Positions 1-46,996 of a DNA stretch of 46,996 nucleotides are shown here, one piece after another. The notes under the pieces are model-generated. The model was not told the origin of the DNA. It saw only the letters and a list, made by a program, of their open reading frames with translations, and searched no databases. The stretch covers positions 1 through 46,996 of the IMG/VR virus record IMGVR_UViG_3300035145_002621, one strand, 5' to 3'. This DNA is from a virus. How positions within the stretch are numbered: position 1 is the stretch's first letter; every line of letters starts with the position of its first letter. The position numbers and the translations under genes are program-made.

Positions 1-36
1 GACTGAACCCTTTTTTATTACTTATATATTATATTA

Positions 37-771
37 TTACAAACCTTGTTCTAACTGTCTTAACTTATATAGTGATACTAAAGATACTTCAGATTCGTTA
101 ATCTTTTCAATAGTTTTTTCAACCTTTTCAGTAAGTTCATCATCAGTAGATTCATTTAACTTAGTATTAAGTTTTTCAATAACCACTAATTTAGACTTTT
201 CAATCTCCTCAGTTAACGATTTCTTATCCAATGATAAAAGAGTTTTTAATTCTTGTTTTTCTTCTTCAGAGATATTTCCAAACTCTCTATTAAATGTGTT
301 TGTTGCAATTTTTAACATAGAACTTAAAGGAATATTAACAGATTCAGATACTGTTTTTGCAACTTCTTGTTTTGAAATAGTATTTTTAATTCTGTTTTTA
401 CTTTCCAATACTTGCTCTAAATTCTTAACACTTGAATTATAAACAACTGAATCGATATCTTTGTAATTGTTTTCAGATTGGGTTTTTACATTTTCAGAAA
501 CCCACATATTAATCTCTTTGATTTTTTTAGTATTTGAAGAAACAATATTTTTAATAGTTTCAATGCTTTCATTTACATAATCATCAACAATGTCTTTAGA
601 TAAACCTTTGTTTTTTGATAGTTCATCATAAAGAAAATATGCTTCGGCAATTCTCTTGTTTTCAAGAATGTTTTTCTTAAAAGATTTCATATGGTTTTTA
701 AATGATGATTTACCATACGATTCTGTCATTAAAGACTCTATATTAGATTTTATTTGACCAAACTTATTCAT
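37..771 (-). CDS. hypothetical coiled-coil protein after the portal
   Basis: This 244-residue protein is not recognised. It is rich in Lys, Glu, Ser and Asn, has no Cys, and reads as mostly helical with probable coiled coils. It begins MNKFGQIKSNIESLMTES, an N-terminal segment in the style of other putative virion proteins of this window. It lies 20 bp downstream of the portal gene on the same strand, where T4-like phages keep prohead core, protease and scaffold genes, so a role in the prohead core is possible but is inferred from position only. A TATAAATA signal (plus-strand reading) sits 12 bp upstream of the ATG, inside the intergenic gap. Confidence 0.75.
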   Translation of the reverse strand: MNKFGQIKSNIESLMTESYGKSSFKNHMKSFKKNILENKRIAEAYFLYDELSKNKGLSKDIVDDYVNESIETIKNIVSSNTKKIKEINMWVSENVKTQSENNYKDIDSVVYNSSVKNLEQVLESKNRIKNTISKQEVAKTVSESVNIPLSSMLKIATNTFNREFGNISEEEKQELKTLLSLDKKSLTEEIEKSKLVVIEKLNTKLNESTDDELTEKVEKTIEKINESEVSLVSLYKLRQLEQGL

Positions 772-783
772 AATGTTTTTTAT

Positions 784-792
784 TATAAATAT
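784..792 (-). promoter_or_regulatory. AT-rich TATTTATA upstream signal
   Basis: TATAAATAT on the plus strand, TATTTATA in the sense direction, 12 bp before the start of the coiled-coil gene. It belongs to a recurrent set in front of structural-type genes. Confidence 0.4.
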
Positions 793-2627
793 TACTCATC
801 TAGTAATGTTTTCAATTTGTCTTCAATTTCACCCAAAGATTTACGTCCTTTAGATAGGTCCAGTTCAGTTATACCATTAATCATATCATCTTCCAATATT
901 AAATTAAGGTCTTTATCTTTAATACTTTCAGGTGTTATATCACCACCTGTATCTGCTGCCTCACCACCTAAGTCTCCACCTAAATCACCACCTAAGTCTC
1001 CACCTCCGAAGTCAGAACCTCCACCACCAAATCCAGTGTCAGCAGGTTCAGTAGTTTCTCCTTCAGGTGCACCACCTTCACCAGGTTTGTTTCCGTATAA
1101 CTTATCGATGTTTGCAAAGATACCTGTCTTAGAAATAACTTCAGGTGTTTTTTCTAGTTCAGAAGCAACTGCTTTCTCAATACGTTGTTGCTGTATGTCT
1201 AATTTAATTTCTTCATCTGAGAATCCAAGAATGTGTTTCTTAGCCCATGATGATGAAACAGGTTGAATACCGTTTCCTGGGTCAGAAACCGCATCTCTAT
1301 ATAATTGAATCTTAGTTTGCCACTGCTCAACTTTAAGTAAGTCTGCTTGAGTTGATGGGTTAGTTAAACCTAATGTAAAGTTATTTAACTCATCTTCAAA
1401 ACCTAATAAGTATAAGTGAATGATGGCAATCTTATTCAACTCTTGAATCATAGATTTTTGGATTCTATTAATTGTTCGAGCAAAACGAATGTCTTGTAAT
1501 GCCAAGTTTTTACCGTCACCAACAACCTCCTCAAAACCTAAGAATGCCTTTGGTACACGAAGTGCTGTTAATAATTTCTTTTGGATATATTCAATATCGG
1601 CAATCTCTGATAAGTTCTGTGCACCTGGCAAAGTGTCGATAGGGTTTGGAGCGTTAGGGTCACGAACAGGGATAAAGTAATCTTGGTCTACCGCCATTTG
1701 GTTATATCTTAAGTCAACATTACCATTATTTGGGTCAGCAATTTGGTCACGTTTAAACTTATTGGCAACTCTTTGTACATACGGTTCAACATCTTTATCG
1801 TCCATGTTACCCACGAATACTTTAAACACCCTTCTTTCAGGTGCTCTCGATGTTCTATAGATTAACATAGCATCTTCAGAAAGGATAAGTTGTTTCCAAA
1901 TTCTTCTACCTTTCTCCAACATAGATGTACCATAAGGAAGTTTACGGTCATCACCTAATAATCTAAAGTGAGCAACCTCCCACGTATTAAATGCCAAATC
2001 TTTATTTTGCCATAAAAACTTAAGTGAGTCATTGTCAGTATCAGATGAATTCCTTTCGGGCTTAATCTTCATACCTCTTTCTTGACGAGTAATCTCAATG
2101 TTTGGTAATTGTTGAGCACCCATCACACCTTTTTCAGGGTCTAATTTGAGGTAGACAAAATTATCCCCATATTTACAAGTATTTCTTGTCCACATAGGAA
2201 GATTAGTAGCGATATCAAGTCTATTGTTGAATAGGTCAGCAAGGACTGATTTAATTCGTTTGCTTTCTGAATAAATTTGTAATACATATCCGTCTTCATT
2301 TGTTGTTGTTGATTCTTCTGAGTAAATGTCAAGAGCCGCAGAAATTTCAGGAGTATACTCCATACTCTCATAATCATAAAAAGACGCCAATCTTGTTGGT
2401 TCATAATAAACAGCTTGAGTATATAAGTTGTTCTCAATCTTCTGCCATTGTTGACCAAGATATAAAGTTTGTTGCGCTTGTAACTTCTCCCTTTCGTATT
2501 CTTGCTTGTTCGGTGTTTTTAAAAGTTCTTTCTTATCAAACTTAAAAACAGGGGCTTGTTGGTCCAATGTTGAATCGGGACCGAATACCTTAGTAAGACG
2601 TTGCCATATTGTATAATTTTCTGCCAT
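792..2627 (-). CDS. portal protein (T4 gp20-like)
   Basis: A 611-residue portal protein. Twelve copies would form the ring at the special vertex through which DNA is packaged and the tail attached. The region around residues 60-90 (YEPTRLASFYDYESMEYTPE) and the central stretch DIEYIQKKLLTALRVPKAFL are typical of the T4 gp20 family. It is longer than T4 gp20 (about 520 residues). The excess lies in a C-terminal tail carrying a Gly/Asp-rich run of GGD-LGGD repeats (plus strand about 955-1040), followed by a short charged helix. It lies 48 bp downstream of the terminase gene. ATG start; a GATAAATAG signal is 12 bp upstream. Confidence 0.93.
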   Translation of the reverse strand: MAENYTIWQRLTKVFGPDSTLDQQAPVFKFDKKELLKTPNKQEYEREKLQAQQTLYLGQQWQKIENNLYTQAVYYEPTRLASFYDYESMEYTPEISAALDIYSEESTTTNEDGYVLQIYSESKRIKSVLADLFNNRLDIATNLPMWTRNTCKYGDNFVYLKLDPEKGVMGAQQLPNIEITRQERGMKIKPERNSSDTDNDSLKFLWQNKDLAFNTWEVAHFRLLGDDRKLPYGTSMLEKGRRIWKQLILSEDAMLIYRTSRAPERRVFKVFVGNMDDKDVEPYVQRVANKFKRDQIADPNNGNVDLRYNQMAVDQDYFIPVRDPNAPNPIDTLPGAQNLSEIADIEYIQKKLLTALRVPKAFLGFEEVVGDGKNLALQDIRFARTINRIQKSMIQELNKIAIIHLYLLGFEDELNNFTLGLTNPSTQADLLKVEQWQTKIQLYRDAVSDPGNGIQPVSSSWAKKHILGFSDEEIKLDIQQQRIEKAVASELEKTPEVISKTGIFANIDKLYGNKPGEGGAPEGETTEPADTGFGGGGSDFGGGDLGGDLGGDLGGEAADTGGDITPESIKDKDLNLILEDDMINGITELDLSKGRKSLGEIEDKLKTLLDE

Positions 2628-2639
2628 GCTCCTTTTTTA

Positions 2640-2648
2640 GATAAATAG
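2640..2648 (-). promoter_or_regulatory. AT-rich CTATTTATC upstream signal
   Basis: GATAAATAG on the plus strand, 12 bp before the portal start. A variant of the TATTTATA signal in front of other structural-type genes. Confidence 0.35.
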
Positions 2649-2675
2649 TAACATTATTTGAATTAAACTAAATAA

Positions 2676-4448
2676 TTAAAATCTTCCAAATAACCACGAG
2701 TTGTTTTGATAATCCTGTTTTGTGGCTTCACGGTTTATCCTATGGTGATTAACCCCACCAGGTAATACAGGTACACCTGGATTAAAATCATTAGATGTAT
2801 TCTTAACTGGTGTTTCATTAACCATCCAACTTTCCATCATGGCTTTAGTTTGTTCGGTAACTTTCTCTAATTGTGTAAATGAATTTTCACCCACATAAAT
2901 TGCCATAGCAATTGCCATGATAAGGTCATCGTGTTGACCCTTTTGGTGGTCAGGTCTACCATTGACATAGACAAAGGTATTTAACTCGTTTAAAAGTCTC
3001 GTAGAACGTATTGCAAAGTTGTGTCTTAATGACTCTTCAAACGCAGCAACAATCTGAACACGTTTACTGTTAAAGTTCAACCCTGGTATCTTTTCATTTA
3101 CCTTTGGATTATACTTCCATTTATCAGCAGCGTTTACTCCTTCAACATATAAATTTTTATAGTTCATTTCTTGAAGTTTACGTGATGTGGAAACACCCAT
3201 ACCACCAGTGATATCAATAACAATAAATGCATTATACATTGTTGCCCATTTAAATGCAATTTCAGCAACAACATCAGGTGGTACTTTACCTAAGTATTCC
3301 AATACCTGTTCCCTCTCGTCAAAGTCTATAATTGTAAATGTCGTGAAATCCTCACTATCACCACGAGAAACGTCAATACCCATAATGTATTTATGACCTT
3401 GAATAGGTTCTTTCCATTGCCATAAAGCACCTCCCATAAATTTATTTTCAGGTTTTCTTATAAATTTTTCTTTAATAACTTCAATCGTTTCATTTGGGAT
3501 AACGTTATCCCCTGAACCCAAGAAGTTACATTCCAATTCCTGTGCGATTTTTCTTCTATCGAATTTAAGTTTCTTAGCCATACCTTCGAACCATGAAGAA
3601 TAAGCTTTGTATCCATCTAATAATTTTTCTTTAATCTCCTCATAGTTCCTTTCACGAGGATGTACGTTAGAATAATCTATAGTGATTTCACTGTCGTTAT
3701 AATCCTCACGGTTTAGTAAATAATGAACTATGTCTTTACACTTAATGAGTTTGAAGTCCTTCGCATAACGAGGGTCACGATACCAAAACATTTCAGTTAT
3801 TTTGAAATCGTTCATACCTCTTAAAGCTTGGTCGTAAATGGTATAATAGATAGGGTCAAATCCATTAGGGGTAGATATTACAATTACTTTACCACCCGTA
3901 GAAAGTGATGCCATACACGCAGACCAGAAGTCATCATCCGCATCAATAAAGGCTGCCTCATCAAAAATAAGGATTGTAGGGGTATAACCACGAAGTGCAT
4001 CTTTTGATGTTGCAACGGCTTTTACCTCACATCCATTTGATAGTTTAAAATGTCTTTGTGAATTTTTCTCTGCAGAAAATGTGATACCAAACCATGCTGG
4101 CCATTGGTCAACAAAAGACCTAACCTTATTTGCAAACTCCATTGAGGTATCCAATTTGTTTGCAATTATTAGAATTTTCTCAGGTTTCTTTTTAGAGGCA
4201 GTAACCAACTTTTTAGATGACCACGCAGCGGTAACTGTTGATACACCTGCCTGTCGATACTTTAATGCGATATTTTCCTCATAAGTGTCGTAATCATTAA
4301 TAAGATTAATTTGGTCAGGAAATAATTCTAACGGAACGTATTGTGATTGAGTGTTATCGTAAGTTTGTAGATAGGTTTTTAATGCGTAAGGAGTATCTTT
4401 TACACATTTGGCATATTCCAATAAAGCTTGTTCACGTGATAAACCCAT
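2676..4448 (-). CDS. terminase large subunit (T4 gp17-like)
   Basis: A 590-residue packaging motor and nuclease, close to the length of T4 gp17. The N-terminal ATPase has a deviant Walker A, KYRQAGVST (residues 63-71), whose lysine lies at the beginning rather than before the final S/T. Walker B is ILIFDEA (160-166) with D164/E165, and the coupling motif is STPNG (193-197). The C-terminal RNase H-like nuclease has acidic residues at GIDVSRGD (D360), VIDITGG (D413) and GQHDDLIMA (D508/D509). The enzyme cuts concatemeric DNA and drives it through the portal encoded next downstream. No small terminase is recognised in the window. Confidence 0.96.
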   Translation of the reverse strand: MGLSREQALLEYAKCVKDTPYALKTYLQTYDNTQSQYVPLELFPDQINLINDYDTYEENIALKYRQAGVSTVTAAWSSKKLVTASKKKPEKILIIANKLDTSMEFANKVRSFVDQWPAWFGITFSAEKNSQRHFKLSNGCEVKAVATSKDALRGYTPTILIFDEAAFIDADDDFWSACMASLSTGGKVIVISTPNGFDPIYYTIYDQALRGMNDFKITEMFWYRDPRYAKDFKLIKCKDIVHYLLNREDYNDSEITIDYSNVHPRERNYEEIKEKLLDGYKAYSSWFEGMAKKLKFDRRKIAQELECNFLGSGDNVIPNETIEVIKEKFIRKPENKFMGGALWQWKEPIQGHKYIMGIDVSRGDSEDFTTFTIIDFDEREQVLEYLGKVPPDVVAEIAFKWATMYNAFIVIDITGGMGVSTSRKLQEMNYKNLYVEGVNAADKWKYNPKVNEKIPGLNFNSKRVQIVAAFEESLRHNFAIRSTRLLNELNTFVYVNGRPDHQKGQHDDLIMAIAMAIYVGENSFTQLEKVTEQTKAMMESWMVNETPVKNTSNDFNPGVPVLPGGVNHHRINREATKQDYQNNSWLFGRF

Positions 4449-4468
4449 CTATACATAATAATTCTATT

Positions 4469-5740
4469 TTATGATAAAGAAATACCTAAATCACCCAAGA
4501 AACCTGCAAGACCGTCCTCATCATCATCATCGTCATCATCAAATTGAGACATCGCATCTTCATAATCTTCAGCTTTTAACTCTTCAATGATTTCATCAAC
4601 CATATTGGATACAATCTTCTTTCCTTCATCTGAACCTGATAAAATCATCTTAGCAACCTCAAAAAATTCTTCAGTTGTAAGTGCTGAGAAACGAGAGAAT
4701 AAATAATTTTGAATTTCTCTCATATCGTCTTCATATAACTTATCAGGATATGCTTGAGTAAACTTTTCCCAAATAACAGGTCCTAAACGTAAATCCCATA
4801 TCTCATAAGGTAGAGTATCTGTTTGACTCATTACCATATCTGCAGCTTTAGGGTCGTCAGGTAATCCTTGAGTACCCATTACCTCATATACACCCTTCAC
4901 AAGTTCGTGAACCAAAATAGGGAAGAATAATCCCTTGGCTTTAATTGTTGGTGGGTCAGTAGTTTCGTCAACTTCTTCTTTACCTTCCATACCTTGTCCA
5001 CTTTGTGCTGCATTCATAACCATTTGGTCAGGTAAAATCCAATACAATAAATCATTAATAGACATCAATACACCATAAAGATTTAACAACTCAGGGTTAA
5101 TGGTGTTTAATTGTTCTTCAACTAAGTGGAACATGTAGTGTCCTTTTTTAGATGCTCCCTGAATTAGTGAGTTAATAAAACGTCTTTTAGCTTTTTCTAA
5201 ATCAAACATTTCAAAAGCGGCCATGAAGTTTTCTAAATCATCTTCAGCCTCATCTTCAGAAACACCAAATTGTTCAACAACATCTTCATCATCCAATTCT
5301 TCTGAGTCTGTTTTCATACCCGACATATCAATTTGTCCTGGCATAGATGTTAACTCCACATCGTATTGGAAGGCATCGTCAGGTAGTGACATTTCTTGTT
5401 TTACTAAATCAACTGCCAATTGTTCCAAATAACCTTCGTTGTTTGATTCAATCTGTTTTACCTTTTGAACCGCTTGCATCATCATCATTTGCAAGTTCAT
5501 AAGTTGATTTTGACTGACCTCTTGAACACCAGTATATCTTTTTACCTTTTCAACAACATCCTTAAATCTTTTAGAAGCAATAAGTTGTTCAAATGAATTA
5601 TCAAATTCATCATCATCTTTACGAGGTAATGCAGGGTTATCAGACATTGGAGTCTCACCCTTCTCTAATTTTGACTGAATTCCTGGGTCCATTCTTTCAG
5701 GACCATCATATTCTATTTGTTCTTTTACGTTCTTACTCAT
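4469..5740 (-). CDS. acidic hypothetical protein upstream of terminase
   Basis: A 423-residue, strongly acidic protein, not recognised. It has a helical N-terminal half with a Gln/Met-rich stretch (QNQLMNLQMMMMQAVQKV), acidic patches (SEELDDEDVVEQFGVSEDE), and a C-terminal end with a run of eight Asp followed by a short hydrophobic Gly-containing tail. The start overlaps the preceding gene by 8 bp and the stop lies 20 bp before the terminase gene, so it is in the head-gene operon. Acidic helical proteins here are often prohead core or scaffold components, but nothing proves this. Confidence 0.8.
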   Translation of the reverse strand: MSKNVKEQIEYDGPERMDPGIQSKLEKGETPMSDNPALPRKDDDEFDNSFEQLIASKRFKDVVEKVKRYTGVQEVSQNQLMNLQMMMMQAVQKVKQIESNNEGYLEQLAVDLVKQEMSLPDDAFQYDVELTSMPGQIDMSGMKTDSEELDDEDVVEQFGVSEDEAEDDLENFMAAFEMFDLEKAKRRFINSLIQGASKKGHYMFHLVEEQLNTINPELLNLYGVLMSINDLLYWILPDQMVMNAAQSGQGMEGKEEVDETTDPPTIKAKGLFFPILVHELVKGVYEVMGTQGLPDDPKAADMVMSQTDTLPYEIWDLRLGPVIWEKFTQAYPDKLYEDDMREIQNYLFSRFSALTTEEFFEVAKMILSGSDEGKKIVSNMVDEIIEELKAEDYEDAMSQFDDDDDDDEDGLAGFLGDLGISLS

Positions 5741-7001
5741 CTCTAAATGTAATATTTAAGTTGTCAAATTTAAGGAAACTTGGTATTTCAACTTCACCAC
5801 TAGCCTTAGGAGCTGGCTTATGTTTTGGTTTATAAGGACTCTTTCTATCAGGTTTTGTACGTGTAGGAGTTTTAACAGGTGCCTCTTTAGTACCTGGTGA
5901 CATTTCCAATAAATCTTTCTTCGTCATAGTAGGTTTCTTGTAATTCTTAATCAAAGATACAATAGTTTCTTCTATTTGTCTAACTTTTTCTTCTTTACTT
6001 TCTTTTTTCACGCAGTTAGGAACTCTTTTACCAAACATCGTTTTCATACCTTTCTTTTCGTAACCTTTCCAACATCTGGTACCCTCATTAGTTTCAACTT
6101 TCTTAGGTAAACCTTTATGTTTAGTACTAGCGAAGTCTTCTAATTCTTTTTCGGTCATACTATCAACCATATCTAAAACTTCTTTAGAAACTTTACTTTT
6201 AGGTGTTTCACCTCTTTTTACTGATAATGCTAAACCCATAATTTTTTGTTGTTGCTTAGAGACAGATTTTTCTTTTATCTCATCCTCAAACATACCTAAA
6301 GTAGTGATAGGTGTTTTCATTTTTACAGGTTTCTTTTTACCTTCATCAATACCCATCCCATCGTTCATAGATTTATCTTTTTTAGGATTAACCCCATAAT
6401 TTGATGGTCCATCTTCGTTTCCTTCAGGATTTGGGTCTTCATAAGGGTCAATACGTGCCATTTTATTTAAAGCGGCATCTTCACCCAATTCACCATCTAA
6501 ATCGATATCAACATCATAAGGGTCAACATCTTTAACTGGTTCAAACATTCTTACCATAGCAGAATAGTATTCGGGGAAATAACTTCTCAAATATCTTCTT
6601 TTAGCGTCATCCACTAAACCATGATAGTCTGATTCGTATTCTTCCCAATCATCCCAATAGAAATCAACAGCCTCTTGAGCTGCAGATTCTAATCTATCAT
6701 CAAAAGGACTTGGCATTGTTTCAGGTTCACCCATATCGCGATGAATGGACGCATTCATAATATTTTGGTCTGAAGAACCCCATTCGTTTAATTCTTCCTC
6801 ACCTAATTCTTGAGATATCTGTTGAGCTAAATCATTGGCTCGTGATAAGTCTGTCATTATCTTCTCTGCCTTATCACCCGTACTTTGTTCTAACACAATC
6901 TTCTTATGTAGGACGTTAATTTGTTTTTCATCTAACTTTTTAAGAGTGGTTAATTTAAAACCCTCTTTTAGTAATCCCATTATTTTATTCTTCGTGTCCA
7001 T
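5733..7001 (-). CDS. DUF3008-containing putative structural protein
   Basis: A 422-residue protein. Residues about 245-300 match the DUF3008 family pattern (QQKIMGLALSVKRGE, then MTEKELEDFASTKHKGLP), a small domain common in phages. It is followed by a Cys-containing segment (CWKGYEKKGMKTMFGKRVP...NCVKK) also widespread in T4-like phage proteins. The N-terminus reads MDTKNKIMGLLKEG and includes LKE|G, which fits a T4-type prohead protease site; an alternative start at 6980 (MGLLKEG) would not overlap the upstream gene. The C-terminus is Pro/Lys-rich. It overlaps neighbours on both sides (8 and 17 bp), consistent with translational coupling in the head operon. Confidence 0.82.
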   Translation of the reverse strand: MDTKNKIMGLLKEGFKLTTLKKLDEKQINVLHKKIVLEQSTGDKAEKIMTDLSRANDLAQQISQELGEEELNEWGSSDQNIMNASIHRDMGEPETMPSPFDDRLESAAQEAVDFYWDDWEEYESDYHGLVDDAKRRYLRSYFPEYYSAMVRMFEPVKDVDPYDVDIDLDGELGEDAALNKMARIDPYEDPNPEGNEDGPSNYGVNPKKDKSMNDGMGIDEGKKKPVKMKTPITTLGMFEDEIKEKSVSKQQQKIMGLALSVKRGETPKSKVSKEVLDMVDSMTEKELEDFASTKHKGLPKKVETNEGTRCWKGYEKKGMKTMFGKRVPNCVKKESKEEKVRQIEETIVSLIKNYKKPTMTKKDLLEMSPGTKEAPVKTPTRTKPDRKSPYKPKHKPAPKASGEVEIPSFLKFDNLNITFRDE

Positions 7002-7401
7002 CTTCTATAAAACTTTTTTCATAAGACAAAACAATGTCTCTTTCATATATTTTATCTTCAACTGATTTTACACTCTCACCGTAGTGGAAAACCAACCTTG
7101 TAAATTTATCATTTACAACGGCTTCACTATCTTCATCCTCCCAAGCCAATGCAATAACACGGTCAATTGCATCATACACACCAAAGAAGTCTGAATTTTG
7201 TATTAAATGTAATTCAATACCTGAATTTCTTAATACACCCACCTTTTTTATAAACTGAATATGGGGTGGTGAAGGGTTACCATTTGCTGGTTGTGCATCC
7301 CATTCATCACCCCATACATCGTCTACATCTGAAAAGATGAATTCATATATGTTATCACCCTTATAATTGGGTCCTAGTTCATTTACATAAACTAAATTCA
7401 T
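6985..7401 (-). CDS. hypothetical protein, head operon
   Basis: A 138-residue acidic protein, not recognised. The N-terminal half contains FSDVDDVWGDEWDAQPANG and the middle an alternating beta/alpha pattern (GIELHLIQNSDFFGVYDAIDRVIALAWED), so it is probably a small mixed alpha/beta protein. The start overlaps the upstream stop by 4 bp (ATGA) and the end overlaps the downstream gene, so it is translationally coupled within the head operon. Confidence 0.75.
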   Translation of the reverse strand: MNLVYVNELGPNYKGDNIYEFIFSDVDDVWGDEWDAQPANGNPSPPHIQFIKKVGVLRNSGIELHLIQNSDFFGVYDAIDRVIALAWEDEDSEAVVNDKFTRLVFHYGESVKSVEDKIYERDIVLSYEKSFIEDGHEE

Positions 7402-8609
7402 AGTAACTCACCGTTTGGAGATACTTTAAATTGTTTACCGTCAGCTTCAAAAACCAAATTGTTTTTATTTGTTTTTCCTAAGAATTTGATGTTATCGTTT
7501 TCTTTAACTAAGAACTCAGAAGTTAATTCTTGTTCGATAGTTTCTGACAGTCTCTTTATTTCTTTTTTAACTGTAATGTTTTTAACTTTTTCAGTTAAGA
7601 ATTTTTTAATCTTTTTAGATTCAGTGATTTGTTTTTCTTCTTCAGTTATTACAAAGTATTTTGATAAAACTTTATCTACTTTTGATTCGCCAAATAACTC
7701 ATCAACCATAGTTCTCATAGAACCTCCTTCAGCCATTTCACCTTCAGGTTCTTCCATATCCATATCTAAGTCTAAATCCAAGTCTAAATCTTCTTCACCA
7801 GCATCTACATCAACGTCAACGTCTCCGTCCATACCGTAGTCAACTTCTTCCTCTTCAAAATTAGCTAAGATGTCATCTCTATCTTCTTCTGAAAGTTTTT
7901 CCAACTCAACGGCAGATATAATTGAGTTTAATACATACTTAATATCTTCAGAAGACAAACCTTGATTTTTATCAAATGTTCTTAGTTTTTGACCTAACTT
8001 ACCTGTTAACTTTTGAATCGCTTTAAATGAACCTTCTTCATCGTCACCCATAGGTTCTTCCATGTCCATATCCATGTCCATTTCTTCATCACCCATCGGT
8101 TCTTCAGAATCCATGTCCATATCTAAGTCTAAATCCAACTCTTCATCACCCATTGGTTCTTCAACATCCATGTCTACATCCATTTCAGGTGCAGGAGCTG
8201 GTGCAGGTGCCGCTTCGGGTTCAGGTTTTGGTGTTTTAAGAACGAATTTCTTTTGTTCACCAATTAAGTTGATACCTTCTTCATTTTCATGAAGTCTATT
8301 TAATTCACCAGCCATCAAGTTAATTTTCTTCATCGCTTGTGAAAATGATTTATGATATTTACGATTCTTCATTGGTTCGATATAGTCGAACTCAGATTCG
8401 TTGATACCTCTTTTTACAATGTATCCTGATTTTTCTTTTACGATTCCGTAAAAGTTACCATCCGCCAATTGAATAGAATAATCGGCTGAAGATGATTTAC
8501 TTTCGTTTACAGTAGATGGTTTTGAACCATAATTAGCAATTTCAAGAATTCTTGTAATCTTATCTTGTCCTTCTAATTTTTCACTACCTAAAGGTCTTAA
8601 GTCTGCCAT
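7398..8609 (-). CDS. Asp/Met repeat protein, putative core or scaffold
   Basis: A 403-residue very acidic protein. An N-terminal region of about 120 residues (YSIQLADGNFYGIVKEKSGY) looks like a small beta domain. Then come a Pro/Ala linker (PEPEAAPAPAPAPE) and two low-complexity blocks, one with repeated EEPMGDEE followed by D-(L/M)-D-(L/M), the other DVDVDVDAGEEDLDLDLDLD. The C-terminal 110 residues are Lys-rich and helical. Such charge-patterned proteins occur as prohead core or scaffold components in T4-like phages; no family is recognised here. It begins the coupled operon running to 4469. Confidence 0.8.
   Translation of the reverse strand: MADLRPLGSEKLEGQDKITRILEIANYGSKPSTVNESKSSSADYSIQLADGNFYGIVKEKSGYIVKRGINESEFDYIEPMKNRKYHKSFSQAMKKINLMAGELNRLHENEEGINLIGEQKKFVLKTPKPEPEAAPAPAPAPEMDVDMDVEEPMGDEELDLDLDMDMDSEEPMGDEEMDMDMDMEEPMGDDEEGSFKAIQKLTGKLGQKLRTFDKNQGLSSEDIKYVLNSIISAVELEKLSEEDRDDILANFEEEEVDYGMDGDVDVDVDAGEEDLDLDLDLDMDMEEPEGEMAEGGSMRTMVDELFGESKVDKVLSKYFVITEEEKQITESKKIKKFLTEKVKNITVKKEIKRLSETIEQELTSEFLVKENDNIKFLGKTNKNNLVFEADGKQFKVSPNGELL
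8040..8185. repeat. in-frame Asp/Met coding repeat
   Basis: Imperfect tandem repeats within the acidic protein gene: three copies of the module EEPMGD-acidic, separated by runs of D-M or D-L dipeptides (TCCATATCCATGTCCAT-type DNA on the plus strand). The block can vary in copy number by slippage. Confidence 0.7.
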
Positions 8610-8634
8610 TTTTATATTTTTTAGTTAGTAATTT

Positions 8635-8781
8635 TTAATTATAAAGACCATTACCACCAAGTTTAACTGTATTACACTGAATTGATTCTGTTCCGTCAGC
8701 CTCAGTATAAATAGCGTGTGGAGTCTCAGTTCCACCCGTATAAATTACGTATTCATTGTTTGTACATGCAGTAATAGCCAT
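8635..8781 (-). CDS. small 48-residue phage protein
   Basis: A short reading frame of 48 codons, MAITACTNNEYVIYTGGTE to KLGGNGLYN, ends 25 bp before the acidic repeat protein gene. Its composition (Thr, Asn, Gly, Tyr, two Cys; beta-rich) differs from the helical proteins around it and suits a small beta-structured virion or decoration protein, but it is not recognised. A good AT-rich upstream signal (AATAAATATATC on the plus strand) lies 13 bp before the ATG, which supports expression. Confidence 0.65.
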   Translation of the reverse strand: MAITACTNNEYVIYTGGTETPHAIYTEADGTESIQCNTVKLGGNGLYN

Positions 8782-8794
8782 AATAGTTTTTTAT

Positions 8795-8806
8795 AATAAA
8801 TATATC
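8795..8806 (-). promoter_or_regulatory. AT-rich GATATATTTATT upstream signal
   Basis: AATAAATATATC on the plus strand, one of the longest forms of the signal, 13 bp before the 48-residue gene. Confidence 0.45.
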
Positions 8807-8858
8807 ATAAGTTAAGAATTTCCGTTTTTTCTTATCTTACAATATAATTATAGTTTAT

Positions 8859-9605
8859 TTATTGGGCTAATGAAAGACGGTCATCCACAAAATTATTTTG
8901 GAAATCAAACAATTTTTGAATGTATTCACTTCGTCTTAAAAACTTAAAAACTAAATTTTCATACGAATATTCACCCTCTTTTTCTAACCCTGATTGACGG
9001 TATTTTTTTAGTCTATCTTTTAACTTATCTATCTTTAATAGTCCTTCTTCTAAATCTTCATCACCCGATTCAATATCCTCAATAACAGTATCAATCATAT
9101 CCTGCCATTGTTCTACCTTTTCTTTAATAATCTTGGTATCTATTTCTACTTCTTCTTTTGATGGTTCAACTATCCACTCATCATATAATACCGAATAAAC
9201 ACCTGTAGATATGTGTGGTTCATTAGTATCTTGAACATATAGTTCTACCTCATAACCCTTTACTGTGATGTCGTGAGTGGAATTAAATAATGTTTTCTTT
9301 AATTTAAATAAATCTTGAAATAATTCTTTTTCAGGTCCACTCTCATTAAAATCATACATGATGTGTAAATCAATATCTGAGAATTCAGACCAATTATAAT
9401 TAGACAGAGAACCTGTCATCGTAATGTCTTGAATAAAAATATCATATCCTAAAAACTCAATGAACTTATCCGCAATTTCAATAAGACGCAAACGTATATC
9501 TTCCTTCATTTTAGCATCAGAAGGTGATTCGGGATTTTCCCAAATAGTAGGGTTTAATTCGTCCTTAACATTGAAGCTAGATAATATCTTACCAAAGTTT
9601 TCCAT
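8859..9605 (-). CDS. nucleotidyltransferase-fold protein
   Basis: A 248-residue protein with the DNA polymerase beta-type nucleotidyltransferase signature: TGSLSNYNWSEFSDIDLHI (residues 64-82) gives the GS...DxD pattern, G65-S66 followed by D77 and D79, with a possible third acidic residue in the strand VELYVQD. Family members transfer nucleotides to proteins, RNA or small molecules; the substrate cannot be read from the sequence. The rest is helical and acidic. TATAAATA lies 4 bp upstream of the ATG. Proteins of this kind are common in marine T4-like phages, but their role is unknown. Confidence 0.75.
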   Translation of the reverse strand: MENFGKILSSFNVKDELNPTIWENPESPSDAKMKEDIRLRLIEIADKFIEFLGYDIFIQDITMTGSLSNYNWSEFSDIDLHIMYDFNESGPEKELFQDLFKLKKTLFNSTHDITVKGYEVELYVQDTNEPHISTGVYSVLYDEWIVEPSKEEVEIDTKIIKEKVEQWQDMIDTVIEDIESGDEDLEEGLLKIDKLKDRLKKYRQSGLEKEGEYSYENLVFKFLRRSEYIQKLFDFQNNFVDDRLSLAQ

Positions 9606-9609
9606 CTAT

Positions 9610-9617
9610 TATAAATA
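9610..9617 (-). promoter_or_regulatory. AT-rich TATTTATA upstream signal
   Basis: TATAAATA on the plus strand, only 4 bp from the start of the nucleotidyltransferase-fold gene. If this is a promoter, the transcript would be almost leaderless. Confidence 0.35.
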
Positions 9618-9627
9618 GTTAGAAGAT

Positions 9628-9876
9628 TTACTTTGTGATTTTTTTGTATTTGTAATTCTTAGCAATCTCCATGTTAAAGAATTTTCCTTGCGATTCCGCC
9701 ATTCTAAATTTGGTGTAAATCTTATGTGGGACTTTTTCATATTCATATTCAACACCACTTTTAAATGTTGCGGTTAATTTTTCTTCACCTGTATCATATA
9801 CTGTCTTTTTAAGGTTAGAAGATTCAATTTCGTTGATGATTAATTTACCATCGATTTTTTCACTCTTAATAGCCAT
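9628..9876 (-). CDS. KTSC domain protein
   Basis: An 82-residue protein almost entirely made of a KTSC domain: SSNLKKTVYD, then LTATFKSGVEYEYEKVP, then a helix ending ESQGKFFN and a final lysine-rich strand. KTSC domains are small single-domain or fused modules named after the lysyl-tRNA synthetase C-terminus; their role in phages is unknown. It is monocistronic in appearance: a terminator lies upstream and the next gene starts 22 bp downstream. Confidence 0.85.
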   Translation of the reverse strand: MAIKSEKIDGKLIINEIESSNLKKTVYDTGEEKLTATFKSGVEYEYEKVPHKIYTKFRMAESQGKFFNMEIAKNYKYKKITK

Positions 9877-9914
9877 AACATATTTTTTAGATAAGTATAA
9901 GAATTAATGGAAAA

Positions 9915-9947
9915 TAAAAAACCCTCCGTTTAATGGAGGGTTTTTTA
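9915..9947 (-). terminator. intrinsic terminator
   Basis: ACCCTCC-GTTTAAT-GGAGGGT hairpin with A/T tracts on both sides. In the minus direction it follows the peptidoglycan-binding protein gene by about 25 bp and ends in a T run; it could also act on the plus strand. Confidence 0.85.
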
Positions 9948-9972
9948 TTTAAAATATTATATTATGTTAAGA

Positions 9973-10779
9973 TTAAGGTATTAATATAACCCACGGACCT
10001 TTGTATGGGGTAGTTACTTTAATCATAACCTTACCTCCTTCATCACATTTCCAACTACCCTTAATTTCTGGTGATGATTGTATAATTGCAAATCTACCAT
10101 TATCAAAGAACACATAATCAATACCCTGTATTAATTTAGGTACTCCTCCCTTTACTTTAGAATTTACATTTGAGTCTTCAAATTGGTCTAAACATTTTTT
10201 CATCTCTACACCTGGTGTGTTACCGTCCCCTTGTGAATCATCCCCTGGTACGTTACCGTCTCCTTGTGAACCGTCAGTACCTTCTTCAACAAACATTGCT
10301 CCCCATGTTGCTGGTCCAACAATACCATCAGCCTTTAAACCTTTTCCTGTTTGAAACTCTTTTAGTTTTGTGTTTGTTTCGTTACCAAAAATACCATCAG
10401 GTTTTAATTCTGTATCTAATACTTGACTTAATTTACATTGCATGATTTTAATAACATCAATAACACCTTTATAAATGTCACGGTCAGCTAACTTGTGACT
10501 GTCTTTTCTCAAAGTCCATTTTGCAGGACCTGTGATTTTTTCAACCCATTTTTTAACATCAGGTGTTTCTAATACCTCATCAATTTTTTCACAATCAAAA
10601 GCAACTTGCTCAGTCGCAGCATTATCTGTTGCTGGTTGTTCTGATGATGCTTCACCATCTGTCGCTGGTTGTTCTGAAGAAGCTTCTTGTTCCTTAAGAT
10701 ATTGTCTAGAAATGGCTGACTTATGCATCCCTAAAATTCTATCTTTTTCAGACTCGTCTATTCTAAATAATCTTTTCAT
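9973..10779 (-). CDS. peptidoglycan-binding domain protein with N-terminal tag
   Basis: A 268-residue protein. The N-terminus MKRLFRIDESEKDRILGMH is a tag-like segment similar in style to that of the zinc-ribbon protein at 32978. It is followed by a Thr/Ala/Glu/Gln-rich linker with a repeated ASSEQPATD. Residues about 110-165 form a PG_binding_1-type domain ending in the hallmark KPDGIFGNETNTKLKEFQ and KADGIVGPATW. After a second low-complexity linker (GDDSQGDGN repeats) comes a C-terminal beta-rich domain of about 75 residues, not recognised. No catalytic domain is seen. It could be a cell-wall-contacting virion protein; this is inference from the domain and tag. Confidence 0.8.
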   Translation of the reverse strand: MKRLFRIDESEKDRILGMHKSAISRQYLKEQEASSEQPATDGEASSEQPATDNAATEQVAFDCEKIDEVLETPDVKKWVEKITGPAKWTLRKDSHKLADRDIYKGVIDVIKIMQCKLSQVLDTELKPDGIFGNETNTKLKEFQTGKGLKADGIVGPATWGAMFVEEGTDGSQGDGNVPGDDSQGDGNTPGVEMKKCLDQFEDSNVNSKVKGGVPKLIQGIDYVFFDNGRFAIIQSSPEIKGSWKCDEGGKVMIKVTTPYKGPWVILIP

Positions 10780-10796
10780 AATTAAATTCTTTTACA

Positions 10797-10808
10797 TATA
10801 AATATATC
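10797..10808 (-). promoter_or_regulatory. AT-rich GATATATTTATA upstream signal
   Basis: TATAAATATATC on the plus strand, 17 bp before the peptidoglycan-binding protein gene; it matches the long consensus fully. Confidence 0.5.
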
Positions 10809-10810
10809 GT

Positions 10811-10840
10811 AAAATAAAAAACCCCTCACGTAGAGGGGTT
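10811..10840 (-). terminator. intrinsic terminator
   Basis: ACCCCTC-ACGTA-GAGGGGT hairpin just after the UVR protein stop, with a T tract in the minus direction. Confidence 0.85.
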
Positions 10841-10847
10841 AAATGAA

Positions 10848-11294
10848 TTAAGATTCAAGATTTTTGATTTGGTCTCTTAATTTAATAGACTCTTCAAAGT
10901 CTTCATTCTCAATGGACTCTTTAAGTTTTTGTCTTAAATCATCAATCTTTTCTTGGTTTACCTCAAGACTTTTTATTTGGTCTCTTAACTCAGCGGCTTT
11001 CTCAAACTCTTGAGATTCAACCGCAGTTTCCAATTTAGACTTTAACTGTTGTAGTTTATTGTTTGATTGTTGTGTTTTACCACCATTAGTATTGTTTCTA
11101 ATTAAAGTTGTAACCACATACGTTCCATCATCAGAAACAAAACTTTCTTTTGTCCATTCACCATTACTGTCACTACCAGTTTCTACGTTTCTTTTACCAG
11201 TAACATACTGAGGTGTGTTAAATGCAGAATTAATCTCATTAAATAATGAGTCAAAATCTCCGAACATGTTGTTAAATCTTCTTTTTCCAAACAT
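10848..11294 (-). CDS. UVR-motif protein, McsA-like, beside Clp
   Basis: A 148-residue protein with two C-terminal UVR motifs (about 82-112 and 118-148), the clearest being [16 protein letters not shown] and DFEESIKLRDQIKNLE. UVR motifs occur in UvrB/UvrC, in the middle domain of ClpC, and in the ClpC co-factor McsA. The N-terminal 75 residues (MFGKRRFNNMFGDFDSLFNE, then a beta-rich part) are not recognised; the paired Cys zinc fingers of McsA are absent. The gene is divergent from a ClpC-like ATPase that has the same motif in its own middle domain, which suggests an adaptor or regulator of that ATPase. That link is inference from context. Confidence 0.85.
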   Translation of the reverse strand: MFGKRRFNNMFGDFDSLFNEINSAFNTPQYVTGKRNVETGSDSNGEWTKESFVSDDGTYVVTTLIRNNTNGGKTQQSNNKLQQLKSKLETAVESQEFEKAAELRDQIKSLEVNQEKIDDLRQKLKESIENEDFEESIKLRDQIKNLES

Positions 11295-11349
11295 TTTTTT
11301 AGTTTTTTAAATTTTATTGTTTATCTTTGTACCCAACAAAAGGCCAAAA

Positions 11350-11439
11350 ATGTGCCAATCACTAAAATATGTCGTTTTTTCACTTTTTGATAATTTGAAA
11401 AGACAAAATGTCATGTCGATGATAAATTATATGACATAA
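11350..11439 (+). CDS. possible 29-residue leader peptide
   Basis: A 30-codon frame (MCQSLKYVVFSL to MINYMT) in the gap between the UVR and Clp genes. A TATCTTTG box at 11322-11329 lies 20 bp upstream, the usual distance for plus-strand genes here, but the TTTG -33 element is missing. The frame covers the inverted repeat at 11408-11437. It may be chance. Confidence 0.2.
   Translation: MCQSLKYVVFSLFDNLKRQNVMSMINYMT
11408..11437. promoter_or_regulatory. inverted repeat, possible operator
   Basis: ATGTCAT-N16-ATGACAT, a perfect 7-bp inverted repeat, with a further ATGACA at 11439-11444. It ends 11 bp before the -33 element of the Clp promoter, a position suited to a repressor or activator. Confidence 0.35.
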
Positions 11440-11448
11440 TGACAAATG

Positions 11449-11479
11449 TTTGATTACTACACAGTTTTTGTTATATTTG
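11449..11479 (+). promoter_or_regulatory. host-type promoter of the Clp gene
   Basis: TTTG (11449-11452), 19 bp, then TATATTTG (11472-11479). This matches the Bacteroidota housekeeping promoter pattern TTTG-N19-21-TAnnTTTG and lies 23 bp before the ATG. Confidence 0.75.
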
Positions 11480-11502
11480 AAGAATAAAATAATAGATAGA
11501 AT

Positions 11503-13521
11503 ATGATTGAATCAGTAGACCCTAATGAAAAAGGTGGACGTAAGTCCAAAGGAATGACCGACTCTAAAACACCTGTTTTGGATAACTTTGCACGTGACTT
11601 AATTAAACATGCTGAGGAAGGTAAATTAGACCCTGTGGTAGGTCGTGAGCGTGAGATTAATCGTATCGCACAAATTCTTTCACGTAGAAAGAAAAATAAC
11701 CCCATTATTATCGGTGAACCAGGTGCGGGTAAAACAGCTATCGTTGAAGGTTTGGCCATGAAGATTTTTGAAGGTGATTGTCCTCAAAACCTATGTGATA
11801 AAAGAATCGTATCTTTAGATATGACCTCTATTGTTGCTGGTACCAAATATCGTGGTCAATTTGAGGAACGTTTAAAGGTTATCTTGGATGAATTGTATGA
11901 AAACCCTGATATCATCGTGTTTATCGATGAAATTCATACCATCATCGGAGCTGGTAATTCATCGGGTTCATTAGATGCATCCAACATCTTTAAACCAGCA
12001 CTTGCTCGTGGTGAACTACAATGTATTGGAGCAACAACTCTTGATGAATACCGTGAGAACATCGAAAAAGACGGTGCACTTGAACGTAGGTTCCAAAAGG
12101 TTGTGGTTGATGGTGCAACTCCCGATGAAACGATGGAGATATTACAAAACTTAAAATCACGTTATGAGTCTCACCACAAAGTTTCGTATTCAGAAGAATC
12201 GTTAAAAGCTTGTGTAGCACTTGCTGACCGTTACATCACGGACCGTGAGTTCCCTGATAAAGCGATTGACATTTTGGACGAAGTGGGTGCACGTGCACAA
12301 ATTAATGTCAAACTTCCTGAAGTTATTGAAAAACTAAAAGAAGAGGCAAATCTCATCAAAGAGGAAAAACTTAAAGTTGTAAAGTCTCAACAGTATGAAA
12401 AAGCTGCAGAACTTCGTGATAAAGAAAAGAAGATTCTTAAAAAACTTGAAGACGAAAAGATTAGGTTTGAAGAGGAAAAAGATTCCGTTCGCAAACCTAT
12501 CACTGAAGATATGGTCTATGAAGTTGTGGCAACAATGACTAAGATTCCTGTAAACAAATTAAACACAGACGATAAAGAATCTTTGTTGAGTTTGGAGGAA
12601 AACTTAAATAAATCAGTTATTGGTCAAGAACCTGCAGTTCAAGTCATCTCAAAAGCAATCCGTAGAAACCGTGTGGGTATTAAAGACCCTAACAGACCTA
12701 TCGGTTCTTTTATCTTCTTAGGTTCAACGGGTATCGGTAAAACTCACTTGGCAAAACAACTGGCAAAAGAAATCTTCGGAGATGAAGACGCGTTAATCAG
12801 AATGGATATGAGTGAATACCAAGAGAAATACACCATGTCTCGTTTGATTGGTTCTCCTCCAGGGTATGTAGGTCACGACCAAGGGGGTCAACTTACCGAG
12901 GCGGTAAAGAACAAACCTTACTCAGTAGTATTGTTTGACGAAATTGAAAAGGCCAATAAAGACATCTTTTCACTTCTCCTTCAAATGATGGATGATGGTC
13001 ACCTAACGGACAGTTTTGGTAGAAAGATTAACTTTAGAAACTGTTTGATTATTATGACATCAAACTTAGGTGTTAAGAAACTTCAAGATTTTGGTACAGG
13101 TGTTGGTTTTGAAACCACAAACCGTATGTCAAACAATGAAGACATGAAAAAAGCACTTCTACAAAAAGAGTTAAAGAATCACTTCACGCCTGAGTTCCTT
13201 AACCGTGTCGATGAGGTTGTAGTCTTTAATCCACTTAAAGAAAATGAAGTATCACAAATTGTTGATATTGAATTGTTAAAGTTGACATCTCGTTTAGAGA
13301 AGTTGAAATACAACATCACAATTTCAGATAAGGTTAAAGAGTTTATCTCAAAGGTTGGTTTTGATGAGAAGTATGGTGCACGTCCTATTAAACGAGCTAT
13401 TCAAGAAAAGATTGAAGACCTTATCTCTGAAGAAGTTTTACGAGGAACCATTACTGAAAATAAGTCTTTCGTTGTAGAGATGAAAGATGAAGAAGAATTA
13501 GAAATAAAAGAGGGGAAATAA
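11503..13521 (+). CDS. ClpC/ClpA-type AAA+ unfoldase lacking N-domain
   Basis: A 672-residue double-ring AAA+ unfoldase. D1 has Walker A GEPGAGKT (71-78) and Walker B IVFIDE (138-143). The short middle domain carries a UVR motif ([15 protein letters not shown], 296-310), as in ClpC. D2 has Walker A GSTGIGKT (407-414), Walker B VLFDE (476-480) and the pore loop GYVG (454-457). VGF (534-536), in the position of the ClpC ClpP-docking loop, suggests it can feed substrates to a ClpP, presumably the host's since none is in the window. The usual N-terminal Clp_N repeat domain (about 150 residues) is absent: the protein begins some 25 residues before D1. Own promoter upstream. Confidence 0.95.
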
Positions 13522-13533
13522 TTTTACCTTCTT

Positions 13534-13564
13534 TTTGGAAATCAAAAATTAATTCTTATATTTG
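13534..13564 (+). promoter_or_regulatory. host-type promoter of the M20 peptidase gene
   Basis: TTTG (13534-13537), 19 bp, TATATTTG (13557-13564), 18 bp before the ATG; the intergenic gap after the Clp gene holds nothing else. Confidence 0.75.
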
Positions 13565-13582
13565 TAGACTAATATATAAACA

Positions 13583-14635
13583 ATGGATAACAATCAACTC
13601 ACCCGACTTAAGGAAGTCCTTTCGGTACCAACAAAAACTTACCAAGAGGATAATATGGTACAGTACTTACGCGACGTATTGGATGCAATGCCCGATGTAG
13701 AACACTATACCGATGATATGGGTAACGTATACGCCACGAAAGGTGTTCTTAATGAAGGTGAGTGTTATCCTATGTTTATAGCTCACACCGACACTGTTCA
13801 CGCACTTGTCGATGAAATCGTTGTTCGAGAAGAAACACTTGTTAAACCCAATACCTTTGGTCTAAAATTTGACGACCAAACATTCCTTTCTTTAAAAGGT
13901 TACACCCCTGATGGTGAACCTACAGGTATCGGTGGTGATGACAAGTGTGGGGTCTTCATAGCATTGGAACTTCTACGTACACTATCCAAAGTAAAAGTAG
14001 GGTTATTTGTATCTGAGGAAACAGGGTGTCACGGCTCCAGTAAATGTGACCCCAACTTCTTGAACGATGTGGGCTATGCTATACAATTTGATGCACCTGG
14101 CAATGCTTTAATTACCGAGCTTTGTTCGGGAGTTCGATTGTACGAAAAAGATGGTGAGTTTATCAATAAACTTAAACCTATCTTTGAGCAGTCTATGGGT
14201 ACTGTTTCTGATGAACAATCACACCCATATACTGATGTATCACAAATTAAAAGGAAGGGGGATTTTAGTTGTATTAATTTCTCATGTGGGTATTACAACA
14301 TGCACACAGTACAAGAATTCGTTGTTATTGATGATGTTAAGCGGGCTCTTGAATTTGCTGAAAATGCCGTATCGTCTTTGGGTTACGTAAAATACCCTTA
14401 CGAATACCAACAACCTACATGGAAGTCGTATGGAGATTTGTTTGATATTGATGATTTTGATGATGACTTTTCAGAAGACAAAATCGACATGGAACGACTA
14501 ATCGTTACCACCTCAGATGAAGGTATGACCATCGAATCAAAATTTAGTGGAGATTTGATTGAGTTGGATGATGAAGAAATGTTGGACATCTATGAGGCGA
14601 TTAAAAGCCACCTAATGTCAAAATACACACACTAA
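13583..14635 (+). CDS. M20-family peptidase (tripeptidase-like)
   Basis: A 350-residue co-catalytic zinc peptidase resembling peptidase T and other M20 enzymes that remove residues from short peptides. Predicted metal ligands and catalytic residues are visible: HTDTV (H68, D70), GIGGDDKCG (D119), VSEETG (E145 base, E146), QFDAPG (D170) and MHTVQE (H241). The dimerisation domain typical of M20 seems reduced; the insert after residue 180 is only about 50 residues. The C-terminal 70 residues are acidic and extra. It follows the Clp unfoldase gene by 61 bp with its own promoter; degrading peptides released by Clp-type proteolysis is a reasonable guess. The stop overlaps the convergent gene by 4 bp. 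Confidence 0.87.
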   Translation: MDNNQLTRLKEVLSVPTKTYQEDNMVQYLRDVLDAMPDVEHYTDDMGNVYATKGVLNEGECYPMFIAHTDTVHALVDEIVVREETLVKPNTFGLKFDDQTFLSLKGYTPDGEPTGIGGDDKCGVFIALELLRTLSKVKVGLFVSEETGCHGSSKCDPNFLNDVGYAIQFDAPGNALITELCSGVRLYEKDGEFINKLKPIFEQSMGTVSDEQSHPYTDVSQIKRKGDFSCINFSCGYYNMHTVQEFVVIDDVKRALEFAENAVSSLGYVKYPYEYQQPTWKSYGDLFDIDDFDDDFSEDKIDMERLIVTTSDEGMTIESKFSGDLIELDDEEMLDIYEAIKSHLMSKYTH

Positions 14636-16536
14636 TCCTCAAAAGGGTCAAACAATTGATAGTTCGACATTAACTGTTGGATTGTCGATAGTTTGGCCTT
14701 TCCTTTTTTAAATCCGTAGTTGTCACCTCTTCGGGTAAGTTCAAAAACTATTTTATTATCGGTAGGGTCTACACTCTTAAACCTTATTTCCACATTACCG
14801 CCAGCAGTTTCAACAGGTATCCTTTCGTCAAATTCATATTTGTTGCTTATGAACGTATAAATTCTTTTATATTCTTCCAAGTCTGAGTATTCATCAGAAT
14901 CTTCAAGTTTCTCTAATAAAGTATCTAATGCAGAATCCATATCTGAATTAAAGTGGTATTCAAATGTTTTATCATCTCTAACCTCATACGCCATTTCACG
15001 AGGTTCACGAATATCAAATGAAACTCTACCAGGTATTACAACGGTTTTTAATAATTGGTCTAAAGTTAAACCTGAAAACGATTCTAAATCGTCCTCATAA
15101 AATTCTATTAGGTTATCTATTGGAATCATATACGATGAGAAACAATCACCATTTTTTTCCATACCTATGGGTGAATACACTTCACAGGCTTCTTCACTTA
15201 TTGCGTTTTTAACACCAACTTTCATAGATTCATCTTCAGCTGTGGAATATGCGTATGAAAAATCATCAATAAATCTACTATCAAAATTTAATAAGTACTT
15301 ACCTATTTTAGACTCACAACCATCACTAATTCTTAAATTGTATAGGTCATAAAAATCTTTTTCATCATTACCTTTTTGTATGAATTTTTGTAAATTGTCT
15401 TTATTCATTTTAGGTATTGTGGCCTTAAAACAATTGATTAATTCACTTCCTGACAGTTTTATAATTTCTCGTAACTTTTTTAAATGGTCTTGAGTTAATA
15501 CATTTAATGGATACCCTTCACGCATATCATCATCGAAGTTATAAGCATCATAATACATACTATCATAACCATATGGTGTATCGATGGCATATTCAACATC
15601 TTTTAATTCGTATTCGTCAACCTCTTCAACAAATAAGCTTAAATAATCCGCAACGTCATCAAATTCAAAATAAACGTAATCTTGGTCCATTTTATAAAAA
15701 TAATCCGCAGATAAAACTTGGTTCAAATCTTTACGGTTACCTGATTTGGCATTTTTTAGTTTTTCGTAATCATCGTCACCTTTAACTAATTTTCTGATGA
15801 TGTCAGTCAACGGTTCAAAACGTTGTATTAAGGTATCTAAAGACCTGAGAGAATCTTTTTGGTCGTAGACTTCAGTGTTTCCATTATGTCTAACAAACAA
15901 CGCCATTTTCCCCCATATGTTATCACTACTCTTCTTATCTATGATATAAAATAAAGAGCCTTCTTCACTGTACTTGTCAAAGTATCGGGTATCGTCTTTT
16001 GTGGTGGTACACCATTTGGTATTTGCTCCATAATAACAAGATGCATTGTGACTGAAAGGACGCAATATTAAAAATCTTTCGTCTTCATAAATTTTTTCAA
16101 CGTCTTTTTTGGCTTCGGTTTCTTTTTCTACCTCAATCTTTCTTTTACGAACACCGTTTAATACCGCCTGTAGTGCCCAAATTGTATCGTATTTGTAAAT
16201 GTCTTTTGGTCCTGACTTAATTCTATCAGGTTTAACTAAACTTGATAACGTGGCAGCATAATCAATATCTTCAGGTGTTATTGATGAAGATGTTTTATGA
16301 AAATTTTCAATAATCTCAATAAACAGATTTACATTGTCGGCGATAGAATGAGTTAATCGGTCACCCAATCCAATCATTTGTTTAATCATCCACTCAGAAT
16401 ACTTTTTTGTTGATGAAGGGTCACCGTCAATAAGTTTTTCCAATAAATGAGTCGCATCTTCAAAGGTATCTTCATCTTTATATTTATCGATAAGATTTTC
16501 CTTTTTACCCTCAAGTAGTAAGTTGATGAATTTCAT
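14632..16536 (-). CDS. large hypothetical with TKWCTT motif and N-terminal tag
   Basis: A 634-residue protein. The N-terminus MKFINLLLEG is tag-like and contains LLE|G, a possible prohead protease site. Residues about 150-235 hold a recognisable phage module: ILRPFSHNASCYYGANTKWC followed by TT, then a strand YIIDKKSSDNIWGKMALFV; related GxxTKWCT segments occur in many phage proteins of unknown function. The remainder is acidic, Tyr/Asp-rich and probably helical, with a small C-terminal beta domain. No catalytic residues can be assigned. TATAAATA is 12 bp upstream. Confidence 0.75.
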   Translation of the reverse strand: MKFINLLLEGKKENLIDKYKDEDTFEDATHLLEKLIDGDPSSTKKYSEWMIKQMIGLGDRLTHSIADNVNLFIEIIENFHKTSSSITPEDIDYAATLSSLVKPDRIKSGPKDIYKYDTIWALQAVLNGVRKRKIEVEKETEAKKDVEKIYEDERFLILRPFSHNASCYYGANTKWCTTTKDDTRYFDKYSEEGSLFYIIDKKSSDNIWGKMALFVRHNGNTEVYDQKDSLRSLDTLIQRFEPLTDIIRKLVKGDDDYEKLKNAKSGNRKDLNQVLSADYFYKMDQDYVYFEFDDVADYLSLFVEEVDEYELKDVEYAIDTPYGYDSMYYDAYNFDDDMREGYPLNVLTQDHLKKLREIIKLSGSELINCFKATIPKMNKDNLQKFIQKGNDEKDFYDLYNLRISDGCESKIGKYLLNFDSRFIDDFSYAYSTAEDESMKVGVKNAISEEACEVYSPIGMEKNGDCFSSYMIPIDNLIEFYEDDLESFSGLTLDQLLKTVVIPGRVSFDIREPREMAYEVRDDKTFEYHFNSDMDSALDTLLEKLEDSDEYSDLEEYKRIYTFISNKYEFDERIPVETAGGNVEIRFKSVDPTDNKIVFELTRRGDNYGFKKGKAKLSTIQQLMSNYQLFDPFED

Positions 16537-16548
16537 AAAAACTTTTAC

Positions 16549-16556
16549 TATAAATA
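16549..16556 (-). promoter_or_regulatory. AT-rich TATTTATA upstream signal
   Basis: TATAAATA on the plus strand, 12 bp before the start of the KWCTT-motif gene and 8 bp from the divergent CAP promoter. Confidence 0.4.
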
Positions 16557-16564
16557 CTTGACTG

Positions 16565-16596
16565 TTTGGATAATTAACAAATAAGCCTTATATTTG
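16565..16596 (+). promoter_or_regulatory. host-type promoter of the CAP gene
   Basis: TTTG (16565-16568), 20 bp, TATATTTG (16589-16596); the ATG follows after 6 bp. Confidence 0.7.
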
Positions 16597-16602
16597 TAGT
16601 AT

Positions 16603-17133
16603 ATGAAACGAATAATCAACATAATCTTACTGGTCTTATTATCAACACCTGTTTTTTCACAGACAGTCGAATTAACTGGTAATGTGTTAGTTGAATTGGT
16701 TAATGATGTAAGAAATAAAAACTCATTAGTATCGGTAACATATAATCACAACTTAGAAAAGGCTGCTAAAATTCAAGCAGAATACTTAAGTACTTTAGAT
16801 GATATATATAATATATCACACGTACACCCCGTTGATTCACTTGAAAGAGTATGGGATAGAATTCGTGTTGTTAGTAACGACACAGACTTTAATTCTTGTG
16901 AAAATATAACAGTTTTTACGGTGAAAGAAGTTCCAAACGATACCACTTTATCAAATAGAGCATTTAGAAACTTTATAACCTCTAAAGGTCATAGAATAAA
17001 TATATTAACTGACACTGAGAGTATTTTTTCAGGTATTCAAAAAACATATCGATACGGTCAATGTATTCTATACGTCCCAAGTAAAAAATGGGTTATCGTT
17101 GTTCAAGTATTTGCAACTTTCTTCGAGGATTAA
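16603..17133 (+). CDS. secreted CAP (SCP/PR-1-like) domain protein
   Basis: A 176-residue protein with a cleavable signal peptide (MKRIINIILLVLLSTPVFSQ). The rest fits a CAP/SCP domain: LVNDVRNKNSLVSVTYNHNL, AAKIQAEYLS, ISHVHP, CENI, and a SKGHRINIL helix, with histidines in the positions typical of the CAP cavity. CAP proteins are extracytoplasmic and have varied, often unknown roles. In a phage this would be exported by the infected cell to the periplasm or surface. It has its own host-type promoter and overlaps the convergent gene's stop by 4 bp. Confidence 0.8.
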   Translation: MKRIINIILLVLLSTPVFSQTVELTGNVLVELVNDVRNKNSLVSVTYNHNLEKAAKIQAEYLSTLDDIYNISHVHPVDSLERVWDRIRVVSNDTDFNSCENITVFTVKEVPNDTTLSNRAFRNFITSKGHRINILTDTESIFSGIQKTYRYGQCILYVPSKKWVIVVQVFATFFED

Positions 17134-18332
17134 TAGAACGTAAAGTATCTATTAGATAGATAAATTATTGACTTTGATTCACCTTCAATGTTGTAGGTGT
17201 GTTCTTTAGTTCCAAAAACTGACGTTACAGGACCTATCCAACCTTTTATGGTATTTTCAAATTTTGTGTAAGGTATAGGTAACTCATTACCCTTATTAAA
17301 TTTACCCATATTTGTATTTGAAATAATAAGATTTTCTCCATTAAATGTGGAATCCATTTTACCATCAAAAAATGGAGGTTTAGGGTTGAGACTATCATAA
17401 ACTTCACCAGTTACACCATAAAAAACTTTACCCTTTTCGTCAACTAATCTGTACCCATTCACTACTTTTCTTTCAGAGCCAACACTATACTGAAGTTTGT
17501 ATGGTTGTGCGGTTTTCTCACCTCTTCTTGCTTGAGTATTTCCACTTCTTGATGATTGGTTGTCACTTATAGGTGTTGCATTTGGTTTAATTACTATTTT
17601 TCTAAATTCTTCACCTCTTTTACCTTCTTGACCGTAATAGTTTTTGCCAGGTAAAACTTTTATTATTAAATCAAATCCTGTCGCCTTTTTAACTTCATTA
17701 ATCAACGCTTCAGCATATTTACTAGCACGAGTTTTTGCCAAATATTGATTCATTTTAAATGGGTCTTTTGCACCATTATATGGAGTACCAGGGTGGTCTA
17801 ATTGTGTAAAACCAGAAGGTGCGTCCAATGTAGGAGTTGCTGAATCCGCACTTCCTTGAATTGTTACATTTTTTAAATTCTTTGCACCTCCAATCTTAAT
17901 ATATCTTACAAATTGGTCCACAATTTTTTCAAAATTATTTTTAGCCTCAGGATACTTATCAAAGTAAGGCATAACCATATTATCAGGGTAAGGTAAACCA
18001 GTTCCTTTAATTTCCACTTCTTCAATAGTAACATCTTCACCACCTTCAGGTACGATTGGTTGACCAACAAGATTTAAATCATTTAGATATCTTAACGTAT
18101 ATTTATCACGACCAACATTAGTTGCAATAATACTAACATTAATATCATTATTTGAAATAGCATCAAAATCTACTTGACCTTTTTTTCTACCCTTCCAACT
18201 AGGTGGACCATAGGAATCATTATTTTTTCTTCCACGAACACCAATCAAATCTCCTCTACCTTGTTCCTGAATTACTTTCTTTACAATATTTTCAATATCG
18301 GCTTCTGTTAACCTTATAACTTTCTTTCCCAT
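17130..18332 (-). CDS. tagged protein with OmpA-like region
   Basis: A 400-residue protein. The N-terminus MGKKVIRLTEADIENIVKKV is of the tag type (LTE|A site); it is amphipathic rather than a signal peptide. The middle (about 120-260) resembles an OmpA C-terminal, peptidoglycan-associating domain: FVRYIKIGGAKNLKNVTIQGSA, then NQYLAKTRASKYAEALI and a final strand REFRKIVIKP. The last 120 residues are beta-rich and not recognised. The OmpA call is moderate because the spacing is unusual. A tagged, wall-binding virion protein would fit. Confidence 0.7.
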   Translation of the reverse strand: MGKKVIRLTEADIENIVKKVIQEQGRGDLIGVRGRKNNDSYGPPSWKGRKKGQVDFDAISNNDINVSIIATNVGRDKYTLRYLNDLNLVGQPIVPEGGEDVTIEEVEIKGTGLPYPDNMVMPYFDKYPEAKNNFEKIVDQFVRYIKIGGAKNLKNVTIQGSADSATPTLDAPSGFTQLDHPGTPYNGAKDPFKMNQYLAKTRASKYAEALINEVKKATGFDLIIKVLPGKNYYGQEGKRGEEFRKIVIKPNATPISDNQSSRSGNTQARRGEKTAQPYKLQYSVGSERKVVNGYRLVDEKGKVFYGVTGEVYDSLNPKPPFFDGKMDSTFNGENLIISNTNMGKFNKGNELPIPYTKFENTIKGWIGPVTSVFGTKEHTYNIEGESKSIIYLSNRYFTFY

Positions 18333-18349
18333 TACAGTAATATTTTTAT

Positions 18350-18357
18350 TATAAATA
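18350..18357 (-). promoter_or_regulatory. AT-rich TATTTATA upstream signal
   Basis: TATAAATA on the plus strand, 17 bp before the OmpA-like gene and directly next to the -33 element of the divergent tmRNA promoter. Confidence 0.4.
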
Positions 18358-18358
18358 G

Positions 18359-18389
18359 TTTGACAGAGAAAAAAAACTATTTATATTTG
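18359..18389 (+). promoter_or_regulatory. host-type promoter of the tmRNA
   Basis: TTTG (18359-18362), 19 bp, TATATTTG (18382-18389), 27 bp before the mature 5' end. Confidence 0.75.
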
Positions 18390-18416
18390 TAGTCAGAAAC
18401 AAGTTCTTTGATATAT

Positions 18417-18803
18417 GGGGGTGAATGGAATCGATTGGCGTAGATAGTCATCGAGGGCACGCAGTGAGACGTTACCTATCACTTTAATCTATGGTTGCAA
18501 ATTTTAGCTGGCGAAACTATCGCAAAACTTCAGGCTGTGGGTCTTATCCGCACTGAAGAAGTAACTGTAGCGTAAGACGTTAACAGTGAAGCGGGTCGGG
18601 GGACATACAACCTATGAACAGAAGTCTTTACAAAGGTGGAGAAACGACTGAACCCGAAATCGAGTCGTACATCTATTGGTGATGGAGGATGTAAAAATTC
18701 AATCACATATTTCGGAATGTTGAGAACCAATATTGACCTAAGCGTGTAGTCCTTTATGGGTAATGCGAGCAAGACGCGGGTTCGAATCCCGCCACCTCCA
18801 CCA
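18417..18803 (+). ncRNA. ssrA: tmRNA (complete)
   Basis: A 387-nt transfer-messenger RNA, which frees stalled ribosomes and adds a degradation tag. The 5' end GGGGGTGAATGGAATCGAT and the 3' end with T-arm GCGGG-TTCGAAT-CCCGC and acceptor CACCTCC-A-CCA form the tRNA-like domain: the 7-bp acceptor stem has one G-U pair and CCA is encoded. The alanine tmRNA hallmark G-U in this stem is at the third pair. The gene is full length with its own promoter and terminator, unlike the 3' fragments left at prophage attachment sites. The tag frame is given separately. Confidence 0.95.
18510..18575 (+). other. tmRNA tag reading frame, 21 codons
   Basis: The resume codon is taken as GGC at 18510 because TAG-CT precedes it, as TAG-TC precedes the E. 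coli resume codon GCA. The frame then reads GETIAKLQ... to ...EEVTVA and stops at TAA (18573-18575), giving 21 residues. The GET start matches Bacteroidota tags (GE-T/N-NYALAA type, from memory), but the rest is longer and ends in VTVA rather than LAA. No other frame gives an ALAA ending. Confidence 0.65.
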
Positions 18804-18805
18804 TT

Positions 18806-18845
18806 AATGCCGATTAGAATTGATTTTTAATCGGCATTTATTTTG
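18806..18845 (+). terminator. tmRNA terminator
   Basis: An 11-bp stem, AATGCCGATTA paired with TAATCGGCATT, then TATTTTG, starting three bases after the encoded CCA. Confidence 0.85.
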
Positions 18846-18871
18846 CAGTTTAAAAAAAAGGCTTATCTTTG
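18842..18871 (+). promoter_or_regulatory. host-type promoter of the DUF6011-like gene
   Basis: TTTG (18842-18845), 18 bp, TATCTTTG (18864-18871). Spacing is 1 bp shorter than the optimum. Confidence 0.6.
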
Positions 18872-18907
18872 TATTGTAATCATCAGTAAAGTATTAAAAA
18901 CATCATC

Positions 18908-19657
18908 ATGACAGTAACAGGAATCAACATCGAAGAAAAAGTAAGAAACTACCAAGGAACCAGCAACTTCATCAAAGCCCTCAAACCAGGTCTTATGAAA
19001 TGGGGTCGTCTAACACCAAGACAATACCAAGCAGCAGAAAAAGTAATTATGAACGAAGAGCGTCAAAAAGAAATCAACGTAGAAGAACTACCTGAAAGAC
19101 TTAAAGCTATCGTTACCTACACAGGTGAGTCCACTTTCGTAAACGACCTTAAAATGAAGTTCAAAAAATACCGCAAGTTGACTGACAAACAAGTTGATGC
19201 GGGCTTCAAAGCCATCGACCGTGAGATTCAAAAAGATTCTCAGAAAGACATGAACATCAAATTGGTGGGTAACACAATTAAAATCGGACGTAAAGTGGCG
19301 ATGGGTATCAAAGAGAACTACAACTTGGAGTTCCACCCAATCTTGGTTGACGTTACTGAAGTGATGGTTATGTCAAACAAAGCATTCAAATTGAAGGCAA
19401 AACTTACAAAAGAAAACGGTGGCATCTGTCGTTGTTGTGGAAGAACACTTACCGATGAGATGTCTCAAGTGACTGGTATCGGTCCCGTATGTGCCAAATA
19501 TGTCGGAGTTGAACACCCAAAATCAAAAGATGATGTTGAACAGTTCAAAGTCGATATCTCAAACAAAATCGATGAAATCGGGGAGTTTGAGTTCTGGATT
19601 CCAAAACGAGCAATCGTAGAATGGAACGGAACCGCAGGGGTGATGATGAGATGGTAA
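18908..19657 (+). CDS. DUF6011-type zinc-binding protein with internal repeat
   Basis: A 249-residue protein. Residues 174-197 (CRCCGRTLTDEMSQ...GIGPVCAK) match the zinc-binding DUF6011 pattern, with C174, C177 and C195 among likely ligands. The N-terminal half contains two related helical repeats (about 17-52 and 73-108) of the form G-x-S-x-F-(I/V)-x-x-L-K...LT-x-(R/K)-Q. Coding is richer in C-ending codons than its neighbours, which together with a promoter and a good terminator suggests high expression. The function is unknown; nucleic-acid binding is possible. Confidence 0.82.
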   Translation: MTVTGINIEEKVRNYQGTSNFIKALKPGLMKWGRLTPRQYQAAEKVIMNEERQKEINVEELPERLKAIVTYTGESTFVNDLKMKFKKYRKLTDKQVDAGFKAIDREIQKDSQKDMNIKLVGNTIKIGRKVAMGIKENYNLEFHPILVDVTEVMVMSNKAFKLKAKLTKENGGICRCCGRTLTDEMSQVTGIGPVCAKYVGVEHPKSKDDVEQFKVDISNKIDEIGEFEFWIPKRAIVEWNGTAGVMMRW

Positions 19658-19664
19658 AAAGAAG

Positions 19665-19688
19665 TGGGGGTCAATGACCCCCATTTTT
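19665..19688 (+). terminator. bidirectional terminator
   Basis: A TGGGGGTCA-A-TGACCCCCA hairpin followed by TTTTTAA on the plus strand and by a T-rich run on the minus strand, between two convergent genes. Confidence 0.8.
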
Positions 19689-20436
19689 AATTTATATCGT
19701 CCTCAGTCGGTTCAGTTAATGAATTTCCTGCACTCATGTACCTTGTCTGATACGTCCAATTGTATTTTGTTGCAATTGAGTTAATATTAGGGGGGTATAA
19801 GACCCTTAAGTCTTCTCTGGGGTGTGTGGTTATCACCGCAGATAAAAACTCGTCAGAAACGATTATATTGTCTTTTAGGGTAGGTAAATGGTCTTCCACC
19901 AGTTTACGAATCCCTTCCTTTTTTAAAATATAAGTGTGACTGTTATAGAAATAGGTAGGACGAATGAAATGTTCTTTACCAATTTCATAGGGTGGATGGA
20001 TATTATTAAAATTACCGTGCAATGAATTGTGAGCCATCAAACATAAATCCCAGTCATAACCTTCCATTTCATCAAAGATACTCCAATCCAAATCACCTTC
20101 AGGTTCGAAATCATCTTCCAATATCATAATGGTATCATAATCGTTATTATATGCATCTTCCCAACACATAGTATGTGAAATCATACCACCTGCTTCACCA
20201 TAGGTTGTTGGTCTTTCCCACCAATGCCAATCTAAATTTTGGTCAGAAATGTCCCATTTATCATAGAGGGTATACCCCAAATCGGTTTCATCCTTTAACC
20301 TTTTACCTAAAAACCCTTCAATAATAAAGACAGGTGTGTCGTATGGTAAAGGTATTCTACTTAGTCGGTCAAATAAATCTTTTATGTATTCTTCAGAATG
20401 GTCCAAAGAAATCACATAAACCTGGTCAATTTTCAT
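19687..20436 (-). CDS. family 25 glycosyltransferase
   Basis: A 249-residue protein with GT25 features: N-terminal strand VYVISLDHSEEYI, then GEAGGMISHTMCWEDA (80-95) and the DxD-like ILEDDF (106-110). GT25 includes LPS galactosyltransferases and collagen hydroxylysine galactosyltransferases. The start at 20436 (MKIDQVYVISL) places the core beta strand at the N-terminus; an in-frame ATG at 20466 would add ten residues. The acceptor is unknown: host surface glycan, phage protein or DNA. Confidence 0.85.
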   Translation of the reverse strand: MKIDQVYVISLDHSEEYIKDLFDRLSRIPLPYDTPVFIIEGFLGKRLKDETDLGYTLYDKWDISDQNLDWHWWERPTTYGEAGGMISHTMCWEDAYNNDYDTIMILEDDFEPEGDLDWSIFDEMEGYDWDLCLMAHNSLHGNFNNIHPPYEIGKEHFIRPTYFYNSHTYILKKEGIRKLVEDHLPTLKDNIIVSDEFLSAVITTHPREDLRVLYPPNINSIATKYNWTYQTRYMSAGNSLTEPTEDDIN

Positions 20437-20513
20437 AAAAACACTTTTTCTTATAAAATATATCACTTATAATTAAATTCAATAATTATAGTAAGAAAAA
20501 CAACTCAAAACAT

Positions 20514-21005
20514 ATGAGCGTAGTATTGGTGTTAAACTCTGATTACTCACCTTTAAATGTGACAAGCCTACAAAGAGGGTTTGTATTGGTCGATAAAGGA
20601 AAAGCAGAAGTGATAAAAAAAGGGGAGAATGATATCGTAACCAGTGTGGGTAATTTTGTTAGACCGTTGGTTATTAGATTGTTAAATTACATTCGATTCA
20701 GACCTAAAACCATTAAGGTTAATAGAAAACGTATATTCAAAAGAGACGGTTACAGTTGTCAATATTGTGGGTCAAAAAGAAACTTAACTATTGACCACGT
20801 CATTCCTCGTTCTCGTGGAGGTACCAATACGTGGAAAAATATGGTAACCTGTTGTTTTAGGTGCAACTCAACAAAGGGGGATAAAACACCATCAGAAGCT
20901 AACATGAAACTATTGACTCAACCTTATGAGCCGAGTATATTTACACATATCATTCACGATGATATTGAAACAATTTGGAGTAATTTCAAAAAATCATTTG
21001 TTTAA
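20514..21005 (+). CDS. HNH endonuclease
   Basis: A 163-residue protein with a C-terminal HNH domain: IFKRDGYSCQYCG (C82, C85), LTIDHVIPRSRGG (D94-H95), WKNMVTCCFRCNSTKGD (N109, zinc Cys C114 and C117). The N-terminal 60 residues (VLVLNSDYSPLNVTSLQRGF) match the domain commonly fused to bacterial HNH proteins of this kind, so it is probably a free-standing cellular-type HNH protein rather than an intron homing enzyme. It could nick host DNA or act in packaging; the target is unknown. Confidence 0.9.
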   Translation: MSVVLVLNSDYSPLNVTSLQRGFVLVDKGKAEVIKKGENDIVTSVGNFVRPLVIRLLNYIRFRPKTIKVNRKRIFKRDGYSCQYCGSKRNLTIDHVIPRSRGGTNTWKNMVTCCFRCNSTKGDKTPSEANMKLLTQPYEPSIFTHIIHDDIETIWSNFKKSFV

Positions 21006-21028
21006 CAATTTTTTATGTTCTATCTTTG
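20997..21028 (+). promoter_or_regulatory. host-type promoter of tRNA-Leu
   Basis: TTTG (20997-21000), 20 bp, TATCTTTG (21021-21028), 13 bp before the tRNA. Confidence 0.65.
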
Positions 21029-21041
21029 AACTATAAGAAAT

Positions 21042-21127
21042 GCCATAGTGGTGGAATTGGTAGACACGAGGGACTTAAAATCCCTTGAACAGTAATGTTC
21101 GTGACGGTTCGAGTCCGTCCTGTGGTA
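21042..21127 (+). tRNA. tRNA-Leu (UAA)
   Basis: An 86-nt class II tRNA. The acceptor stem pairs GCCATAG with CTGTGGT, the anticodon loop is CTTAAAA (anticodon TAA, read UAA), a long variable arm GAACAGTAATGTTC follows, and the T arm is GACGG-TTCGAGT-CCGTC. CCA is not encoded, unlike in the tmRNA, so host CCA addition is needed. It reads UUA, a frequent codon in this AT-rich genome. Confidence 0.95.
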
Positions 21128-21135
21128 CAAAAATA

Positions 21136-21162
21136 AAAGAGGGACGATTGTCCCTCTTTCAT
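21136..21162 (-). terminator. bidirectional terminator
   Basis: AAAGAGGGAC-GATT-GTCCCTCTTT hairpin. The minus-strand T run (TTTTATTTTTG) is strong, so it mainly ends the minus-strand operon; it may also end the tRNA transcript. Confidence 0.8.
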
Positions 21163-21195
21163 TAGATACTTGTACACCCCCTTCTTTTTGAAAGT

Positions 21196-21801
21196 TTATG
21201 AAAGCATATTATCTCTAATACCTTTCAACTTCAACTCCATATTAGAGTTGACATCCCCGATTAAAGGCTCAATTCTTCGTCTAAGTTCATCTTCCATATT
21301 CGATACCATTTGTTGACCTTTTTCAATATTCATTATTGAATACTTACTTCCCATGTCTTCGGTATATGCTTGAACTATTTTATTTGCCAAATATTTTGGG
21401 TCATTAAATAATTCAGGAATATCATCCATCTCAGTATTTCCAATTGCATTTGTTATAATTTCTTCCTCAACATCTGTCAATTGCAATTTAGATTTTAGGT
21501 ATTCGGCCAATTTTTCTTTTAGTGTATCAATGAAACGTGGACCTTCCTCAGCAAACATTAATGTTAATGCTTGAATTATATTTTCATTAATCAGATTTTG
21601 ACTCACACCCTGAGACTTTAATGATTTGTTCTCAGACAATAACGTATTAAACGCTTTTGTTACTTGTATCTTAGAGTTTTTATTTATATTTTTTGGAACC
21701 ACAGAAAATCTACCCTTAACTATTTTTTCTTCAGTTAAGGTTACTTTTTTTGTCTCCTGTAGAATTTCAAGATTTTTTCTGATTGACTTTTTTAAACTCA
21801 T
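21196..21801 (-). CDS. tagged helical hypothetical protein
   Basis: A 201-residue helical, charged protein, not recognised. The ATG at 21801 is chosen because it overlaps the upstream stop as ATGA; an ATG 15 bp further upstream is possible. The N-terminus MSLKKSIRKNLEILQETKKV contains (L/I)xE sites (LQE, LTE) as in other tagged proteins. It is the last gene of a minus-strand operon and is followed by a terminator. Confidence 0.75.
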   Translation of the reverse strand: MSLKKSIRKNLEILQETKKVTLTEEKIVKGRFSVVPKNINKNSKIQVTKAFNTLLSENKSLKSQGVSQNLINENIIQALTLMFAEEGPRFIDTLKEKLAEYLKSKLQLTDVEEEIITNAIGNTEMDDIPELFNDPKYLANKIVQAYTEDMGSKYSIMNIEKGQQMVSNMEDELRRRIEPLIGDVNSNMELKLKGIRDNMLS

Positions 21802-22964
21802 GATTTCTTCTTCCAAACTTTAAACGACTCAGTGAACTCACTACTCTTTACGTTCTTAACAACGTAATCTGTATCATCAACAGGTCTCTTAAATAAATAT
21901 CCACCTTTCTTAAGTTTTTCCAATAATTCTTTTTGTTTTTTTGTCAAATTGTTTGTTAACTCACCATCATTAATTAACGATTCCAAACCTTTTTTTTCTT
22001 TACCTTTCATAACCACCTCAAAAGGTTCTTCCTTTTTCATTGGTTGTTGAGGTTGAGATTCAGGTTGTGACATCATTTCTTTTGTTTCCTCATCGAAATC
22101 AATATCTTTAATTCGGTCACCAGGTAAGATTTTAAAATCTCTATCGTCAGCTGTTGGGTTATTCTCGATGGTAAAGTAATTAATACCGCTATCTAATAAT
22201 TGACCCAATCCTTTACTGTTGTTTTTAAACGGTAGGTTAATATTTGAATTGTCTCTGTATGAACCGATTCTAACGAACGGTTGACTTGTCTTATCGTCCA
22301 TACCTCTACAGTCAACTACTGAACGGATAAAGGCGATATCTTCAGGATATTTTTCAGACATATCTAAGAAACTATTTTTCATAGACTCACGGTCATCATC
22401 GGTAAATGAAATTTTTTGTTTTCCTTTTTTAGGGTCTATAGTGTAGAAGTTAAACTCTCTAAGTTTATCATCTATCATTTGCGGTATATGTTCCATATTT
22501 TCTCTTATTATTGATTCTGTAAATTCAGTTTGACCCTCTTTAGGGATTAAGTAATCTTTTGTAAAACTTTTCTCAGTACCGTTTTCTTTAAAATACCAAT
22601 CGTATTCTCCACCTACTTCTTTCTTATAAATTTCTAACCATACATCTGTTTTTACATCACTTCCTTCTCCATAATATTTTAAAACACCATCATCAATTTT
22701 TAATTGGTTAGGTTGTATGTCGTTAAATAATGGATTACCATTACTATCTTTCATACCATCAGATTTTTTTACAAATTGTAAATTTTTACTTTCTGCAAAA
22801 TCTTCCCATATTGGATTTATTTCATTGGCAATTTTTTCCGTATCATATTTCAAACACTTTGAACCTGATAATGTCATAATGCCGTCACAAGCGGGTTTTT
22901 TATTAAATTCAGTACCGTTTGATTGTTTACATTTTTCACAAAAAAATTCATTACTTACACTCAT
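21798..22964 (-). CDS. hypothetical protein with N-terminal Cys cluster
   Basis: A 388-residue protein, not recognised. The N-terminal 40 residues hold four Cys (FCEKCKQ...KPACDG...GSKCLKY), a possible small metal site. A mixed alpha/beta region follows, then a low-complexity Pro/Gln linker (QPESQPQQPMKKEEP) and a Lys-rich helical C-terminus ending FKVWKKKS. It is separated from the upstream gene by 1 bp and overlaps the next by 4 bp. Confidence 0.75.
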   Translation of the reverse strand: MSVSNEFFCEKCKQSNGTEFNKKPACDGIMTLSGSKCLKYDTEKIANEINPIWEDFAESKNLQFVKKSDGMKDSNGNPLFNDIQPNQLKIDDGVLKYYGEGSDVKTDVWLEIYKKEVGGEYDWYFKENGTEKSFTKDYLIPKEGQTEFTESIIRENMEHIPQMIDDKLREFNFYTIDPKKGKQKISFTDDDRESMKNSFLDMSEKYPEDIAFIRSVVDCRGMDDKTSQPFVRIGSYRDNSNINLPFKNNSKGLGQLLDSGINYFTIENNPTADDRDFKILPGDRIKDIDFDEETKEMMSQPESQPQQPMKKEEPFEVVMKGKEKKGLESLINDGELTNNLTKKQKELLEKLKKGGYLFKRPVDDTDYVVKNVKSSEFTESFKVWKKKS

Positions 22965-22965
22965 T

Positions 22966-24900
22966 TTAATCTTGTTTTACATATTTTCCATCGACTAATT
23001 TATAGTTGAATATAACTCCACCACCTAAGTCCCATTTATAAATATCACCATCTTGACTAACTTGGTTCAACTCAACACCTAATTGTTTACTAAAATCATC
23101 TAAACTACCAGGTTCTCCTGAACCTTCAGGAGTTGAATCTTCATCATCCGTTGTTATTTCAGTATCCACCGTTGTTGTTTCTGATTCTATTTGAGATAAT
23201 ACTTTATTAATTTCAGTATCCACCGTTGGTGGTAAACCGTCATACCACCAAGAGGATGCTTTTGTCACCCAAGTATCTGTTTCCTCTATGATATCCTCAA
23301 TAATCTTTAATTTCTCTTCTTCACTTGCGTTTTTAAAGTTGTCACTTTTTTGTAACTCTTCTAATTTATTAAATTGATTGTTCCACCATGCGTAACCACC
23401 ACCTGGTTTTGAGTTATCATCCATCCAATTTTTAATTGCCAAAGCAGGTACCGTAATTCCAAAATTCTGTAAAGTATTTTCAACAGTATTAATAACCATG
23501 TCCGTAGCCCAATAACTATCTTCATAATCTTTATAATCAAAACCAAAACCTGCAATGAAATTTGCCATATCAGGGTGTTCTTTAATCCATTCTTCAGTCA
23601 TGAAATCAGAATCTTGCAGTATCATCGCAGCTGCCCAATCCATAAGAGTTTCAGCAGCACCTAAGTAGAATGGTATACTGAATAATCTAGAACCAATTTC
23701 AGTGGTTAAAATACGAAGTGCCTTTTTAGGGTCTGTAAATAACTTTTTAAGTGCAGGTCCTATATTACCTGTTAGGAATTTTCCTGCTGAACCTCCATAA
23801 CTTAGTTTAGATACTCTTTCTACAGTTCCAGGTTTCGTAAATGGAATTCTTTTAGGATTAAATAGTAATTTTCTTAACGCATCAGTTCTTTCTTGTTTTA
23901 ATTGTATCATTTCTTGATACCAACTACCTTCAGGTTTATAACCTCCTTGTGGTAGGTAATTCCATATACTAATAACATCTGCATCTTCTTTTGATGCCCT
24001 TTCAATTAATTTATTTATCTTAGCTCTTTCCGCTGATGTTCTAGGTAACGAATTTCTTTTTTGTGTTAACTCTTCAATTAAAACTTCTAAAGTCTCTTTA
24101 TTTTTTCGTCTCATCACACCCAAATTAAATTCTACTCGGTCTAAATAACGATTAGCTCTTTTCGTCATTTCGCTTCTAGACGCATCATCAAGAGGTAACT
24201 TATTAACCTCATCTTTTAATTTTAGATAACTATCGATATCAGATGTTATTTTACCTTCAATCTTTTTTACGGATTTAAAATAACTCGACAATGTTTCACT
24301 AAACCTAATTACTTTACCACTTTTAGTACTGGAACTCGCCAATTTTTCACCACCACCTAATTTTAAATAATCATTATAATTGGCCCTACTAAAATTAGGT
24401 ATTGAAAAGAAATATTCATCATTAACGAATCTTTTTAAAGTGTCATCTCCATAATCTGCAATATTATTTACTTGAGAATTGAAGTATTCGGCAGCTTTAG
24501 TGTTCTGTCCTTGGTCTAATAGGTCTTGAACTCCTTTTTTTACTGTGTCTAATTTTTGAGTTATTGTCACTGCATTATCATCTACAATAGTGTCAAATGC
24601 AGATTTTAAACCTGCAAAAGCATCATTAAATGCCTTTGGATTATCTAATTTTTTTAAATCATCAAAAATATCACCTATAGGTCTGGCATTATCACCATCC
24701 TCAGATAATTGTTTTAATAATCTGGCACCGTCATCACCATACTCTCTGGCCAGTACATCTATATTTTTAGTGGTGATATCTAATAAATCGTCAATTACTG
24801 ATATCGCACCTTTAGCTAATTTTGTACGAGAACCTTCATTAATTAAACCCATAACTTCTTGAATTCTCGATATTTCTTGTAATAATTTTTTATTATCCAT
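22966..24900 (-). CDS. large tagged protein, putative virion or ejection protein
   Basis: A 644-residue protein with no recognised family. The N-terminus MDNKKLLQEISRIQEVMGL is a clear tag shared with the metallopeptidase at 26270 (EISRIxxVMGL), followed by INE|G. Residues about 30-330 are helical and coiled. A more hydrophobic segment near 380-430 (GSAGKFLTGNIGPALKKLF, then SIPFYLGAAETLMDWAAAMI) could associate with membranes. The last 60 residues are Thr/Asp/Gly-rich plus a beta strand pair. Size, tag and operon position beside a membrane/peptidoglycan protein suggest a packaged protein ejected with the DNA; this is inference. Confidence 0.75.
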   Translation of the reverse strand: MDNKKLLQEISRIQEVMGLINEGSRTKLAKGAISVIDDLLDITTKNIDVLAREYGDDGARLLKQLSEDGDNARPIGDIFDDLKKLDNPKAFNDAFAGLKSAFDTIVDDNAVTITQKLDTVKKGVQDLLDQGQNTKAAEYFNSQVNNIADYGDDTLKRFVNDEYFFSIPNFSRANYNDYLKLGGGEKLASSSTKSGKVIRFSETLSSYFKSVKKIEGKITSDIDSYLKLKDEVNKLPLDDASRSEMTKRANRYLDRVEFNLGVMRRKNKETLEVLIEELTQKRNSLPRTSAERAKINKLIERASKEDADVISIWNYLPQGGYKPEGSWYQEMIQLKQERTDALRKLLFNPKRIPFTKPGTVERVSKLSYGGSAGKFLTGNIGPALKKLFTDPKKALRILTTEIGSRLFSIPFYLGAAETLMDWAAAMILQDSDFMTEEWIKEHPDMANFIAGFGFDYKDYEDSYWATDMVINTVENTLQNFGITVPALAIKNWMDDNSKPGGGYAWWNNQFNKLEELQKSDNFKNASEEEKLKIIEDIIEETDTWVTKASSWWYDGLPPTVDTEINKVLSQIESETTTVDTEITTDDEDSTPEGSGEPGSLDDFSKQLGVELNQVSQDGDIYKWDLGGGVIFNYKLVDGKYVKQD

Positions 24901-26245
24901 TTTTCTTAATTTTTAACGCCTTTTCAATTGCAGTTAACGTCTCCCTTCCAACTATACCATCAACTTTATCTAGTCCAACTATATTATCTAAACCGTAACT
25001 ATCAGGATATCTCTGAAATTCTTCGACAGCATCTTTAGTATCGTTACCGAAAAATCCATCGACCCCTTTATCACCAGTATCTATACCTAAATCGTTTAAC
25101 ATCTGTTGTATCTGTTTAACTGTATTCCCTTGGTCTCCATAGTGTAAACTTTCTTTACCTGACCTTATATCGTCTAAAGTAACTTTCTTACCTGGGAGAT
25201 TCGCCTGTCTTTCCTTAAATGCTCTATTTTTCATTTCATCGTATTCTTGTACGCTTAGAATAGGTTCGTTTTTTGGTAGTATCGTATTATTATAATCTTT
25301 ATTAATATCTTTATCTTGAAAATCAATACCGTTAATTAATTCATTGTATATTGAAGTTAACCATGTCATAACATCTCCTGAAAATTTTGTAACCAAGTCT
25401 GCTATTTGTTTGAATTCGGATTTTTGTCGGTCTCCATCGTCTCCCCATATTGATAAGTATATTTGGTCAAAAGTATAGTAAGTTCCTCCCAACATAATAA
25501 CTGTTGAACCAATACTTTTAATAGTTTTACCTGTAAACTTAAGTGTGTTAACTATTAGTGATAATAGACCTTTTACTGTTTTTTCCGATGCTATTTTAAG
25601 TAGACCTTTTTTAATAGTATTTTCAGTTTCCGACTTTAGATATTTTTTAGTTGCTTTTTCTGCTAAATCCTCACCAGATTCTTTTAAGAATTTCATTTCT
25701 TCGTCAGTAAACTTAATAGATGTATTTCCGTTTTTGTATTTATTATATCTTTCTAATACTTCATTGGCACCTTCTCTACCGTATTTATCAATAAACCCTT
25801 TACTTCTTCTAAAATACTTACCTAATTTTGCTTCAGGCACAATAGTTAATGCTAGTGCCATCATTGCCGAGTGTGGGTCATCGTCCACAAAATAATAAAC
25901 CGCAGAATCCGCAAGACCCGCACCAACACTAACAGCTAAAAACACAGGTGCTAAAGGTCCTGTAAATGGTGCAATAAACATAGTACCTAACTCGATAGCC
26001 ATAAGTACATTATGAGGGTCTTTGAAAAACTCAATTGTATTTTTAAGAGCTTTATTTTGTCTCTCCCATTGTTGTTTCTTATAGTCACTGTAATCAATAC
26101 CTGCTAAGGACATAGCTCTTCGGTCTACGAATATATCGGCACTTCCCTGTTCTTGAATGTTTTCAGTCAAAGTCTTCGACCTATCATACGACATCAATGC
26201 TGTAATAGCTTTTAATTCTTCCGTTATTAATTTATTGTGATTCAC
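24893..26245 (-). CDS. tagged membrane protein with peptidoglycan-binding domain
   Basis: A 450-residue protein. The start is GTG at 26245. The N-terminus (NKLITEELKAITALMSYDRS, then LTE and IQE) is tag-like. Residues about 80-118 are strongly hydrophobic (AIELGTMFIAPFTGPLAPVF), and a second hydrophobic segment lies near 260 (STVIMLGGTYYTF). The C-terminus (about 365-445) is a PG_binding_1 domain: LHYGDQGNTVKQIQQMLND, VDGFFGNDTKDAVEEFQ and VDGIVGRET. A protein that meets both membrane and cell wall would suit DNA delivery or lysis. It overlaps the downstream gene by 8 bp. Confidence 0.8.
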   Translation of the reverse strand: MNHNKLITEELKAITALMSYDRSKTLTENIQEQGSADIFVDRRAMSLAGIDYSDYKKQQWERQNKALKNTIEFFKDPHNVLMAIELGTMFIAPFTGPLAPVFLAVSVGAGLADSAVYYFVDDDPHSAMMALALTIVPEAKLGKYFRRSKGFIDKYGREGANEVLERYNKYKNGNTSIKFTDEEMKFLKESGEDLAEKATKKYLKSETENTIKKGLLKIASEKTVKGLLSLIVNTLKFTGKTIKSIGSTVIMLGGTYYTFDQIYLSIWGDDGDRQKSEFKQIADLVTKFSGDVMTWLTSIYNELINGIDFQDKDINKDYNNTILPKNEPILSVQEYDEMKNRAFKERQANLPGKKVTLDDIRSGKESLHYGDQGNTVKQIQQMLNDLGIDTGDKGVDGFFGNDTKDAVEEFQRYPDSYGLDNIVGLDKVDGIVGRETLTAIEKALKIKKNG

Positions 26246-26259
26246 TATATAGTTTTCTT

Positions 26260-26271
26260 TATAAATATATC
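26260..26271 (-). promoter_or_regulatory. AT-rich GATATATTTATA upstream signal
   Basis: TATAAATATATC on the plus strand, 14 bp before the GTG start of the membrane/peptidoglycan gene; it touches the stop codon of the upstream gene. Confidence 0.5.
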
Positions 26272-26971
26272 AAGTTAATGGATTTGCCTTTCCTCTACTA
26301 ACACCACTTTCCCAAGTACTTATTTGGTCAATTGGATTGGCTTTACCACGGGCAACATCTGACGACCATATGGTAATGGTTAATTGGTTGGCAGGTCCAC
26401 GAGTAATACCTGTTTCCCATGTGGATACATTTGCGTTTGTTGCAGATGAATCTCCACCTCCATCACCACCAGTATCTCCACCTTCTTCTTGTTCACCCAT
26501 TTCAGTTTCAACACCTTCAGGGTAAATCTCAGGATGTTCTAAACCGTAGGCTTTAATCATCTCACCTGCAACGGCATTGGCCTCATCTTCAATAGGTCCA
26601 CCTACGTTTGAGTGTTTACCTTTTAATTCACCCTCTTCATTTTGATGGTGGTGAACCATTTCATGTGCAATGGAACGAAGAACATCAACAAGAGCTCTTC
26701 CTAATGCGAATACTCTAATTTCAGATTGTTCAAAATCTTCATCACCTTCATCTTGGTATTTGTAAACAGCAGTTGTTTTGATTCCGTCTTTGTTATTTTG
26801 TAATTGGACATCAACTTCATTTTTAATACCCAATTCTTTTTTAACAAACTCAACAAAATCATCAATGGTCTTTTTCTCTGACGAATCAAATTGAACACCT
26901 TTGGTTTCAACCTGTTCATTCAGACCCATTACTTGTCTAATTCTTGATATTTCTTCGTTTAACAAACCCAT
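26270..26971 (-). CDS. tagged HExxH metallopeptidase with C-terminal repeats
   Basis: A 233-residue protein when started at 26971 (MGLLNEEISRIRQVMGLNEQ, the shared tag); an in-frame ATG at 26998 would add nine residues. The zincin motif HEMVHHHQ (103-110) with the downstream acidic helix PIEDEANAVAGE gives a full gluzincin-like site. After a Glu/Gly/Asp linker the protein ends in three copies of a 15-residue repeat, W-(E/S)-(T/S)-(G/D)-(I/V)-x-RG-x-AN-(P/Q), at about 184-198, 202-216 and 219-233. Substrate unknown; the tag suggests packaging in the virion. Confidence 0.82.
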   Translation of the reverse strand: MGLLNEEISRIRQVMGLNEQVETKGVQFDSSEKKTIDDFVEFVKKELGIKNEVDVQLQNNKDGIKTTAVYKYQDEGDEDFEQSEIRVFALGRALVDVLRSIAHEMVHHHQNEEGELKGKHSNVGGPIEDEANAVAGEMIKAYGLEHPEIYPEGVETEMGEQEEGGDTGGDGGGDSSATNANVSTWETGITRGPANQLTITIWSSDVARGKANPIDQISTWESGVSRGKANPLT

Positions 26972-27007
26972 AATAGTATAAATATTAAGAAATTTCATTA
27001 TCTACAT

Positions 27008-27037
27008 TTTGCCGTTAAATAAAAAAGCTTATCTTTG
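27008..27037 (+). promoter_or_regulatory. host-type promoter of the lipoprotein gene
   Basis: TTTG (27008-27011), 18 bp, TATCTTTG (27030-27037), 23 bp before the ATG. Confidence 0.6.
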
Positions 27038-27060
27038 TAATACAAAAATCAATAGAAATT

Positions 27061-27558
27061 ATGAAAAAATTACTTTTTATATTAATGGTCGGTCTCACAC
27101 TAATGGGTTGTGAGAAATATGAATTGGAAACTTTCCCTACATTGGATGGGACTTATCGTGTGTCCTCAGTAACTATGACAGTAATCGGAGGGGAGACCAC
27201 ACACTACATCAATTCAGGTGAAGAAGTATGGTTTGCAAGTGTTGATGGTCCGTTGGAGGAAATTATCATCGATGAGACTCGTTTTCATATTTCAGGTAAA
27301 ACTTTCTACGCAGGTTACCGACAAGATGATTGGGGTAGTGATTGGATGTTTAATTATAATATAAAGTATCAAAGTGATTTTATCACTGGTTCGTGGAACC
27401 GTATCACACTAACCGACTACACTTACCCTCGAACATTTAATATTATGGAAGATGGTTTGGAATACATCAAAATGAACCGACCCGCACAGTACGTGGAAAC
27501 CGATAACGGAACCATAGAAGTTGAATACTCGATGACCCTATACAGAGAGGGTCCATAA
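27061..27558 (+). CDS. phage-encoded lipoprotein, lipocalin-like
   Basis: A 165-residue lipoprotein: signal peptide MKKLLFILMVGLTLMGC with lipobox LMG-C17, then a beta-rich domain (GTYRVSSVTMTVIG, FNYNIKYQSDFITGSWNRI) of lipocalin-like length and pattern. The mature part starts EKYELET, with acidic residues soon after the Cys, as in surface-exported Bacteroidota lipoproteins. It has its own host-type promoter and a terminator. Phage lipoproteins often block superinfection at the envelope; that role is a guess here. Confidence 0.85.
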   Translation: MKKLLFILMVGLTLMGCEKYELETFPTLDGTYRVSSVTMTVIGGETTHYINSGEEVWFASVDGPLEEIIIDETRFHISGKTFYAGYRQDDWGSDWMFNYNIKYQSDFITGSWNRITLTDYTYPRTFNIMEDGLEYIKMNRPAQYVETDNGTIEVEYSMTLYREGP

Positions 27559-27559
27559 A

Positions 27560-27590
27560 AAAAGGAGGTGAAAACCTCCTTTTATTTTTT
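27560..27590 (+). terminator. bidirectional terminator
   Basis: AAAAGGAGGT-GAAA-ACCTCCTTTT followed by ATTTTTT on the plus strand, and by an A/T run on the minus strand. It lies between two convergent genes and overlaps the stop of the minus-strand one. Confidence 0.85.
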
Positions 27591-28040
27591 CAATATGTTT
27601 TGAACGTGTTCCAAATTCTTAATAAACTTTTCAGGATTATCCTTAGCCCACTCCTTAATAGAATCAGGAAGGTGTGACTTATCCAACTCTTCCATAACCA
27701 CAACACTAAGTTCTTTCTCTCGGTTTCTACTTTCAGACTCCACCATCACGTCACCGAACTGACTAAGAAGTGCCTGTTTCATACGTGGTGCTGAAGCTGA
27801 GAATGTAATTTCAAAATCGTTATCTTTTGCCCAATTTCTTAATTCTTTTGTGTTAAGGAATTTTTGTTCTTCAAATGGGAACTTACTTGATAGTCTCTCA
27901 GGTTTAGTAAATATACCAAATACCTTCATACTTGGACTGACCAAAAGTGTAATTTTTTGTTCGTCCAAACCAAAGAAAGTAGGTTTTTTTAGGAATATCT
28001 TACCCAAAAGTTTACTAAGTATGTTCGCCATATTGTCCAT
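27582..28040 (-). CDS. hypothetical protein
   Basis: A 152-residue protein, not recognised. The N-terminus MDNMANILSKLLGKIFLKKP is amphipathic. A beta-rich part follows (ITLLVSPSMKVFGIFTK), then a helical Lys/Glu-rich C-terminus. It is 14 bp downstream of the acidic gene at 28055, and a TATAAATA signal lies 3 bp before the ATG. Confidence 0.7.
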   Translation of the reverse strand: MDNMANILSKLLGKIFLKKPTFFGLDEQKITLLVSPSMKVFGIFTKPERLSSKFPFEEQKFLNTKELRNWAKDNDFEITFSASAPRMKQALLSQFGDVMVESESRNREKELSVVVMEELDKSHLPDSIKEWAKDNPEKFIKNLEHVQNILKK

Positions 28041-28043
28041 ACT

Positions 28044-28051
28044 TATAAATA
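28044..28051 (-). promoter_or_regulatory. AT-rich TATTTATA upstream signal
   Basis: TATAAATA on the plus strand in the 14-bp gap between two minus-strand genes, 3 bp from the start codon. Confidence 0.3.
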
Positions 28052-28054
28052 GTC

Positions 28055-28360
28055 TTAATTATATTCTTCGTCAGGAATTTTATCAGGAAAAACAATATAA
28101 TATTCATTTAAGAATAAAATTAATGTATCATCATCAATAAAGACCTCTTCATCTTCAGAATCCCAATCGTCCCATTCGTCATCCATATCCACAGAATCAA
28201 AAATATCCATCATACCTGAATCATCATAACCAAACTCAGAAAGGTATTCAAACTCAATAACATCTTGTCGTACACCCTCATCACCCAAAAGTTGAAACTC
28301 AACCCTTAAGATATTGCTCTCTTTATTTATATATGATGAAATAATTTCTCTTACTTCCAT
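28055..28360 (-). CDS. small acidic hypothetical protein
   Basis: A 101-residue, extremely acidic protein with an Asp/Glu/Trp-rich centre (DMDDEWDDWDSEDEEVFIDD). The N-terminal beta part (LRVEFQLLGDEG) is more ordinary. Not recognised; such acidic small phage proteins can mimic DNA, but there is no evidence of that here. It is divergent from the gene starting at 28408. Confidence 0.65.
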   Translation of the reverse strand: MEVREIISSYINKESNILRVEFQLLGDEGVRQDVIEFEYLSEFGYDDSGMMDIFDSVDMDDEWDDWDSEDEEVFIDDDTLILFLNEYYIVFPDKIPDEEYN

Positions 28361-28407
28361 TTTCTTATTATTAAATAATGTTTATTCTTATTACAAATAT
28401 CTCAAAA

Positions 28408-28737
28408 ATGATGAAAAACACATTTGAAATACTCAACTATGATTTCTGTGACGAAGAACTTACTATAGATTTTGCAATCAATAATGAGGAAGGATACAGA
28501 ACTTTTAAGATAAGTGAATATGATTTTTACGATTTTTTATCTGACAACGAATACTTAGAAATGTTTAGTGACCAATGGAACTATACATATGAGTCACATT
28601 ATACTGAACACTGGGTGGTTAGTGTTGATGAGTATATGAGTCACTACTTTTCAAGTGACGATTTGATAGACTTTATTATTTACTATTTTAAGAATGAAGA
28701 CTATCCTGAATTACAAACAGAAACTTATGAGAGTTAA
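28408..28737 (+). CDS. small acidic hypothetical protein
   Basis: A 109-residue protein rich in Asp, Glu, Tyr and Phe, not recognised. The start is set at MMKNTFEILNYDFCDEEL; an ATG at 28378 would add ten residues. It reads like a small alpha/beta protein (ELTIDFAINNEEGYRTFKIS). Its end overlaps the next gene by 11 bp, suggesting co-expression with the oxygenase-like genes. Confidence 0.7.
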   Translation: MMKNTFEILNYDFCDEELTIDFAINNEEGYRTFKISEYDFYDFLSDNEYLEMFSDQWNYTYESHYTEHWVVSVDEYMSHYFSSDDLIDFIIYYFKNEDYPELQTETYES

Positions 28738-29305
28738 TACTTTAATTGTTGACGATTTTTACGATAACCCTGAAGAGGTTAGGGAGTTCGCACTACAACA
28801 AGACTTCGGTGTGGATGGAAATTACCCTGGTCATAGGACAGTATCATTCTTAAATGATGGTATCAAAGAAACCTTAGGAAACCTAATTAGACCTTTTGCA
28901 GGTGAAGTAACTTACTGGGGTGGCGAATACTCAGGAGCCTTTCAATATACAACTGCCGAGGACCGTTCGTGGATACACTCAGACAGTACAACAGGGTGGG
29001 CTGCGGTATTATTCTTAACACCAAATGCACCAGTAACTGCAGGAACAGGATTGTTTAGACATAAAGAAACGGGTTTATCTTCGTGGGATGGTAGTCAACA
29101 TACCGATGAAGAAACTGCAAATGCCCCACATATGATTGAACCTCGTGATTATACCAAATGGGACTTAGTAGACCAGTTAGGTAATAAATTTAATAGATTG
29201 GTCATGTACCGTTCAGACAACTACCACGTTTCATTAGATTATTTTGGTAAAGATTTAGAAACAGGTAGACTATTTCAAGTATTCTTTTTTACTTCAGAAT
29301 ATTAA
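28727..29305 (+). CDS. DUF6445-like 2OG-Fe(II) oxygenase-fold protein
   Basis: A 192-residue protein from the ATG at 28727. Iron-binding and 2-oxoglutarate residues of the double-stranded beta-helix fold are visible: WIHSDSTTGW (H84, D86), DNYHVSLDYFG (H167) and TGRLFQV (R181). The overall pattern (DDFYDNPEEVREFAL at the N-terminus, then WAAVLFLTPNAP) fits DUF6445-type proteins. It is the first of three oxygenase-like genes within 2.3 kb. Substrate unknown. Confidence 0.75.
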   Translation: MRVNTLIVDDFYDNPEEVREFALQQDFGVDGNYPGHRTVSFLNDGIKETLGNLIRPFAGEVTYWGGEYSGAFQYTTAEDRSWIHSDSTTGWAAVLFLTPNAPVTAGTGLFRHKETGLSSWDGSQHTDEETANAPHMIEPRDYTKWDLVDQLGNKFNRLVMYRSDNYHVSLDYFGKDLETGRLFQVFFFTSEY

Positions 29306-29326
29306 TATTTTAATTATCATTTTATT

Positions 29327-30043
29327 ATGAAAGATATTGTAAACCCAGACTTAAACATAGAAGAACTACAAAAGACCTTTAAGGAAAAAGGTTATGTGGT
29401 TATCGATAACTACCTTAAGGAAGATATTGCAGAGGAACTGTATCAATTTTTCGCTTATGACATGCCACCTGAGTGGTGGTCAGTAGCAACGTTTCCTGCT
29501 GAGGGTCAAGAGGGTGTAGAATATAACAGAAATATTGCGGAAAATGAAGAGAGTATTAGAGATGCTAGACTTTATGCTGAAAAGGCTTTTGGTGAAAACT
29601 TATTCTCATACGCATTTCATAGAACATTAGACGACCACTTCGAAGACTGTACTTGTCAAGAATGTGAACTACGTAAAGTAATGGATAGTAAACCTACTCA
29701 CGATTTAATTTCAAAGATTACCGATTTAAAAATTGTAAGTGCCAATGAACTATTCGCGGCTTGTTATGTTAACGGAGATTTCTTATCACCACATCAAGAC
29801 AGTCCAAACGGTATTATTGGTTTTGTACTACAATTAAGTAAAGATTGGTTACCTCATTACGGTGGGTTATTACACTTTTTAAACGATGAGGGTACTATCA
29901 TTGAAAATGTTGAGGTTCCTAAGTTTAATAGTTTGACAATGTTCTTACTACCTAAAGACAAAGGTAAACTACATTACGTATCACATGTGAATCCAGGGGT
30001 GAATGAGATTAGATTATCCTTCACTGGGTGGTTCAGGAACTAA
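29327..30043 (+). CDS. 2OG-Fe(II) oxygenase (prolyl-hydroxylase-like)
   Basis: A 238-residue protein with the full facial triad: SPHQDSPN (H156, D158), YVSHVNPG (H220) and the 2-oxoglutarate anchor EIRLSF (R229). A Cys cluster (CTCQEC, about 108-113) in the middle is unusual and may hold a metal. Family members hydroxylate proline, lysine, nucleobases or small molecules. It follows the DUF6445-like gene by 21 bp in the same direction, and its last 30 bp overlap the convergent gene at 30014. Confidence 0.87.
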   Translation: MKDIVNPDLNIEELQKTFKEKGYVVIDNYLKEDIAEELYQFFAYDMPPEWWSVATFPAEGQEGVEYNRNIAENEESIRDARLYAEKAFGENLFSYAFHRTLDDHFEDCTCQECELRKVMDSKPTHDLISKITDLKIVSANELFAACYVNGDFLSPHQDSPNGIIGFVLQLSKDWLPHYGGLLHFLNDEGTIIENVEVPKFNSLTMFLLPKDKGKLHYVSHVNPGVNEIRLSFTGWFRN

Positions 30044-30421
30044 TTCAGGGTACAATTCAAAAATCATCTCAACTAAGGTATCGAGACAATAACACTTGTC
30101 TCCTGATTGGTCATAATACTTATAACCATCTTTAATACTAATCATTCTAGGATTAAAAAATTTGTTTGAATAACTCCAAACATGCTCATCCATAAGATTA
30201 AAGTATTCCATAATCTTAGGATTGTCCTCAATGTATGTCTGAAAGTAATTAACCTGAGGGAACTCAATAGCCACTTGCATGTTAACCGAAGGTATTTCCT
30301 CAATAAAAGGTTTTATTGATAATGAACTTTCTTCTTGACGTTTTCTAAAGAAGAACCAAATCGCTCTATCATACTTTGTTATAAAGTCAAAGAAATTACT
30401 GTCGTCTACGTGATGTACCAT
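30014..30421 (-). CDS. hypothetical protein coupled to an oxygenase
   Basis: A 135-residue protein, not recognised. The sequence FFDFITKYDRAIWFFFRKR, with beta/alpha alternation after it, is faintly thioredoxin-like, but there is no CxxC at the expected place. It starts at the last base of the upstream oxygenase stop (1-bp overlap), so the two are translationally coupled. The 30-bp 3' overlap with the opposite gene is in-frame coding on both strands. Confidence 0.65.
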   Translation of the reverse strand: MVHHVDDSNFFDFITKYDRAIWFFFRKRQEESSLSIKPFIEEIPSVNMQVAIEFPQVNYFQTYIEDNPKIMEYFNLMDEHVWSYSNKFFNPRMISIKDGYKYYDQSGDKCYCLDTLVEMIFELYPELVPEPPSEG

Positions 30422-31011
30422 TATTTAAAAGGTTTTCCTGATACCCACAACACCAATGACCTTCTAACACCAGATGTTACAGGTGTCACCCTATGTAAAA
30501 GATATGAGGGGAATAATGTTAATGAACCAATTTCATTATTGGCTTCTGAAACGTATGAACCTAAATTAAATTCTAACTTACCACCTTTGTATTCTTCAGG
30601 TGTTGATAGTTGTAGTGATAATGATATTTTTCTATGGGGTGTTTGTTGACCAATATCAGAATGCCAGTTGTAGTGACCACCGTTATCATAATAAATTGAA
30701 TACTGTATGTCTTCGTACATTCCGTTAAGGTCAAAGTTCCAACCCATTTCAACATTCGCATCATTAACATACTCACCTAATCTTTCATAAATCCAATTAG
30801 TATCATCATTATTTCCTAACCACGCAATTTCACTTCTCCTAATGTTATCCGTGGTTTCATTGTAATCAACAGTAGCAACCTCTTTAGGGAGTTCCTCACA
30901 TATATTAATAATAGTTTTTATCTCCTCAGGACTAAAAACCTCATTAAAGTAGTAAAAATTATATAAGTCTGTTTGGTGACTCTCTTGGGTTATAAAATCA
31001 AAGTAAGGCAT
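30421..31011 (-). CDS. 2OG-Fe(II) oxygenase (PKHD-type hydroxylase)
   Basis: A 196-residue protein with a clear P4H-like fold: YNWHSDIG (H117, D119), YKGGKLEF, LFPSYLLHRVTPV (H173) and GVRRSLVLWV (R183). It resembles PKHD-type hydroxylases that are common in T4-like cyanophages. No signal peptide, so it acts in the cytoplasm. It is divergent from the small gene at 31062 and the tandem GT17 gene. It may modify a phage virion protein; the substrate cannot be read. Confidence 0.9.
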   Translation of the reverse strand: MPYFDFITQESHQTDLYNFYYFNEVFSPEEIKTIINICEELPKEVATVDYNETTDNIRRSEIAWLGNNDDTNWIYERLGEYVNDANVEMGWNFDLNGMYEDIQYSIYYDNGGHYNWHSDIGQQTPHRKISLSLQLSTPEEYKGGKLEFNLGSYVSEANNEIGSLTLFPSYLLHRVTPVTSGVRRSLVLWVSGKPFK

Positions 31012-31032
31012 ATATTTTTGAATTTTCTTTAT

Positions 31033-31040
31033 TATATTTG
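31033..31040 (+). promoter_or_regulatory. -7 box of the 31062 gene
   Basis: TATATTTG, 21 bp before the ATG. No TTTG lies at the usual -33 distance, so this is a weaker match. Confidence 0.4.
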
Positions 31041-31061
31041 TATTTGAAAAATAAGTATTAC

Positions 31062-31271
31062 ATGGAAATTATCAACACAATTCAATATTATTTAAAAGCC
31101 GAGAAAGTATTATACTCGTGTACAAACATTCAACAACTTAAAAATTCATTTAATTATATAAAGTTGTATTATGAACGTACCGAAGACTTTTCAGGTTATA
31201 ATGTTTTACTTAGAAAATACCATAAACTATCAGAAGATATGGACTTAAATGAGAAAACAACAAATTATTGA
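31062..31271 (+). CDS. small helical hypothetical protein
   Basis: A 69-residue protein beginning MEIINTIQYYLKAEKVLYSC, helical and rich in Tyr, Lys and Asn; not recognised. The ATG at 31062 is used because the -7 box lies just upstream. It overlaps the GT17 gene by 23 bp, so the two are probably translated together. Confidence 0.65.
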   Translation: MEIINTIQYYLKAEKVLYSCTNIQQLKNSFNYIKLYYERTEDFSGYNVLLRKYHKLSEDMDLNEKTTNY

Positions 31272-32931
31272 TACCGTTCTATTTTTTAACGAATTAGAAT
31301 TATTAGAATTAAGGTTAGAAGAACTATATGACATCGTAGATAAATTTGTTATAGTAGAATCAACAAAGACATTCACAGGTAAACCTAAATCGTTATTCTT
31401 CAAAGAAAATATTCAAAGGTTCGACAAGTGGTCAGATAAAATACATCACTATATTGTTGATGATATGCCTGATGAATTATCACAAGAAGAAATCAATAAA
31501 TTAATTACAATACCAGGTATCCAAACAATGGACTGGGTTAGGGAAAACCACCAAAGACTCTCTATAGGTAATGCGTTAAAAGATTTAAAATTAGAGTTTA
31601 ATGATATTATCTTAGTCTCTGATGTTGATGAGTTTCCGAACCTAAACGACATAGATGATTTTAATAAAAATCTACCATTTGGTCCCATTATTTTTAAACA
31701 AAAGTGGTTGGTATGGAACACATCATTAGAGAAGATGCACCACTGGATGGGAACTACTGCATTTTATTATTCAGATTACTTAAGAAATAAAAAGATATTT
31801 CAAATATTCAGAGACAAAAGGTGGGATGAAAATTCACCTGAGTTTTACACAAAAGAAAACGGTGGATTTCATTTTTCATGGTTTGGTGATTTTGATTTCA
31901 TACGTAACAAAGTTTACTCTTTTGCACATACGGAAATTGCAACGGACTTTTGGATGGACGACCAAAATATAATTTCATTAATAAACGATGGTTATGCATC
32001 AAATGGTATGGATAGAGACGGTATAACAGGTAAACTACAATCCGCAAATTTTGAAGGGTATGATAAACCTAAAGTGTGGAGCAAACTAACAACGTTCGGT
32101 ATTAAAAAAGATAACCCAATGATTTACGACTGTTTTCTCTTTGACCATGAATTAGATATGTTAAACTTACGTCTACACGAAATGGGTGAGTATGTCGATA
32201 GATTTATATTGGTTGAATCTAGACAATCACATTCAGGTAAAGACAAAGAATTGTACTTCTATAAAAACAGAAATTTATTTAAAGATTTTTTAGATAAAAT
32301 TGAACACGTAGTAATTGACTTACCTAATGAGGTATACTATGAACCTCATCCTGAACCCACAAATGAAATAGAAAGATTAAACTGGTTTAGAGAAAACTAC
32401 CATAGAAATTCAATTAAAGACGTATTAGAAAAGTTAAACCTAAACGATGACGATATTGTTTTAATATCTGATATTGATGAAGTTTGGGACGATGACATAC
32501 TTCGCAGACTAAAAAATAATGAAGTAGAATTTGATACATTTAAGACTATTCTCCAAAGATGGATGTATTGGAACTTTAGGTGGGATTTTGAAGACATGAG
32601 ATGGCCAGGTGCCGCTTTTTGTAAATGGTCTTACCTAAAAACAACCACACCACAAAAAATAAGAAATGTCAGGTATGAGCAAGAAACACATTTAGACGAT
32701 GTTAATGGTTGGCATTTATCGTGGTTTGGAGACGTAGAGTTTAACCTTCATAAGTTAAGAAACTTTGCTCACCAAGAACTATCAAATACAACACGAGAAG
32801 AATTAGAAAGAATGATTAATGAAGGGTATTTGTTTGATGGTGAAAAAATGGTTGAACTTCAATGGGACTACTTTCCTAAAAACAGAAAATTATTAGAAGA
32901 AGGTAAACTATATCGAAATATATATTCATAA
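31249..32931 (+). CDS. tandem family 17 glycosyltransferase
   Basis: A 560-residue protein consisting of two GT17-type domains in one chain. Domain 1 (about 5-265): DTVLFFNELELLELRLEEL, KFVIVESTKTFTGKPK, and LVSDVDEFP (SDVDE at 124-128). Domain 2 (about 291-560): MIYDCFLFDHELDMLNLRL, RFILVESRQSHSGKDK, and LISDIDEVW (SDIDE at 407-411). GT17 includes beta-1,4-N-acetylglucosaminyltransferases. Both DxD motifs are kept, so both domains may be active. It could build a disaccharide or modify two sites. It sits next to three hydroxylase-like genes. Confidence 0.9.
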   Translation: MRKQQIIDTVLFFNELELLELRLEELYDIVDKFVIVESTKTFTGKPKSLFFKENIQRFDKWSDKIHHYIVDDMPDELSQEEINKLITIPGIQTMDWVRENHQRLSIGNALKDLKLEFNDIILVSDVDEFPNLNDIDDFNKNLPFGPIIFKQKWLVWNTSLEKMHHWMGTTAFYYSDYLRNKKIFQIFRDKRWDENSPEFYTKENGGFHFSWFGDFDFIRNKVYSFAHTEIATDFWMDDQNIISLINDGYASNGMDRDGITGKLQSANFEGYDKPKVWSKLTTFGIKKDNPMIYDCFLFDHELDMLNLRLHEMGEYVDRFILVESRQSHSGKDKELYFYKNRNLFKDFLDKIEHVVIDLPNEVYYEPHPEPTNEIERLNWFRENYHRNSIKDVLEKLNLNDDDIVLISDIDEVWDDDILRRLKNNEVEFDTFKTILQRWMYWNFRWDFEDMRWPGAAFCKWSYLKTTTPQKIRNVRYEQETHLDDVNGWHLSWFGDVEFNLHKLRNFAHQELSNTTREELERMINEGYLFDGEKMVELQWDYFPKNRKLLEEGKLYRNIYS

Positions 32932-32932
32932 A

Positions 32933-32960
32933 AAAACCCGTGGGTTACACGGGTTTTAAT
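32933..32960 (+). terminator. bidirectional terminator
   Basis: AAAACCCGTG-GGTTA-CACGGGTTTT hairpin right after the GT17 stop, before a convergent gene. Confidence 0.85.
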
Positions 32961-32977
32961 TTATAAATTGTAAATGA

Positions 32978-33685
32978 TTAGTTAAATTTGTTAAATCGAT
33001 TCATCATCTCTTTAATTTGTTTTCTATTCTCTGAGAATGATTCATGTAGGTCTTCATCTATTTCTTCATAAAGTGAACCACATTCCATACATTCACCTTC
33101 CATCATTTCACCACCACATTGTTCACAAACTTCTTTACCTTCTTCCATTTCTGAACCACATCCTTCACATTGTTCTTCTTCGTAGTAAACCGCTGCGTCA
33201 CCACCTTCAGAATCAAATTCATAAGCTTCGTCTTCGTCATGGAATTTTTCTTTACCGTCCATATGTGAGTTCATCATGTCATCCATATCATCATATTCTG
33301 CTGGTGACATATCACCACCAAACATTTGCATGATTGAATAAATATCTAAACCGTAAGAGTTGTCAGAGTAAGAATTGTCAAATTGTTCAGGTCCGTCTGA
33401 TTTAAATGAGTATGCTGATTCTTCATCAGATATATCCATATCGTCTGCTTCTATTTCATTAATATCTTCAGAAATAACTGATTCGTTAATTTTATGATTT
33501 TGGTAAGTTTTTACATTACCTTTATTGTCCACAGTTATCCCATTTGGGTCACTGGCACCTTTATCAACTCTTAATGGTTGTGGCTCGTTTGGAACATTAC
33601 CAACCGCATATCCGTTATAGAAAGATGAGTGTTGTTGAAGAATAGAATTTCTTTCTTCATCTGAAATTGTTGAATATCCTCTCAT
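32978..33685 (-). CDS. acidic zinc-ribbon protein with N-terminal tag
   Basis: A 235-residue very acidic protein. The N-terminus MRGYSTISDEERNSILQQH resembles that of the peptidoglycan-binding protein at 9973 (I-x-E-x-E-(K/R)-x-x-IL-x-x-H). The C-terminal part has three CxxC knuckles (CEGCGSEM, CEQCGGEM, CMECGSLY), sufficient for one or two zinc sites, followed by a charged helix. The centre is Asp/Met/Ser-rich. Function unknown. Confidence 0.75.
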   Translation of the reverse strand: MRGYSTISDEERNSILQQHSSFYNGYAVGNVPNEPQPLRVDKGASDPNGITVDNKGNVKTYQNHKINESVISEDINEIEADDMDISDEESAYSFKSDGPEQFDNSYSDNSYGLDIYSIMQMFGGDMSPAEYDDMDDMMNSHMDGKEKFHDEDEAYEFDSEGGDAAVYYEEEQCEGCGSEMEEGKEVCEQCGGEMMEGECMECGSLYEEIDEDLHESFSENRKQIKEMMNRFNKFN

Positions 33686-33700
33686 AATAGTAGTTTTATA

Positions 33701-33710
33701 TATAAATATG
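33701..33710 (-). promoter_or_regulatory. AT-rich CATATTTATA upstream signal
   Basis: TATAAATATG on the plus strand, 15 bp before the zinc-ribbon protein gene. Confidence 0.4.
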
Positions 33711-33766
33711 TAGTTATTATGGTTTGACTAAACACAATTTTACTGTTACTTTTTTAAAAAAAGATT

Positions 33767-34024
33767 ATGGATAGAGATTATATTGATGAAATTGCCGAAG
33801 GAGCTATCGTTATGGACGGTTATGACGATTGTATTGTAGGTATTAGTGAAGAGTTTGGTCGTGAAACAAGAATTGTATATTCAAAGCAACGCATCATTCA
33901 AAAAATGGTAAAAACTGACCTTATGACCGAGGAAGAGGCTATTGAATATTTTTACTTCAACATGGTTGGTGGATATTATGGTGAAAGGGGACCGATTTTC
34001 TTAACTACATCCATGGCAGTTTAA
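33767..34024 (+). CDS. conserved small phage protein
   Basis: An 85-residue protein of a type frequent in T4-like phages: GYDDCIVGISEEFGRE, then IVYSKQRIIQKMVKTDLMTE and EAIEYFYFNMVGGYYGERGP with a terminal beta strand. Function unknown. A TTTG at 33723 followed after 20 bp by TACTTTTT is an imperfect host-type promoter. Confidence 0.85.
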   Translation: MDRDYIDEIAEGAIVMDGYDDCIVGISEEFGRETRIVYSKQRIIQKMVKTDLMTEEEAIEYFYFNMVGGYYGERGPIFLTTSMAV

Positions 34025-34035
34025 ATTTTATTCTC

Positions 34036-34043
34036 TATATTTG
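34036..34043 (+). promoter_or_regulatory. -7 box of the 34065 gene
   Basis: TATATTTG, 21 bp before the ATG; a clear TTTG at -33 is not seen. Confidence 0.4.
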
Positions 34044-34064
34044 TGTAAACAAAAGGGAATTAGG

Positions 34065-34460
34065 ATGAATAGTTTTTTAGAAGGATACAAAGAGTCAAAA
34101 AAAGTTAGAGATTTAATCAAGCAACCTATTTTTAAAACTAAAAGTATTGGTGGAACCTTTTACTCCTATGATAACCACGACTTAACCTTTAAAATTACTC
34201 ACGTAAAACAACATGGTCGTTGGGATGAAGATGTTTTAGTAAACGTTAAAGTTTGTGGTAAAATGAAAGGTTGGGGTTGGAACACTGACGAAAACGGAAT
34301 GATTAACATTAACACAAATTCAGGTTTTAGAAGTGCAGTATCAAGAAATAGGTCAATTCGTCAACACACTGAAAAAGAAGTAAAAAAATATTTTAGATTG
34401 TTTGGTGTTAAAGCTTACAATATTGAAATTGGTAAAGTGACTGTCACAGATAGTCTCTAA
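34065..34460 (+). CDS. hypothetical protein
   Basis: A 131-residue basic protein, not recognised. The ATG at 34065 (MNSFLEGYKESKKVRDLIKQ) is preferred because the -7 box lies just ahead. The core is beta-rich with Trp/Gly (GWGWNTDENG) and the C-terminus is RFGVKAYNIEIGK-like. It ends one base before the convergent PPK2 stop. Confidence 0.7.
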   Translation: MNSFLEGYKESKKVRDLIKQPIFKTKSIGGTFYSYDNHDLTFKITHVKQHGRWDEDVLVNVKVCGKMKGWGWNTDENGMININTNSGFRSAVSRNRSIRQHTEKEVKKYFRLFGVKAYNIEIGKVTVTDSL

Positions 34461-36107
34461 TTACCTACCATACATCATAAGATAATATCTAAGGGCCATA
34501 CTTGTTAGGGTCCTTAGTTTTCTATTAATATTATTTGTAGAATAATCATCTTTACCCTCATCTTCTATTAAACTAAAGGCCGCCATTACAAGTTCTGATT
34601 TAGTTTGTTCAGCCAAGTCTAATAACTCTTCAACCGTGTCCTCGTCAAATTCACGTCCTTTAAGTTCCTCCATCTCGATAAACTTTTTAAGGTATTCGGC
34701 ACCTGATGCTAAAAATTGCATGGAGTCAAACATATTCACCAGTCCTGTATCTCTTATCTTAGTTAGGAAATCAAAGAATATCCTTTCGTTTGTTGATTTA
34801 AAAATGTCTTTTAGTTTTACTAACTCATCTAAAGTTGGGTTTTTAGATTCATTTACTGTGGTTACCACTTCAGGGAATTTCACACCAAAGTTATTTTCGT
34901 CTTTATCTTTATAATCTACATTTTGTAAAATGTGTCTAAGTAAGTTTAATGTTCCTGCTCTCTTATCGTTGGTGTCCACTACAGTCCACGGCTGAGCCTC
35001 TTTCGTCTGTTTTAAGACCTTTTCTTTATACTTGGTATAGTCATCCCACTTATCGATTGATTTCTCGTCATTAGGGGAGAATTTCCAATACTTCAATGGT
35101 GAGTTCTTTCTAAGTTCAAACCTCCTCTGTTGTGTTTGAGGTGTAATAGATAACCAAAACTTAAACAGTTCAACTCCCTTATCTTTTAACGATTGTTCAA
35201 AACCATTTACGTTCTCCATAAAATCAAAGTATTCTTCTTCAGTCCCATAACCCATTACTGGTTCAACAATACCTCTATTATACCAACTACGGTCAAAGAA
35301 TGTGATTTTACCTGGCTCTATGTGTTTTTCATAACGACCGAACCAGTCTTTTCTCTCCTCAGGTGTTGCAATACCTAATGCCACCACATTATAGTATTTA
35401 GGGTCCAAATACTCAGTCATCTTACGAATTGTAGAACCTTTACCTGCTGAATCTCTACCCTCCATTACAACCACCACAGGTTTACCTGTTTCTTTAACGT
35501 GTTCTTGTAATTTTAATAATTCAACCTGAAGGGGTATTAATTCTTTTTTGAATTGTTTTCTTCCGATTTTTGATTTTTCTGGCTCAACTCCTCCATATAA
35601 AAATTCATCTTCAACATCGAAATCATCTGATGGGTCCGATTCAACATCTCCTCTTGTTTCGATTGAGTCCAAGTATTTTGATATGTATTTCCTGACATTT
35701 TCATTTTTGTCTCCTGACTTTAATAATTTTCGGTCTAAATTTCTTAAGAATAAATCTGTAACATCATCATCATTTAATTGTGACATCAAGTCTTCAAATT
35801 CTTCAGGGTTTAACTCATTACTAATTAACTTATCGGTTAACTCTTGAACGCTTTCACTTAAATTTGAATTATCCTCTTTTTTTAAATCTTCTTCTTTCAT
35901 CCATATATCCTCTGCAGATACTAATGATAAGGTTCTTCCGTTATCCCACTTTACTGAAATTATTTTTTCATCATCACTATATGGGTCTCTACCTACACTA
36001 ACAACAGTTCCTGCAACACCACCAGTAATTGGGGAATACTCATCCGACATATGGATACAAACGATTCTATCACCTTCTTTTACCTTAGGATTTATTTCTT
36101 TACTCAT
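34461..36107 (-). CDS. polyphosphate kinase 2 (PPK2) with extra domains
   Basis: A 548-residue protein. Residues about 180-400 form a PPK2 kinase: VVVVMEGRDSAGKGS (Walker A GRDSAGKG, 217-224), TPEERKDWFGRYEKH, FFDRSWYNRG (270-279) and LFKFWLSITPQTQQRRFELR. PPK2 enzymes use polyphosphate to phosphorylate nucleoside mono- or diphosphates, or the reverse. The N-terminal 75 residues look like an SH3-like beta barrel (GDRIVCIHM, GGVAGTVVSVG, SVKWDNGR), and an acidic linker follows. The C-terminal 140 residues are helical and not recognised. Full-length core, no missing key residue seen. Confidence 0.93.
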   Translation of the reverse strand: MSKEINPKVKEGDRIVCIHMSDEYSPITGGVAGTVVSVGRDPYSDDEKIISVKWDNGRTLSLVSAEDIWMKEEDLKKEDNSNLSESVQELTDKLISNELNPEEFEDLMSQLNDDDVTDLFLRNLDRKLLKSGDKNENVRKYISKYLDSIETRGDVESDPSDDFDVEDEFLYGGVEPEKSKIGRKQFKKELIPLQVELLKLQEHVKETGKPVVVVMEGRDSAGKGSTIRKMTEYLDPKYYNVVALGIATPEERKDWFGRYEKHIEPGKITFFDRSWYNRGIVEPVMGYGTEEEYFDFMENVNGFEQSLKDKGVELFKFWLSITPQTQQRRFELRKNSPLKYWKFSPNDEKSIDKWDDYTKYKEKVLKQTKEAQPWTVVDTNDKRAGTLNLLRHILQNVDYKDKDENNFGVKFPEVVTTVNESKNPTLDELVKLKDIFKSTNERIFFDFLTKIRDTGLVNMFDSMQFLASGAEYLKKFIEMEELKGREFDEDTVEELLDLAEQTKSELVMAAFSLIEDEGKDDYSTNNINRKLRTLTSMALRYYLMMYGR

Positions 36108-36121
36108 AAAAAGTCTTTTAT

Positions 36122-36133
36122 CATAAATATATC
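36122..36133 (-). promoter_or_regulatory. AT-rich GATATATTTATG upstream signal
   Basis: CATAAATATATC on the plus strand, 14 bp before the PPK2 start. Confidence 0.45.
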
Positions 36134-36157
36134 TAATATCAGTTTAGACATAAAGAC

Positions 36158-36166
36158 ATATTTATA
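36158..36166 (+). promoter_or_regulatory. AT-rich ATATTTATA upstream signal
   Basis: The same signal on the plus strand, 14 bp before a GTG-started tagged membrane protein. It shows that the signal follows gene type, not strand. Confidence 0.5.
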
Positions 36167-36180
36167 TTAAAACAATAGAG

Positions 36181-36837
36181 GTGAAAGTAGTTATCACAGA
36201 ACAACAATATAAAATGGTTTTAAATGAAAAGTTTGATTTAAAACTTAATTCCGTTATTGACCATTTAAATAAGTTAACAACTAAAATTGTTAATGATGTT
36301 AAAAAACAATTTAAGTTAAGTACAAGATTCGCACTTACTTATGGTGCAGGTATCGGAGCACTTATGAATCCTGTTAGTCAGTATTTACACAATGAGTTTA
36401 CAGGTTTAGAAGATTGGCAAATATCATCGTTAGTTATCGCAGCATTATCCATAGTATATTATCAGGGTGAAGACTACATGAAAATGAAAAAAGATATTGA
36501 GTCTCAAGGATTAGATGATGAATTAGAAGCCGCAGTCAAAAAAACAATATCAATAAAAGAACGTTTTGCAGATATGTTGAATGTTGTGGGACTAAGTGTT
36601 TATACCGCTAAAGACATATTAGCATATACTTTTTTATTACCTGTTTTAGGTATGTTAGTAAATGTAGTGACAACTTTCGGAGTAAATTCTGTAGAGTTTA
36701 CCACATTAATGGAATCAATACTAACTTCAGGATTAATTACTACTTCAGGTGTGGTAGTTAGAGACGTACTCCAAAAAATCGCAAAAACAATTTCAGGTAA
36801 ACCATCCTCTTTGAAGGGCGGTGATGATATTTCTTAG
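36181..36837 (+). CDS. tagged membrane protein
   Basis: A 218-residue protein with a GTG start (VKVVITEQQYKMVLNEKFD; ITE and LNE sites, tag-like). Two to four hydrophobic segments are visible: RFALTYGAGIGALMNPVSQY (about 50-69), SSLVIAALSIVYY (about 82-94), and a long AYTFLLPVLGMLVNVVTTFG stretch (about 148-170). Not recognised; a holin or an ejection pore are possible but unproven. Its last 80 bp overlap the convergent gene at 36758. Confidence 0.72.
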   Translation: MKVVITEQQYKMVLNEKFDLKLNSVIDHLNKLTTKIVNDVKKQFKLSTRFALTYGAGIGALMNPVSQYLHNEFTGLEDWQISSLVIAALSIVYYQGEDYMKMKKDIESQGLDDELEAAVKKTISIKERFADMLNVVGLSVYTAKDILAYTFLLPVLGMLVNVVTTFGVNSVEFTTLMESILTSGLITTSGVVVRDVLQKIAKTISGKPSSLKGGDDIS

Positions 36838-37081
36838 AAGGTTTTATCCCTTCTTCTTCAATCAAAAATTTACGTATTGAGTTTGAGGCTTCTTCTAAAG
36901 TATTGTTTTGTTGGTACTTATGAGGAATATCCTTTGTGGAATATTTTTTATTGTAAGATGTTCTTTGGTTAAATGGAATTCTTTTTTTAATGATAAACAA
37001 ACGATTACCAAACGAATCGTTATTTTCTACGACAATAAATTTTTTAAGCTCAGTTTTGGGTAAATCATTAAAATCAACCAT
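36758..37081 (-). CDS. small basic hypothetical protein
   Basis: A 107-residue basic protein (MVDFNDLPKTELKKFIVVEN, then many Lys/Arg), not recognised; a beta-rich first half with a Lys/Arg-rich C-terminus. It starts 1 bp after the SAP-domain gene stop, so it is part of a two-gene operon. The 80-bp overlap with the opposite membrane protein is unusually long and covers its basic C-terminus, which leaves open a shorter real end or an error. Confidence 0.6.
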   Translation of the reverse strand: MVDFNDLPKTELKKFIVVENNDSFGNRLFIIKKRIPFNQRTSYNKKYSTKDIPHKYQQNNTLEEASNSIRKFLIEEEGIKPSKKYHHRPSKRMVYLKLFLRFFGVRL

Positions 37082-37082
37082 A

Positions 37083-37406
37083 TTAAATAAATTGAAACTC
37101 TTTATCTACTAAAAAGTAATGAACACCCATAGAATAATAAAGATTTTGAACTTTATTCTTCTCTCGTAGTTTACCAACCTGTATTAACTTTTCTTGGTCC
37201 CCGCTTTTAACACCTATAACCTTTTTACCTTTTGGTGGTTTATATTCAGTAGGTATATTAATAGTTACGGGTGTTGGTTTTTCTAAGTCTAATATACTTT
37301 TAATAAGGTTAGCTTTCGTTCCTGTTCTGGCAAGACGATACTGCTTACATAAAAGTTTTATCTCAACAAGTGATAGTTTATTTAATTCTTCTTTGGTGTG
37401 ACTCAT
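37083..37406 (-). CDS. SAP-domain protein
   Basis: A 107-residue protein whose N-terminal 40 residues match a SAP (putative DNA-binding helix-turn-helix) motif: LNKLSLVEIKLLCKQYRLAR followed by TGTKANLIKSILDLE. The C-terminal half is a beta-rich domain, not recognised. It may bind DNA. It has a host-type promoter (37411-37442) and leads the small operon with 36758. Confidence 0.75.
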   Translation of the reverse strand: MSHTKEELNKLSLVEIKLLCKQYRLARTGTKANLIKSILDLEKPTPVTINIPTEYKPPKGKKVIGVKSGDQEKLIQVGKLREKNKVQNLYYSMGVHYFLVDKEFQFI

Positions 37407-37410
37407 ACAT

Positions 37411-37442
37411 CAAAGATAATGATAAAAATTACAAATTACAAA
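37411..37442 (-). promoter_or_regulatory. host-type promoter of the SAP-domain gene
   Basis: In the sense direction, TTTG, 20 bp, TATCTTTG (CAAAGATA at 37411-37418 and CAAA at 37439-37442 on the plus strand), 4 bp before the ATG. Confidence 0.6.
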
Positions 37443-37883
37443 TTAATTATCGTAGTATTGGTCATACTCATCATAGTAAAGATTGTATTCGTATCCAAAT
37501 TTTGCTGTAGTATTGTTACTGTTTTCATGTCCATCCCATTCGAAATTTACACCCATGAATAATCCTATCATATCGTCACTATCTTTAGGTCTAAGATTTA
37601 TGAGTTTAAAATCGGCTTTAGGCGTTAAAATAGCTTTACTAAAAAAATCGTATAATTTATTATCAATATCGTTAAGTTGATGTCTAAATGCCCCAACATC
37701 AGGGTCAGATGTTTCATAATTAACCTCTATTTCAAAATATAAGACGGCACCTTTATCCCAAACTGAAGGACGTATATTAGTAGCTTTAACTCTAATTCCT
37801 GTTTTAACTTCTAAAATATATAAAAGGATTTGTAATGCCCTTTTAGACTTTTCACTAAATTCTTTATCACTATACGGTTCCAT
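37443..37883 (-). CDS. hypothetical protein
   Basis: A 146-residue protein, not recognised; a mixed alpha/beta sequence with an acidic, Tyr-rich C-terminal tail (YDEYDQYYDN). It overlaps the metallopeptidase gene by 14 bp, so the two are likely co-translated. Confidence 0.7.
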   Translation of the reverse strand: MEPYSDKEFSEKSKRALQILLYILEVKTGIRVKATNIRPSVWDKGAVLYFEIEVNYETSDPDVGAFRHQLNDIDNKLYDFFSKAILTPKADFKLINLRPKDSDDMIGLFMGVNFEWDGHENSNNTTAKFGYEYNLYYDEYDQYYDN

Positions 37884-38736
37884 ATCTTTGCTTGTATTCG
37901 TTACTTAAAAAATTAACCATATAATTAATTTCTTCATCATTTAATTGGTGTGCGTATTTACTTCTTTTAAACCAGTCCATAATGACTTGTTCTATCGGTT
38001 GTTTTCTTAATTTTGCAACTCTAATTATTCCTTTTAACTGTGCAGGTATTTCGTGTTTTTGACTATAATATTCAACACCTTCAGGTTCTTCTTCACCTTC
38101 TTCTTTATAATGAACTTCCTCTTCAGGTCTCATACCAAATTCTTGAAAAACATGTTCGATTTCATGAGCCACTAAATCATTTACATCCGCAATTAAATCA
38201 TACATTAACTGAGGGTAGTGTTCAGGGTTAATTATAATTACCATACCGATGGTTTCATTATCATCTAAAAGTGATGCATTAACCATATAAGGCTCATCCA
38301 TATTAAAATTGGCATCATAAGTTAATTCAATAGAAAATGGAGGTATATTATATGAACGACTAGTGTTAAATTTTTTAAAATCACTATCGAAATCATATTC
38401 ATAAGCATTTGACCCCTTCACATCTTCAGGTAAGTAGTATTCACCATATTCTTTAGATTTTATAATATTAGTGATGTCTCTAACCACACGTCTTATAGGT
38501 TCATCAATACCTTTAACCTCATTAATTATTACGGATTCTTTAATATATCGTTTATATGGTTTTAAAATATCATCAACGACTGTCTCAGGGTTTACATCCT
38601 CATAGAAAGATGATTTAATTTTATAATAATTGGCTTTTACTACTTGTCGCGCACCAGCTTTGGTATCTATTTTCTCATAGACCATTTCAAGAATACCGTT
38701 TAAATAATCGTTAAATTCAACTGATTGCATACTCAT
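37870..38736 (-). CDS. putative HExxH zinc metallopeptidase
   Basis: A 288-residue protein with a zincin motif LVAHEIEHVFQEFG (HEIEH), and a later HEIPAQLKG that could supply a third ligand or the downstream glutamate. The N-terminal 90 residues are helical and charged. The start is ambiguous: ATGs at 38736 and 38730 both fit, and the AT-rich signal touches the first. It is the second HExxH protein of the window; substrate unknown, possibly a prohead or host protein. Confidence 0.72.
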   Translation of the reverse strand: MSMQSVEFNDYLNGILEMVYEKIDTKAGARQVVKANYYKIKSSFYEDVNPETVVDDILKPYKRYIKESVIINEVKGIDEPIRRVVRDITNIIKSKEYGEYYLPEDVKGSNAYEYDFDSDFKKFNTSRSYNIPPFSIELTYDANFNMDEPYMVNASLLDDNETIGMVIIINPEHYPQLMYDLIADVNDLVAHEIEHVFQEFGMRPEEEVHYKEEGEEEPEGVEYYSQKHEIPAQLKGIIRVAKLRKQPIEQVIMDWFKRSKYAHQLNDEEINYMVNFLSNEYKQRYGTV

Positions 38737-38741
38737 AAATA

Positions 38742-39185
38742 TTACTCAATAATGATATTATTAATATGTAGTTTAAAATTAGTCATCCCAATCAACCTCA
38801 TTAATTTTTCAAACTCTTCTTTAGATGCGTTATTAAACATATTTGATACTCGATTAATACTATCAATACTGCTTAAATCATTTTTTAATGAATCAAACAT
38901 AGTCTGAACTCTTTCATTATCAGTTTTAATATTTGAAAAGATAACATCACAACTAATATAAATGTCGATATTACCTGAATTAGACATCACTCGTATTTTA
39001 CGAGGGATAAAATCTATCTCACCCGAAAAAGGTATATTGTCATTATAATTTGGTGAAAGGAAAAAATAATTACCCTTAAATTTAGAAGTGTGATTTTTTA
39101 TAAACTGTAACTGTGACCTGTTCTTTATTGGAACTTGATTGGCAATCTGTTTTTTCTCTTCAAATTCTTCTTCAAAAGTTTGCAT
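38742..39185 (-). CDS. hypothetical protein
   Basis: A 147-residue protein, not recognised. It has a charged helical N-terminus (MQTFEEEFEEKKQIANQ), a beta-rich centre (GEIDFIPRKIRVMSNSGNID) and a helical C-terminus. It lies 5 bp before the metallopeptidase gene in the same direction. Confidence 0.7.
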   Translation of the reverse strand: MQTFEEEFEEKKQIANQVPIKNRSQLQFIKNHTSKFKGNYFFLSPNYNDNIPFSGEIDFIPRKIRVMSNSGNIDIYISCDVIFSNIKTDNERVQTMFDSLKNDLSSIDSINRVSNMFNNASKEEFEKLMRLIGMTNFKLHINNIIIE

Positions 39186-39205
39186 TAGTATTTAATAGTT
39201 TACTA

Positions 39206-39216
39206 ATAAATATATC
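39206..39216 (-). promoter_or_regulatory. AT-rich GATATATTTAT upstream signal
   Basis: ATAAATATATC on the plus strand, 20 bp before the 38742 gene start and overlapping the stop of the outer-membrane-like gene. Confidence 0.4.
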
Positions 39217-39697
39217 AGTATCTATTAAGTAAGAATGGAATAGAAATACCTGCACCAAAATCTATGGTATTGGAAACATTTAAGATTATTGCAATATCAA
39301 TAGAACGTGGGTTTTGAGTAATAAACTTAATAGGGTGTAATTTAACCATGACATCAGGATAAAACTTAGCAGGTTCAAAATCACTAAGAACCATTTTACC
39401 GCCTACACCCACATTAAGACCGTTTCTGAAAAAACCGTAGTTTATCCCTAATCGATTCGGATACTCACCACCGCTTGACATCATCGGCATACCACCTGTG
39501 TTTATAATGTTTAATTGAGCAGTAGTGTATATACCCCACGGAGCATATGGATTACGTTCGTTGATAACCGTAGTGTTTATATTATCAGTAGATAGATATA
39601 GGTCACCATTACCAAGTAACACCCCTACGGTACTAGATTGTGAAAAGACAGAATTAACTGTGATTAAAAATGTGATTAATAATGTTGATACTCTCAT
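39215..39697 (-). CDS. secreted outer-membrane-like protein
   Basis: A 160-residue protein with a signal peptide (MRVSTLLITFLITVNSVFSQ) followed by Gly/Asn-rich amphipathic strands (GINYGFFRNGLNVGVGGKMV, IDFGAGISIPFLL) typical of a small beta-barrel or periplasmic beta protein; it ends in an aromatic residue (NRY). The closest idea is a small porin-like outer membrane protein; no family is recognised. It has its own host-type promoter. Confidence 0.75.
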   Translation of the reverse strand: MRVSTLLITFLITVNSVFSQSSTVGVLLGNGDLYLSTDNINTTVINERNPYAPWGIYTTAQLNIINTGGMPMMSSGGEYPNRLGINYGFFRNGLNVGVGGKMVLSDFEPAKFYPDVMVKLHPIKFITQNPRSIDIAIILNVSNTIDFGAGISIPFLLNRY

Positions 39698-39716
39698 ATT
39701 TGTTTTATAGTTTATA

Positions 39717-39748
39717 CAAATATAAGGAACATTATTGAAACGACCAAA
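39717..39748 (-). promoter_or_regulatory. host-type promoter of the outer-membrane-like gene
   Basis: In the sense direction, TTTG, 20 bp, TATATTTG (CAAATATA at 39717-39724, CAAA at 39745-39748 on the plus strand), 19 bp before the ATG. Confidence 0.7.
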
Positions 39749-39927
39749 TGGGAAAGTTAAAAGAATATTTGATTAATAATTTAACCGAAGAAGAAATAAA
39801 TAAAAAGGCGGAGGATGAGTTCCTCCGCCAAGAATTGTTTTGGGAATTAAGAAATTTGGAAATTAAAGACTCTTTAACATCTCAATCAGTTGAGGGTCAG
39901 GATATACATCAAACTTATCCTTTCTAA
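39748..39927 (+). CDS. possible 59-residue protein
   Basis: A frame of 60 codons, MGKLKEYLINNLTEEEINKK to QDIHQTYPF, with a charged helical composition like a genuine small phage protein. It overlaps the end of the amidase gene by 65 bp, and the amidase terminator hairpin is encoded inside it. No clear host-type promoter is seen. Moderate support only. Confidence 0.45.
   Translation: MGKLKEYLINNLTEEEINKKAEDEFLRQELFWELRNLEIKDSLTSQSVEGQDIHQTYPF
39801..39829 (-). terminator. terminator of the endolysin gene
   Basis: GGCGGAGGA-TGAGT-TCCTCCGCC, a GC-rich 9-bp stem followed in the minus direction by TTTTTATTTATTT; 34 bp after the amidase stop. Confidence 0.85.
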
Positions 39928-40705
39928 AGTTTGTGTGTGACCATATACCTTCGCCACCATGATTTGCTAGTTGATTAAACTCAAATGCTCCCCAATCACC
40001 TCTTTTAACGTCATTATAGGTACGAAGTGCATATCGAGTATTTCTACCATCAATACCGTCCTCAGTTAATTTCTTACCGTTCATACCTAAATAACCTTTA
40101 GAGTTTAAGAATTTTTGTAATTCTAATGTATCCATATCATCTGTTTTTGTTTTCTTTTCAAATAATTCTAACATACCTTTTTTAATATCTATGTTAAAAT
40201 CTTCAGCAGACTTTTCAATTAGGAATTTTACAGATTCAATTTGAGCTTCGGTATATTTTTGGTAATACCTGTACCCCTTCCAATTTTTACCTAAATCAAC
40301 AACATCTTCTTCAGGAACTCTACTGTTAACATATGTGAAGAAATCACCATCAGCGGATTTAGTTAGTGGACCGTAGTTACAAATTTCAATACCAATTGCA
40401 ATCTTATTTAATTGAGTATTGTTTGAATTTTTAGTTCCTAAGTGATGTGCCCACGATTTAACAGGAAACGCTTCAATAATCTTTCCATCCCAATCAGTAT
40501 TTCCGTCACGTGTTGATTTACCACCAATAACATATTGTGTGGCAACTCTTAATGGTTTACCACCTCTAGTTTGGTCTCTGTCCCATGCACTTACAACCCA
40601 GTCAGGTCTGTGACTACCAGCGGTATGATGTAAAATAATAGTTTTTTTATCATACTCCGCAGGATAATACTCATTTTCAGGTAAATGTTGTTTTGTAATA
40701 TTCAT
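39863..40705 (-). CDS. N-acetylmuramoyl-L-alanine amidase (endolysin)
   Basis: A 280-residue amidase_2-type zinc enzyme that cleaves the peptide from the glycan in peptidoglycan. Visible features: TIILHHTAGS (H26), SWAHHLGTKN, IGIEICNYG, and near the C-terminus IWSHTNFRKDKFD (H257), which supplies the last zinc ligand and the Lys. A segment with a peptidoglycan-binding pattern (about 190-232, LELQKFLNSKGYL and TEDGIDGRNT) is inserted between the core and that last motif. No signal peptide, so release needs a holin or wall damage. Confidence 0.9.
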   Translation of the reverse strand: MNITKQHLPENEYYPAEYDKKTIILHHTAGSHRPDWVVSAWDRDQTRGGKPLRVATQYVIGGKSTRDGNTDWDGKIIEAFPVKSWAHHLGTKNSNNTQLNKIAIGIEICNYGPLTKSADGDFFTYVNSRVPEEDVVDLGKNWKGYRYYQKYTEAQIESVKFLIEKSAEDFNIDIKKGMLELFEKKTKTDDMDTLELQKFLNSKGYLGMNGKKLTEDGIDGRNTRYALRTYNDVKRGDWGAFEFNQLANHGGEGIWSHTNFRKDKFDVYPDPQLIEMLKSL

Positions 40706-40723
40706 AATTTTTTACTATATTTG
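40692..40723 (+). promoter_or_regulatory. host-type promoter of the 40747 operon
   Basis: TTTG (40692-40695), 20 bp, TATATTTG (40716-40723), 23 bp before the ATG. It overlaps the first codons of the divergent amidase. Confidence 0.65.
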
Positions 40724-40746
40724 TTTTTATTAATCTATAAATAAAT

Positions 40747-41181
40747 ATGCAGACAGATAAGATTACATACTTCATGTCCTTAATTAATACTCAAGGCGAT
40801 AATGCACTTATTAATGCGAAATATCTCAATATAACTGCAGATGAAGTTATTCAGGCATACAATGAGTTAGGTATGGACCCACCAATCAAACTTTTAGAAA
40901 GTACTCATCGATGGGTACCTGTTGAACGAGGATGGGGTAATGGATATGTTCGTATTATTGAAGGTCACCCATTCTATGATAAGGGTTATGAAAATATTCC
41001 TGTTGATGTTCACGGTGGGTTGACATTTAGTGAACACATTATGGATAATGAAAAATGGTCTGATGGATACTGGATTGGTTTCGATACCGCACATTACGGT
41101 GACAACCAAACAAATTGGACATTGAATATGGTAATGGAGGAAACAAAAGATTTACTTAGACAGGTTTACCATTTGAAATAA
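40747..41181 (+). CDS. conserved phage protein
   Basis: A 144-residue protein of a type found across many phages: GYVRIIEGHPFYDKGY, then DVHGGLTFSEHIM, a Trp-rich segment (WSDGYWIGFDTAHYGD) and a helical end. The conserved His/Asp residues suggest a metal or nucleotide site, but the function is unknown. It is the first gene of a plus-strand operon running to 43863. Confidence 0.82.
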   Translation: MQTDKITYFMSLINTQGDNALINAKYLNITADEVIQAYNELGMDPPIKLLESTHRWVPVERGWGNGYVRIIEGHPFYDKGYENIPVDVHGGLTFSEHIMDNEKWSDGYWIGFDTAHYGDNQTNWTLNMVMEETKDLLRQVYHLK

Positions 41182-41213
41182 TTTTATTATACTTTACCAA
41201 AAGTAAAATCCTT

Positions 41214-41816
41214 ATGAAATGCAAACTATTATCGAAAACGTTATTGTTTGGTCTATTACTATTGGTTGGTTCACCTTCCTTATTTGGGCAGACCGTAAAA
41301 ACAATAAAGACCGACATCTTTGAAGTAAAATACTCAGAATCTTTAGAACAACCTCTATGGTTAAAATATAAAGTATTATGTCCTATGGGTAATGAGTCTA
41401 GACGGGGTTTAGATTTTTACACCGTAGATAGTATTCATACTTCAGACGTTGAAGATTATCGTAATAACGTGTGGGACAGAGGTCACTTAGCACCCGCAGC
41501 TGCTTTTAATTGTGACCGAGAAACATTAAAGAAAACATTCTCATATCTAAATTGTGCACTTCAACACGAAGGATTAAATCGTGGTCCATGGAAAGAACTA
41601 GAAGAGTTTGAGCGTGGATTGGCAAAACTTTTTGATGATGTTTGGGTAGAGATTACCGTTGTTTTTGATGATGAAAAAACTAAAGTACCAGGTGGTGCAA
41701 CCATACCATCAGGATTTATTAAGAAAATTACATTCGATGAAAATGTATTTGTATTTGAATTTCCAAATAAAAATGTCTCAGGTGAAGATTGGGGACACTT
41801 TAAACAAATGAATTGA
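41214..41816 (+). CDS. secreted DNA/RNA non-specific endonuclease (NUC1)
   Basis: A 200-residue protein with a signal peptide (to about residue 25, ending LFGQ) and the NUC1 signature VWDRGHLAPAAAF (H91 the general base), followed by the metal-binding region NCALQHEGLNRGPW. These nucleases hydrolyse DNA and RNA without sequence preference; the signal peptide means it acts in the periplasm or outside the cell. It follows the 40747 gene by 32 bp. In a phage it may destroy incoming DNA of competitors or free host nucleic acid. Confidence 0.9.
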   Translation: MKCKLLSKTLLFGLLLLVGSPSLFGQTVKTIKTDIFEVKYSESLEQPLWLKYKVLCPMGNESRRGLDFYTVDSIHTSDVEDYRNNVWDRGHLAPAAAFNCDRETLKKTFSYLNCALQHEGLNRGPWKELEEFERGLAKLFDDVWVEITVVFDDEKTKVPGGATIPSGFIKKITFDENVFVFEFPNKNVSGEDWGHFKQMN

Positions 41817-42217
41817 TGGAGGAAGACACAATGGAACTTTTGAACACCCACCCAATTAAGAAAAGTGATTTAGGATTTCACGGAAACTTATTCGGGGGTA
41901 AACTCTTAGCATGGTTGGATACAAGTGCCGCCGCTTATGCGATGCAAGTGTGTGATTCTCCAAGAATGGTGACTATAAAAATTGACGAGTGTCTTTTTAA
42001 GAAAGCAGCAAAAGAAGGTCAATTAATTAAAATATATGGTGAGGTAAAGTCTTTTGGGAACACTTCTCTTACACTATATATGGAAGCCAGGTCACACAAT
42101 GTTTACTCTGGTAAACAAAATGTTATTCTATCAACGAATATAAAATTTGTGAGAATAGACGAAATGGGAGACCCTGTCCCAATCTCAGAAAGGGTTAAAA
42201 AAAAGTATATAAATTAA
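41816..42217 (+). CDS. hotdog-fold acyl-CoA thioesterase
   Basis: A 133-residue hotdog protein of the YciA/acyl-CoA thioesterase type: GFHGNLFGGKLLAWLDTSAA, then MVTIKIDECLFKKAAKEG and a terminal KFVRIDE strand. It would hydrolyse acyl-CoA thioesters. ATG at 41816 overlaps the previous stop (TGATG), so it is translationally coupled to the nuclease. A role in altering host lipid metabolism is possible. Confidence 0.85.
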   Translation: MEEDTMELLNTHPIKKSDLGFHGNLFGGKLLAWLDTSAAAYAMQVCDSPRMVTIKIDECLFKKAAKEGQLIKIYGEVKSFGNTSLTLYMEARSHNVYSGKQNVILSTNIKFVRIDEMGDPVPISERVKKKYIN

Positions 42218-42233
42218 ATTAAATAACAAAAAA

Positions 42234-42665
42234 ATGAAAGTAGAAAAAGGTAACAACGTAAAAGTTCATTACACAGGTACTCTTGAAGATGGTCAACAAT
42301 TTGACAGTTCTCGTGATAGAGGTGAAACCCTAAATTTCACAGTAGGAACAGGTCAAATGATTGCTGGTTTTGACGAAGCAGTAATGGGTATGGCAATTGG
42401 TGAAGTAAAAGACGTAACCCTTTCACCTGAAAAGGCTTATGGTGAAAGAAGTGAAGAGGCTGTTATGCCTGTTAGTCGTCAAAATTTCCCTGAAGACTTT
42501 GTTGTTGAAATTGGAGCAATGGTTCAAGGTTCAACAGCTCAAGGAATGCCGATTCAAGCACAAATTGTTGGTGAAGATGAAGAAAATATCGTATTGGATA
42601 TGAATCACCCATTGGCAGGTAAGTCACTAAACTTTAACATTGAATTGGTGGAGATAGAAGGATAA
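42234..42665 (+). CDS. FKBP-type peptidyl-prolyl isomerase (SlyD-like)
   Basis: A 143-residue SlyD/FKBP protein: VKVHYTGTLEDGQQFDSS, FTVGTGQMIAGFDEAVMGM, then KAYGERSEEA and an insert-in-flap region typical of SlyD. It catalyses proline isomerisation and can act as a chaperone in the cytoplasm. The His-rich metal tail of E. coli SlyD is missing. It could help fold phage structural proteins. The next gene starts on its stop codon (TAATG). Confidence 0.93.
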   Translation: MKVEKGNNVKVHYTGTLEDGQQFDSSRDRGETLNFTVGTGQMIAGFDEAVMGMAIGEVKDVTLSPEKAYGERSEEAVMPVSRQNFPEDFVVEIGAMVQGSTAQGMPIQAQIVGEDEENIVLDMNHPLAGKSLNFNIELVEIEG

Positions 42666-43096
42666 TGATTTATTGGTTTACAGGGCAACCGTCACACGGT
42701 AAGACCGTACTGGCGAATTTATTCAAAGAACGTCACCTACCAAACGCATACCGTATTGATGGTGATGAAATGAGAGAATTGTTTACCAACAAAGATTATT
42801 CAATTAAAGGTAGGGTTACTAATGTTGATGCAGCCCAAAAGATATCACATTACCTACACAATCAAGGACACGATGTAATCGTATCATTAGTCTCACCATA
42901 TGTCGACCAAAGGGAAGAGTTTAAAACTCTTATGGGTGACAATTTAGTTGAGGTTTATGTTCACACATCTGAACCAAGAGAGCGTGACCATTTTAAGTCT
43001 GAAGCTTATGTGGCACCAAAAACTAATTTTATTGATATTGATACCACTTTAGATGGTCCTGAAGAATCATTAAGTAAACTTATTTCACAACTATAA
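42665..43096 (+). CDS. APS-kinase-like P-loop kinase
   Basis: A 143-residue kinase of the adenylylsulfate kinase type: Walker A FTGQPSHGKT (5-14), AYRIDGDEMRELF, and the downstream strand VSLVSPYVDQREEF; shorter than bacterial CysC (about 200). The true substrate may differ from APS. Coupled to the FKBP upstream and the HAD protein downstream by 1-bp stop/start overlaps (TAATG). Confidence 0.85.
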   Translation: MIYWFTGQPSHGKTVLANLFKERHLPNAYRIDGDEMRELFTNKDYSIKGRVTNVDAAQKISHYLHNQGHDVIVSLVSPYVDQREEFKTLMGDNLVEVYVHTSEPRERDHFKSEAYVAPKTNFIDIDTTLDGPEESLSKLISQL

Positions 43097-43464
43097 TGGA
43101 AAAGAAATCTACCATATTTTGTGATATTGACGGTACTATATTTAAGTATCGAAAGTTTGAAACGTATGAAACTTCAGAACCTGAGGTATTACCACAAGTC
43201 AAAGAAAAAATCAAGGAGTGGAAAGAGGAAGGTCATATGGTCGTATTAACTACGGCCAGACCTTTCTATCTTTTTGACCACACCGAACAAGAACTATCCA
43301 AAAACGGGATTGAATACGACCGTTTAATTATGGAAATAGAAAGAGGTCCTCGTATTCTTATCAATGATATGGACCCAAATAAACCAGGTCAACGTGCAAT
43401 GGGTGTAAACCTTAATAGAGATAAGGGTTTCGAGGAGATAGATTGGACCGACTATGGATTGTAA
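43096..43464 (+). CDS. HAD-superfamily phosphatase
   Basis: A 122-residue HAD-type hydrolase: motif I IFCDIDGTIF (D10 nucleophile, D12), motif II VVLTTARP, and motif IV RILINDMDPN. No cap domain; such small HADs resemble phage polynucleotide or sugar phosphatases. Coupled to the kinase before it by TAATG. With the next gene it suggests a pathway that phosphorylates, dephosphorylates and nucleotidylates a small molecule, but the product cannot be named. Confidence 0.85.
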   Translation: MEKKSTIFCDIDGTIFKYRKFETYETSEPEVLPQVKEKIKEWKEEGHMVVLTTARPFYLFDHTEQELSKNGIEYDRLIMEIERGPRILINDMDPNKPGQRAMGVNLNRDKGFEEIDWTDYGL

Positions 43465-43470
43465 AAATAA

Positions 43471-43863
43471 ATGCAAAACTGGAATAAAAACTTACATGTC
43501 AAATCATCTTTAGAAGCTAGAGATGGACAATTCGCAATGTTCGTGGGTAGATGGCAACCCCTTCATAAAGGTCATCAAGAATTATTTAAACAAGCAATGG
43601 ACGAGGGTAAAAACGTTCTCATATGTATCAGAGACGGTAAACCCAATGAGAAAAATCCATTTTCCCCTGAAGAAGTAAAAGAAAATATTGAAAACCATTA
43701 TTCTGATGAAATTTCATTAGGGAAGGTTAAGGTTATGGTAATACCTGATATCTGTTCTATTGAGTTTGGTCGTGGTGTTGGTTACGATATCATTGAAAGG
43801 ATACCACCAACAGAAATTGGTGATATATCGGCAACGAAAATTAGAAAAGAGATGGGTCTTTAA
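43471..43863 (+). CDS. cytidylyl/adenylyltransferase-like protein
   Basis: A 130-residue nucleotidyltransferase of the HxGH superfamily: FVGRWQPLHKGHQELFKQ (HKGH at about 32-35) and the C-terminal ISATKIRKEM. The family includes NMN adenylyltransferase and CTP:phosphocholine-type enzymes; the exact substrate is unclear. Last gene of the coupled group; no terminator seen after it. Confidence 0.87.
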   Translation: MQNWNKNLHVKSSLEARDGQFAMFVGRWQPLHKGHQELFKQAMDEGKNVLICIRDGKPNEKNPFSPEEVKENIENHYSDEISLGKVKVMVIPDICSIEFGRGVGYDIIERIPPTEIGDISATKIRKEMGL

Positions 43864-43894
43864 TTTGTTATTAAAGATTTATTTAATATATTTG
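43864..43894 (+). promoter_or_regulatory. host-type promoter of the 43914 gene
   Basis: TTTG (43864-43867), 19 bp, TATATTTG (43887-43894), 19 bp before the ATG. Confidence 0.75.
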
Positions 43895-43913
43895 TAGTAC
43901 AAAATTAAAAGTT

Positions 43914-44417
43914 ATGGGTACAAATTATTACAGAATTCCAAAAGTAGACGATGTTAATCGTTCTTACCAAAAGTTTATGTCTCGTCTTCAAGAGATGGAC
44001 CGTTGGGACCCTCATATGATTATGAACGGTTATCGGTTTATTGAGACGGATAGTGATTTACCATTATGGGACTCAATCAGTCCATGGGATGAATTTACAG
44101 AGAACCTGTCAATCCACTTAGGTAAACGAAGTATGGGTTGGAAATTCTGTTGGAACTTTCATAACAATAAATTTTATAGTAACAAAAAAGAACTTTTAGA
44201 TTTCATCAGAAAAGGTAGAATTGTTGACGAATATGGTCAACGTATTGATGTTGAAGAGTTCATTGAGATGTCACTAAGTTGGGGTCAACCTGACGGTATG
44301 GTGGCAGATAAAGAATACTTTGATAAAAATGAAAGTTTATCATGGTTCAACGCAGAATCACATTATGACAAAGATATTGACGGACTCAGAGTCTCAAGTT
44401 CAACTGAGTTCTCGTAA
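43914..44417 (+). CDS. conserved MGTNYY phage protein
   Basis: A 167-residue protein starting MGTNYYRIP, an N-terminus seen in a widespread family of small phage proteins of unknown function. It is Trp-rich (SIHLGKRSMGWKFCWNFHNN) and ends in GLRVSSSTEFS. It may bind a nucleotide or metal; no catalytic residues can be named. Confidence 0.82.
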   Translation: MGTNYYRIPKVDDVNRSYQKFMSRLQEMDRWDPHMIMNGYRFIETDSDLPLWDSISPWDEFTENLSIHLGKRSMGWKFCWNFHNNKFYSNKKELLDFIRKGRIVDEYGQRIDVEEFIEMSLSWGQPDGMVADKEYFDKNESLSWFNAESHYDKDIDGLRVSSSTEFS

Positions 44418-44541
44418 ATTAAAATGGGTTGGACACCCATCGAATAATTCTGATATTGGGTATCCTGAAGATTGGGATATTATTATAACATCAACAGGAC
44501 CCTTTAACCCTAATGAAGATAATGAAAATGAAAAAGATTAA
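44365..44541 (+). CDS. possible small protein, frame-overlapping
   Basis: A 58-residue frame (MTKILTDSESQVQLSSRKLK to FNPNEDNENEKD). The first 53 bp overlap the MGTNYY gene in another frame; the rest (44418-44541) would otherwise be empty and has a coding-like composition (DIGYPEDWDIIITSTGPF). It overlaps the next gene start by 29 bp. It could be a real small protein or a chance frame. Confidence 0.4.
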   Translation: MTKILTDSESQVQLSSRKLKWVGHPSNNSDIGYPEDWDIIITSTGPFNPNEDNENEKD

Positions 44542-45109
44542 ATTATTTTATTTTGACACTAATACTCTTGAATATAAACCAATTCAATTAAAGTATGTTT
44601 TAAGTATTTTAGTAATAGTCATTATATTATCTAACTTAACAACACCTGTAATAATAAAAGAGTATATTGAATCTGACCATTATGAACCAAATACGATGGT
44701 TTTAAATGTTAATGACACCACCAATAATTTTAGTGAAGAAAAATTAATTGATTTATTAAAAACATTAAATGTAAAATACCCACATATTGTATTGGCACAA
44801 GCCCGTATTGAAAGCGGTCACTACACTTCAAAAATATTCAAAGAGAATCACAATCTATTTGGAATGAAAGAGGCTCGTGTTCGTATTCATACCGCAAATG
44901 GGACTCAATATAATCACGCGTACTACACCAATTGGAGAGAGTCGGTTTATGATTATGCTTTTTACCAATGTCGGTATTTGGGTAGAGTTAATACTGAACA
45001 GGAGTATTACACATACTTAAGTCAAAGTTACGCTGAGGCACCAAATTATGTTCAATCATTAAAGGTCTTGGTTAAAAGAGAAAAACTGAAAGAATTATTT
45101 AATAATTAA
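44513..45109 (+). CDS. membrane-anchored glucosaminidase
   Basis: A 198-residue protein with an N-terminal transmembrane anchor (about 27-47, YVLSILVIVIILSNLTTPVI) and a glucosaminidase domain: HIVLAQARIESGHYTSK (E100 the likely catalytic acid) and ENHNLFGMKEARVR. Such enzymes cleave the beta-1,4 glycan of peptidoglycan. Together with the amidase at 39863 it gives two lytic activities. Start is 44513; ATGs at 44522 and 44528 are also possible. Confidence 0.9.
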   Translation: MKIMKMKKIKLFYFDTNTLEYKPIQLKYVLSILVIVIILSNLTTPVIIKEYIESDHYEPNTMVLNVNDTTNNFSEEKLIDLLKTLNVKYPHIVLAQARIESGHYTSKIFKENHNLFGMKEARVRIHTANGTQYNHAYYTNWRESVYDYAFYQCRYLGRVNTEQEYYTYLSQSYAEAPNYVQSLKVLVKREKLKELFNN

Positions 45110-45114
45110 ATCAC

Positions 45115-45612
45115 ATGTTTGTAATAAAAAGATTTTTCAGAAGAGTAAAAAGAGTTATTGATTTTCTTCCAATGATTTGGAAAGGTTTTGATTTTGACTA
45201 CCGTTACTCAATTGAGTTGTTTCAACACCAACTCAAAAGAACTGCAGATTTTATGGAATCTGACCGAGCGATGACTATGGATGCAAAGATTCGTGCAAAA
45301 CGAATTCGCACCGCAGTTGAACTTCTTCAAAAGGTTTATGATGAGGAATACGGTTGTGAATACCAAGACAAACTCAAAGAGATTTATGGTGAGAAGGTTT
45401 TGGATTGGGAGTTTGTCGAACTGGATGAAAAAAGTGATTACGATGGTGAACCTCTTTACGAACTCAAATGGGAATATGAAAAATGGGACAACGCCGAAGA
45501 GGTGAAAGAAACCAAACAAAAACTTTACCAAGAGTCTCAAGAAAAACAAAAACGAGCTGAAGAGTTGGTTTGGAAATTTATTTCACACAATATTCGTGGT
45601 TGGTGGGATTAA
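45115..45612 (+). CDS. conserved phage protein, basic N-terminus
   Basis: A 165-residue protein of a kind common in phages, with a basic N-terminus (FVIKRFFRRVKRVIDFLPMI), a region FDYRYSIELFQHQLKRTADF and long helical segments rich in Lys/Glu at the C-terminus ending RGWWD. Function unknown. It follows the glucosaminidase gene by 5 bp. Confidence 0.8.
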   Translation: MFVIKRFFRRVKRVIDFLPMIWKGFDFDYRYSIELFQHQLKRTADFMESDRAMTMDAKIRAKRIRTAVELLQKVYDEEYGCEYQDKLKEIYGEKVLDWEFVELDEKSDYDGEPLYELKWEYEKWDNAEEVKETKQKLYQESQEKQKRAEELVWKFISHNIRGWWD

Positions 45613-45627
45613 TTAAGAAATTATGTT

Positions 45628-45635
45628 TATCTTTG
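45628..45635 (+). promoter_or_regulatory. -7 box of the phosphoesterase gene
   Basis: TATCTTTG, 14 bp before the ATG at 45650. It lies inside the longer frame that begins at 45623, which argues for the later start. Confidence 0.45.
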
Positions 45636-45649
45636 AAAAAAATAACAAG

Positions 45650-46339
45650 ATGAAAATCACGTTCATATCAGATACTCACACAAAACATCATCAGGTAACC
45701 TCACAGTTGCCAGGTGGTGATTTGTTGGTCCATGCTGGTGACTTTTCTTCACGAGGTTATGAACACGAGATAGATGGATTCTTTGATTGGTTCAATAGTT
45801 TGGATAACTACACCAATAAGATTGTCATCGCTGGTAACCACGACCTCATGTTTGAGGACGACCCAATGTTGGCTAAAGACATCATAAGTCACTACCCTAA
45901 TGCCACTTACCTTCAGGACGATATCGAAGTCATCGGTGAGGATTACTCATCATCAGTAAAAGTATACGGTTCTCCGTGGCAACCTGAGTTTTATAATTGG
46001 GCATTTAATTTACCACGAATGGGTTGGGAACTTCAACAAAAATGGGATGATATTCCTCATAACATGGACATCGTAGTCACTCACGGTCCCGCGTGGGGTC
46101 ATTTGGATACCGTTGTGGGACAATCTATGCACTTGGGGTGTGAGTTGTTGGCTGAGAGACTAAAGGTCATTAAACCAAAGATACACGTGTGTGGACACAT
46201 CCACAGTGGGTACGGTTATAAGTTCCATGAAGGGACACATTACTTCAATGCTGCGGTACTCGGTGAGGACTATGTATTCACTCAGAAACCGATGACGGTA
46301 GAATGGGACCCAAAAACTAACGAAATAGAATTTGATTAA
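45650..46339 (+). CDS. calcineurin-like metallophosphoesterase
   Basis: A 229-residue phosphoesterase: ITFISDTHTKH (D8, H10), LVHAGDFSS (D31), IAGNHDLM (N63, H64), VVTHGPAWGH and CGHIHSGYG. All the usual metal ligands are present, so it should be active. It resembles MPPED-type phosphodiesterases; the substrate (nucleotides, phosphoproteins or cyclic nucleotides) is not known. Start at 45650 (MKITFISDTH) is preferred over 45623, since the -7 box lies between them. Confidence 0.9.
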   Translation: MKITFISDTHTKHHQVTSQLPGGDLLVHAGDFSSRGYEHEIDGFFDWFNSLDNYTNKIVIAGNHDLMFEDDPMLAKDIISHYPNATYLQDDIEVIGEDYSSSVKVYGSPWQPEFYNWAFNLPRMGWELQQKWDDIPHNMDIVVTHGPAWGHLDTVVGQSMHLGCELLAERLKVIKPKIHVCGHIHSGYGYKFHEGTHYFNAAVLGEDYVFTQKPMTVEWDPKTNEIEFD

Positions 46340-46356
46340 TCAAATTTTTTTATTAT
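46330..46356 (+). terminator. terminator of the phosphoesterase gene
   Basis: AATTTGA-TTAA-TCAAATT hairpin followed by a T run; it overlaps the stop codon. Low GC, so probably weak. Confidence 0.55.
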
Positions 46357-46377
46357 AATTGTAAAAAATAAACATTA

Positions 46378-46996
46378 ATGAAATATAGAGTAGAATTTTA
46401 TGGTTGGGAGATGGATGCTCAAGGGTACTCTCTCGATGACATGCAAGTGGAACAGGTCCGTAACCTGATGGAAGAGAACGGTGTCGATGAACTATGGGAA
46501 GTCCGTAGTGAATTAGAAGACATCGGTATTGACGTATGGGATGAAGGTGATTTGTTTCACATCTCAAAGCCATTCTACAATGACACCTTTTGGGGTAAAG
46601 TATTTGATGAGGACGGTAATGAAGTTTTGGAGATTGATTACAAAGATTTGGGTGACATGTATGACCATATTGGTGATGATGATGACATCGAAGAGTTGTA
46701 TCCTTACGAGAACTACATCGCATTACCTGAGTTTTTGGATGACACCGACAACGTATTGTTGATTGTTGACGAGAACAAAGGTGGTTTGTTTGAATGTAGC
46801 TTTGAATCCGATGAAACTCCAAAATCCTCTGACTTCTCATTAATGGGAGGTACCATTGAAACACCTGAGGGTGATTGGGATTTCATCTCACGAGTATTCT
46901 TCAAAGACCAAGAATTGGAGGCGGATGATTACTTGGGCAATCGTGGTAAAGCTGCGACTGTTGAAATCTACACCAGTGATGATGATATCATTAACT
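46378..46996 (+). CDS. hypothetical acidic protein, cut by the window end
   Basis: An open frame of 206 codons that runs off the right edge, starting MKYRVEFYGWEMDAQGYSLD. It is acidic with a mixed alpha/beta pattern (VEQVRNLMEENGVDELWEV, then LFHISKPFYNDTFWGKVFDE) and several W/Y/F residues. Not recognised; the C-terminus is missing. Its codons are read in phase without interruption, whereas the opposite strand frame is Cys/His-rich and unlikely. Confidence 0.82.
   Translation, partial: MKYRVEFYGWEMDAQGYSLDDMQVEQVRNLMEENGVDELWEVRSELEDIGIDVWDEGDLFHISKPFYNDTFWGKVFDEDGNEVLEIDYKDLGDMYDHIGDDDDIEELYPYENYIALPEFLDDTDNVLLIVDENKGGLFECSFESDETPKSSDFSLMGGTIETPEGDWDFISRVFFKDQELEADDYLGNRGKAATVEIYTSDDDIIN

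Follow-up and report, generated by a model that had tools for sequence, protein, structure and literature searches.

A conserved tmRNA with a long, clade-specific tag accompanies a ClpC-type unfoldase in uncultured phages

We analyzed a 47 kb virus fragment from IMG/VR (the window, taken at its full length) and found that it encodes a tmRNA with a 21-residue tag. The tag belongs to a family of fixed length that is under selection as a peptide, and its gene co-occurs across a phage clade with a ClpP-docking unfoldase and a peptidase (Table 1). In bacteria, ssrA tags are short and it is their C-terminus that is conserved, whereas this uncultured clade keeps a fixed-length tag that is conserved in mid-peptide. 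The data suggests that a large group of uncultured Bacteroidota viruses marks failed proteins in its own way. With moderate confidence, we propose that the phage tmRNA is functional, that it works with the host's SmpB, and that it appends a clade-specific degradation tag whose likeliest reader is a phage ClpC without the N-domain, acting with ClpP.

Table 1. The tmRNA gene, its flanking signals and associated genes in the window
Feature	Position	Strand	Basis or remark
ClpC-type double-AAA+ unfoldase without the ClpC N-domain	11503..13521	+	own promoter at 11449-11479
M20/M42-type (PepT-like) metallo-aminopeptidase	13583..14635	+	own promoter at 13534-13564
ORF of unassigned function between peptidase and tmRNA	14632..16536	-	kept in 53/55 loci
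Bacteroidota-type promoter TTTG-N19-TATATTTG	18359..18389	+	motif scan; scores 11/12 as a sigma-70 promoter
tmRNA gene, one-piece, intron-less, encoded CCA	18417..18803	+	ARAGORN; Rfam RF00023, 92.1 bits
Tag reading frame, GETIAKLQAVGLIRTEEVTVA and stop	18510..18575	+	ARAGORN, sequence, comparison of 86 distinct tag sequences
Intrinsic terminator hairpin with T-rich tail	18806..18838	+	3′ of the tmRNA
tRNA-Leu(UAA)	21042..21128	+	Bacteroidota-type promoter at 20997-21028

ARAGORN and the Rfam model RF00023 assign identical ends to the tmRNA gene, the latter at E = 1.2e-34 and well above its cut-off of 47 bits. The alignment covers the model end to end (positions 1–374), with an accuracy that is low mid-model and 0.61 overall, and the four-pseudoknot core is therefore putative. 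Reading the sequence, the acceptor stem is GGGGGTG/CACCTCC with a G3-U70 wobble, the alanine identity pair, at 18419/18797, and the CCA end is encoded at 18800-18803. The coding part identified by ARAGORN (gene positions 94-159) begins at the resume codon GGC, directly preceded by T-A-G-C-T, which places an A at position −4 (18506). In Escherichia coli, the A at −4 sets the tag frame (PMC2481249). This base is invariant in all 47 distinct tag sequences found by pattern and in every tag of the ATPase-selected loci described below; on cross-phage comparison, the reading frame is settled. The resulting 21-residue peptide ends in TVA and departs from the canonical ssrA degron form (about 8-15 residues with a C-terminal LAA).

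These results bear out the first-pass annotation, which had proposed a full tmRNA with an encoded CCA, its own host-type promoter and terminator, and a 21-residue non-LAA tag positioned by TAG-CT-GGC. The ordinary ...ALAA tag in a covariance-model alignment that would have spoken against it was not found, given the constant A(−4) of this frame and the fixed length of 21-22 residues. Its description of the phage as T4-like is fair, as the portal is T4-type (phrog_213, E = 3.9e-65) and the terminase matches phrog_2, with the nearest catalogued terminases being only 27-30% identical to the window's.

The window contains 13 promoter sites of the type TTTG...TAnnTTTG, which is characteristic of Bacteroidota, compared to 4.2 expected; none of 100 shuffles reached 13. 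These promoters precede the Clp ATPase, peptidase, tmRNA and tRNA-Leu genes, and their enrichment together with this placement points to a Bacteroidota host. Most of the 13 sites lie just 5′ of genes, including those at 11449, 13534, 16565, 18359, 18842, 20997 and 27008. The window also encodes an HNH endonuclease directly 5′ of the tRNA-Leu (20514-21005, +), a polyphosphate kinase 2 domain joined to an N-terminal DUF4314 domain (34461-36107, −), and a cluster of two 2OG-Fe(II) oxygenase genes and one DUF6445 gene (28694-31011).

We determined the distribution of the tag in several samples. Relatives were collected via the terminase, and an Rfam search of 40 larger records yielded over-threshold tmRNAs in 12, all of which encode 21-residue tags. 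A degenerate DNA motif for GLxRTE[EQ]V...xA and a stop, the strict motif referred to below, matched 108 IMG/VR contigs; the exact pattern of the window's own tag ending matched none there. Because the motif search fixes residues, we assembled a tag-blind sample of 80 viral loci by using the Clp ATPase homologue of the 484-kb huge phage LR756508 as query. An Rfam run on 74 records of these loci yielded 46 tmRNAs over the cut-off, each of them with a tag of 21-22 residues, and all of these tags belong to one family. The tags themselves were gathered with a loose regular expression that conditions on a few residue classes and lost none of the over-threshold tmRNAs. A tag is present in 58 of the 80 loci, and 14 of the other 22 end less than 4 kb from the ATPase. 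Eight loci have the ATPase and no tmRNA in at least 6 kb downstream (L265, L267, L272, L275, L277, L298, L311 and L341), possibly reflecting loss of the tmRNA or its later gain.

Beyond this clade, tblastn with the tag found no match in catalogued phages, which also contain no tmRNA similar at the DNA level. Across 84,980 prokaryotic genomes, the strict motif matched once, in a Lachnospiraceae contig (L219) that has no tmRNA; the match is out of context and we judged it to be due to chance. Canonical Bacteroidota tmRNAs occur on 12 other IMG/VR viral contigs, where G[EN]xNYALAA is read from the equivalent Gly codon. These contigs, rather than a host genome, supplied our Bacteroidota-type comparison tags; a thirteenth (L414) was a protein match and was left out.

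The tag family follows the consensus G[NE]x[LIF]xK[LM]xx[LIV]GLx...VxxA. In 86 distinct 21-codon sequences, the most conserved part is an internal block (G11 in 86/86, K6 in 84/86, G1 in 82/86 and L12 in 81/86), which surpasses the ending and had gone unremarked in the first-pass annotation. The C-terminal alanine, A21, is kept in 83 of them. For the tag-blind sample, the tag frame has a pN/pS of 0.60, compared to 0.86 and 0.95 in the other two frames, and therefore the peptide itself is selected. Tag diversity by codon position is 0.36, 0.28 and 0.51.

Alternatively, the conserved peptide could be a by-product, with selection acting on an RNA helix in the tag frame or on an overlapping feature. 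A hairpin inside the frame (CTTCAG...CTGAAG) is stable in the window's subclade, and synonymous recodings of the tag RNA are somewhat less stable than the RNA itself (mean MFE z of −1.05). However, the full six-pair stem is present in only 25 of the 86 sequences, two pairs form in 36 and 45 of them, and the tag frame is the only one in which synonymous changes prevail. We consider this explanation very improbable and, with the stem so seldom intact, reject a tag-specific hairpin as the main selected feature; RNA structure may nevertheless add to the constraint on the region.

None of 37 tag-bearing clade records searched contains an SmpB gene, and for this reason we propose that the phage tmRNA uses the host's SmpB. 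The same result would fit a phage tmRNA that mainly sequesters SmpB or takes the place of the host tmRNA, a mode of action suggested for the tag-less RNA of phage DS6A, a tRNA-like RNA that inhibits the endogenous tmRNA (PMC4131195, PMC11915505). Such a decoy needs no conserved reading frame, A(−4) or stop codon, and we regard this role as extremely improbable.

The tag's endings bear on its fate. Most are VxVA or VVxA; VxA and YAA also occur, and some tags end in VTI, TVS, VEA or VKA. The endings LVA, AAV and SVA are standard variants of the E. coli ClpXP degron (PMC9382460), and thus VTVA is compatible with degradation and the VA ending is no evidence against ClpXP. Consequently, the tag might be an ordinary degron for host ClpXP, ClpCP or Lon that has drifted within the tolerance of host ClpX, while the phage tmRNA merely adds rescue capacity when phage nucleases generate many broken messages. 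The retained C-terminal alanine fits such a host-read degron, as does the occurrence of tmRNAs in phages without this ATPase, one of which (LR756511, where no ATPase match was found) has the standard tag ANPEFAMAA. Drift, however, leaves the invariant length of 21-22 residues and the conserved G11, K6 and L12 unexplained, and it fits poorly with the 9-residue, ALAA-ending tags of host type in Bacteroidota or with the VTI, TVS, VEA and VKA endings. We judge this account to be unlikely.

Conservation of the internal block above the ending, together with endings that look poor for ClpX (VTI, TVS, VKA and VEA), would also be expected if the tag were not a degron at all, and instead stabilized rescued proteins or used the block to target them to some structure or partner of the phage. 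We find this improbable, as the C-terminal alanine is retained and a ClpP-docking unfoldase and an aminopeptidase are constantly in company. Moreover, the block occurs in no protein of at least 90 residues from the examined loci, apart from one unrelated match, which offers no candidate for a related native signal. Degradation of tagged proteins is the likely outcome.

The phage unfoldase is ClpC-type, with two AAA+ rings, D1 and D2 pore loops (KYRG and GYVG in the window) and an [IVL]GF ClpP loop (VGF in the window). As in the ClpC proteins of Staphylococcus aureus (6em8) and Bacillus subtilis (3j3t), it has D1, the M/UVR region, D2, the pore loops and the ClpP-docking loop; unlike them, it lacks the N-terminal adaptor-binding domain, and the alignment starts at ClpC residue 146. 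The [IV]GF docking loop is intact in 56 of 56 ATPases. ClpP itself is encoded in 8 of 37 tag-bearing records, with the expected Ser and His motifs in 7 of these 8, and no ClpP match was found in several large clade members of up to 294 kb. A homologue of the aminopeptidase lies between the ATPase and the tmRNA in all 55 loci, with its HTD, GDD, EE, DAP and H motifs conserved and its metal ligands kept across loci.

The first-pass annotation had linked the tmRNA to the phage Clp unfoldase, which is indeed present, and this link is upheld in part. The ATPase is encoded in all 37 tag-bearing records tested, and in the 55 loci compared for gene order the tmRNA lies 2.1-6.4 kb downstream on the same strand. 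Gene order is conserved across the whole upstream block, however, and the proximity is therefore not independent evidence of a functional unit. In a mirror-tree comparison, the distances of tag and ATPase correlated with a Spearman coefficient of 0.33, no better than for the neighboring structural genes (0.19-0.35), and we dismissed ATPase-specific co-evolution with the tag. A requirement of the long tag for the phage ATPase is likewise weakened by a Bxz1-type phage with a long tag and no such ATPase. As for the annotation's wider suggestion of reprogrammed ribosome rescue, a long non-LAA tag selected as a peptide and accompanied by a Clp unfoldase stands; rerouting to a different protease, or protection, is speculative given that the VA ending is compatible with ClpXP.

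Comparison with known systems delimits what is new here, namely a deeply conserved phage tmRNA with a clade-specific tag. Canonical Bacteroidota tmRNAs (GENNYALAA, GETNYALAA) are likewise one-piece, resume at a Gly codon after A(−4), begin with G[EN] and share the phylum's promoter type, but their tags are 9 residues long and end in ALAA, in contrast to 21-22 residues with an internal block and mostly VxVA or VVxA endings. Long phage tags have a precedent in the Bxz1-type mycobacteriophage ET08 (GQ303260), whose 25-residue non-LAA tag (ATDTDATVTDAEIEAFFAEEAAALV) is unrelated in sequence and starts at an Ala resume codon; a search for a ClpC-type ATPase found none there. Phage G carries a 13-residue non-LAA tag ending in QVA, also without the ATPase. 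A precedent for tag-protease co-adaptation is Mesoplasma florum, whose long, divergent ssrA tag is read by a lineage-specific Lon (PMC9382460); that tag is bacterial, with no phage involved, and differs from the phage tag in ending in NYAFA and being Lon-read.

Huge phages, in which tmRNAs have been noted (PMC7162821), combine long tags with a ClpC-type ATPase in LR756508, LR756504 and LR756501 (36, 24 and probably 33 residues). These lengths result when the resume codon is taken as a Gly or Asp codon preceded by A(−4), and the tag sequences are unrelated to the window's tag family. The 33-residue tag is based on a weak model match (21 bits), and the ATPase frame that goes with it is longer, apparently with an N-domain. 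ARAGORN misses or mis-frames the long tags of these three phages (L245, L422 and L426 for LR756508, LR756504 and LR756501). Two other huge phages, LR756502 and LR745206, have a ClpC-type ATPase and no recognized tmRNA.

Our preferred reading, a functional phage tmRNA carrying a clade-specific degradation tag, would proceed as follows. Judging from its promoter, the tmRNA would be transcribed by the host RNA polymerase early in infection. It would then be charged with alanine, bind host SmpB and enter ribosomes that had stalled on broken messages. Translation would switch to the GGC at 18510, adding the alanine and the 21-residue tag before terminating at a normal stop codon. The tag would present an internal recognition block, G[NE]xhxK[LM]xxhGL, followed by a C-terminal -xA that could be gripped by a Clp-family unfoldase, probably the phage's N-domain-less ClpC together with ClpP, which is phage-encoded in some genomes and would otherwise be the host's. 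The adjacent aminopeptidase may finish the peptides.

A stronger version, possible if on the doubtful side, is a private tag-and-destroy code, in which no unfoldase other than the phage ClpC that lacks the N-domain, paired with a ClpP of either phage or host, would recognize the internal block. Under such a code, polypeptides made from broken messages of host and phage would be recycled by a phage-controlled protease, beyond the control of host ClpXP. The purpose of phage tmRNAs thereby becomes directly testable, by asking which protease reads the tag and whether the phage benefits. The tag might also serve as an orthogonal degradation tag, for which the phage supplies a candidate unfoldase.

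The window's tmRNA contains no group I intron, unlike the phage copies in several relatives, where group I introns (Rfam RF00028) split the 3′ (T-arm) part of the gene. Introns in the T-loop are known from bacterial tmRNAs (PMC11915505). The phage introns lie at L113:12856-13082, L214:431-657, L111:8399-8629, L202:10061-10291 and L209:1957-2187.
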